Positions 1 to 31,901 of a stretch of DNA of 31,901 bases are shown here, in pieces. Each line of letters begins with the position of its first letter. The first letter of the stretch is position 1. The notes below the pieces were generated by a model. That model saw nothing but the letters and a program-made list of their open reading frames with translations. It was not told the DNA's origin and searched no databases. The stretch is from a virus, in IMG/VR virus record IMGVR_UViG_3300034038_000038, positions 1 through 31,901 of that record; one strand, written 5' to 3'. A program made the translations under genes and the position numbers.

Positions 1-74
1 TCGCTCATCAGATCGTTATTTTTTACAACCTCCGCGCTTGCGCCTGCCTTGATCTTTGTTTTTTCGTTTTTCAT
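1..74 (-). CDS. 5' part of the 83-aa hypothetical gene that continues at 31881
   Basis: This is the start of the same gene that is complete at 31630-31881; here only the first 24 codons fall inside the window before the left edge. The ATG (74-72) overlaps the TGA stop of the upstream gene (73-71) in an ATGA arrangement, so translation is probably coupled. It is partial only because of where the circular map was cut. Confidence 0.85.
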   Translation of the reverse strand, partial: MKNEKTKIKAGASAEVVKNNDLMS

Positions 75-94
75 TTTGTAGCCCCTTTTTTTGG
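1..94. repeat. Terminal direct repeat, left copy (circle closure)
   Basis: Bases 1-94 are identical to bases 31808-31901. The repeat interrupts an ordinary gene in the same frame at both ends, so it most simply reflects a circular or circularly permuted genome written with an overlap, giving a unit of 31,807 bp. A true 94-bp terminal redundancy cannot be excluded from sequence alone. Confidence 0.95.
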
Positions 95-268
95 TTTATA
101 GTTGTTTGTGCAGCATTGCCCAGCGATAGCTTTAGATCGCTTTAAGTATTTATCTATACCTATTTTTTTGTATATATACAAAACCGCTTCCGGCGATAGT
201 GGGCGACCGGTTGCATCAACCGGATATTTGCAAAAATAGCAATAAAAAGAATCACCTCTAAAAAGCAA
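71..268 (-). CDS. Small Cys-containing hypothetical protein, possible zinc-ribbon-like
   Basis: A 65-residue protein. Residues 10-13 form C-Y-F-C and residues 52-53 are C-C, a spacing that could bind a metal, though no known zinc-ribbon family is recognised. The start is TTG at 268, chosen because GAGG lies 6 nt upstream; that site is formed by the last codons of the 29-aa gene just before it. Its TGA overlaps the ATG of the next gene, a sign of coupled translation. An alternative 39-codon frame from ATG at 279 overlaps it and cannot be fully excluded. It belongs to the early block downstream of the recombinase genes. Function unknown. Confidence 0.6.
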   Translation of the reverse strand: MLFRGDSFYCYFCKYPVDATGRPLSPEAVLYIYKKIGIDKYLKRSKAIAGQCCTNNYKPKKGATK

Positions 269-275
269 TTTAACC

Positions 276-365
276 TCATAAGTAATACCTCAAAAAATAA
301 AATACTGCGATATAAAATAATATATTTAAAACGATCACCAGCAATAAAAATTTTTCTCTTTTCAT
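276..365 (-). CDS. 29-residue single-span membrane microprotein
   Basis: A 30-codon frame (with stop) begins with M-K-R-E-K and continues as one uninterrupted hydrophobic helix (about residues 6-25) ending R-Y-Y-L. The charged N-terminus followed by one span predicts a small inner-membrane protein. AAAGG lies 7 nt before the ATG, which favours this start over an in-frame ATG at 380 that lacks a ribosome site. Its stop overlaps a region that provides the GAGG site for the next gene, so the two are probably coupled. Phages often encode such microproteins for lysis control, superinfection exclusion or inhibition of a host membrane protein, but nothing here selects one role. Confidence 0.55.
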   Translation of the reverse strand: MKREKFLLLVIVLNILFYIAVFYFLRYYL

Positions 366-402
366 TTTTTTACCTTTCATATCTAAATATTTATATATAT
401 AT

Positions 403-420
403 TTATTTATCAAACATCAT
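403..420 (-). other. Five-codon mini-ORF (MMFDK) with strong ribosome site
   Basis: An AAAGGGGG site lies about 4 nt before ATG-ATG, followed by three codons and TAA. The ribosome site is as strong as those of real genes here, yet the frame has only five sense codons. It could be a translated leader that holds ribosomes on the mRNA between RecT and the 29-aa gene, or the remains of a gene start. An AT-only stretch (about 380-402) follows it. Confidence 0.3.
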
Positions 421-452
421 AAATCCCCCTTTGTGTTTTGTTTGGGCAAGTA

Positions 453-476
453 GGCGCTCCGGTTTTTCCGGGCGCC
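453..476 (-). promoter_or_regulatory. GC-rich hairpin downstream of recT
   Basis: On the coding strand GGCGC-CCGG, a 5-A loop and CCGG-A-GCGCC pair as nine base pairs with one bulged A. No U-run follows in the direction of transcription, so it is not a classical intrinsic terminator for this strand. It may protect the recT mRNA 3' end or separate recT translation from the small genes that follow. Confidence 0.5.
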
Positions 477-494
477 TTTTGCCTTTATATCGTG

Positions 495-1466
495 TTAACT
501 TTTTGTATTTTTCTTTGCCGCCCGGAGGAAGTTTGCCCACATCTGCGCTTCGCTCGGATCGGTTTTACCTTCCGCATACTCCGCAGCGAAAAGCTCGAGC
601 CCGGCGATGTCTGTTTCGTCCTCGATGTTTATCTTCCCGGCTTTGTAATCCTTGTAAAGTTTTTCAAATAGGAAGTTGCTAAATTTGGCGTTTTCGCGGC
701 TTGTGTCGGGCTCATCGTCGAGATCGATAATCTCATCGCCCGGATCGTTATACTCTTTCCTGATATCGCCTAAATCGATTTTATCGGTATCTATCACCGC
801 CTCATCGATAGCGACACCGATCTCCGCTTGAGAATTGAGAGGCACGTATTTAAAAACCTGCCTTATTGCTGTTTTTTTAACCATTGCCTCAAAGTCGGTA
901 TGCCACGGCGAGCTTTTTGAGTTTCCGGCGGCGCTCCGTGATTTAATATCGTTTATTTTGTCGATATCGATATACTCGAAAAAAGTCCCGCCGTTGGTTA
1001 GTTTAACTACCCCATAAGCGCCGATGATATCTCCGGCTTTTTCTGTGTTAAACTCGGGCTCGTGATAAATCGCCCGATCTGTCCCTTTTGTAACCCTAAA
1101 CTTGTCGCCCTCTCGAACAACCTCCGAGTAAATTTCCTTAACCTGCGGAGATCGCAAAGCGAGCTGAATCATACCTTTATATCCAATTATCAGTTGAACA
1201 TTGTTTTTGTAGGGCACATAATATACAAGCCCAAGCTCCGGGATCGGCTCGAGCCCTATTTGCGCCGTGCTTAATGTTGCCCCGATGATTGATTGAGTCG
1301 TGCAATCCTTTAGAGCCGCGTTTTTTGCGATCATCGTTGTAACTATTTGCAAAAACCGATCCGCCGAGATCGTTTTCGGCAAGCTTTTTTCAAGCTGTTT
1401 GCGATACCGGCTCAAGTCGTTATATATCTCGATCGATGTTTTGTTTGAGTATTTTGCGATATTCAT
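495..1466 (-). CDS. recT: RecT-family single-strand annealing protein
   Basis: A 323-residue protein with the typical RecT core: a helical N-terminus, then a stretch around residues 60-95 (Q-I-G-L-E-P, Y-Y-V-P-Y, I-G-Y-K-G-M-I-Q-L) that marks the family. RecT proteins anneal complementary single strands in phage recombination and double-strand break repair, partnered with a 5'-3' exonuclease. That partner is encoded 3 nt upstream (1470-2381), giving a standard exonuclease/annealase pair, which in a circularly permuted phage also supports concatemer formation. The acidic C-terminus (from about residue 230, rich in D and E) is usual for the family. The TAA stop lies inside a GTTAAC site (494-499), part of the repeated AAAAGTTAAC motif. 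Confidence 0.95.
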   Translation of the reverse strand: MNIAKYSNKTSIEIYNDLSRYRKQLEKSLPKTISADRFLQIVTTMIAKNAALKDCTTQSIIGATLSTAQIGLEPIPELGLVYYVPYKNNVQLIIGYKGMIQLALRSPQVKEIYSEVVREGDKFRVTKGTDRAIYHEPEFNTEKAGDIIGAYGVVKLTNGGTFFEYIDIDKINDIKSRSAAGNSKSSPWHTDFEAMVKKTAIRQVFKYVPLNSQAEIGVAIDEAVIDTDKIDLGDIRKEYNDPGDEIIDLDDEPDTSRENAKFSNFLFEKLYKDYKAGKINIEDETDIAGLELFAAEYAEGKTDPSEAQMWANFLRAAKKNTKS

Positions 1467-1469
1467 TTT

Positions 1470-2381
1470 TTAGCCCCTTTTCTTTACTGTTATTCTTTTC
1501 GTTGTTTTTTTTGCTTTGAAGTCGTCAAGCGTTTTTCCGTGTTTCCCAAGAAATTCGCCGAGCGCTTTTTGATCGAGTGAGCTTGAATCATACTCCGATA
1601 TTTTCACCTCGTAATCGTTGCCCTCGATTTTCTCGGCGTTGAATACCGTTGAAAAATCGAGAAAAGTTTCCTTTAAAGAATCCTCCACTTTTTTAAGCTC
1701 CGAAATTTCCTCTTTTACTGTGCCGAAAGTGTCGGCGAGGATCGTTTTTATTATCTTGCTTTTTTTGCCCGGCTCGTCCTCGATCTCCGCCTCGTCCGGC
1801 ACCGGAGGCTTTTTATCCTTAACCACCTGCCAGAAATTTATTGCCGCTTCCTCGAGCCTTTTTTGATAAGGCTTATCCTCCGCGACCTCAAAAATCTCGA
1901 ACTTTCGCCCGTCGATTAATACGGCGATCCAGCCTTTTTTGTAACCAGAAACCCAAAGCTGCCATTGAACTTGGGCGTAATAGTAGGGAGGCACCGCCTC
2001 GCCCTTATTTGCCCGCCAAGCAAAACCAGACGTCGATTTGCATTCGAGAATCCCGATATCTTCGCCCTTTTCGTTTAAAACGAGGCGATCGATCTCGGCT
2101 TTGAAAGCCGGATTTACCGGAGATTCGTAAACTCGCGCCTCGTCTGTGTCGATCGTTTTTAGTCCCGTTTCTTCCTCGAAAAGCTGCGCTATTATAGGCT
2201 CAAGTAAATTACCCATTTTTGCCGCTTGCGACGGCGGAGACGGATCGGGCTCATCTTCCGATATTTTTTCCTGATAAAGCGCGTATATTGTTTTGTAAGG
2301 ATTAGCCCCGATCAACGCCGGAGCATCGCTCGAGCCAATATACTCACGCCGCGCCTTTAACCACTCAACGCCCTTTTTCAT
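1470..2381 (-). CDS. YqaJ / lambda-exonuclease-type recombination nuclease
   Basis: A 303-residue PD-(D/E)XK nuclease of the YqaJ family. The N-terminus has the G-S-S-D-A motif (about residues 16-20), then E61, the D98 of A-E-I-D-R-L, and E113-x-K115 in I-L-E-C-K-S-T, which together form the metal site; the Y-Y-A-Q-V-Q-W-Q helix follows. These enzymes resect 5' ends of double-stranded DNA to give the 3' tails that RecT coats, and recT is immediately downstream. The C-terminal third (about residues 210-303) is helical and charged. The start overlaps the end of the HTH gene by 17 bp and has AAAGGGGG upstream, so the two are probably co-translated. Confidence 0.93.
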   Translation of the reverse strand: MKKGVEWLKARREYIGSSDAPALIGANPYKTIYALYQEKISEDEPDPSPPSQAAKMGNLLEPIIAQLFEEETGLKTIDTDEARVYESPVNPAFKAEIDRLVLNEKGEDIGILECKSTSGFAWRANKGEAVPPYYYAQVQWQLWVSGYKKGWIAVLIDGRKFEIFEVAEDKPYQKRLEEAAINFWQVVKDKKPPVPDEAEIEDEPGKKSKIIKTILADTFGTVKEEISELKKVEDSLKETFLDFSTVFNAEKIEGNDYEVKISEYDSSSLDQKALGEFLGKHGKTLDDFKAKKTTKRITVKKRG

Positions 2382-2637
2382 CTTCTACCCCCTTTATGAT
2401 TCGTTTAAGAATATCGCCGAAATTATCACCGGCGAGCCGTTTAATTTCACTCAACAAAATAAACGCCGCCTCGTCCTGCGACGTTATCCCTCGCTCACCG
2501 CGCTCTTTTTCGGAGATGATCTTTCGCGCCCAGACCGGCGAAAAACCAAACAGCACCCCCAAAACGTAGCGCTGCCGTCGATCCGGGAGGCAGTCCAAAA
2601 GCTCCCTCCGCTTTTTTTGAAAAGCTTTTTTGTCCAT
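2365..2637 (-). CDS. Small HTH DNA-binding protein, candidate early repressor
   Basis: A 90-residue basic protein. Residues about 24-62 (V-L-G-V-L-F-G-F-S-P-V-W-A-R-K-I-I-S, then R-G-E-R-G-I-T) fit the pattern of a Cro/XRE-like helix-turn-helix with its recognition helix. It is the first gene after a strong promoter (2681-2709) whose spacer carries the 13-bp dyad found at four other promoters, the arrangement expected of an autoregulating repressor. That it binds this dyad is inference: no family was matched by search, and it could instead be an activator or nuclease cofactor. The start has AAAGGGG 6 nt upstream. It overlaps the exonuclease gene downstream. Confidence 0.6.
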   Translation of the reverse strand: MDKKAFQKKRRELLDCLPDRRQRYVLGVLFGFSPVWARKIISEKERGERGITSQDEAAFILLSEIKRLAGDNFGDILKRIIKGVEDEKGR

Positions 2638-2680
2638 TTAATACCCCTTTCTGTTTGATTGATATTTTTATTTACTGTTT

Positions 2681-2709
2681 AATATAACACCTTTAGTGTA
2701 GCTTGTCAA
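2681..2709 (-). promoter_or_regulatory. Early promoter with ACAYT-N3-RRTGT operator
   Basis: Reading on the minus strand, TTGACA (2709-2704), a 17-bp spacer and TATATT (2686-2681) with a TGT just before the -10. The spacer holds ACACTAAAGGTGT (2699-2687), one of five copies of a 13-bp dyad. It drives the HTH, exonuclease and recT genes. The -35 and operator lie within the last codons and stop of the upstream gene (2693-2905). Confidence 0.8.
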
Positions 2710-2905
2710 GCAAAAAATACATTGAGATAGTAAAAATAATAAAGAGCAACAGCGAGAGCGCCCGCGCTTTTCTTTCCTCTTGCTTAACCCGCTCGATCAG
2801 CCGCCGGTTATTTAAAGCGAGCTCGTTTATAATTTCCTGCAATTCCTCCGCTTGTTCCTCGAAAAGCTCTTTTTTAATTAAGTCCTCTTTGTCCATTATG
2901 CGCAT
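2693..2905 (-). CDS. Small coiled-coil protein with C-terminal membrane anchor
   Basis: A 70-residue protein: residues 1-48 form a charged heptad-type helix rich in E, K and L, and residues about 49-66 are hydrophobic (A-L-S-L-L-L-F-I-I-F-T), followed by D-K-L-H. It therefore looks tail-anchored with a cytoplasmic coiled coil. GAGG lies 7 nt before the ATG; an internal ATG three codons later is also possible. It follows the membrane-HTH gene by 18 bp and is probably co-transcribed with it. Its final codons coincide with the early promoter for the HTH gene, so heavy transcription of one may interfere with the other. Function unknown; the neighbouring membrane protein is a possible partner. Confidence 0.65.
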   Translation of the reverse strand: MRIMDKEDLIKKELFEEQAEELQEIINELALNNRRLIERVKQEERKARALSLLLFIIFTISMYFLLDKLH

Positions 2906-2923
2906 AATTTCACCTCTTTTTTT

Positions 2924-4120
2924 TTATGTTAACTTATCGAAAAAAGTATTTTTTAATATTCCCGCCTCAATAGCCGCCGCTTTTACTTTGCTCACATATT
3001 GACGGCTAACATTGATCATCGGATCGGAGGCGATATCAGAGAGAGAAACTCTCTCGCCTGTCTTGGTGATACGCCCGTATTTAGTCCGCAAGGCGTTTAA
3101 TATGAGTTGATTTTTCGGGCTGTTGAAGTCTATTCCGTAACCGTTGCCGATCTCCCCCTCTCCCCCGTTATTTCCTGCGAGAAACTCCGGTATTTTCGAC
3201 CCGTTGCCGGTTGCCTGATCGTTGCCGCTGTCGTTGCCGATCTCGTCAACCTTAACGATAAAACTATCCATTACGGAGCTGTGTGTCGTATATTCACCGA
3301 TCTCGGCAGCGATAAAACCGAAAACATTATCTACCACATATCCGGCGATGATAATACTCAAGATAACGAGCAAAGTATTAGGGATTTTATACCACTCCGC
3401 GAAAAAATCAAAAAAAGCGATATTGTTAACTTTTACCGTTTTGTTTTGTGCGTTAAATATTTCATTTTTTAGGCGATCGACCTGCTCTTGCCGCGCCGCT
3501 ATACCTGCCGCATACTCCGCCCGCGCCCGAGCCAGCTCCGCAATATAAAAGCTATCGTTTTTTAAGATACCATCATTTAACCCGCTCGAATATAGTTTAA
3601 ATTGAGCCGTTTCCTCGAAAGGCACCACCGGCACCGCCTCGATGCTCTCGAGCTGTTTTTTTAAGATAGTGATCTGATCATCGGCGATAAAATTTTGCTG
3701 AAAAAATATATCGATCTTGCCGAACATTAGGCAGCTAAACCCGATTATCGTTGTATATCGCGCCGCTACCCTTAAGGGCTTTATAACGCCAATAAATTTG
3801 TGCAAAATATCGTTAATATTTTCCGGCTTTTTCACCTCTCCGAATAACTTAAAAACCGCTTTTTCTGCACCATATTTGTAATTAGTTGCGTATATATCAA
3901 AAGAGATTAAAACGCCAACCAGCATACCCAAAAGCCAGCTCGGATTTAAAACGTCGAAATCATATCTAACCGGCGAATCGATCGTATAAATCCAATAAAA
4001 AAAATAGCCGCTACCGTAAGCCGAAACTAAACCGGCAGCGATGCAAACAGCGTAAAGAATAGGGAGAGGGAGAGGCGGCTTATAACTTGCCGCGCGTTGC
4101 ATAATAGAGTTGATTTTCAT
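2924..4120 (-). CDS. Four-span membrane protein with C-terminal helix-turn-helix
   Basis: A 398-residue protein with likely spans at about residues 17-45, 61-79, 117-140 and 247-270. Between spans 3 and 4 is a helical, charged segment (about 145-225). After span 4 comes a linker rich in G, N and D (about 290-335), then residues 338-392 that read as a winged or tetrahelical HTH: L-I-L-N-A-L-R, S-L-S-D-I-A, N-V-S-R-Q-Y-V-S-K-V-K, E-A-G-I-L-K. The architecture suggests a DNA-binding domain tethered to the inner face of the membrane. The gene has its own promoter (4169-4196) without the 13-bp operator of the early genes, and AAAGGGG 5 nt before the ATG. No family is recognised; membrane attachment of phage DNA or signal-responsive transcription control are possibilities. 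Confidence 0.75.
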   Translation of the reverse strand: MKINSIMQRAASYKPPLPLPILYAVCIAAGLVSAYGSGYFFYWIYTIDSPVRYDFDVLNPSWLLGMLVGVLISFDIYATNYKYGAEKAVFKLFGEVKKPENINDILHKFIGVIKPLRVAARYTTIIGFSCLMFGKIDIFFQQNFIADDQITILKKQLESIEAVPVVPFEETAQFKLYSSGLNDGILKNDSFYIAELARARAEYAAGIAARQEQVDRLKNEIFNAQNKTVKVNNIAFFDFFAEWYKIPNTLLVILSIIIAGYVVDNVFGFIAAEIGEYTTHSSVMDSFIVKVDEIGNDSGNDQATGNGSKIPEFLAGNNGGEGEIGNGYGIDFNSPKNQLILNALRTKYGRITKTGERVSLSDIASDPMINVSRQYVSKVKAAAIEAGILKNTFFDKLT

Positions 4121-4155
4121 TGTCGCCCCTTTGTGTTGATTAAAATAATAAATTT

Positions 4156-4196
4156 ACATATATATATAAATATATATGTTTAACACTGAAAGTCAA
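4156..4196 (-). promoter_or_regulatory. Promoter of the membrane-HTH gene with AT palindrome
   Basis: On the minus strand TTGACT (4196-4191), a 16-bp spacer and TATATT (4174-4169). A perfect inverted repeat with 10-bp arms (4156-4165 and 4170-4179, centre 4166-4169) covers the -10 and probable start of transcription. The 13-bp dyad of the early promoters is absent, so control of this gene is likely different, perhaps by its own HTH domain acting on the AT palindrome. Confidence 0.6.
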
Positions 4197-4220
4197 GCAA
4201 AATATACATTGATTATGTTT

Positions 4221-4562
4221 TTATTTGATGCCGTTGTGAGATAGCGAGAAGTGGTTGCCGTCGCCGAATCTGCCGCCCCAAGCTCCGCCGAATCGCTCCC
4301 ATATTTCACCAATCTCGGCGTAATCTTCGGTTGTTTGCAGATATTTGTAATCTTTAAAGAGCCTTATATCAACGGCAAGCGCGAGGCTGTGTAAGCTCTT
4401 TTCTATGCCGCGCCCTTGTCTTGCGTAAAGCGCCGCAAGCTCCGGCGGGCGATATAGCTCACCACCGGAGGCTTTATATCCGAGTTTATCCGTAACCTGC
4501 AAAAGCGCCGCGAGCATCATCAAAAAGTTGTGTTGTTTGTCGATAAAGTTTTTTGAGATCAT
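4221..4562 (-). CDS. Endolysin, M15-type peptidase (L-Ala-D-Glu / D,D-carboxypeptidase family)
   Basis: A 113-residue single-domain protein of the M15 metallopeptidase family used by phages (T5-like endolysins). Zinc ligands fit H58 and D65 in S-L-H-S-L-A-L-A-V-D-I and H104 in G-D-G-N-H-F-S, with D101 three residues before the last histidine as the likely catalytic acid. It should cleave peptide bonds in peptidoglycan. There is no signal peptide or wall-binding domain, so a holin or equivalent is needed for export. It is the last gene of the late block, after the tail fibre, far from the membrane genes at 23889-24694 that may complete lysis. The ribosome site is weak, which may limit synthesis. 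Confidence 0.88.
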   Translation of the reverse strand: MISKNFIDKQHNFLMMLAALLQVTDKLGYKASGGELYRPPELAALYARQGRGIEKSLHSLALAVDIRLFKDYKYLQTTEDYAEIGEIWERFGGAWGGRFGDGNHFSLSHNGIK

Positions 4563-4584
4563 CAGTTTTTAACCGTGTTAACTT

Positions 4585-7194
4585 TTAAACAATTACGTTA
4601 TTTGAGATCGTGTTATTTGTGCCCTGATCAGTTATCGCCGCCGTCGAGTTTTTTATCGTGTTAAAAACAACGATCGAGCCGCTGCTTTGTGTTGATAATC
4701 TGATCGCCGTCGAAGCCCCCTCGATACTGTTTCCAGTTATAACAGCCGTTGCGTTTGACCATAAGCCCGCCCCTTTTATAACGTTATTTTTTGCGATGAG
4801 CTCCGCCCCTTGAAAATTGCAATCTATCACCGAGCTTATATCATTCTCCGAAAAGTTAACTTTTGAGCCCGAAAAATTTGAGGCACCGTCCAAGAATTGA
4901 CTCGAGGCGAGAATATTTAGCCGGTTGTTTTTTATCAAAAAGTTGAATTTACCGGAGCTTTGAGCTGTCGATTTTAAAGATAAAAAAACTCGGTTTGCAT
5001 TATTGATCGTTATATTGTTCCCGCTTAAAAAAGCCGATTGACTGCCCGCGTTGCTATTATTTACGCCATTGAAGCCAATACTGAAAAGGTGATTAAAAGA
5101 GCAATAAATATCGTTGCCGGATATATTTACCCCGCCTCGATCGCCATTAACAAGAACATCAAAAAAGTATATAGTTATATTTCCCGCTTTGTCTGTTACG
5201 ATATTACCTAAAAAGTTAAATTTCGATCCATTAAAAACAACGCCGACGCAATTAGTTATCTCGTTATTTGCTACCGTTGCGACAGATTGAAAAGTTTCCT
5301 TGTATGTTATAGATATCGCCTTTGATGATCCGCTACCGAAGCCGGTTATTTTGTTATGAGAGATATTAACCGTCGGCTTGTTATTGTTTCCCGCGATATT
5401 ATCCCGCGCATCAATAAATATCGCCCCTATATTGAGAGCCGAGTCGTTTGAGATATAGTTTCCCGAGATGTTAATATTGCCAGAAACCCCCTTGATCTCG
5501 ATCAAATCGCTCGCCGATATACCAGAAACTCCGGCTTTTATTCTTATTAGGTTGTTTTGAATATTTAAAGCCGAGATAAAAGAAACTAAACCCGTCGACC
5601 TCGTTAACCTCAAGCTTGTATTGTCAAAAACATTATTTAAAATATTCGCTGCGTTGTTTGTTGATAATAAAGCAGCGAAACTACCGCCTAAAAAATTAAG
5701 CTTTGTGTCGCTAAAATAACAGTTTTTTATTTCCGCGCCGAACACATTTAAATCGACGCCTTTTGTTAAAAATATGCAGTTGTTTATCTTTACTGAATCG
5801 CAATTATTTACGATATTAATCCCCGACAAGTTACCGCCGAGCTCCGAAGTAAATTTCAGATTTTCAAAACCTAAAAATCTTGAGAATAAAACCGGAGAGG
5901 CGTAAAAGATAAGCATACCGAAATTAGTTATAGTACCCGGATAAGTTGTAGTATTTGGATCGGGAGCGACCGTGCCCTCTTGCAATTCTACAGAGCCAAC
6001 ACCTAAAAAGCTTATATTAGGCTTTATTTGCACCATATAAATCTTATAAACGCCCTCCGGTATTATTACCGTTCCGCCGCTAAAGTTGTTGTATAAGTAG
6101 TTTATCGCGTCCTGAAAAGCTTGAGAACTGCTATTTGTCCCGGTTGGATCAGCGCCGAAATTAGCGACGTTTGCAAAGCCGGGCAAGTCCGAGTTATTGA
6201 TAAAATCGATGACATTTTGCGATAGCTCCGCGAGCTCGATCGATCCGGTTTTAATCTTCCAGCTATCTTGTGTCGTTGCTGTTGCGCCCCGCTCAAACTT
6301 ATTAGGATCGAGCGCCGTCGCCTCGAGGTGAGCCGCGTAAATTATGCCTTCTTGTAAAGATCGGCTCTCGATAGTTTCGTCTGTTATCCTGTCGCCCGTA
6401 ATACTTTCTTGTGCGATCTTTGTTGCTCCATTGATGCCGCCATCCTTAACCTCGAGGCGATTAAATTGATCAAGCCCGATCGTTATATTGTCCGGCGGAT
6501 AGCCCCCGCCTGTGCCCCCTGCATCAATGTAATCGATAACCTCTTGCGCCAATTTTGCAAGCGTGATCGCTTGATCGTGTATATTGCCCGTGCCGATATA
6601 GTCCACTATAACGCCGCCGAAATCATCGCCGATAAAGAGCTTGCCTTGTTGTCCGATCGTTAATTTAAGGCTGTCTATTGCCCCGTTTTGCACCTTTGCG
6701 CCCGTGATGCCGCCGTCCTTTATTTGTAGCTTGCCGGTTGATAGATTTACTTCGATCGTTACATTGTCCGGCGGATATTTACCGGCGTTTATTGCAGAGA
6801 TAACCTCATCGGCGAGCTTTTGCAGAGTAACCGCTTTTTGCGCTATGTTTCCCGTGTTAACGCACTCTTGCGAGAGGTTGATATTTTCGATAGAAAAGTC
6901 CTCGATAGTGTCTGCGTTAACTTCATCGTCCGGGATCGGCTGCCAAGCGCCCGAGAGTTTTAAATCGCTTGAGGTGATATTCCCCGATTTGTTCAAATCG
7001 ATATAGATATCGTAATATCCCCCATTTACGCCGTTGCGATAGTATAAGCCGGGATTTATAACGTCCTCCGATAGAGGCAAGTTTTGATTTGGCGGCTGTC
7101 CCTGCGGTACGATAAAAACATATCCGCCGTATCCTGTCAAAAGTTGATTTGTTGCGTTGTTCCAAAGATAGACTCGAAAAGTTGATGCAGCCAT
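4585..7194 (-). CDS. Tail fibre / receptor-binding protein with parallel beta-helix
   Basis: An 869-residue protein. The N-terminal 330 residues likely attach to the tail and contain a duplicated module: Y-P-P-D-N-V/I-T-I followed by K-D-G-G-I-T/N-G-A occurs twice (about residues 140 and 235), each preceded by a K-L-A-(D/Q)-E-V-I helix. Near residue 343, F-G-A-D-P-T-G followed by V-I-I-P-E-G-V-Y begins a pectate-lyase-type right-handed beta-helix. The rest is rich in N and S with repeated I-x-N-N and I-x-G-N steps that fit beta-helix turns with an asparagine ladder. Such proteins bind and often cleave host surface polysaccharide; active-site residues were not assigned. It lies between the tail hub genes and the endolysin. 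Confidence 0.85.
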   Translation of the reverse strand: MAASTFRVYLWNNATNQLLTGYGGYVFIVPQGQPPNQNLPLSEDVINPGLYYRNGVNGGYYDIYIDLNKSGNITSSDLKLSGAWQPIPDDEVNADTIEDFSIENINLSQECVNTGNIAQKAVTLQKLADEVISAINAGKYPPDNVTIEVNLSTGKLQIKDGGITGAKVQNGAIDSLKLTIGQQGKLFIGDDFGGVIVDYIGTGNIHDQAITLAKLAQEVIDYIDAGGTGGGYPPDNITIGLDQFNRLEVKDGGINGATKIAQESITGDRITDETIESRSLQEGIIYAAHLEATALDPNKFERGATATTQDSWKIKTGSIELAELSQNVIDFINNSDLPGFANVANFGADPTGTNSSSQAFQDAINYLYNNFSGGTVIIPEGVYKIYMVQIKPNISFLGVGSVELQEGTVAPDPNTTTYPGTITNFGMLIFYASPVLFSRFLGFENLKFTSELGGNLSGINIVNNCDSVKINNCIFLTKGVDLNVFGAEIKNCYFSDTKLNFLGGSFAALLSTNNAANILNNVFDNTSLRLTRSTGLVSFISALNIQNNLIRIKAGVSGISASDLIEIKGVSGNINISGNYISNDSALNIGAIFIDARDNIAGNNNKPTVNISHNKITGFGSGSSKAISITYKETFQSVATVANNEITNCVGVVFNGSKFNFLGNIVTDKAGNITIYFFDVLVNGDRGGVNISGNDIYCSFNHLFSIGFNGVNNSNAGSQSAFLSGNNITINNANRVFLSLKSTAQSSGKFNFLIKNNRLNILASSQFLDGASNFSGSKVNFSENDISSVIDCNFQGAELIAKNNVIKGAGLWSNATAVITGNSIEGASTAIRLSTQSSGSIVVFNTIKNSTAAITDQGTNNTISNNVIV

Positions 7195-7213
7195 AAATTA
7201 AGCCTTTGTTTTT

Positions 7214-7681
7214 TTATTTGGGAGTTAAGACCGTAACCTCCGAAATCTGCGGAGGCACAGCGACGGCGTAATCTTCTGCGATGTTAGAAACAGATTGAAA
7301 CCTCAAAAGAACGAGATCGCGCCACAAAATATTTTCGAGCGCCGCCGCCGTTACTTCTGCGAGGTAAAATTTAACCGGATCGCCCGCCGCGTCCTTGAAA
7401 AAGTCCCCGTCCCTGTGTCGCCAGAGCTTATCGACGAGCTGCCCCTCGTGCCCCTTGAGTAGCTGATAAAAGTTTAACGGGCTCGAGTATTTAAAAAGGT
7501 TGATCATAACATCGAAATTCCAATGTTTAAATCTATTAACGATATAGCGATCGCCTGAAAGTTTGCTTTGATGCACCGCGACGTTGATCTCCGGCTCGTC
7601 CCGAAGAATATTTGAAAAGTCCAAGTTTACCGTTGTGCCGCCGATCTCATATTTTGGCGCTTGAGTCCCAAATATAGCCAT
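7214..7681 (-). CDS. Tail tip structural protein
   Basis: A 155-residue protein with mixed beta/alpha character and no membrane segment. Its position between the 422-aa baseplate hub candidate and the fibre places it at the tail tip, where siphoviruses encode distal or adaptor proteins that join fibres to the hub. AAGGA lies 7 nt before the ATG and the spacing from the upstream gene is 10 bp, so it is part of the same transcript. No specific family is recognised; the assignment rests on gene order. Confidence 0.6.
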   Translation of the reverse strand: MAIFGTQAPKYEIGGTTVNLDFSNILRDEPEINVAVHQSKLSGDRYIVNRFKHWNFDVMINLFKYSSPLNFYQLLKGHEGQLVDKLWRHRDGDFFKDAAGDPVKFYLAEVTAAALENILWRDLVLLRFQSVSNIAEDYAVAVPPQISEVTVLTPK

Positions 7682-7691
7682 TTTTTTATCC

Positions 7692-8960
7692 TTATACTAT
7701 TAAAGCCTCAATTTCTGTTTTTAAGTTATCAAAATCTTTTTTGAGCCTTATTACTTGATAGTTTTTCCCGTTATATTGGAAATTCTTCAAAAAGTCATAA
7801 TCGAGCCCGGAGAGGTAAAAAGTTTCGGTTTGTAACTTTGAAAAATTGCCCTTATAGGCAAGCCATAAAATAGCGAGAGCCTCTCCGTGATCCGCCCAAA
7901 AGATAACGTTTGGCAAATTTTTTGCCCTATAAACCCAGTAAAAATCGCCGCCCGTCGGATCATAAGCCTGCACCCCGCTATATGTTAACCCGTTGTAATT
8001 CTCGTAAAACAAAACCGCCGACGTTATATCAAGCCGCCGATCCTTGTTAGCCGTATAAGAGCCCTGTGTATACTCCGGTATATTAGAATATACGCCCGAT
8101 GCCCCAGATTTTACTTTGACGTATTGAATCCGACTAAACGGGCGTTGCTTTTCGATATCTAAAATCTTTTCGATCGTCTGCAAATTGCCAGAGCTAAAAT
8201 TAAAAAGCTGATGAAAAAAAGCGCGACCGTCCGGCAATAGCCCCGTGAAAGCGAACCACACAGAGGCGAGATGCCTTAACACATCGCCGAGAGTCCGAAT
8301 ACCATAGACCGGCTCAAAAAAAAGATCGTTAATAAAAATATAAGTATTTTCAACCTTTAAACCGTCAAAATAAACCTGCGAGCCCGATACCGGTTTTCCG
8401 CTTAAATTCCAACCGTCAAAAATACTTATGTTTGCCGTGTTAACACCGGGCTCTATTGTCCCGTATATATCAGCGAGGATTTTCCGCAAGCTCTCGAGTG
8501 TCCCTAAAGTATAGCCGAAAGGATTTAAGGGAGTATCATCATCATCAAAAAGCGATTGATCGTTTAAATCGCTTGTTTTTGGAGATACGCTAAACTCGAT
8601 CGTTTTTTCTGATCTCGAAAAAACAAAGCTATCTTCTACGATGTTACCGCGAAACTCAAGAGTGTTATTCCGATACAGCTCGACCGTCGCCTCCGGCTCA
8701 ATTACTCCCGCACTATCAAAAACCAAACCGGCGAAAGTTTCTCCGATATCAATCAAAACCGGTTTAAAAAAGCTCGTCGTTAGCGTTAAATCGTTTAAAT
8801 TGTAGCTCGTTTCAAAAGAGCCCAAATTTTTAATATATATTTGATTTGCGCTTGAGTCCCAAGTTTCCGAGCCGCTCGACGTTTCAAATATGATCTTTAA
8901 ATCGATATTTTCACCCGTCGCCGTTGAGATCGTTGGAAAGTTTATCGTTAATTGTCCCAT
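7692..8960 (-). CDS. Tail baseplate / hub protein
   Basis: A 422-residue protein that is strongly beta-rich in its N-terminal 150 residues, with a tube-like or distal-tail fold likely (K-N-L-G-S-F-E, V-E-L-Y-R-N-N-T-L-E-F-R-G-N-I). The middle (about 230-260) has T-L-G-D-V-L-R-H-L-A, a helix found in hub proteins of Tal or gp27 type. Its ATG follows the tape-measure stop codon directly (TAA-ATG), the usual position for the distal tail or hub gene. It probably caps the tail tube and holds the fibre. The exact family is uncertain. Confidence 0.65.
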   Translation of the reverse strand: MGQLTINFPTISTATGENIDLKIIFETSSGSETWDSSANQIYIKNLGSFETSYNLNDLTLTTSFFKPVLIDIGETFAGLVFDSAGVIEPEATVELYRNNTLEFRGNIVEDSFVFSRSEKTIEFSVSPKTSDLNDQSLFDDDDTPLNPFGYTLGTLESLRKILADIYGTIEPGVNTANISIFDGWNLSGKPVSGSQVYFDGLKVENTYIFINDLFFEPVYGIRTLGDVLRHLASVWFAFTGLLPDGRAFFHQLFNFSSGNLQTIEKILDIEKQRPFSRIQYVKVKSGASGVYSNIPEYTQGSYTANKDRRLDITSAVLFYENYNGLTYSGVQAYDPTGGDFYWVYRAKNLPNVIFWADHGEALAILWLAYKGNFSKLQTETFYLSGLDYDFLKNFQYNGKNYQVIRLKKDFDNLKTEIEALIV

Positions 8961-11540
8961 TTATTGATAGCGCCTCTCAATTTTGTTGCGTTTGTCGTAA
9001 GAGAGCTTGATATCTTCGCCCTTTAAATTTCCCGCTACGTCCGCGATAAAAGTAAACTGATCTTTTTTCCGTAATAGGTTAAAATTTAACGCCTTGATCG
9101 TTTGATAAATCTGCTTCATTGAGTCGGTTTGCAGTTTTGTTTTGTTGGCTGTTTCAACCGTTACGCGCTCGCCCGTCCGCGCCAATATAGGAAAAGAATC
9201 ATCGTTGAAACCTTGAGGCACGATAAAAGAGCCCCCAGATGCCGCCCTGATAGCCTTCTGATAGCCGCTCCGTGTAACCTTAACCGATCCACCGCTCGCA
9301 AGCTTCGGCGCAACACCGCCCGCCACCTTGCCGCTACCGGCTACAATTGATCCACCGCTCGCAAGTGTCGGTATGTTAACACCGAAAGCTTTTAAACCGA
9401 GCTTTAACGCCTCAAAAGCGAGTAGCTTTGCCGTCATTCTGCCGAGTTGAGCAATAAAAGTATTAGCCATATCCACAAAAACCCGCTCGAGAACACTGTT
9501 TGCACCCTCCGCCGATATGATCATCTCATCAAAAACAGAATTAAAGCCCGCCGCCATCGAGTCGAAAGCCGCTAAAGCGATCTCGCTTGAATCCCCGAGC
9601 TGTTCCGTGATCGTTTGCAATCCCTCATCGACCTTTGCAGTATTTAAAATAAACCCCCCAGAATCGCCGCCGGAGTCGCCGCCCTGTTTTTCCCTCTCCG
9701 TTTTCAACCACTCGAAAAAATCAGAATAAAGCTCTTTGTTTTTCGCCACAATATAACTTTGAACATCAACGGCGCGAACACCCGCCCGGAGCATCTCGTC
9801 GGCTTCTTTTTGTATCAATGAAACCCTGTAATCATAGTAACCTTGAGCCTCGAACTTCAGCCCGTCGAATAGCTTCTCTTGAGCCTCCGATATATCCGAT
9901 ACGGATTTAATTTGAGGCGTTACCGTGATCGGTATAAATAAATTTTGCTCCGTTGCTTTTTCGATTAAAGCGTTTAGATCAAAATCAAGATCGCTTTTTT
10001 TCGGCTCTTTTACCTTAACCTTCGGCTTTACGACGAGATCGCCCTCATCAACACCGAGCGCCTCCGCTATTTTCCGGCGATCTTCTGAAAGCTGTTTAAA
10101 TTCTTCGTTTTTTGTTTTTAGCTCTTTTTGATAGCTGTCGATCCGCTCGATTGAGTCAATAAAGCCGGAGATATCCGATCGCGCTCTTATTATCTGTGAA
10201 ATCTCGATATCACTCAAGCCCTTCGATTTTAAATCCTTTTTAGTTTTTTCGATCAAAGCTCTAACATTTTCAATCGTTTGATCTATATCGCCCTCATTGA
10301 TGACGCTCTCGATGTTAACATCAAAAAAAGATGAAAAGCTCTCTTTAAAATCAGACCGAGAAACCAACTCCGAGAATCGCAATAAATTCTCTTGTATGTT
10401 TAGCTGAATATCGGCGATATCGTTTGCCGCCGCCTGCTCTTTGCTGATAGCTTTTAACACCGTCAAGCGCTTTATGTAGGATTTATTTACCTCGTCAAGA
10501 GCCGATTTTATTTTGTCGGTATTTGTTACCTCATCGCCGATTTGTTGCAAAAAATCGGGATAAGCCGCTTTTAACTTTTTGATGATCTCGAGCCGCGCTT
10601 TTTCGTTGTCCCGAGCGAATATCAACGCTGTTGCAAGTGTGTTTATTTCCGATATTTCATTTTGCAAAAGCTGAACATCGTCCGGGCTCGGAGAGATACT
10701 ATCAAAAAACCGAGTCAGCGCCGGAGTTAACTTTGCCAAAACAGGCAAGACCTTTGCGCCGATCCTCTCAAACATATCGCCAAGCGCCGCCGTTAATTGC
10801 AACGTGCCCGCCTCCGCCTGCGCGAGAGCCTCCGCCTGCCCGCCGTATTTTGCCTCGATCTCCGATAAAATGATCGATTGAGCCTCAAATATTCTATTTT
10901 GCTCAACGAGGGATTTGATCATCTCTTTTTGTTTATCCGTGAAAGTTATCCCCGACCGGGAGAGCGCACCGATCCCGGCGATCGGATCCTCGAGCGCCTT
11001 CCCGAGCTGTATTGCCTGCGATGTTAAACTCCCGACGTTGCCGCCCGCGATAACAGCGTTTAAATCGAGAACAGCTTTTTGAGCCCGCTCAAAAGATTCG
11101 CCCGTGATGTTTGTGAAAGTTAAAAGTTGCTTTGTTACCCCCTGCAATAAAACCTCATCGCCGACTCCCGTCAATGCCTGTAAAGCGCTCGCCTGCTTAA
11201 ATAGCTCTTTCGCCGTGAAACCCGCCGCAAAACCTGTTTGCTTGATAGCTTGAGCGACCTGTTTCTCCGCTTTTGCCTGTTCGATAGCGAGAGCCGTTGC
11301 CGATTTTAGTTGTGCAATCAAACCAAGTAAAGCACCCGCGCCGCTGATAGCAAAAAGCCCCTTGAAAAAATTACTCAAGCCCTTCGTTCCACGCTCGACA
11401 CCTTCGGCAAAGTTTTTCCCGGCTTTTTTGCCGTCCTTTTTCATTTCATTATTGAGCTTTGCCATATCGCGCTCGAGCCCGTCAAGCCGCGCCCTAACCT
11501 GAACAAAGAGCTCGCCGATGTTTCCGCTATTTTCCGCCAT
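8961..11540 (-). CDS. Tape measure protein
   Basis: An 859-residue, mostly helical protein. The N-terminal 50 residues form a coiled coil, followed by a hydrophobic G/A-rich segment (about 60-80) and long helices. The C-terminal region has several S-G-G-S repeats and the F-(I)-V-P-Q-G-F and A-R-x-G-E-R-V motifs typical of siphovirus tape measures (about residues 720-800). Using the known scaling of about 0.15 nm per residue, the tail would be roughly 125-130 nm long. It overlaps the preceding gene by 14 bp and abuts the hub gene. It fills the tail tube and sets its length, then is ejected at infection. Confidence 0.93.
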   Translation of the reverse strand: MAENSGNIGELFVQVRARLDGLERDMAKLNNEMKKDGKKAGKNFAEGVERGTKGLSNFFKGLFAISGAGALLGLIAQLKSATALAIEQAKAEKQVAQAIKQTGFAAGFTAKELFKQASALQALTGVGDEVLLQGVTKQLLTFTNITGESFERAQKAVLDLNAVIAGGNVGSLTSQAIQLGKALEDPIAGIGALSRSGITFTDKQKEMIKSLVEQNRIFEAQSIILSEIEAKYGGQAEALAQAEAGTLQLTAALGDMFERIGAKVLPVLAKLTPALTRFFDSISPSPDDVQLLQNEISEINTLATALIFARDNEKARLEIIKKLKAAYPDFLQQIGDEVTNTDKIKSALDEVNKSYIKRLTVLKAISKEQAAANDIADIQLNIQENLLRFSELVSRSDFKESFSSFFDVNIESVINEGDIDQTIENVRALIEKTKKDLKSKGLSDIEISQIIRARSDISGFIDSIERIDSYQKELKTKNEEFKQLSEDRRKIAEALGVDEGDLVVKPKVKVKEPKKSDLDFDLNALIEKATEQNLFIPITVTPQIKSVSDISEAQEKLFDGLKFEAQGYYDYRVSLIQKEADEMLRAGVRAVDVQSYIVAKNKELYSDFFEWLKTEREKQGGDSGGDSGGFILNTAKVDEGLQTITEQLGDSSEIALAAFDSMAAGFNSVFDEMIISAEGANSVLERVFVDMANTFIAQLGRMTAKLLAFEALKLGLKAFGVNIPTLASGGSIVAGSGKVAGGVAPKLASGGSVKVTRSGYQKAIRAASGGSFIVPQGFNDDSFPILARTGERVTVETANKTKLQTDSMKQIYQTIKALNFNLLRKKDQFTFIADVAGNLKGEDIKLSYDKRNKIERRYQ

Positions 11541-12135
11541 TAAAAAAGCCCTGCACTTTTAAAAAGTTATATTCTTCCGTCATTCTCTCCGCCCTCTCGA
11601 GAGCTGTTTCGTGCTTAAGCTTTCCCCCAGATTGAAAAACTAAAATATTTGCAGCGTTATCAAGCATCTCCGCATAAGTTACGATATCGCAAGACTCGAC
11701 CGCATCATAAGGGATTGAAAAAACCGCCGAAATCAGACCGCGAGCAACGCCGCGAGATAACCGCGACCGCCCCGCCGATTTAGTCGCCTTAACCCTGTTT
11801 AAATCCTTTATTTTCTCAACCTTTAAAACCGTATCGTAAAGCTCGAGAGCTTCCTCTTGTGTTAACTTTTCCGCAAGATTTGCCGGATCGATAAGCTTTT
11901 TCAACCGGGCTCGCTTTATGATGTTTTTTGTCTGCCATATATTAGGCTTTAACGCTTGATGAATAACGATGACCAAATAAGAAAAATAATCTTTTTCGTT
12001 TTCAAAGATCATATTTTCAAAGTAATCATACGCATCGAGCGCCTCCGACGCTTGCCGCGCATATAAAAAAAGCCCCGCAACATCTAACCAATAAAGCGAG
12101 GCTCTTTTCTTGTTTTTAAAGCTGTATAAATTCAC
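11527..12135 (-). CDS. Probable tail assembly chaperone
   Basis: A 202-residue charged, helical protein located between the tail tube gene and the tape measure, the canonical place of the tail assembly chaperones that keep the tape measure soluble. It starts with GTG; G-A-G-G-G-G lies about 5 nt upstream. Many phages make two versions by a -1 frameshift; here one continuous frame runs to the start of the tape measure and no clear slippery site with a second frame was found. Assignment is by position, not by sequence match. Confidence 0.55.
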   Translation of the reverse strand: MNLYSFKNKKRASLYWLDVAGLFLYARQASEALDAYDYFENMIFENEKDYFSYLVIVIHQALKPNIWQTKNIIKRARLKKLIDPANLAEKLTQEEALELYDTVLKVEKIKDLNRVKATKSAGRSRLSRGVARGLISAVFSIPYDAVESCDIVTYAEMLDNAANILVFQSGGKLKHETALERAERMTEEYNFLKVQGFFNGGK

Positions 12136-12151
12136 TAAAGCCCCTCAATTA

Positions 12152-12520
12152 TTAAGGCTCCGGCGTAACAGTTACCGCACCGTTAAATCGTCCGCTGTAT
12201 GTTTGCTGTATGCCCGCATCGACAGAGCCCTCCGTTGTCTTGGATAGCAAAATCATTTGCCCGGCGTATTTTTTGCCCTCGAAATCAATCTCGCCCGCCG
12301 CCTCCGTGCTCAAAGGAATATCGGCAGCTTGAGAGTCCAGCCACACCGTAACCGAAAAACTTCTATTTGCGCGACCGCCGAGAAACTCTTTACCGTCGCC
12401 GGTTGTTCCCGTGTCTGTTACGTCGATCTCGTCGAAACTTTCCTCGATGCTCATATCTGTAACCGGATAAACTACAGAGTTAAAAGTAAATTTACCGGTT
12501 TTTAAAACTTTTTTTGCCAT
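12152..12520 (-). CDS. Major tail (tube) protein
   Basis: A 122-residue beta-rich protein. The pattern K-T-G-K-F-T-F-N-S-V-V-Y, then D-x-T-D-T-G, then F-S-V-T-V-W, fits the tail-tube fold used by siphoviruses. It comes after the head completion and tail terminator genes and before the chaperone and tape measure, the expected order. A strong AAAGGAG site lies 7 nt before the ATG, suiting a protein needed in hundreds of copies. It polymerises around the tape measure to form the tube. Confidence 0.8.
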   Translation of the reverse strand: MAKKVLKTGKFTFNSVVYPVTDMSIEESFDEIDVTDTGTTGDGKEFLGGRANRSFSVTVWLDSQAADIPLSTEAAGEIDFEGKKYAGQMILLSKTTEGSVDAGIQQTYSGRFNGAVTVTPEP

Positions 12521-12540
12521 TTTGCAGCTCCTTTAGTTTG

Positions 12541-12915
12541 TTATTTTTCAACCAATAAAAGCTTGATCTCACCACCGGCGCGCCAGCTTTTATCCTCGTT
12601 TTTCTTTGCTATAATATAACTTAACGCGATCGCGTTTTCGATAAAAAAATCGGTTAAGTTAAAATTTTGCTCTTGTGTTAACTTTTCGATGATCTCAAGA
12701 GATTTACTTTCTACATATCCCGCCGAGCTTCCGTAAACTGTAAACTGCAAATAAAATTCTCTAAACTCTCCGCCTGTGTCCCTTGTTATCGGAGCACTAA
12801 AAAAAGTAAATACACAAGACGGCAAAAGATCAGTTGCGCCTTGATCGTAATAAACGAAATCGATCCCCGTTGATTTGATCAGATCAAAAATCTCCGCTCT
12901 CAATTCTTCGATCAT
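12541..12915 (-). CDS. Tail terminator / tail completion protein
   Basis: A 124-residue alpha/beta protein (E-L-R-A-E-I-F-D-L-I-K helix, then F-Y-L-Q-F-T-V-Y-G strand and S-K-S-L-E-I-I-E-K-L helix), a pattern known in tail terminators of gpU or gp17 type. It overlaps the gp10-like gene by 4 bp (ATGA) and precedes the tube gene. The protein would cap the tail tube and join it to the head connector. Confidence 0.72.
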   Translation of the reverse strand: MIEELRAEIFDLIKSTGIDFVYYDQGATDLLPSCVFTFFSAPITRDTGGEFREFYLQFTVYGSSAGYVESKSLEIIEKLTQEQNFNLTDFFIENAIALSYIIAKKNEDKSWRAGGEIKLLLVEK

Positions 12916-13412
12916 TTAACACCGCCCTTTAGTATTTGCGCAATCTGCGATTTTCTGTTGTATATAGCCGGGCGCAAAAAAGGCTTTGCTTTTTGAGTTA
13001 CTTTTTTTGCAAGCAAATAATGAAAAACCAAATTGCCGCCGCCTAAATCCTGAACAAGAAAAGCCTTCCCGGTTTTTGTTTTCAAAACAAAGAGATCGCT
13101 AAACTCTCCGGCGTTTTTTAATTTTGCCTCTTTTGATAGCGGGATCGTTAGCGCATCAGCGCCGAAAGGCTTTCCCTTCGGTTTTATCGTCCCGCCGAAC
13201 TCCACTTGCGCCGCATAGTTTAAACTCGTCCCGACCTGTGCAGTGAACCAATTAGGCACCGATCCGCGAATCGAGCCGCGCAAGTTACCAGTATCAACCG
13301 GAGCGAGTAGCTTTGCCGCTGTTTCGATATATTCCGCGACGATAGCCATTCTTTGCCTAACCTTTTTTTGTATATATCGACGGGCTTTTTGGTTGTCAAT
13401 ATTGCTTTTCAT
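12912..13412 (-). CDS. HK97 gp10-like head-tail connector protein
   Basis: A 166-residue protein with the family hallmark A-P-V-D-T-G-N-L-R-G-S-I near residues 37-48 and a conserved Y-A-A-Q-V-E-F-G-G at about 67-75. The C-terminus ends with K-P-F-L-R-P-A-I, also typical. These proteins complete the head-tail interface in siphoviruses. The N-terminus is unusually basic. It is translated between the head-closure protein and the tail terminator, with very short spacing on both sides. Confidence 0.88.
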   Translation of the reverse strand: MKSNIDNQKARRYIQKKVRQRMAIVAEYIETAAKLLAPVDTGNLRGSIRGSVPNWFTAQVGTSLNYAAQVEFGGTIKPKGKPFGADALTIPLSKEAKLKNAGEFSDLFVLKTKTGKAFLVQDLGGGNLVFHYLLAKKVTQKAKPFLRPAIYNRKSQIAQILKGGVK

Positions 13413-13414
13413 AT

Positions 13415-13753
13415 TTAAACCGCCGCTTTTAATAGAGCCTCTTTGTGCCCGTTTTTTAATCTGCCGATCGGCTTTGTAAGATCGAAAACATTTTCGGCTA
13501 TATATTTTTTGCCGTCATAATAAATAAAATCGCCGGGCTCGATCGGAGCACTGCCCGAAACATACAAGCGCAAAATCACATCTCGAGAGATCGCCTCGTT
13601 TTTTATGTTATCTCTCTCCGTGATCGGCTCGATATAACAAGGCTCGTTGCTGATTTTTAACGTCTGCCCCGTCGTGTTAACAGCGCCCCCTGAATCAATC
13701 GAAACAACGGGCGCGTAAATATCGACAAAATCAGTGTAAAATTTTTCGATCAT
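13415..13753 (-). CDS. Head closure / head-tail adaptor protein
   Basis: A 112-residue beta-rich protein (Y-T-D-F-V-D-I-Y-A-P, I-L-R-L-Y-V, I-E-P-G-D-F-I-Y-Y-D-G-K-K-Y), consistent with the stopper (gp16 of SPP1 or FII) class that seals the portal after packaging. It overlaps the preceding gene by 4 bp (ATGA) and is 2 bp from the gp10-like gene. Family assignment rests on fold pattern and order. Confidence 0.7.
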   Translation of the reverse strand: MIEKFYTDFVDIYAPVVSIDSGGAVNTTGQTLKISNEPCYIEPITERDNIKNEAISRDVILRLYVSGSAPIEPGDFIYYDGKKYIAENVFDLTKPIGRLKNGHKEALLKAAV

Positions 13754-14079
13754 TTAATTTTTACCAAATCGATAATTTCAAATAAAACTTGCTCCGTGAT
13801 CTTTAGATCGTTACCGGCACTTGAGCTATACGTCGCTTCTATTGTCAAATAGCGTTTATTGCCAATATAGGCGCTGTTGATAGCGAGATCGTCGCCCGTC
13901 AATACGATATCAACGCTCTGCGACGGCGGCGACACAGCGACGCCCTGCCGCCCATTTACGACGTTGCCGAGCGCATCGGTCAAGCTCCAGCTTATAGCCG
14001 ACGGCGTAACCGGAGAGCCGCCCTCGTCTGTAAAGTTTGCGCTAAAAATAACCGTCGATTTTTCGTTGACTGTAATCAA
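13750..14079 (-). CDS. Immunoglobulin-like beta-sandwich virion protein, hypothetical
   Basis: About 109 residues when begun at TTG 14079, which lies 1 nt after the stop of the preceding gene and has GGAG 6 nt upstream; a longer reading from ATG 14142 or 14094 would overlap that gene and lacks a ribosome site. The sequence alternates in a way that suggests an Ig-like or BACON-like beta-sandwich (I-F-S-A-N-F, I-S-W-S-L-T-D, V-D-I-V-L-T-G-D-D-L). It sits among connector and decoration genes, so it may be a surface protein of the neck or capsid. Function unknown. Confidence 0.65.
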   Translation of the reverse strand: MITVNEKSTVIFSANFTDEGGSPVTPSAISWSLTDALGNVVNGRQGVAVSPPSQSVDIVLTGDDLAINSAYIGNKRYLTIEATYSSSAGNDLKITEQVLFEIIDLVKIK

Positions 14080-14080
14080 T

Positions 14081-14590
14081 TTACACTCCGTCATCTGTTG
14101 CGCTGAAATCATACTGCACAAATAATGTATCGCCGTTATCAAGTGATTTATCTCCCGTGCTAAAAGCTCCGGCGGCGATAAGAGTCCCAGTCGATCCGCC
14201 TTTTGTGTTGTCAGTTGTGATAAAAGCCCCGCCGATCGTTACTGTTGCCGTGATCGAAAATTGAGCTTTATTTGCGCTATTGCTGAAAGTTTTTCCGCTC
14301 AAAACCTTATCCCATACCGGGCGATTTGCCTCCGAGTAGCTTGTAACCTCAACCCAACCGGCGTGAGAGCTCATTGTATCGCCAGCCGCTACCGTCGGAG
14401 TTGAGTCGGTTAAGCCGATATATTGAGCCGCCGCCTGTGTGCCTGAATCGAAAGCCGCGTTTAAAGCATAAACGATGCCGCTATCCACCACCAAGTTGTT
14501 AAATTTTTCCGAAAACTTCAATCTTCCTTTAGAGTCGTAAGCCTCGACACTAAACCGCCCTTTAAATTTTTTCAAGCCCTCGTTTACCAT
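14081..14590 (-). CDS. Putative virion structural protein (169 aa)
   Basis: A 169-residue protein rich in G, T, S and A with alternating beta-strand character: F-S-V-E-A-Y-D-S-K-G, Y-I-G-L-T-D-S-T-P-T, A-Q-F-S-I-T-A-T-V, and a C-terminal L-F-V-Q-Y-D-F. The pattern of an N-terminal L-V-V-D-S-G-I followed by I-G-L-T is common in small phage fibre or decoration proteins. It follows the 946-aa repeat protein, and both are placed between the portal-proximal connector and the stopper gene, suggesting a head or neck surface role. GGAG lies 8 nt before the ATG. No family is named with confidence. Confidence 0.65.
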   Translation of the reverse strand: MVNEGLKKFKGRFSVEAYDSKGRLKFSEKFNNLVVDSGIVYALNAAFDSGTQAAAQYIGLTDSTPTVAAGDTMSSHAGWVEVTSYSEANRPVWDKVLSGKTFSNSANKAQFSITATVTIGGAFITTDNTKGGSTGTLIAAGAFSTGDKSLDNGDTLFVQYDFSATDDGV

Positions 14591-14612
14591 TTTTTTGCTC
14601 CTTTTGTGTGAT

Positions 14613-17453
14613 TTAACATTGATCTTTTTCGTTGGTTTTTATCGTCGGCAATCGCCCGGATAAGACTACCTCCGGCTCTTTGCTCGTAACCTCCGCGATC
14701 GAACTATTGTAATTTAATAAAATTTTTGGCGCTTTTGTATAAATATTATTGCCCGGTATTTTGTGAGAAACAATTAAGCACACTTTACCGTCAATTATCC
14801 CGATGCTATATGTAATATTCTCGCCAAAAATAAATACATCGGTTAAAATTTTGTTTAGCGAGGCGTATTTTGTAATCGCGTCCGTAAGGTTAACTTTGTC
14901 GTAAGCGATCAAGCTATTTAGCCCCTCCGTGATAGCTATATCGCCGAAATTAAAGCTATCAAAAACAGCAGAGCCCGCCGTCCTGTGCAATAAGAAAAGA
15001 TCGCCAAAAGTTAACAGATGAGAGTCTGAAATTATCCGCCCGACACTGCCAGCGATCGCGTCATAAAAAGAAACAAAAGCCGGAGCGATAACCTCCCTTA
15101 TACTTTCCGCCGTCGCCGAGTCGGTGAATTTTAGCAAGTCCAAATTTACGCCGGTTAGCTGCGACACTACAAAAGAAAAAACTTCGTCGGAGTAAATATC
15201 GCCGCTTGCGATCGCGTCCCTTATCGTCAAGTTTGAGATAATATTATCAGAAAAACCGACCAAATCAAAACCGAGAAAAGCGTTTACACTTTTTAGAGAT
15301 CGTGTTAAATCGCCGGTAAAAAATCCATCAACACTCAAGACACCGACCGAAACAAGCGCCTCGATGTAGTCAGAAACAAGAGCACCAGAAAAACCGCCCG
15401 CGCCTGCGATCTTTTCGATTGTCGCCTCGTCTGTTAACTTTTCCCCGTCGCTCGACAGTTTTAAAAGCTCGATCGTTAGCGCCGCGATCTCGGTTAAGCT
15501 TAAAAAGTCCTCGATGATCTGATTCTTTACGATAAGAGGCAGCGCCTCGTCAGCGTATTTTGCCCCCTGCGATAAAACGCCAAGCACCTCACTAAATACA
15601 TCGGTTAAAAAACCCTCCGAAAAAGAGATATTTTCCGCATATATCGACCGGTAAAAAGCGCCCGTGTTTGTCAAAATATCAGAGAGAGAATACCCCGAAA
15701 GCCGGAGAGCCGATATTTTCGCCATTACCGCCGCTATATCCGAAAGATCAACCCCCGCCGATGTTAACTTTTGAGATAAAAGCATCAGAGCGTTAATATC
15801 TCCGACCTTTACCTCCGCGAAATCGGTTAAAATCAGCTCCGCCCGGTTGTCCTTTTGTTCACCTGTTTTTAACGCTTCAGCAGAAACCACACTAACGGCT
15901 TTTTGCCGAGCGTAATCTTCCGCGATATTTATATCGTCAGAATATAAAACATACAGAGCCGCGAGCCGATCCCGAACATCTAAAGCTTTTAACGCCTCCG
16001 AGATTTGCGCGATCGTCGCAAGTTTGACCTCCGCCGAATCATCTGCGAGATACTGATCGTAAAGAGAAACTATTTTTGCAATGCTGTTTTTTGTGTTGTC
16101 CGATATGTTAAGCGCCTCAATAGTCGCCGCCGCCGTCGCTATATGATAAAAAAGATCGTCGGAGATATCGAGATTTTCCGCCGCCGTCGCTATCGCTTCA
16201 CCTGTGCGCAATATTTCTTCTGTGTATTTTTGCAAGTCAGACAAGGCGGCGATTAAGCCCCTGTTTGCCGCCGTGATATCCTCCGCCTTAACACCGGCAA
16301 GCACAAGCGCCGCGATTGTTTTTTTCGATACGCCAAAATCACCAAGATTTAAAAGCTCCGCCATCGCTAAAATAGCGCTCTTGTTGGCGATCTGATCATC
16401 GCCGCCCGTTGTGCCGTCCGAAACATCGCCTAAAGATGCCTTATTTGCCCCATAAACGCCCGCTGATCGAACAAAGTCCGAAAAGTCGGCAAGTATAGAG
16501 CCGATTGATTTAGAGCTATCAAAACCGCTTAAAACGTCGCCCGCGTCCGCCTGTGTTGTTGCTGATCGCTCTCCGCTGTCCACCTGCAAAATCGAATCAC
16601 CGGCGAAAAGGTTTGCGTTAATATTATTTTTGCTTAAATCGGTATTTTTTAATATTTCGCTAACAAGCAAAGCGACCTCTTTTTTAGCTGTCGCCGGATC
16701 GCTCAAGCCGACAAAATCAATCAAAGCGGAGATCGTCGCGATATTCTTAACGCTCGAGTCAACGTTTTTTATCGAGTCTAAAATATCCGCCGAGATTTGT
16801 TGACCGCTTGACCCTTTAACGGCGAAAGCAATTAAAACCCTGTGATTTATGCGCCCTAAACTATATCCGATTTGCGTTGTTGGCGATGTTCCGGGCAAGT
16901 AGCTTGCGAGAGCCGTCGTGCGCCCGCTTTGGTTTGTTTGAAGTATCTTCCACAAAAGCACCTGACCGGGCTCGCTCGGATTTGTGCCGCTCTCGAGATT
17001 TTCGCCCTCGAGAAAAGCAAAAACAAGATCGTTATCGGTTGACTGCGGCGAAAGAATCATCGGGCTGCTCCCCGTCGCGTTTGATGCCGCTTTTTCGACC
17101 TGACCAAAAGGCGCCGCCGTGTTAACACCCGATAAAACTATCGAGCCGAGAACATTAGCCCAGAGAGTCGTTGAATTGAAGTTAATTGTTATCGTTTGCG
17201 ATCCCGCCGGAGGATTGACGAGATAAAAAATATCTTCTCGGGCGTCGTCCAACTGAATCGAGTTTGCGAGAAAATTTAACGCCTGCCCGCCGATCGTCGC
17301 CGATGTAATACTCTCGAGCCCGTCATTATTCCATTGCACCGCTACGAGCAAGAGAGAATCGCTCAAGCCCGCCGGTATGTTAACCGTTTGCGATATACTG
17401 TTTTGCTGATTGTTCCACGTCGCCGAATATAGCTCGATCGTTGGTTTAGGCAA
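14613..17453 (-). CDS. 946-aa repetitive helical virion protein with beta N-terminal domain
   Basis: Residues 1-215 form a beta-rich domain (V-N-I-P-A-G-L-S-D-S-L-L-L-V-A-V-Q-W, L-V-F-A-F-L-E-G) resembling carbohydrate-binding or collar domains. Residues about 225-880 consist of degenerate helical repeats, each with a short (L/F)-x-(I/F)-S-(D/E) step followed by hydrophobic helices rich in A, L and I. The C-terminus (about 885-946) is beta-rich and ends in C. Start is TTG at 17453, with GGGGGT about 6 nt upstream formed by the end of the previous gene. Its place between head connectors suggests a head or neck fibre rather than a tail tip fibre. It is the longest protein encoded and no family is recognised. 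Confidence 0.7.
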   Translation of the reverse strand: MPKPTIELYSATWNNQQNSISQTVNIPAGLSDSLLLVAVQWNNDGLESITSATIGGQALNFLANSIQLDDAREDIFYLVNPPAGSQTITINFNSTTLWANVLGSIVLSGVNTAAPFGQVEKAASNATGSSPMILSPQSTDNDLVFAFLEGENLESGTNPSEPGQVLLWKILQTNQSGRTTALASYLPGTSPTTQIGYSLGRINHRVLIAFAVKGSSGQQISADILDSIKNVDSSVKNIATISALIDFVGLSDPATAKKEVALLVSEILKNTDLSKNNINANLFAGDSILQVDSGERSATTQADAGDVLSGFDSSKSIGSILADFSDFVRSAGVYGANKASLGDVSDGTTGGDDQIANKSAILAMAELLNLGDFGVSKKTIAALVLAGVKAEDITAANRGLIAALSDLQKYTEEILRTGEAIATAAENLDISDDLFYHIATAAATIEALNISDNTKNSIAKIVSLYDQYLADDSAEVKLATIAQISEALKALDVRDRLAALYVLYSDDINIAEDYARQKAVSVVSAEALKTGEQKDNRAELILTDFAEVKVGDINALMLLSQKLTSAGVDLSDIAAVMAKISALRLSGYSLSDILTNTGAFYRSIYAENISFSEGFLTDVFSEVLGVLSQGAKYADEALPLIVKNQIIEDFLSLTEIAALTIELLKLSSDGEKLTDEATIEKIAGAGGFSGALVSDYIEALVSVGVLSVDGFFTGDLTRSLKSVNAFLGFDLVGFSDNIISNLTIRDAIASGDIYSDEVFSFVVSQLTGVNLDLLKFTDSATAESIREVIAPAFVSFYDAIAGSVGRIISDSHLLTFGDLFLLHRTAGSAVFDSFNFGDIAITEGLNSLIAYDKVNLTDAITKYASLNKILTDVFIFGENITYSIGIIDGKVCLIVSHKIPGNNIYTKAPKILLNYNSSIAEVTSKEPEVVLSGRLPTIKTNEKDQC

Positions 17454-17456
17454 GAT

Positions 17457-18011
17457 TTACCCCCAAAAAGAAAATTTTTTAAAAGGCTCGAGAGCTTTTT
17501 CGTAAAACGCCGCCCGCTCACCGAGAGCCGATACTGTGTAGTTTACCGAATAGTTTCCGATCTTTTCCGCTGATATCTCCGCCTCACCTGTGCGATTTAA
17601 AAGATCGATCGCTATATTTTGGGCAAGCGTTAACACCTCCGCCGGTATATCAACCCGAGCGACGTTGCCCCGCGTCATCTCGTCAAAAACATACTCGCCG
17701 GGATATAGAAAAAATTTATCCACATCTATTTTTTGAACTACAAAAAAGCCGTTGTTTTTTAACCCGCAAAGTTTAATCGTGCAGCCCGCATAATAGCCGA
17801 AAAAATCCAAGTTAACACCGGCGAAAGAAATTGATTTTTCTGATGCAGACGCGATAAAATCGCCCTCGATGAAAGTTGTCTTATTAATAAAAAGGTTTTT
17901 CGTCCGGGAAATTATATAATAAAGAGCGGAGTTTAAAAGAGTTTCGGCTTTATTTGTAGGTAAATTGGCGAGAGTGTCGTTTAAAGTTATGTTATTTATC
18001 GATTTGATCAT
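17457..18011 (-). CDS. Head-tail connector (Ad1-type adaptor) candidate
   Basis: A 184-residue protein lying after the capsid gene, where siphoviruses encode the first connector that docks under the portal. It is helical at the N-terminus (A-E-T-L-L-N-S-A-L-Y-Y-I-I-S-R) and in the A-E-V-L-T-L-A-Q-N-I-A-I-D-L-L helix near 125-140, with a beta segment between. The helix pair is reminiscent of gp15/gp6 connectors, but the family is not certain. It overlaps the AT-hook gene by 20 bp. Confidence 0.6.
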   Translation of the reverse strand: MIKSINNITLNDTLANLPTNKAETLLNSALYYIISRTKNLFINKTTFIEGDFIASASEKSISFAGVNLDFFGYYAGCTIKLCGLKNNGFFVVQKIDVDKFFLYPGEYVFDEMTRGNVARVDIPAEVLTLAQNIAIDLLNRTGEAEISAEKIGNYSVNYTVSALGERAAFYEKALEPFKKFSFWG

Positions 18012-18141
18012 CTTTTTTGTTTACCCTCTTTTTTTTCGGGCGACCGCGTTTTTTAATTACAACGAGAGGCGGTTTTTCGTCCGCCTCCGTTGGTTTTTCT
18101 TTTTTCTTGCGTTGCCTGTAGTAGTGAAAAAACACACTCAT
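17992..18141 (-). CDS. 49-residue basic protein with AT-hook motif
   Basis: A 50-codon frame (with stop) from ATG 18141 that uses AGGTG at the very end of the capsid gene as its ribosome site, 8 nt upstream. The product is highly basic: R-Q-R-K-K-K near residue 10 and K-K-R-G-R-P-K-K-K-R at about 30-39. The R-G-R-P core with flanking lysines is an AT-hook, which binds the minor groove of AT-rich DNA. It lies between the major capsid gene and the first connector, so it may be packaged with or help condense the DNA inside the head, or link DNA to the capsid. The end overlaps the next gene by 20 bp. Too short to prove by itself, but the ribosome site and motif support it. Confidence 0.65.
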   Translation of the reverse strand: MSVFFHYYRQRKKKEKPTEADEKPPLVVIKKRGRPKKKRVNKKDDQIDK

Positions 18142-18145
18142 TTTT

Positions 18146-19090
18146 TTACACCTGATCTAACTTGTGCACAAATTTAACGATACGGATATTTTTTCCGTCA
18201 TAAACCTGCGACCAGTTGTTCCCGTCGGCAAGTGTAGCGTTATCCGGGCGCATCTGTGCCCCCTGATAAGCGATCCCGCGAGGGTGCAAAATATAATGGC
18301 GGCGAGAGATCAGAATATCATCACCGGCGAGAGAATCGCGATCGACCTCAACGGGCACTTTTGGGCTTCCTTCTGCATATCCGACAGCGCCCTCACCGAA
18401 TAGATAAGTAGTATACACATCACCAGCGACCGGCAAAGAGTCATCGGTTAAGACGATTTTATCCATAAAGGTTTTAACGATAACCGACCCTTGAGAATCC
18501 TTAAAATATTGGATAAGATCATTCTTTGCTAATTGTGCCTCCGTCGCGCTGTGCATAATTACGGCAACGAGCCGATCTTTCGCATCGCCCAGCTTTTGAG
18601 CCGCATCAACGAAACTTTTTCCGCTGATGTTTGCCGCCGTGCCAGCTAAAGCGCTTATATCGTGAACATTAGTTGCGTTTGCCGCACTGAAAGCACCGCT
18701 CAAGATATTTACAAGCGTTTTGTTTTGCTGCCGCACCCAGTAATTGGCGACCATATCGCCCAGAGCGCGGAGCGGATCGCTACCGGCTAAACTACCCGCG
18801 AGATCATTAGCGGAGAAAGCTTTACCGCGCGTTAACAGCACCGCCGAATCTTCGCCTGTGGTAAATTTTGCCGGAGTGAGCGGAGTCGTATCGCTTAAAA
18901 CCTCATCGTCGCCGGTTAAATCATTCCAGAAAGGCAAGGAAACTTTTTGCCCGCCGTTGCCGAGATTTAACCCGGTCAATTGGCTTATGATCCCCGAAGT
19001 AAACAGCGCCGATTTTTCCGCTGTTCGTTGAATAACATAAGGCACAAAAATCTCCGGGATAACCACATCAGAAATCAAAGTCTTGCTCAT
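18146..19090 (-). CDS. Major capsid protein
   Basis: A 314-residue protein matching a widespread class of phage coat proteins: the N-terminal D-V-V-I-P-E-I-F-V-P-Y-V-I-Q-R-T-A-E, then G-G-Q-K-V-S-L-P-F-W-N-D-L-T-G-D-D-E-V-L, and a late H-Y-I-L-H-P-R-G-I. HK97 fold is expected. It directly follows the scaffold gene, uses an AAAGAGGT ribosome site and has no cleavable N-terminal delta domain, consistent with a separate scaffold. It forms the icosahedral shell. Confidence 0.92.
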   Translation of the reverse strand: MSKTLISDVVIPEIFVPYVIQRTAEKSALFTSGIISQLTGLNLGNGGQKVSLPFWNDLTGDDEVLSDTTPLTPAKFTTGEDSAVLLTRGKAFSANDLAGSLAGSDPLRALGDMVANYWVRQQNKTLVNILSGAFSAANATNVHDISALAGTAANISGKSFVDAAQKLGDAKDRLVAVIMHSATEAQLAKNDLIQYFKDSQGSVIVKTFMDKIVLTDDSLPVAGDVYTTYLFGEGAVGYAEGSPKVPVEVDRDSLAGDDILISRRHYILHPRGIAYQGAQMRPDNATLADGNNWSQVYDGKNIRIVKFVHKLDQV

Positions 19091-19111
19091 TTTTTACCTC
19101 TTTCTTTTTTG

Positions 19112-19777
19112 TTACTTTTCGGCTTTAGATAAAACCGCGTTTTTTAGTTTTTCGGCAAGCTCGGGATCGCTACGATATAAACGAGCCTGCTCCGTTAAAT
19201 TGTAAGTTTCCGGCGCAAAAGGATTTTTCACCCCCGCAAGATCGGGATCGGCTTTTATGTTAACTTTTGGATCAGCGCCGGATATTTTTTTATCACCAAA
19301 AGCCCAAGACTTTTCAGCCTTTAAGCGCTCAATTTGCTCTTTTAACCCGATAACTTGATCCCCGTCGATACTAACTTTTTCGAGGTCAATCGCTTTTATT
19401 AAAAGATCAGTATCGAGCGCACCGTTTTTTAAGAGCTCGAACTTTGCGGCGTTTTCCAGCTTAACCCGTTTAACCTTTTCCGCTGCCTCTCTTTCGAGCT
19501 GCGTCATTTTTTCGGTTAACTCCCCGAGTTTTTGCTTTACCGCGTCCTTTTCGCCGACCTCTTTTTTTAGGTTTTCAATTGAATCCTTGAGCTCCGCAAG
19601 CTGCTTTTGCGCTTCCTTTTTTGCCTCGATAACCTCGTTTAATCGTGATCTCGGGATAAACTCTTGCCCGTTAATCTCGACCTCCCCGCTATCTTTTACC
19701 GGCAAAATCTTATAATTTTTAAGCTTTTCCGCGATCTTATCGCTCCACAGCTCGCCAAAAATCTCTTTGTAATCCAT
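19112..19777 (-). CDS. Capsid scaffold protein, Gp20-like
   Basis: A 221-residue, highly charged protein. Residues about 45-115 form a long coiled coil rich in E, K, L and Q (E-A-K-K-E-A-Q-K-Q-L-A-E-L-K), followed by a K-F-E-L-L-K-N-G-A-L-D-T-D-L-L segment characteristic of the phage Gp20 scaffold family, and a disordered C-terminus rich in P, D and N. It lies just before the capsid gene, as expected. It guides capsid assembly and leaves before maturation. GAGAGG lies 8 nt before the ATG. Confidence 0.88.
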   Translation of the reverse strand: MDYKEIFGELWSDKIAEKLKNYKILPVKDSGEVEINGQEFIPRSRLNEVIEAKKEAQKQLAELKDSIENLKKEVGEKDAVKQKLGELTEKMTQLEREAAEKVKRVKLENAAKFELLKNGALDTDLLIKAIDLEKVSIDGDQVIGLKEQIERLKAEKSWAFGDKKISGADPKVNIKADPDLAGVKNPFAPETYNLTEQARLYRSDPELAEKLKNAVLSKAEK

Positions 19778-19904
19778 TTAAAAACCTCTCTTTTTTCGCT
19801 GTTTACCGTTGCTAACGTTTTTTTATTTGTGTTAACATCGCGGCTTAACGCCCCGCTCGGCTCATATATCTAAATATATACATATATACATAAAAATAAA
19901 AGTA
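19778..19904 (-). other. Intergenic AT-rich leader before the scaffold gene
   Basis: This 127-bp gap holds a run of alternating T and A (about 19865-19893) like those at 380-402, 4156-4179 and 28770-28795, then a small GC hairpin (GCGG...CCGC, about 19840-19860) and a GTTAAC site at about 19831. It could contain a promoter for scaffold and capsid or an mRNA processing site, but no convincing -35/-10 pair is seen. Confidence 0.35.
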
Positions 19905-20849
19905 TTAAAACGCGTAACCATACCGGGCGGCGAAATCCTCAAAGCTTATGTTTTCGATTATTCCCTCCGCCGATCGTCGCTCGAGCTGCTCGGGCTCGAT
20001 TAAATCTATTCCAACCGTGCAACGGCAATTTATATCTTCCTCCGCAACACCAAAAAGCGACGGAGCCGGAGCCTTGAGCCCGTCAATAGAAAAATATCCC
20101 TCATCGTCCGCCCGTTGCCCGTCAAGCCGCCTGTGTGTCGGGCGCGTCCGATCGTCGAGCGTTGCTATCCATATTTTTCTTATCTCAACACCGGCGCCCT
20201 CCGCTGTTTTCGCGAGCTTTTCATATCCGGCAAGCTTCCCAACGTTACGGGCTCGCTGCCCCTCCGTCCGAGCGATCCGAATAACCTCGTAGGCGTTTTT
20301 TTCCATTCTCCGCCGTATATTAACGCCTGTTTTTTTGTAGCCGTATCCCTGCAAAAGCGCCTGCGTGATCTCGTTTTTTATGATAGCGTTTAACTTATCC
20401 CGCGCCTGTTTTGTGCTTGCGCGCCATTTGATAAGATCGTATTTGTTTAATTGCGCGGCGATAAAGTCATCGATATTCAAATTTCCCAGATTAATGCTTT
20501 TCCTTATAACTTGCTCGCCCGCAAATAATACGTTAAAAAAGCCGATCTCCGATATCTTTTTCGTGTTTAAAAATATACGGCTCTCTACGATACCAAACTT
20601 TTTTTTAAGTATCTCTCGTATCTTTTTTTGTAGTATTAAAAGCCGATTAAATTTATTCATTTCCGTTAATGTTACGCCGTCGCCATAGCGCAAATATATT
20701 TCCTGAATCTCCGCTAATATACCAGCGAGAGCCTCTTTATATTCCGCCAAAACAGCCCGCTCAAGATCGGCAAGCTGTTTGTCTGTTAACTTTTCGCCCT
20801 TGTTCATAAGGCGATTAATTTTTTGCGCCGTCCGGCTATATTGAGGCAC
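19905..20849 (-). CDS. Mu gpF / SPP1 gp7-like minor head protein
   Basis: A 314-residue protein. The C-terminal domain (about 170-290) shows the Phage_Mu_F pattern: R-I-A-R-T-E-G-Q-R-A-R-N, then W-I-A-T-L-D-D-R-T-R-P-T-H-R-R-L-D-G-Q, and D-I-N-C-R-C-T-V at the end. These proteins bind the portal and travel in the capsid; they help DNA ejection or capsid assembly. It starts with GTG two bases after the portal stop, with GGGAG 7 nt upstream. Confidence 0.92.
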   Translation of the reverse strand: MPQYSRTAQKINRLMNKGEKLTDKQLADLERAVLAEYKEALAGILAEIQEIYLRYGDGVTLTEMNKFNRLLILQKKIREILKKKFGIVESRIFLNTKKISEIGFFNVLFAGEQVIRKSINLGNLNIDDFIAAQLNKYDLIKWRASTKQARDKLNAIIKNEITQALLQGYGYKKTGVNIRRRMEKNAYEVIRIARTEGQRARNVGKLAGYEKLAKTAEGAGVEIRKIWIATLDDRTRPTHRRLDGQRADDEGYFSIDGLKAPAPSLFGVAEEDINCRCTVGIDLIEPEQLERRSAEGIIENISFEDFAARYGYAF

Positions 20850-20851
20850 GT

Positions 20852-22291
20852 TTAAGCTCCCGTGTTTTCGTTGTCATCAAGCGATATCGTTTCCTCTTTT
20901 TCGATCTGTTCAAGCTCGCGATCAACATCAAAAACAAAAGGGTGATTTGCGAGCTGTGTCCGCCGCGAGATTATTCCGGTTGAGCTTAATACATTTTGAA
21001 CAGCCTCCGCCGTGTTGAATATCTGCGAGCGATTAAACACAATCTCAACGCCCGAAAAATCGATTTTTCTTGCCCCCTTTAATTCCCGCAAATACGCCTC
21101 CATCTTTAGCATAGAACGCAAAAAAGTTTCGATCGCTACAGCGAGGCGGCTCGCCTTCATATCGAGGCGGCTATAAAGAAACTTGAGAGCAACGCCGGAG
21201 ATGCCGCTCGCGATCTTTTCGGGATCGATTAAAACAGCTTGACCGAAAAAGTGAATATCCTTATAAAGCCGCTCGAGCGCGATCGTCCGCGCCTCCGTCG
21301 GGATATTTATCTCAACCGATTCGATGCCGCCGCTATCGTCAACCGCAACGGCTTTATAATATTTAAGATTTTCGACCAGCTCCGCGATATCCGCCCCGCC
21401 TGCGCCCTTGATGACCTTTAAAACCTCTTGCACGTCCTCGATATTATCAAAAAAGCCTGACTCGATCCGATCGTAAGCATCAACGAGCCTTTTGATCCGC
21501 TTTAAATCGCTTGCGCCTGTTTCGTTATTTTTTAGCTCGATAATAGGGATATAAGGCTCGCCGTTTTCGTCGATCCATCGATAAGACCGCTCCCGACCGG
21601 TTGCATCAACGATCGAGATATAAGGCTCAAAAGGGAGAGCCTCGTCCGGCTCAAAAAGCCCCGTGTTAACATTCTGCTTGTATCGATGAACGCCTTTTTT
21701 ATCGTAATATTCAACCTGCCAAAAATCTTTTTCACCGTCGCCGGTTTTCTGTGTAAGCGAGTAGTATCTTATATAAGCGATCGGCTTTTCTTGTAGCCCT
21801 GTGTCCCTTATAACGACAATCGTCGCCGCGTCAAAAATCGCCCAATCTAAAGCGCCGGAGTCGTTAACGAAAAAATAAACATACTCTTTGCCCTTGTTTG
21901 AGATATTTGTCCCTAACGTCCGCAAAAATAAATGCAGATCGTTATTGTTTATATTATCGAGATATTCCTGCGCCTCGTCATTGTCGGCGCTTAAAGTTAA
22001 CTTTTTACCAAGCAAATAATCGATCTTTTGATCGACAAAATCAGCGTGAAAGGGATTTACTATCCGAAAGTTTGATTTAGTCGCGTCGATCCGCTTTTGT
22101 TGGTTTGCGTCGTAATAATAGCGCTGCTTTAGATTTATATCGTGCTTGCAGTCGTAATATTTAACGCCGTCGATCATATCTTTTTTATCCGGGCTCGTGA
22201 TATCCTGCAGAATTAAATCTTTAAAAATAGCGCTTAATCCCTGAACGTCTGCGGAGTCGATAATCGCCCTCATTATTTCGCTTTTAATCAT
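20852..22291 (-). CDS. Portal protein, SPP1 gp6-like
   Basis: A 479-residue protein of the SPP1 gp6 (Phage_prot_Gp6) class. Characteristic are N-P-F-H-A-D-F-V-D-Q-K-I-D-Y-L-L-G-K near residue 80-95, the I-P-I-I-E-L-K-N-N central segment, and S-G-V-A-L-K-F-L-Y-S-R-L-D at about 360-375 before a long helix. The portal dodecamer forms the DNA channel and docks terminase. Order (terminase, portal, MuF protein, scaffold, capsid) is canonical. GAGGTG lies 6 nt before the ATG. Confidence 0.93.
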   Translation of the reverse strand: MIKSEIMRAIIDSADVQGLSAIFKDLILQDITSPDKKDMIDGVKYYDCKHDINLKQRYYYDANQQKRIDATKSNFRIVNPFHADFVDQKIDYLLGKKLTLSADNDEAQEYLDNINNNDLHLFLRTLGTNISNKGKEYVYFFVNDSGALDWAIFDAATIVVIRDTGLQEKPIAYIRYYSLTQKTGDGEKDFWQVEYYDKKGVHRYKQNVNTGLFEPDEALPFEPYISIVDATGRERSYRWIDENGEPYIPIIELKNNETGASDLKRIKRLVDAYDRIESGFFDNIEDVQEVLKVIKGAGGADIAELVENLKYYKAVAVDDSGGIESVEINIPTEARTIALERLYKDIHFFGQAVLIDPEKIASGISGVALKFLYSRLDMKASRLAVAIETFLRSMLKMEAYLRELKGARKIDFSGVEIVFNRSQIFNTAEAVQNVLSSTGIISRRTQLANHPFVFDVDRELEQIEKEETISLDDNENTGA

Positions 22292-22309
22292 TGCAACACC
22301 TCTTTTTTT

Positions 22310-23533
22310 TTATCCACCGGCTAAAAATAAAATTTTTCTCTCGTGAGCGATATCTTCGAGCGCATACCTCAAAGCATCGATCAGATGATTATTGAAATCG
22401 ACGGGCTCCTCTAAAAGCTCCCCGTTTTTATCTTTGCGATAAACGTAGTTTTGAATCTCACTTATAAAATTTTGGCAAGATCGATTGATAACGATCTCGT
22501 GCCGACGCAAAAAGTCAAGACCAAAGCGCACCGAGTCGGAGCCTTTTTTTGCCCCCTTGATCTTAAAGCCCTCTTTTTTCCATTCTTTAATTCTTGCGGG
22601 CTCGCTTGAGTCTGCCGTTATTCTCGCGCCGTGATCAAAAAAATCTTTGCCGATCTTGATCAGCTCGCTATTATCAAGCCCGCGTTGATAAAACTCATCA
22701 TAAACATATATTTTGCCGTCGTGAAAGCCCACTTTAATAAACGCCGCCGGATCATTAAAGCCCCAATCGATCCCGTTGTATTGACGCCCTAAAATCCATC
22801 GATTTTTGAAATCATAAGGCTCAAAATCTTCTATCCTGTAATTCGTTAAAATATGCCCGCCTAAAATACCCCACTCACCGAGCCCATATATACGCCAATA
22901 AACCGGATCGACCTCCGCGAGCCGCTCGATCTCCGCCCTGTCGTCATCGCTCAAAAAGCGATTATCTTTATACGTCGAGTGAATCGATACGCAATTCTCG
23001 GGCTTATTATCAAAAAAGTATTTTTTAAGCCAGTGGTTAGCCGATACCGGATTGAAGCTTAAGATAATTTGCTTTTCCTTAACCTCCGAGCCGCGCAAGC
23101 GCAAGTTAATTTGTTTAAAATCGTCCTCTGTGATCTCGCTCGCTTCCTCGATCCAGATATCAGTTACCCCCGCGATAGATTTTAGTTTTTCAACGTCATC
23201 GAGCCCCACAAAAAGAAATCTGTTGCCGTTTGTTTCGTTTATAATATAAAGATCGCTTTTGTTAATGCGAAAAAACCGGGCAAGCCCCCAGCTCTTGATC
23301 AAGCCCTCGATCAGCGCAAAAGTCGAGTATCTGTTTGTCCTCCCGACCTTGCGAGCGATCAACGTAACCCGGCGCTCTTTGGTTAAGTTAGCAAATAGTT
23401 TTTTTTGCGCTACAAAATAACTTTTACCTGATGCCGCTCCGCCAAAATATACCTCAAACCGGTTGGAATAGCTTTCCAGATACGGCAAATATTTTGCATT
23501 AAAAACATTCTTTTTTATTTGCAGCGTTATCAA
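22310..23533 (-). CDS. terL: Terminase large subunit, PBSX-type
   Basis: A 407-residue packaging motor. The ATPase domain has Walker A G-G-A-A-S-G-K-S at residues 31-38 and Walker B I-W-I-E-E at about 126-130. The nuclease domain carries D256 (G-I-D-W-G-F), D308 (T-A-D-S-S) and D386 (L-I-D-A-L-R-Y). This arrangement matches the Terminase_3 / PBSX group. The start is TTG at 23533, overlapping the small-subunit stop in a TTGA arrangement, so the two subunits are likely translationally coupled. It pumps genome DNA into the prohead and cuts concatemers. Confidence 0.95.
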   Translation of the reverse strand: MITLQIKKNVFNAKYLPYLESYSNRFEVYFGGAASGKSYFVAQKKLFANLTKERRVTLIARKVGRTNRYSTFALIEGLIKSWGLARFFRINKSDLYIINETNGNRFLFVGLDDVEKLKSIAGVTDIWIEEASEITEDDFKQINLRLRGSEVKEKQIILSFNPVSANHWLKKYFFDNKPENCVSIHSTYKDNRFLSDDDRAEIERLAEVDPVYWRIYGLGEWGILGGHILTNYRIEDFEPYDFKNRWILGRQYNGIDWGFNDPAAFIKVGFHDGKIYVYDEFYQRGLDNSELIKIGKDFFDHGARITADSSEPARIKEWKKEGFKIKGAKKGSDSVRFGLDFLRRHEIVINRSCQNFISEIQNYVYRKDKNGELLEEPVDFNNHLIDALRYALEDIAHERKILFLAGG

Positions 23534-23889
23534 TCGACGATCTCAACCTTTATTTTGATATTATCATCACTGCCGAGCTCCGCATAGTTGATCCCCCTGC
23601 TGTTGAAAAGCTTTGGAAATCTATTATTTAAAAAATACTCGATCGCTCGTTGATTGCCCGCGTTGATGTTAACAAAAAGCTTGCTTAAAACGCTCGTAAG
23701 CGCCCCCAGTTGCGCGTTGTGTATCTTTGCGGCAAAGTCTGCATCTCTTTTTTTCTCTCTCGTTAGAGTACTGTTATTAACGCCGAGCAAGTCGCAAGCG
23801 ATGTTTTCGTAAAAGCCGAACTCGACGAGCCTAATAAAAAGCTCTTTTTGCTGCTCGTCAAAAAACCTTTTGCGCCCCGCCTTTGCCAT
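23530..23889 (-). CDS. terS: Terminase small subunit
   Basis: A 119-residue DNA-binding protein directly before terL. The N-terminus (A-G-R-K-R-F-F-D-E-Q-Q) leads into an HTH (E-N-I-A-C-D-L-L-G-V-N-N-S-T-L-T-R), followed by a helical oligomerisation part and a short acidic tail. It recognises the packaging start and regulates terL. Its ATG shares one base with the stop of the upstream membrane coiled-coil gene (TAATG) and its stop overlaps terL. Confidence 0.88.
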   Translation of the reverse strand: MAKAGRKRFFDEQQKELFIRLVEFGFYENIACDLLGVNNSTLTREKKRDADFAAKIHNAQLGALTSVLSKLFVNINAGNQRAIEYFLNNRFPKLFNSRGINYAELGSDDNIKIKVEIVD

Positions 23890-24206
23890 TATTGCCCCTT
23901 ATTGTTTAACGATATTAGTTGCTTTTCTATTTCCACAATTTTATTGCATAAGCTTTTTATATTATTGTTTAACTCTTTTATAAGGTTTGAGATATCCGCC
24001 TCGACGATGTTAACTTTTTCGTTTAAGTAGTTAACTTTTTGCGCCTGTTCAATCGATCTTATAAGTAGGTTTTCGATTTTTATATCCTGTTTATCGTTTT
24101 TCTCCGATAAATCCTTTAGCTCGTTTCTGTTCTTAACATACAAAAGCGACAAAAGAGAAACAATAAAACCGGCGATCGCGATAACTATTTCAATTGAAAA
24201 GCTCAA
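23889..24206 (-). CDS. N-terminal membrane anchor plus coiled coil, candidate lysis protein
   Basis: A 105-residue protein: residues about 4-24 are one hydrophobic span, and residues 30-100 form a coiled coil with heptads of I, L and V (I-E-N-L-L-I-R-S-I-E-Q, L-N-E-K-V-N-I-V-E-A-D-I). That is the layout of inner-membrane spanins (Rz-like) and also of some holin-associated proteins. Start is TTG at 24206 with GGTG 6 nt upstream. It follows the multi-span membrane gene and a small amphipathic peptide, so a lysis cassette is likely, but the outer-membrane partner of a two-part spanin is not seen. Confidence 0.6.
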   Translation of the reverse strand: MSFSIEIVIAIAGFIVSLLSLLYVKNRNELKDLSEKNDKQDIKIENLLIRSIEQAQKVNYLNEKVNIVEADISNLIKELNNNIKSLCNKIVEIEKQLISLNNKGQ

Positions 24207-24232
24207 ATTTCACCGCCGCCGGTTTTTGTTTT

Positions 24233-24568
24233 TTATTTTCCATATTGATTTTTGCCGATCGCGTGAGTGAATCCGATCCCGGCGATCAATCCCCAGAATA
24301 AAAGCCATTCCTGCAAAACATCGGGCGAAACAACCGACGGCAAGAGCACCGACGCAATCACCCCTACAATGCCCATCGCCGCCGCAAAGTATGTTTTCCA
24401 GCCCTGCGCCTCGATAAATTGCCTCAACGCCGCTACACCAGAAAAACCGAAAAAGCTCAATAAAACGAGCATCATATTATCGGCGATAATCCCGGCGATA
24501 TTAAGAGCGACCACCACCACACCGGCAGCAAAAAACACATAGCTCAAGAGTTGATTGTTTGACTGCAT
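24233..24568 (-). CDS. Multi-span membrane protein, candidate holin
   Basis: A 111-residue, very hydrophobic protein with spans at about residues 8-28, 30-45, 59-77 and 85-103, short loops, and a C-terminus G-K-N-Q-Y-G-K that is slightly basic. Size and hydropathy fit class I-type holins. AAGGAG lies 6 nt before the ATG, within the end of the 40-aa peptide gene. Together with its neighbours it may form the lysis system for the distant endolysin at 4221-4562. Without a family match this stays a candidate. Confidence 0.6.
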   Translation of the reverse strand: MQSNNQLLSYVFFAAGVVVVALNIAGIIADNMMLVLLSFFGFSGVAALRQFIEAQGWKTYFAAAMGIVGVIASVLLPSVVSPDVLQEWLLFWGLIAGIGFTHAIGKNQYGK

Positions 24569-24571
24569 AAA

Positions 24572-24694
24572 CTACTCCTTATCTTTTTTTGTAGGTTTAT
24601 CCCTGTTTGATCCGCCCGGATCGTTAGGGAGTAAAACGTCGATAATTGTTTTGACGATATCAACGATCTTTTTTAATTTTTTTAGCCAGCCCAT
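24572..24694 (-). CDS. 40-residue cationic amphipathic peptide
   Basis: A 41-codon frame (with stop) behind a near-perfect CGGAGG site 6 nt upstream of the ATG. The N-terminal half begins G-W-L-K-K-L-K-K-I-V-D-I-V-K and continues to V-L-L-P; hydrophobic residues fall every 3-4 positions and lysines lie on the other face, so it should form an amphipathic helix (residues 2-21). The C-terminal half is polar (P-N-D-P-G-G then K-K-D-K-E). Its end provides the ribosome site for the multi-span membrane gene. Peptides of this type can disrupt membranes, and phage disruptins do so at lysis; here this is inference from physical character and place. Confidence 0.7.
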   Translation of the reverse strand: MGWLKKLKKIVDIVKTIIDVLLPNDPGGSNRDKPTKKDKE

Positions 24695-24747
24695 TAAAAA
24701 CCTCCGTTTTTTTTTTAAAGTTAACACATAAAAGCCCAAATTTAAAC

Positions 24748-24775
24748 AAAAAAAAAGCCCGCTAAAAAAGCGAGC
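24748..24775 (-). terminator. Intrinsic terminator after the 119-aa gene
   Basis: On the minus strand GCTCGCT, a 5-T loop and AGCGGGC form seven pairs (one G-U), followed by nine U. It lies 20 bp after the stop codon at 24795 and ends the accessory block before the late genes. Confidence 0.85.
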
Positions 24776-24794
24776 TCGTTTTGTTCGTTAGAGA

Positions 24795-25154
24795 TTAGAT
24801 CAGATTTTTATACCAATCGCCGGGATCATCGCGAGGCTCGATCTTGATTGAATCGACAAAGATTTTTAAATCTTTTCTCCGCTGCGATTTTATTGAGTCT
24901 AAAAAACCGGTCAGCAAGACCTCTACAATATTATTCCGGGAGTCGGGCTCGAGGTTTACAGCGATCTCGGGATCAATCCCGCAAGCCTCTATTAAATTGA
25001 TCGAAGCCAGCTCAAGCGCCGCGCTGCGCACCCCCTTATCCTCGTGGTGCTCGTATGCGCCCAACGTCGCAATAAAAGCTACGTGAGCCGTTCGAGCCTC
25101 TTTTGTGAAAAAGATTTGACTATCCACCGCGACATTTTTTTTGTTCTCGTCCAT
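24795..25154 (-). CDS. Hypothetical protein (119 aa)
   Basis: A 119-residue acidic, helical protein without membrane segments or recognised motifs. The start at ATG 25154 is chosen because AAAGGGG lies 7 nt before it; an in-frame ATG at 25199 lies upstream without a site. The sequence E-A-R-T-A-H-V-A-F-I-A-T-L-G-A-Y-E-H-H-E-D-K contains adjacent histidines and acids but no clear metal site. It shares a transcript with the 138-aa gene and is followed by a terminator. It is not conserved in any family that I can name. Confidence 0.7.
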   Translation of the reverse strand: MDENKKNVAVDSQIFFTKEARTAHVAFIATLGAYEHHEDKGVRSAALELASINLIEACGIDPEIAVNLEPDSRNNIVEVLLTGFLDSIKSQRRKDLKIFVDSIKIEPRDDPGDWYKNLI

Positions 25155-25229
25155 TTTGTAACCCCTTTGCTTTTGTTTAAATTTACCGACGACGACCACC
25201 GCCGCCGGTTTATTTTTTTTGTTTTGAGA

Positions 25230-25646
25230 TTAGAAGCTTTGCGCCCATTCTGTTGGAAAATATTTTTTTATCAAGTCATCTCGACCGGCTTTTTTTAATC
25301 GAGAGAGCGCCTCTTGCCGAAAAACTACATCGACGAGCATCACTCCGTTGATGATATTATAAACCATAAAGTTTCCATTTCCCAGCGGAGCCAGCCAAGA
25401 GCTACCGTCGATTTGCTCCGATCCGTCCGGGATATCGACATCGACCTCTTGCGAGGTTTGCTCTTTTACAACGCCGAGAATATCCCCGCGCCCGGCTTTT
25501 TTTGTGTCCCTTTTAAATTTTTCGAGAGCGTGCGGGCTCACGCCATAAGGATAAGCGTGAGTAATATCGACGCGCTCAATGTTACCGTCCGGGCGGCGAA
25601 TCTCTAAATAAACGTAATCTTTTTTGATCGTCGTCTTAAATTTCAT
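25230..25646 (-). CDS. Hypothetical protein (138 aa)
   Basis: A 138-residue protein with mixed character: an N-terminal beta hairpin (Y-V-Y-L-E-I-R-R-P-D-G-N-I-E), a helical middle (H-A-L-E-K-F-K-R-D-T-K-K), and a hydrophobic N-F-M-V-Y-N-I-I-N-G-V-M-L-V-D-V-V-F segment that is more likely beta core than a membrane span. No family is recognised. AAAGGGG lies 6 nt before the ATG, and an operator-bearing promoter lies 41 bp upstream. It is the first gene of a two-gene unit that follows the AAA+ ATPase gene. Confidence 0.7.
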   Translation of the reverse strand: MKFKTTIKKDYVYLEIRRPDGNIERVDITHAYPYGVSPHALEKFKRDTKKAGRGDILGVVKEQTSQEVDVDIPDGSEQIDGSSWLAPLGNGNFMVYNIINGVMLVDVVFRQEALSRLKKAGRDDLIKKYFPTEWAQSF

Positions 25647-25686
25647 CTCTTTCCCCTTTGATTTAGTTTGTTTTAATTACAAGAGT

Positions 25687-25715
25687 AATATAACACCCTA
25701 AATGTATCTTGTCAA
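25687..25715 (-). promoter_or_regulatory. Operator-bearing promoter of the 138/119-aa unit
   Basis: TTGACA (25715-25710), 17-bp spacer, TATATT (25692-25687) with extended -10 TGT. The spacer contains ACATTTAGGGTGT (25705-25693), a copy of the 13-bp dyad. The transcribed leader ACTCTTGTAA matches the leaders of two neighbouring promoters, and the palindrome AAAAGTTAACTTTT lies just upstream (25719-25732). Confidence 0.85.
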
Positions 25716-25737
25716 GTTAAAAGTTAACTTTTTTAAC

Positions 25738-25765
25738 AAAAAAAAAGCCGGTTTAAATACCGGCT
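25738..25765 (-). terminator. Intrinsic terminator after the AAA+ ATPase gene
   Basis: AGCCGGT, a 6-base loop and ACCGGCT form a perfect 7-bp stem on the minus strand, followed by a run of U. It separates the ATPase unit from the next promoter by only 22 bp. Confidence 0.88.
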
Positions 25766-25785
25766 CGTTTTGTTTTTTTTATTTT

Positions 25786-26877
25786 TTATATCGTTAAATT
25801 TACGCCTGCCGTTAGTTGTGAGATAGTGTCATCGTTGGCACCTTTAAAGATCAACATTTCGAGCACCTCATCAACCTTAAACCCAAGCTCGAGCATCTGC
25901 GAGCCCTTGATCGAGGCGCGAGGCGATACGACGATTTTAATCCCTTTTTTCAAAGCGTTTTTTCTGATGCCTTGAACGATTTTAACAAAAGCCTTGTTTC
26001 CGGCAAGAGCGAGCTCAAGTTTCTCGTCATAGTCGAAATTAATCACGGCGAACCTGTCGAGCGTTGCCGCATCGAGTTGGTTGCGACCTACAAACATTCT
26101 ATCTTTGCCGCGCCCGTATGTATTGGCGGCGGCGATAAAGATAAAATCTTTGTGGCGATTTATTTTTTTATCGGGAAATTCCATAACGCCGTTTGAAAGC
26201 ATAGCGTTAATTATGGTGAGAATCCCGGCGTTTCCGGCGTCGACCTCGTCCATAAGGAACACGCCGCCGTGCTCGTATGCCTCACGGAGAGGCGTTGAGA
26301 TATAGTTTCCTACGGCGTCCATATATCCCAATAAATCGGTTTTCGTCGTCATCAATCCGACCGATAAAAACCTAAAATCAACACCGAGAGCTTCGGCGAT
26401 CGATGCGGCGATATGTGATTTGCCCGAACCGGCGGCGCCGACGAGCATCATATCGATGCGAGCTTGTGCGAGTTTTAAGATTGTCGGGAAAAGCTCGTGC
26501 TGCAATCCGATATTTTTTATCTCGTTTTTTTCAACGTTTTTTATTTCAATGGTGAGAGGCTTTTCAATTTTGTTAACTTTTTCCTCAAGCTTGTTAACTT
26601 TTTCCTCAAGCTTGTGATCGACCACCGGTTTGCTTGCGATCGTTATAAAGGGCGCGATCGCGTCGGCAATCATTTTGCCCAAATCGCCCGTTGTTGCTGT
26701 TTCGGTTTTTGTTTCGGTTTTTGTTTCGATTTTTGTTTCAGCTGAAGGAAGCTCGCCAGTTTCGATAAACTTGATCAAATCGGCTTTTTTGGTTTGCAAG
26801 ACCACTGCACCGGTCAAGCCGTTTTCCCGTGCCAAGCTTCTCAATTCTGCTACAGTTAATTTTTCGAGATTTTTCAT
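25786..26877 (-). CDS. MoxR/CobS-type AAA+ ATPase with N-terminal Rho-N/SAP-like domain
   Basis: A 363-residue protein. Residues 5-40 (L-T-V-A-E-L-R-S-L-A-R-E-N-G-L, then K-K-A-D-L-I-K-F-I) resemble the Rho N-terminal or SAP-like nucleic-acid binding helices. Residues 46-63 are a K/E/T repeat, and 88-106 a short coiled coil with an exact 21-bp duplication. The AAA+ domain has Walker A G-A-A-G-S-G-K-S (147-154), Walker B V-F-L-M-D-E (206-211), sensor N252 in A-A-A-N-T and an arginine finger in L-D-R-F (about R275). MoxR-type ATPases usually remodel a target together with a VWA-domain protein; the gene just upstream (27034-27876) may be that partner. It has its own promoter and terminator. Confidence 0.9.
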   Translation of the reverse strand: MKNLEKLTVAELRSLARENGLTGAVVLQTKKADLIKFIETGELPSAETKIETKTETKTETATTGDLGKMIADAIAPFITIASKPVVDHKLEEKVNKLEEKVNKIEKPLTIEIKNVEKNEIKNIGLQHELFPTILKLAQARIDMMLVGAAGSGKSHIAASIAEALGVDFRFLSVGLMTTKTDLLGYMDAVGNYISTPLREAYEHGGVFLMDEVDAGNAGILTIINAMLSNGVMEFPDKKINRHKDFIFIAAANTYGRGKDRMFVGRNQLDAATLDRFAVINFDYDEKLELALAGNKAFVKIVQGIRKNALKKGIKIVVSPRASIKGSQMLELGFKVDEVLEMLIFKGANDDTISQLTAGVNLTI

Positions 26878-26926
26878 TTTTTGCCCCTTTGTGTTGTTTG
26901 TTTTGTTTTTAATTACTTACAAGAGT

Positions 26927-26955
26927 AATATAACACTCAAAGTGTATCCTGTCAA
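26927..26955 (-). promoter_or_regulatory. Operator-bearing promoter of the AAA+ ATPase gene
   Basis: TTGACA (26955-26950), 17-bp spacer, TATATT (26932-26927) with TGT before the -10. The spacer holds ACACTTTGAGTGT (26945-26933), the only fully symmetric copy of the 13-bp dyad. AAAAGTTAACTTTT lies just upstream (26959-26972). Confidence 0.88.
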
Positions 26956-26991
26956 GCAAAAAGTTAACTTTTTTTAAAATAATGTTAACAC

Positions 26992-27019
26992 AAAAAAAAG
27001 CCGGTATTTTAAACCGGCT
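26992..27019 (-). terminator. Intrinsic terminator after the VWA-like gene
   Basis: AGCCGGT, a 7-base loop and ACCGGCT on the minus strand, followed by eight U. The stem is the same as that at 25738-25765, so the terminator too is part of the repeated cassette. Confidence 0.88.
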
Positions 27020-27033
27020 CGCTTTGCTATTGT

Positions 27034-27876
27034 TTAGGCTCTTATTATTTCCATAATACAGCTTAACGCTTTATTTGCTTTTTCGTCGTTAAAATCCTCC
27101 GGGCGCATATCAAATTCATATCTGCAATAGTCGGTATTTTTTAAGTGGATTATCCCGTCAAAATCACCAAAAACCTCAAAAATTTCCTCGCGCCTTAAAT
27201 CACTCGCAACCGTGATACTCGGAGCGTATGGATTTTCGCAAGCCGCCTCAAACTCGCCAAACATTATCCGGCGAAAAAAAGATTTTTCAGCAAAAAAGTA
27301 ATATTCGGAGGCGTCATTTGCGATGTTCCCGGTATTTACAAAAGAGGCAAAACGCTTGCCTCGATAGTCAGCCCCAAAATAAACAAGGCAAAAAACCTCG
27401 TCAAATTTCAGCTCGAGCGCCTCGATCAAGCTCATTATACAGCTCGCTTTATTCGAGAGTAGATTGTCGCTTGCCCAGTGAGCATAAGCCCCGTTGATAA
27501 GGATAACGGCGCGGCTTTTAACCGTCGGCGCCATATCTACGAAACACTCGGGCTCACCGGCGAGGAAAGAGCCCACATCGAGAGAGCCGCCCGATACCGT
27601 GCGATTTATCGCGATCTCAAGATTTGCGTCGCGATCAATTTTGCTTAAGTCGATGTTAACTTTTTTATTTTTTGGTGAGTATGTTTTTATCTTTTCCGCC
27701 GCCTCCTCGTAACTTTCCGCGCCGGTGAATCTTGTTCGCGAGTAGCCATTTTGTTTGCTAACGGGCACGCGGCTTCCCGCGTATTTTTTATGCGCCCTCT
27801 CTGTTTCCGCGATAACATCGGCGACCGAATCAAACTCCCTAAACTTTAGCCCTGTTTTTAGTTTTCTTTGTTCCAT
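27034..27876 (-). CDS. VWA-like protein, probable partner of the MoxR-type ATPase
   Basis: A 280-residue protein. The start is ATG 27876 (M-E-Q-R-K) with AAAGGGG 7 nt upstream; an in-frame ATG at 27924 lies inside the promoter -10 and is rejected. Residues about 120-150 (R-A-V-I-L-I-N-G-A-Y-A-H-W-A-S-D, then a helix K-A-S-C-I-M-S-L-I-E-A-L-E) and F-D-E-V-F-C-L-V-Y-F-G-A follow the order of the first strand, helix and second strand of a von Willebrand A domain, but the D-x-S-x-S metal motif is replaced by N-G-A-Y-A. The assignment therefore rests on fold pattern and on the adjacent MoxR-type ATPase. Role unknown; pairs of this kind insert metals or mature protein complexes. Confidence 0.6.
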   Translation of the reverse strand: MEQRKLKTGLKFREFDSVADVIAETERAHKKYAGSRVPVSKQNGYSRTRFTGAESYEEAAEKIKTYSPKNKKVNIDLSKIDRDANLEIAINRTVSGGSLDVGSFLAGEPECFVDMAPTVKSRAVILINGAYAHWASDNLLSNKASCIMSLIEALELKFDEVFCLVYFGADYRGKRFASFVNTGNIANDASEYYFFAEKSFFRRIMFGEFEAACENPYAPSITVASDLRREEIFEVFGDFDGIIHLKNTDYCRYEFDMRPEDFNDEKANKALSCIMEIIRA

Positions 27877-27915
27877 CTTTTTTCCCCTTTGTTTGTTTGT
27901 TTTACTTACAAGGGT

Positions 27916-27944
27916 AATATACATTTACAGTGTCTTATTGTCAA
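27916..27944 (-). promoter_or_regulatory. Operator-bearing promoter of the VWA-like gene
   Basis: TTGACA (27944-27939), 17-bp spacer, TATATT (27921-27916). The spacer carries ACACTGTAAATGT (27933-27921), whose last base pair overlaps the -10. AAAAGTTAACTTTT lies upstream (27948-27961) and the leader ACCCTTGTAAGTAA downstream, as at the neighbouring promoters. Confidence 0.83.
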
Positions 27945-27960
27945 GTTAAAAGTTAACTTT

Positions 27961-27999
27961 TTTAAAAAAGAAAAACCGGCGCAAAAATAAACGCCGGTT
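27961..27999 (-). terminator. Intrinsic terminator after the nuclease-like gene
   Basis: AACCGGCG, a 10-base loop and CGCCGGTT form an 8-bp stem (27974-27999) on the minus strand followed by TTTCTTTTTT. It ends the transcript of the 132-aa gene just before the promoter of the VWA-like gene. Confidence 0.87.
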
Positions 28000-28030
28000 G
28001 CCTGTGTGTGTGAGGTTTGCTCGGGAGGCT

Positions 28031-28429
28031 TTACGAGGGATTTTTTAAATATTCTTTATCGATCTCTTGATCTTCGGAGATTAGATAAAAATCTTCGCCG
28101 ATTAATTCCCATACATTTATTAGATACTTATTTTTATTTTTTACTTTTTCAACGTCGAGCTGCAATAAAAAAACACGCTCTCTATTATTCCAATCGACGG
28201 CGCGGAGCTTTTTTCTGCGCTGTGATAAAGCCGACGCTTTGCCCGTCGTTGCCTGTATGTAATACGTCGAGCCGTCGGTTTTCTTCCCTACTACATCGGC
28301 ACCGAAAAAGTCGACTTTTTGAAACTTTGTTTTGATCGCCCGGCGCGTGTTAACACAACCAAGATCGCGCAAAAAGTTTATCGCTACGATCTCCGCTTTG
28401 TTGTGCAAATATTTAGGGAGTATCTTCAT
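28031..28429 (-). CDS. Putative PD-(D/E)XK-like nuclease (132 aa)
   Basis: A 132-residue basic protein. The N-terminus has a helix with E13 (N-K-A-E-I-V-A-I-N-F-L-R-D-L-G), followed by K-V-D-F-F-G-A-D-V-V and a strand Y-Y-I-Q-A-T-T-G-K, with L-L-Q-L later. The order E, D, (Q/E)-x-(T/K) fits a divergent restriction-endonuclease-like fold such as Holliday-junction resolvase-like phage enzymes, with Q-A-T in place of E-x-K; activity is thus uncertain. Its ATG lies 11 nt after the U-tract of the structured RNA at 28441-28724, with AAGG 7 nt upstream, so its expression probably depends on read-through of that element. A terminator follows it. Confidence 0.55.
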   Translation of the reverse strand: MKILPKYLHNKAEIVAINFLRDLGCVNTRRAIKTKFQKVDFFGADVVGKKTDGSTYYIQATTGKASALSQRRKKLRAVDWNNRERVFLLQLDVEKVKNKNKYLINVWELIGEDFYLISEDQEIDKEYLKNPS

Positions 28430-28440
28430 TTTTTAACCTT

Positions 28441-28724
28441 AAAAAAAACAAAATCGAGGCTCGCTTTTGTTCTTTGTTTATTTTTTTAATCGATACCAAA
28501 CAAGGAAAACAATTATTGCCCGGCTTTGAGAACAAAATTCCTGTTTTGGTTTTAGTTAATTATATTTTGGAAACTCGAATATCAAAAATTTTACTGCAAG
28601 CGATCAACTCCAAAAACCTTTTTGCCTTTGCTAAATTGTTTAGATTAGTTTATTTATTAGTTTTTTTTGCTGATCCGCTTATCTCGTTAAGTCATAGGCA
28701 CCCCCTTTCTTTGAGCCTCGATTT
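28441..28724 (-). ncRNA. Probable structured RNA or long regulatory leader (~285 nt)
   Basis: No coding frame on the minus strand covers this 375-bp gap. The minus-strand sequence starts with AAATCGAGGCTC (28724-28713) and ends with its exact complement GAGCCTCGATTT (28462-28451), followed by U-G and eight U (28448-28441): a 12-bp closing helix and intrinsic-terminator-like end. Inside are two further long-range pairings: 28671-28680 with 28598-28606 (nine pairs, one bulged G), and 28538-28550 with 28495-28507 (11 of 13 pairs), plus a small hairpin CTAAA-CAA-TTTAG (28643-28631). A consensus-like promoter places the start of transcription at the 5' strand of the closing helix. It could be a free RNA or an attenuator of the nuclease-like gene downstream. 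No known RNA family is recognised. Confidence 0.65.
28687..28695 (-). other. Minimal ORF (ATG ACT TAA) inside the structured RNA
   Basis: GAAAGGGGG (28709-28701) lies 5 nt before ATG-ACT-TAA. The sequence around it resembles the start of the 26-aa gene at 31215 (AAAGGGGG, ATG-ACT). It may be a start-stop element that parks a ribosome, or a relic of a gene start; if the RNA acts free, the site may be masked. Confidence 0.25.
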
Positions 28725-28728
28725 ATTA

Positions 28729-28757
28729 TATTTAACAAAATATTGCCTATTTGTCAA
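28729..28757 (-). promoter_or_regulatory. Promoter of the structured RNA
   Basis: TTGACA (28757-28752), 17-bp spacer ending TGT, and TAAATA (28734-28729) as an extended -10; a perfect TATAAT at 28730-28725 lies 21 bp from the -35 and is less likely to be used with it. Either -10 would start transcription at or near the closing helix. The 13-bp dyad of the early promoters is missing, so this RNA is under different control. Confidence 0.6.
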
Positions 28758-28804
28758 CAGCTAAAAGTCATATATAAAAATATATATATATTAATACGCA
28801 AAAT

Positions 28805-30139
28805 CTAAAAACCGACGTTTTGCACCGGAGCATCTTTGCGATAATCGATATCGTAAAACTCCGACAAAGCGAGATTTATTGCAAGATCGATCTCATCGCT
28901 CGCGCCGTCCCTTTGCTCGATAACGAGCCGAACCTTGTCTTGCTTATCCTGTTTTTTAAATATACGATCTAAATTGTTTAATATGATCGCGCAATCAACG
29001 CTCTCACCGATGCCGCCCGACTCTTTAAGATCGCCTATGTGAGCTATACGCCCCTCTGCACCGTTGTTTAGCTGCGAGAGATACACTAACCCTACCTTAT
29101 ACTTTTTAGCCGCATCAGCGAGCCCTACGGCGATCTTTTGAATCGACGTTGCCCGGTTTTCGTTGCCGTTTGTTTTTATGTTAACTCTTTGCAAATAATC
29201 GAGAAAAACAACCTTAACCCCTTTTATTGCAAATTTCCTTATAACTGCCGTTATTTGATTTATATCGAGCCCGGCGCGATCGTCAATAAATAGCCTGTTT
29301 TTTTGCGAGTATAGATATTTATAAGCTTTCTCGATCTTTTCTTTTTCTGCCGCCGTTAAGTTTTTTCCGGTTTTTAACTTGTCCGCCGGTATGCGCGATA
29401 TGTGCGACAAAAACCAGCGCAAAAGATAAGGCTTGCCCATTTCAAGCGATATCCAACCAACAGGAACCCCCGCCTTGATCATATTTAGCGTAGTGTTTAA
29501 GGCGAATTTTGTTTTGCCTGACTTTTTTAAGCCGCCGATAACGTAACTTTTGCCGGGCTCGATGCCACCAGTTACGCGATCGAGCGATTTTAAGCCCCAA
29601 GATATACCGCTTAAATCCCTCTCGTTGCTTATAATTTCCTCAAAAACATCGTCGATATAAGGATCGATCGAGATATCAGAATCGCCCGTATCGTCCGATA
29701 TGTCGATCAAAAAGCTTTGGAGATCGTTTGCGATACTTGAAAAATCGAGGTTTTCTTTTTTTGTTATATCCCCCTTCACTTTTACAATTTTCTCGAATAT
29801 TTTCCGCACCTTCGAGAAGTTTTTCAATTGAAAAATATAAAAATCAATATTATCGACCGCCGGGCAGATCGAAAAAATTTCAAGTATCTCGTGAGCCTCG
29901 TAATATAACGAGCCAAATTTTTTGGTTTTTGCATAAGCAACGATCGCCGTCATCTCCCACTTTTGGAGCTCGTTTATTGCTTTTATCAAAGTTTCATAAA
30001 GCGCCCGGTTTTTCTCGCTTGCGAAATCATCGGGCTTTAACTGATCGATGCAAAGATAAACCTTATCCTCGCTGTGCATCATTACCGACAAAATCAAGCG
30101 CTCTATATCGATTTGTTTTTGATGAGTGATCTCGTTCAT
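28805..30139 (-). CDS. dnaB: Replicative DNA helicase, DnaB-type
   Basis: A 444-residue SF4 helicase. The N-terminal domain (about 1-115) has the I-E-R-L-I-L-S-V-M-M-H opening and D-F-x-S-x-x-N-R-A-L-Y-E-T motif of DnaB. The RecA-like domain has Walker A G-L-K-K-S-G-K-T (203-210), S-L-E-M-G (231-235), Walker B V-V-F-L-D-Y-L-Q (310-317), the L-S-Q-L-N (354-358) motif and the D-L-K-E-S-G-G-I motif (370-377). The glycine-rich loop reads G-G-L-K-K-S-G instead of the common G-R-P-S/G-M-G. Its ATG shares one base with the stop of the initiator gene (TAATG). It unwinds DNA at the phage fork after loading at the origin in that gene. Confidence 0.94.
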   Translation of the reverse strand: MNEITHQKQIDIERLILSVMMHSEDKVYLCIDQLKPDDFASEKNRALYETLIKAINELQKWEMTAIVAYAKTKKFGSLYYEAHEILEIFSICPAVDNIDFYIFQLKNFSKVRKIFEKIVKVKGDITKKENLDFSSIANDLQSFLIDISDDTGDSDISIDPYIDDVFEEIISNERDLSGISWGLKSLDRVTGGIEPGKSYVIGGLKKSGKTKFALNTTLNMIKAGVPVGWISLEMGKPYLLRWFLSHISRIPADKLKTGKNLTAAEKEKIEKAYKYLYSQKNRLFIDDRAGLDINQITAVIRKFAIKGVKVVFLDYLQRVNIKTNGNENRATSIQKIAVGLADAAKKYKVGLVYLSQLNNGAEGRIAHIGDLKESGGIGESVDCAIILNNLDRIFKKQDKQDKVRLVIEQRDGASDEIDLAINLALSEFYDIDYRKDAPVQNVGF

Positions 30140-31131
30140 TATTCCCCCAGTGTTTTTTTAGTGTGCAAAATATCGTTAATAAAAAAAGTTAAGTTTCCCG
30201 GCGTTTTTGCCCTCGTTGTCCATTGAAATTTTTCATTGTAGCCAGCAGAAAAATAAAAGTCGATGATCTCAAGTAGATCGATATTCATTTTTTCAAGCTT
30301 GGCGTTTAAATCTTTTAAGTTTTTGTAATACTGTTTTTTTTCGATAAAATCAATTTCTGACTCGTTACACTTAAAAGAAAAATATTCAATAAAGTCGCGA
30401 GCTGTTTTTTTCTTTTTGCGCCTTATTATTTCCGGTAAAGTTTCCGGCTCCGATTTTTCCACTATATTATTATTAGTACTCTTATATATATTAAGTATAG
30501 TGGGAGTTTCTTCGTTAAATCCGCTGTTTTGTTTTTGTAAGTCGTTGTTTTCTTTGAGTTTATAATTATCAATTTTTGATATTTCGGCGTTTTTTTCGCT
30601 TAATCCGCCGTTTTGTTTTTCTAAATCGCTGTTTTTATTGAGTTTACAATTATCAATTTTTAAGATTGAGCCGTTTTCGATTTTATATAAATCGCCGTTT
30701 TCGCCCGATATAAACGCACCCTCGCTTAATCCGCCGTTTTGTTTTTGTAAGTCGTTGTTTTCCTTGTGTTTACAATTATCAATTTTTAAGATTTGAGCGC
30801 CGTTTTCGTTAATTTTTGATAAAATATCGCTCAATGTTGATATTTGTTTTTGTAAGTCGTTGTTTTCCTTATGTTTACAATTATCAATTTTTAAAATCGA
30901 CCGATTAAAGAGCTCTCCGAAAAAAGCCGCTTTTATCGCCGTTTTTTTAGTTTTTTTATTATAATCGATCGCCCCTTTTTGCCTTAATCCCTCAAGCGCC
31001 CGATATATGTTTTGCTTGATGATACCGGTATTTTGCGCGATATCTTTTATCTCGACTTTTTGCGATACCGTGCCATTTACAAGCGCAATATATAGTAATA
31101 CGATCGCCTCGTTTTTCGTTAAGTTATTCAT
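30139..31131 (-). CDS. Phage replication initiator with N-terminal HTH and heptad repeats
   Basis: A 330-residue protein. Residues 5-60 form a winged HTH (N-E-A-I-V-L-L-Y-I-A-L, then I-K-D-I-A, I-K-Q-N-I-Y-R-A-L-E-G-L-R-Q-K-G-A-I). Residues 79-210 hold four copies of a unit beginning I-L-K-I-D-N-C and containing N-D-L-Q-K-Q, at residues 79, 114, 156 and 184. Their spacing (35, 42, 28) is always a multiple of seven, which fits a coiled coil. The C-terminus (about 240-330) is basic and helical, as in DnaD/DnaB-loader-like initiators. Like lambda O, it precedes the helicase gene and contains repeated DNA likely to be the origin. AAAGGGAG lies 7 nt before the ATG. Confidence 0.85.
   Translation of the reverse strand: MNNLTKNEAIVLLYIALVNGTVSQKVEIKDIAQNTGIIKQNIYRALEGLRQKGAIDYNKKTKKTAIKAAFFGELFNRSILKIDNCKHKENNDLQKQISTLSDILSKINENGAQILKIDNCKHKENNDLQKQNGGLSEGAFISGENGDLYKIENGSILKIDNCKLNKNSDLEKQNGGLSEKNAEISKIDNYKLKENNDLQKQNSGFNEETPTILNIYKSTNNNIVEKSEPETLPEIIRRKKKKTARDFIEYFSFKCNESEIDFIEKKQYYKNLKDLNAKLEKMNIDLLEIIDFYFSAGYNEKFQWTTRAKTPGNLTFFINDILHTKKTLGE
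30461..30501. other. AT-rich putative DNA unwinding element
   Basis: Forty-one bases with only seven G or C, inside the initiator gene and 28 bp from the nearest origin repeat. The ends ACTATA and TATAGT form a 6-bp inverted repeat. An AT-rich stretch on one side of an array of repeats is the usual layout of an iteron origin. Confidence 0.6.
30529..30892. repeat. Four 49-bp repeats, putative replication origin iterons
   Basis: Copies at 30529-30577, 30613-30661, 30739-30787 and 30844-30892; the last two differ at one base. The core TTACAATTATCAATTTTT (plus strand) is kept in three copies, with one change in the fourth. Start-to-start distances are 84, 126 and 105 bp, all multiples of 21 bp (two helical turns), which places all copies on one face of DNA. 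They lie within the initiator gene, so the same sequence also encodes heptad repeats. Confidence 0.8.
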
Positions 31132-31134
31132 ATT

Positions 31135-31215
31135 TTACGCTCCCTTTTCTCTAATATAACAAGATAAGGGCGCAAAATATATCCGCGTTTTTTCTGATTT
31201 TTCCCGGTTAGTCAT
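31135..31215 (-). CDS. 26-residue peptide gene before the initiator
   Basis: AAAGGGGG lies 5 nt before an ATG that opens a 27-codon frame (with stop): M-T-N-R-E-K-S-E-K-T-R-I-Y-F, ending Y-I-R-E-K-G-A. It is basic and has one cysteine. Its last codons contain the ribosome site for the initiator, whose ATG lies 1 nt after the stop plus two bases, so translating this frame could control initiator synthesis. Evidence is the strong ribosome site and tight fit between genes; no family. Confidence 0.5.
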   Translation of the reverse strand: MTNREKSEKTRIYFAPLSCYIREKGA

Positions 31216-31234
31216 AAAGCCCCCTTTGCTTTAT

Positions 31235-31435
31235 TTACTCTTTTTCACCTGCGAGCCAGTCGTGGATAGCTTTTAATTTTATAACATAAAAAGCATTGTT
31301 TAAGATTTTCTCACCTGCGAGCGCGATCTTTTTTGCTTCCGCGAGGCTCTCCATTTCCTTTTTAAGCCCTGATTTGTCCAGACGGGCGAAAACATCGCTG
31401 CGAATAAATTTAATTGTTTCTTTGTCGATTTGCAT
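31235..31435 (-). CDS. Hypothetical helical protein (66 aa)
   Basis: A 66-residue protein rich in K, E and A that is likely all-helical (L-K-K-E-M-E-S-L-A-E-A-K-K-I-A-L-A). AAAGGGG lies 6 nt before the ATG. Its first 136 bp overlap, in another frame, the end of the membrane ORF upstream. It lies in the replication transcript. No family recognised. Confidence 0.65.
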   Translation of the reverse strand: MQIDKETIKFIRSDVFARLDKSGLKKEMESLAEAKKIALAGEKILNNAFYVIKLKAIHDWLAGEKE

Positions 31436-31572
31436 ACTTTGCCCCTTTGTAGTGAGATTATCCCGGAGATTAATAAAATTATTGCTATAAATAAGCCGAT
31501 CTCCGATCCGGCTTTAAATACGACCAACAGAGCGAGCAGTATTAAAAAGATACCCGCCGCCCTGTCGATCAT
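31300..31572 (-). CDS. Small two-span membrane protein with basic tail
   Basis: A 90-residue frame: residues about 5-20 and 27-41 are hydrophobic spans, then the frame reads through the ribosome site of the next gene and continues for 45 codons overlapping it, ending in a strongly basic tail (K-R-K-W-R-A-S-R-K-Q-K-R-S-R). The start has AAAGGG 8 nt upstream and lies 17 bp from an operator-bearing promoter. Two spans plus a basic cytoplasmic tail fit class II holins, but the place in the early block argues against a lysis role. The overlapping part could be dual-coding or the result of a lost stop. Confidence 0.55.
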   Translation of the reverse strand: MIDRAAGIFLILLALLVVFKAGSEIGLFIAIILLISGIISLQRGKVCKSTKKQLNLFAAMFSPVWTNQGLKRKWRASRKQKRSRSQVRKS

Positions 31573-31588
31573 TTTCTCAACCCTTTTT

Positions 31589-31616
31589 ATTATAACACCT
31601 ATAATGTTTTTTTCAA
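31589..31616 (-). promoter_or_regulatory. Operator-bearing promoter of the replication block
   Basis: TTGAAA (31616-31611), 16-bp spacer, TATAAT (31594-31589) with TGT upstream of the -10. The spacer contains ACATTATAGGTGT (31607-31595), matching the 13-bp dyad. It should drive the membrane ORF, small genes, initiator and helicase. Confidence 0.78.
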
Positions 31617-31629
31617 ACAGAAAAATCGA

Positions 31630-31881
31630 TTATTTGATTTTATCTGTATTGATAAAGTAAGAGATTAAATTCTCCGGCTTTTTGTTATCTGCCTTTATAT
31701 CCCGGTATTTTCCGCATAATAAGCGCACCTCGCTATTATTTAGGCTAAATCCGGTTGATATTAGCCGGGAGTAAATAGCTCCGAGAATAAAATATTTAAA
31801 ATCGTTTTCGCTCATCAGATCGTTATTTTTTACAACCTCCGCGCTTGCGCCTGCCTTGATCTTTGTTTTTTCGTTTTTCAT
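31630..31881 (-). CDS. Hypothetical protein (83 aa) spanning the circle junction
   Basis: An 83-residue soluble protein without a recognised domain; residues about 28-45 form a hydrophobic helix (F-K-Y-F-I-L-G-A-I-Y-S-R-L) and the rest is charged. The start is the ATG at 31881, inside the terminal repeat; the same start at position 74 on the left end overlaps the stop of the 65-aa gene (ATGA), so it is the last gene of the recombination block on the circular map. A new promoter lies 14 bp after its stop. Confidence 0.7.
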   Translation of the reverse strand: MKNEKTKIKAGASAEVVKNNDLMSENDFKYFILGAIYSRLISTGFSLNNSEVRLLCGKYRDIKADNKKPENLISYFINTDKIK

Positions 31882-31901
31882 TTTGTAGCCCCTTTTTTTG
31901 G
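31808..31901. repeat. Terminal direct repeat, right copy (circle closure)
   Basis: Identical to bases 1-94. It contains the first 24 codons of the 83-aa gene and the end of the preceding gene's stop region, so a circular reading restores two intact, overlapping genes. Confidence 0.95.

Follow-up and report, generated by a model that had tools for sequence, protein, structure and literature searches.

The window (the whole stretch of DNA analysed here, 31,901 nt) is a virus record whose two ends share an exact 94-bp direct repeat (1-94 and 31808-31901), and it therefore represents one complete unit of the phage genome, 31,807 bp long. Nearly all evident genes of the phage, as judged from the list of open frames, are carried on the minus strand. 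Among these are a putative replication initiator gene and the gene of a DnaB-type replicative helicase, with the features given in Table 1. On the circular map the initiator gene is preceded by a RecT gene and by a gene that we take to encode a YqaJ-like exonuclease, homologues of which are present in the control loci described below; in loci L152, L153 and L158, homologues of the exonuclease, RecT and helicase genes were found in identical order. No separate helicase-loader gene was recognised in the phage genome. A strong promoter-like site precedes the initiator and helicase genes on their strand, and sites of this kind were no more frequent in the region than in shuffled sequence.

Two further genes were noted in passing. 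The gene at 27034-27924, downstream of the helicase, encodes a DUF7192 protein (Pfam 1.3e-12). The gene of an AAA ATPase (MoxR-like) contains a perfect 21-bp tandem repeat at 26570-26615, which encodes KLEEKVN heptads, and a 12-bp tandem repeat at 26698-26739.

Table 1. Features of the initiator-helicase region, in window positions.
Feature	Position	Strand	Basis or remark
Promoter-like site, 11/12, extended -10; would transcribe through the repeats	31589..31616	-	Consensus match only
Putative replication initiator gene, 330 aa	30139..31131	-	Open frame; 3' end overlaps helicase start
N-terminal winged helix-turn-helix, residues 1-67; candidate repeat-binding domain	30931..31131	-	Pfam TrmB; binding putative
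Linker of 20 heptads, residues 79-218, made up of repeats and spacers	30478..30897	-	Heptad register
49-bp repeat 1, first in gene	30844..30892	-	
49-bp repeat 2	30739..30787	-	
49-bp repeat 3	30613..30661	-	
49-bp repeat 4, nearest AT tract	30529..30577	-	
AT-rich tract, 85% AT; candidate unwinding element	30461..30500	-	AT-richest 40-mers of gene; unwinding putative
C-terminal domain, residues 232-330; candidate helicase-contacting domain	30142..30438	-	Role suggested by position only
DnaB-type replicative helicase	28805..30139	-	Pfam DnaB_C 2e-42 and DnaB N-terminal domain; PHROG 19 2e-71

Repeats and AT-rich tract within the putative initiator gene

The initiator gene contains four direct repeats of 49 bp, located 240-600 bp inside the gene. 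The copies are ungapped and sharp-edged, with 41 of 49 columns invariant and pairwise identities of 42-48/49, and they are parted by spacers that could not be aligned with one another. Start-to-start distances are 84, 126 and 105 bp, all in frame and all multiples of 21. An earlier note on this DNA had reported the repeats, these distances and an AT-rich flank; the repeats and the distances were confirmed and the flank is real, at 85% AT compared with 68% for the initiator gene overall. The 40-mers with the highest AT content in this gene begin 24-34 nt away from repeat 4 on its 3' side, and one further 40-mer, within repeat 4 itself, ties with them. Elsewhere in the genome the best match to the repeat reached at most 28/49. 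The core 20-mer of the repeat occurs four times, versus 0.17 expected from shuffles. Repeat density for the whole genome peaks at 30.4-30.9 kb, and a second iteron-like cluster was not detected anywhere else.

The repeat has no dyad, the best candidate being no better than those of random 66-mers (P = 0.44). An inverted pair inside the repeat (TTGTAA/TTACAA) was rejected, as it is lost in the third and fourth copies. An 8-bp inverted repeat around the AT tract (CCACTATA/TATAGTGG) was likewise rejected as a lambda-like hairpin: 55 such pairs occur in the genome, some of them overlapping, and the DNA fold z-score is -0.9. A second family of short repeats was observed in the same gene. The sequence GCCGTTTT has eight copies genome-wide, all of them on the plus strand. 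The initiator gene contains six of these (30607-30945), and several encode (E/Q)NG.

At positions of the repeat where the amino acid is constant, nine out of ten keep a single codon across all four copies, compared with 1.6-2.7 such positions expected if synonymous sites were saturated. Third codon positions within the repeats vary no more than first and second positions, and pN/pS between copies is 0.34, a value based on very few changes, too few to decide. Seen beside the diverged spacers, this codon identity favours a role of the repeats at the DNA level; recent duplication or gene conversion could give the same codon identity.

The encoded protein and the search for its relatives

Residues 1-67 of the initiator match Pfam TrmB at 2.7e-7, above the cut-off of that family, while a match of the N-terminus to DnaD_N (9e-5) fell below the cut-off of its family. 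Matches to replication initiation proteins in PHROG were weak, and residues 232-330 had no significant family match in Pfam or PHROG. Beyond its winged helix, the protein appears on these comparisons to fit no known initiator family. The repeats and spacers together are translated as a linker in heptad register (e.g. ILKIDNC KHKENND LQKQNGG LSE), in which hydrophobic residues occupy position 'a' of the repeats and 7/8 such positions of the spacers (for the spacers, P = 0.0002 at this phase and 0.015 when every phase is allowed). Polar residues prevail at position 'd', where ILVMF make up 27%, and G, P or N account for 37 of the 156 residues of the linker. Of the in-register coiled coil claimed earlier, the heptad register with its hydrophobic 'a' therefore holds up, but the polar 'd' and the N/G-rich composition make a coiled coil unlikely or weak. 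An AlphaFold2 model produced without an alignment had a pLDDT of 36 and was unusable.

Relatives of the initiator, helicase and RecT were sought in viral contigs, and those of the initiator also in genomes, phages and plasmids; none were found, although the viral and genome scans are seeded by exact 8-residue words and can miss distant relatives. Relatives of the terminase exist, but 23 records behind the loci, when searched, yielded no initiator homologue, and a helicase match was present in only one of 17 records. The repeat pattern was encountered in viral contigs as single chance matches among the matches listed in one scan, and not at all in another.

Comparison with known origins and surveyed helicase loci

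Control loci were assembled from a DnaB alignment, which led to 80 viral loci, and 74 upstream regions were inspected, with that of the window included. At least a dozen of the 74 DnaB-like helicase loci had embedded repeats in the gene just upstream, and two of the repeat-carrying genes belong to Pfam Phage_rep_O (L227, 3.6e-29; L230, 3.4e-16). In seven out of seven genes scored (lambda O and those of L162, L194, L203, L213, L227 and L230), the 40-mer richest in AT of the whole gene was located between -16 and +43 nt relative to the point where the repeats end. In SPP1 gene 38 the AT-richest stretch is likewise at the 3' edge of the repeats, making eight controls in all; as these were picked for detectable repeats, they illustrate what such origins look like and not how frequent they are. 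All six control iterons that were scored, that of lambda among them, are palindromic. In lambda and the four or five unrelated loci scored they are ∼18-23 bp in length, their spacing is mostly 20-45 bp, and many do not keep the frame. Compared with most control arrays, the repeats of the window are 2-3 times longer, 3-5 times more widely spaced and always in frame, and the absence of a dyad sets them apart from the controls other than SPP1. Embedded repeats were also seen in four uncharacterised initiator-like genes (L154:2362-3363, L157:2720-3835, L159:2832-3854 and L194:2995-3930), each with a repeat sequence of its own, helically phased in L194.

Among known systems, SPP1 gene 38 is an embedded origin established by experiment: its product gp38 binds the direct repeats of oriL, inside the gene and next to an AT-rich unwinding element (PMC6316719). 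As in the window, the initiator gene lies upstream of the helicase gene (gp39 being the loader and gp40 the DnaB helicase), and direct repeats in the linker-coding part are followed immediately 3' by an AT-rich tract. The two differ in that SPP1 has short, closely packed repeats and a separate loader gene, and no homology was detectable between the window initiator and gp38 (BLASTP E = 0.17). The likeness to the plan of lambda O pointed out in the earlier note is borne out, since gene O also has four repeats in mid-gene and then an AT tract on the same side (PMC7466680). The lambda iterons, however, are 18-bp inverted repeats spaced 20-24 bp apart and not locked to the frame, whereas the window repeats are 49 bp long, spaced 84-126 bp apart and kept in one frame; moreover, the window initiator had no match to Phage_rep_O (PF04492). 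Plasmid iterons are non-palindromic direct repeats in helix phase that are bound by monomeric Rep proteins (PMC5043065). The window repeats resemble them in being direct, helically phased and without a dyad, but no Rep-family domain was found in the window initiator. Plasmid iterons usually lie outside the rep gene and are ∼20 bp long. Together, SPP1 and the plasmid iterons show that a dyad is not needed for direct repeats to function.

The control arrays also bear on the spacing. They are phased on the DNA helix (R = 0.63 at 10.5 bp, p ∼2e-5, 29 spacings), and the spacings of the 49-bp repeats are in perfect phase at 10.5 bp. Of the 29 control spacings, 15 are multiples of 3 and only six are multiples of 21; helical phasing is thus general, but a 21-bp lock is not. 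For the window, the chance that three in-frame spacings are all multiples of seven codons is (1/7)^3 = 0.003, a figure not corrected for post hoc choice. Yet 21 is a common multiple of 3 (the codon) and 10.5 bp (the helical turn), so that only multiples of 21 are open to an array that keeps both the frame and the helical phase. A 21-bp period also recurs in the AAA ATPase gene of this phage. The 'dual 21-bp rule' proposed earlier was therefore not established. The multiples of 21 most likely arise from the combined demand to keep the reading frame and a single helix face, or from growth of the array by seven-codon units, with no separate rule. Selection for a 21-bp quantum, under which each repeat would serve both as a one-face initiator site and as a heptad in register within a structured linker by which bound initiators are positioned, seems to us improbable.

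Readings of the locus

With a probability of roughly 0.7, we consider the locus to be a replication origin that the phage carries within the gene of its own initiator. The N-terminal winged helix of the initiator would bind the four repeats where the gene codes for the linker; the resulting complex, in phase with the helix, would open the adjoining AT-rich tract, and the DnaB-like helicase from the neighbouring gene would be loaded at the opened tract. Repeat binding, melting, helicase loading and origin activity are what we infer from a gene layout (winged helix, repeat-bearing linker, AT tract on the 3' side, C-terminal domain, DnaB helicase) that supports an embedded origin. Six unrelated phage loci share this layout with lambda O and SPP1 gene 38, which lends support by analogy. 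The locus has several traits of this class, namely at least three repeats in the initiator frame, an AT tract at their edge, a DNA-binding domain and an adjacent helicase. It probably works in the manner of SPP1 oriL and lambda ori, with membership of neither protein family shown. The origin claimed in the earlier note thus gains from the layout, the likeness to controls and the conservation of the repeats as DNA, but not from GC skew, which gave no origin signal (P = 0.15 for the range; extremes located at 9.2 and 24.5 kb) and says little where nearly all evident genes lie on one strand.

The repeats might instead matter for the protein alone, as an extended heptad linker or weak coiled coil that keeps the DNA-binding domain and the C-terminal domain apart and has grown by in-frame duplications of seven codons, the DNA itself having no role. 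Such an account fits spacings that are all in frame and multiples of seven codons, the mainly hydrophobic 'a' of the spacers, the lack of a dyad and the KLEEKVN-coding 21-bp repeat in another gene of the phage. Against it stand the identical codons in repeats that adjoin unalignable spacers and the AT tract, which borders the repeats on their 3' side just as it does in origins, and the polar 'd' and G/N-rich stretches make the coiled coil itself unlikely; we regard it as doubtful, though still to be reckoned with. Neutral slippage, in which the copies form a recent minisatellite with no function in DNA or protein, would agree with the high identity of the copies and with 21-bp increments in size. 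Arrays produced by slippage are as a rule uninterrupted, however, and these copies are sharp-edged and parted by long unalignable spacers, which renders this origin of the array most improbable.

A role in DNA binding need not be a role in replication: the repeats could be an operator array, bound by the initiator or a regulator, that controls expression or copy number while replication starts elsewhere. The winged helix is of a transcription-factor type (TrmB), and the promoter-like site upstream would drive the gene. The repeats, however, lie far inside the gene, beside an AT tract and away from the promoter, and no other iteron-like cluster was detected in the genome, so that we think an operator array very unlikely.

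If the embedded origin is real, the plan known from lambda and SPP1 would extend to an initiator that cannot be assigned to a family, with non-palindromic repeats of greater length and spacing that never leave the reading frame. The survey also provides a simple test for such origins that can be applied to sequence, namely embedded repeats with the AT maximum of the gene at their 3' edge, beside a helicase gene. The locus would then be a clean case of one stretch of DNA serving both as binding site and as coding sequence.
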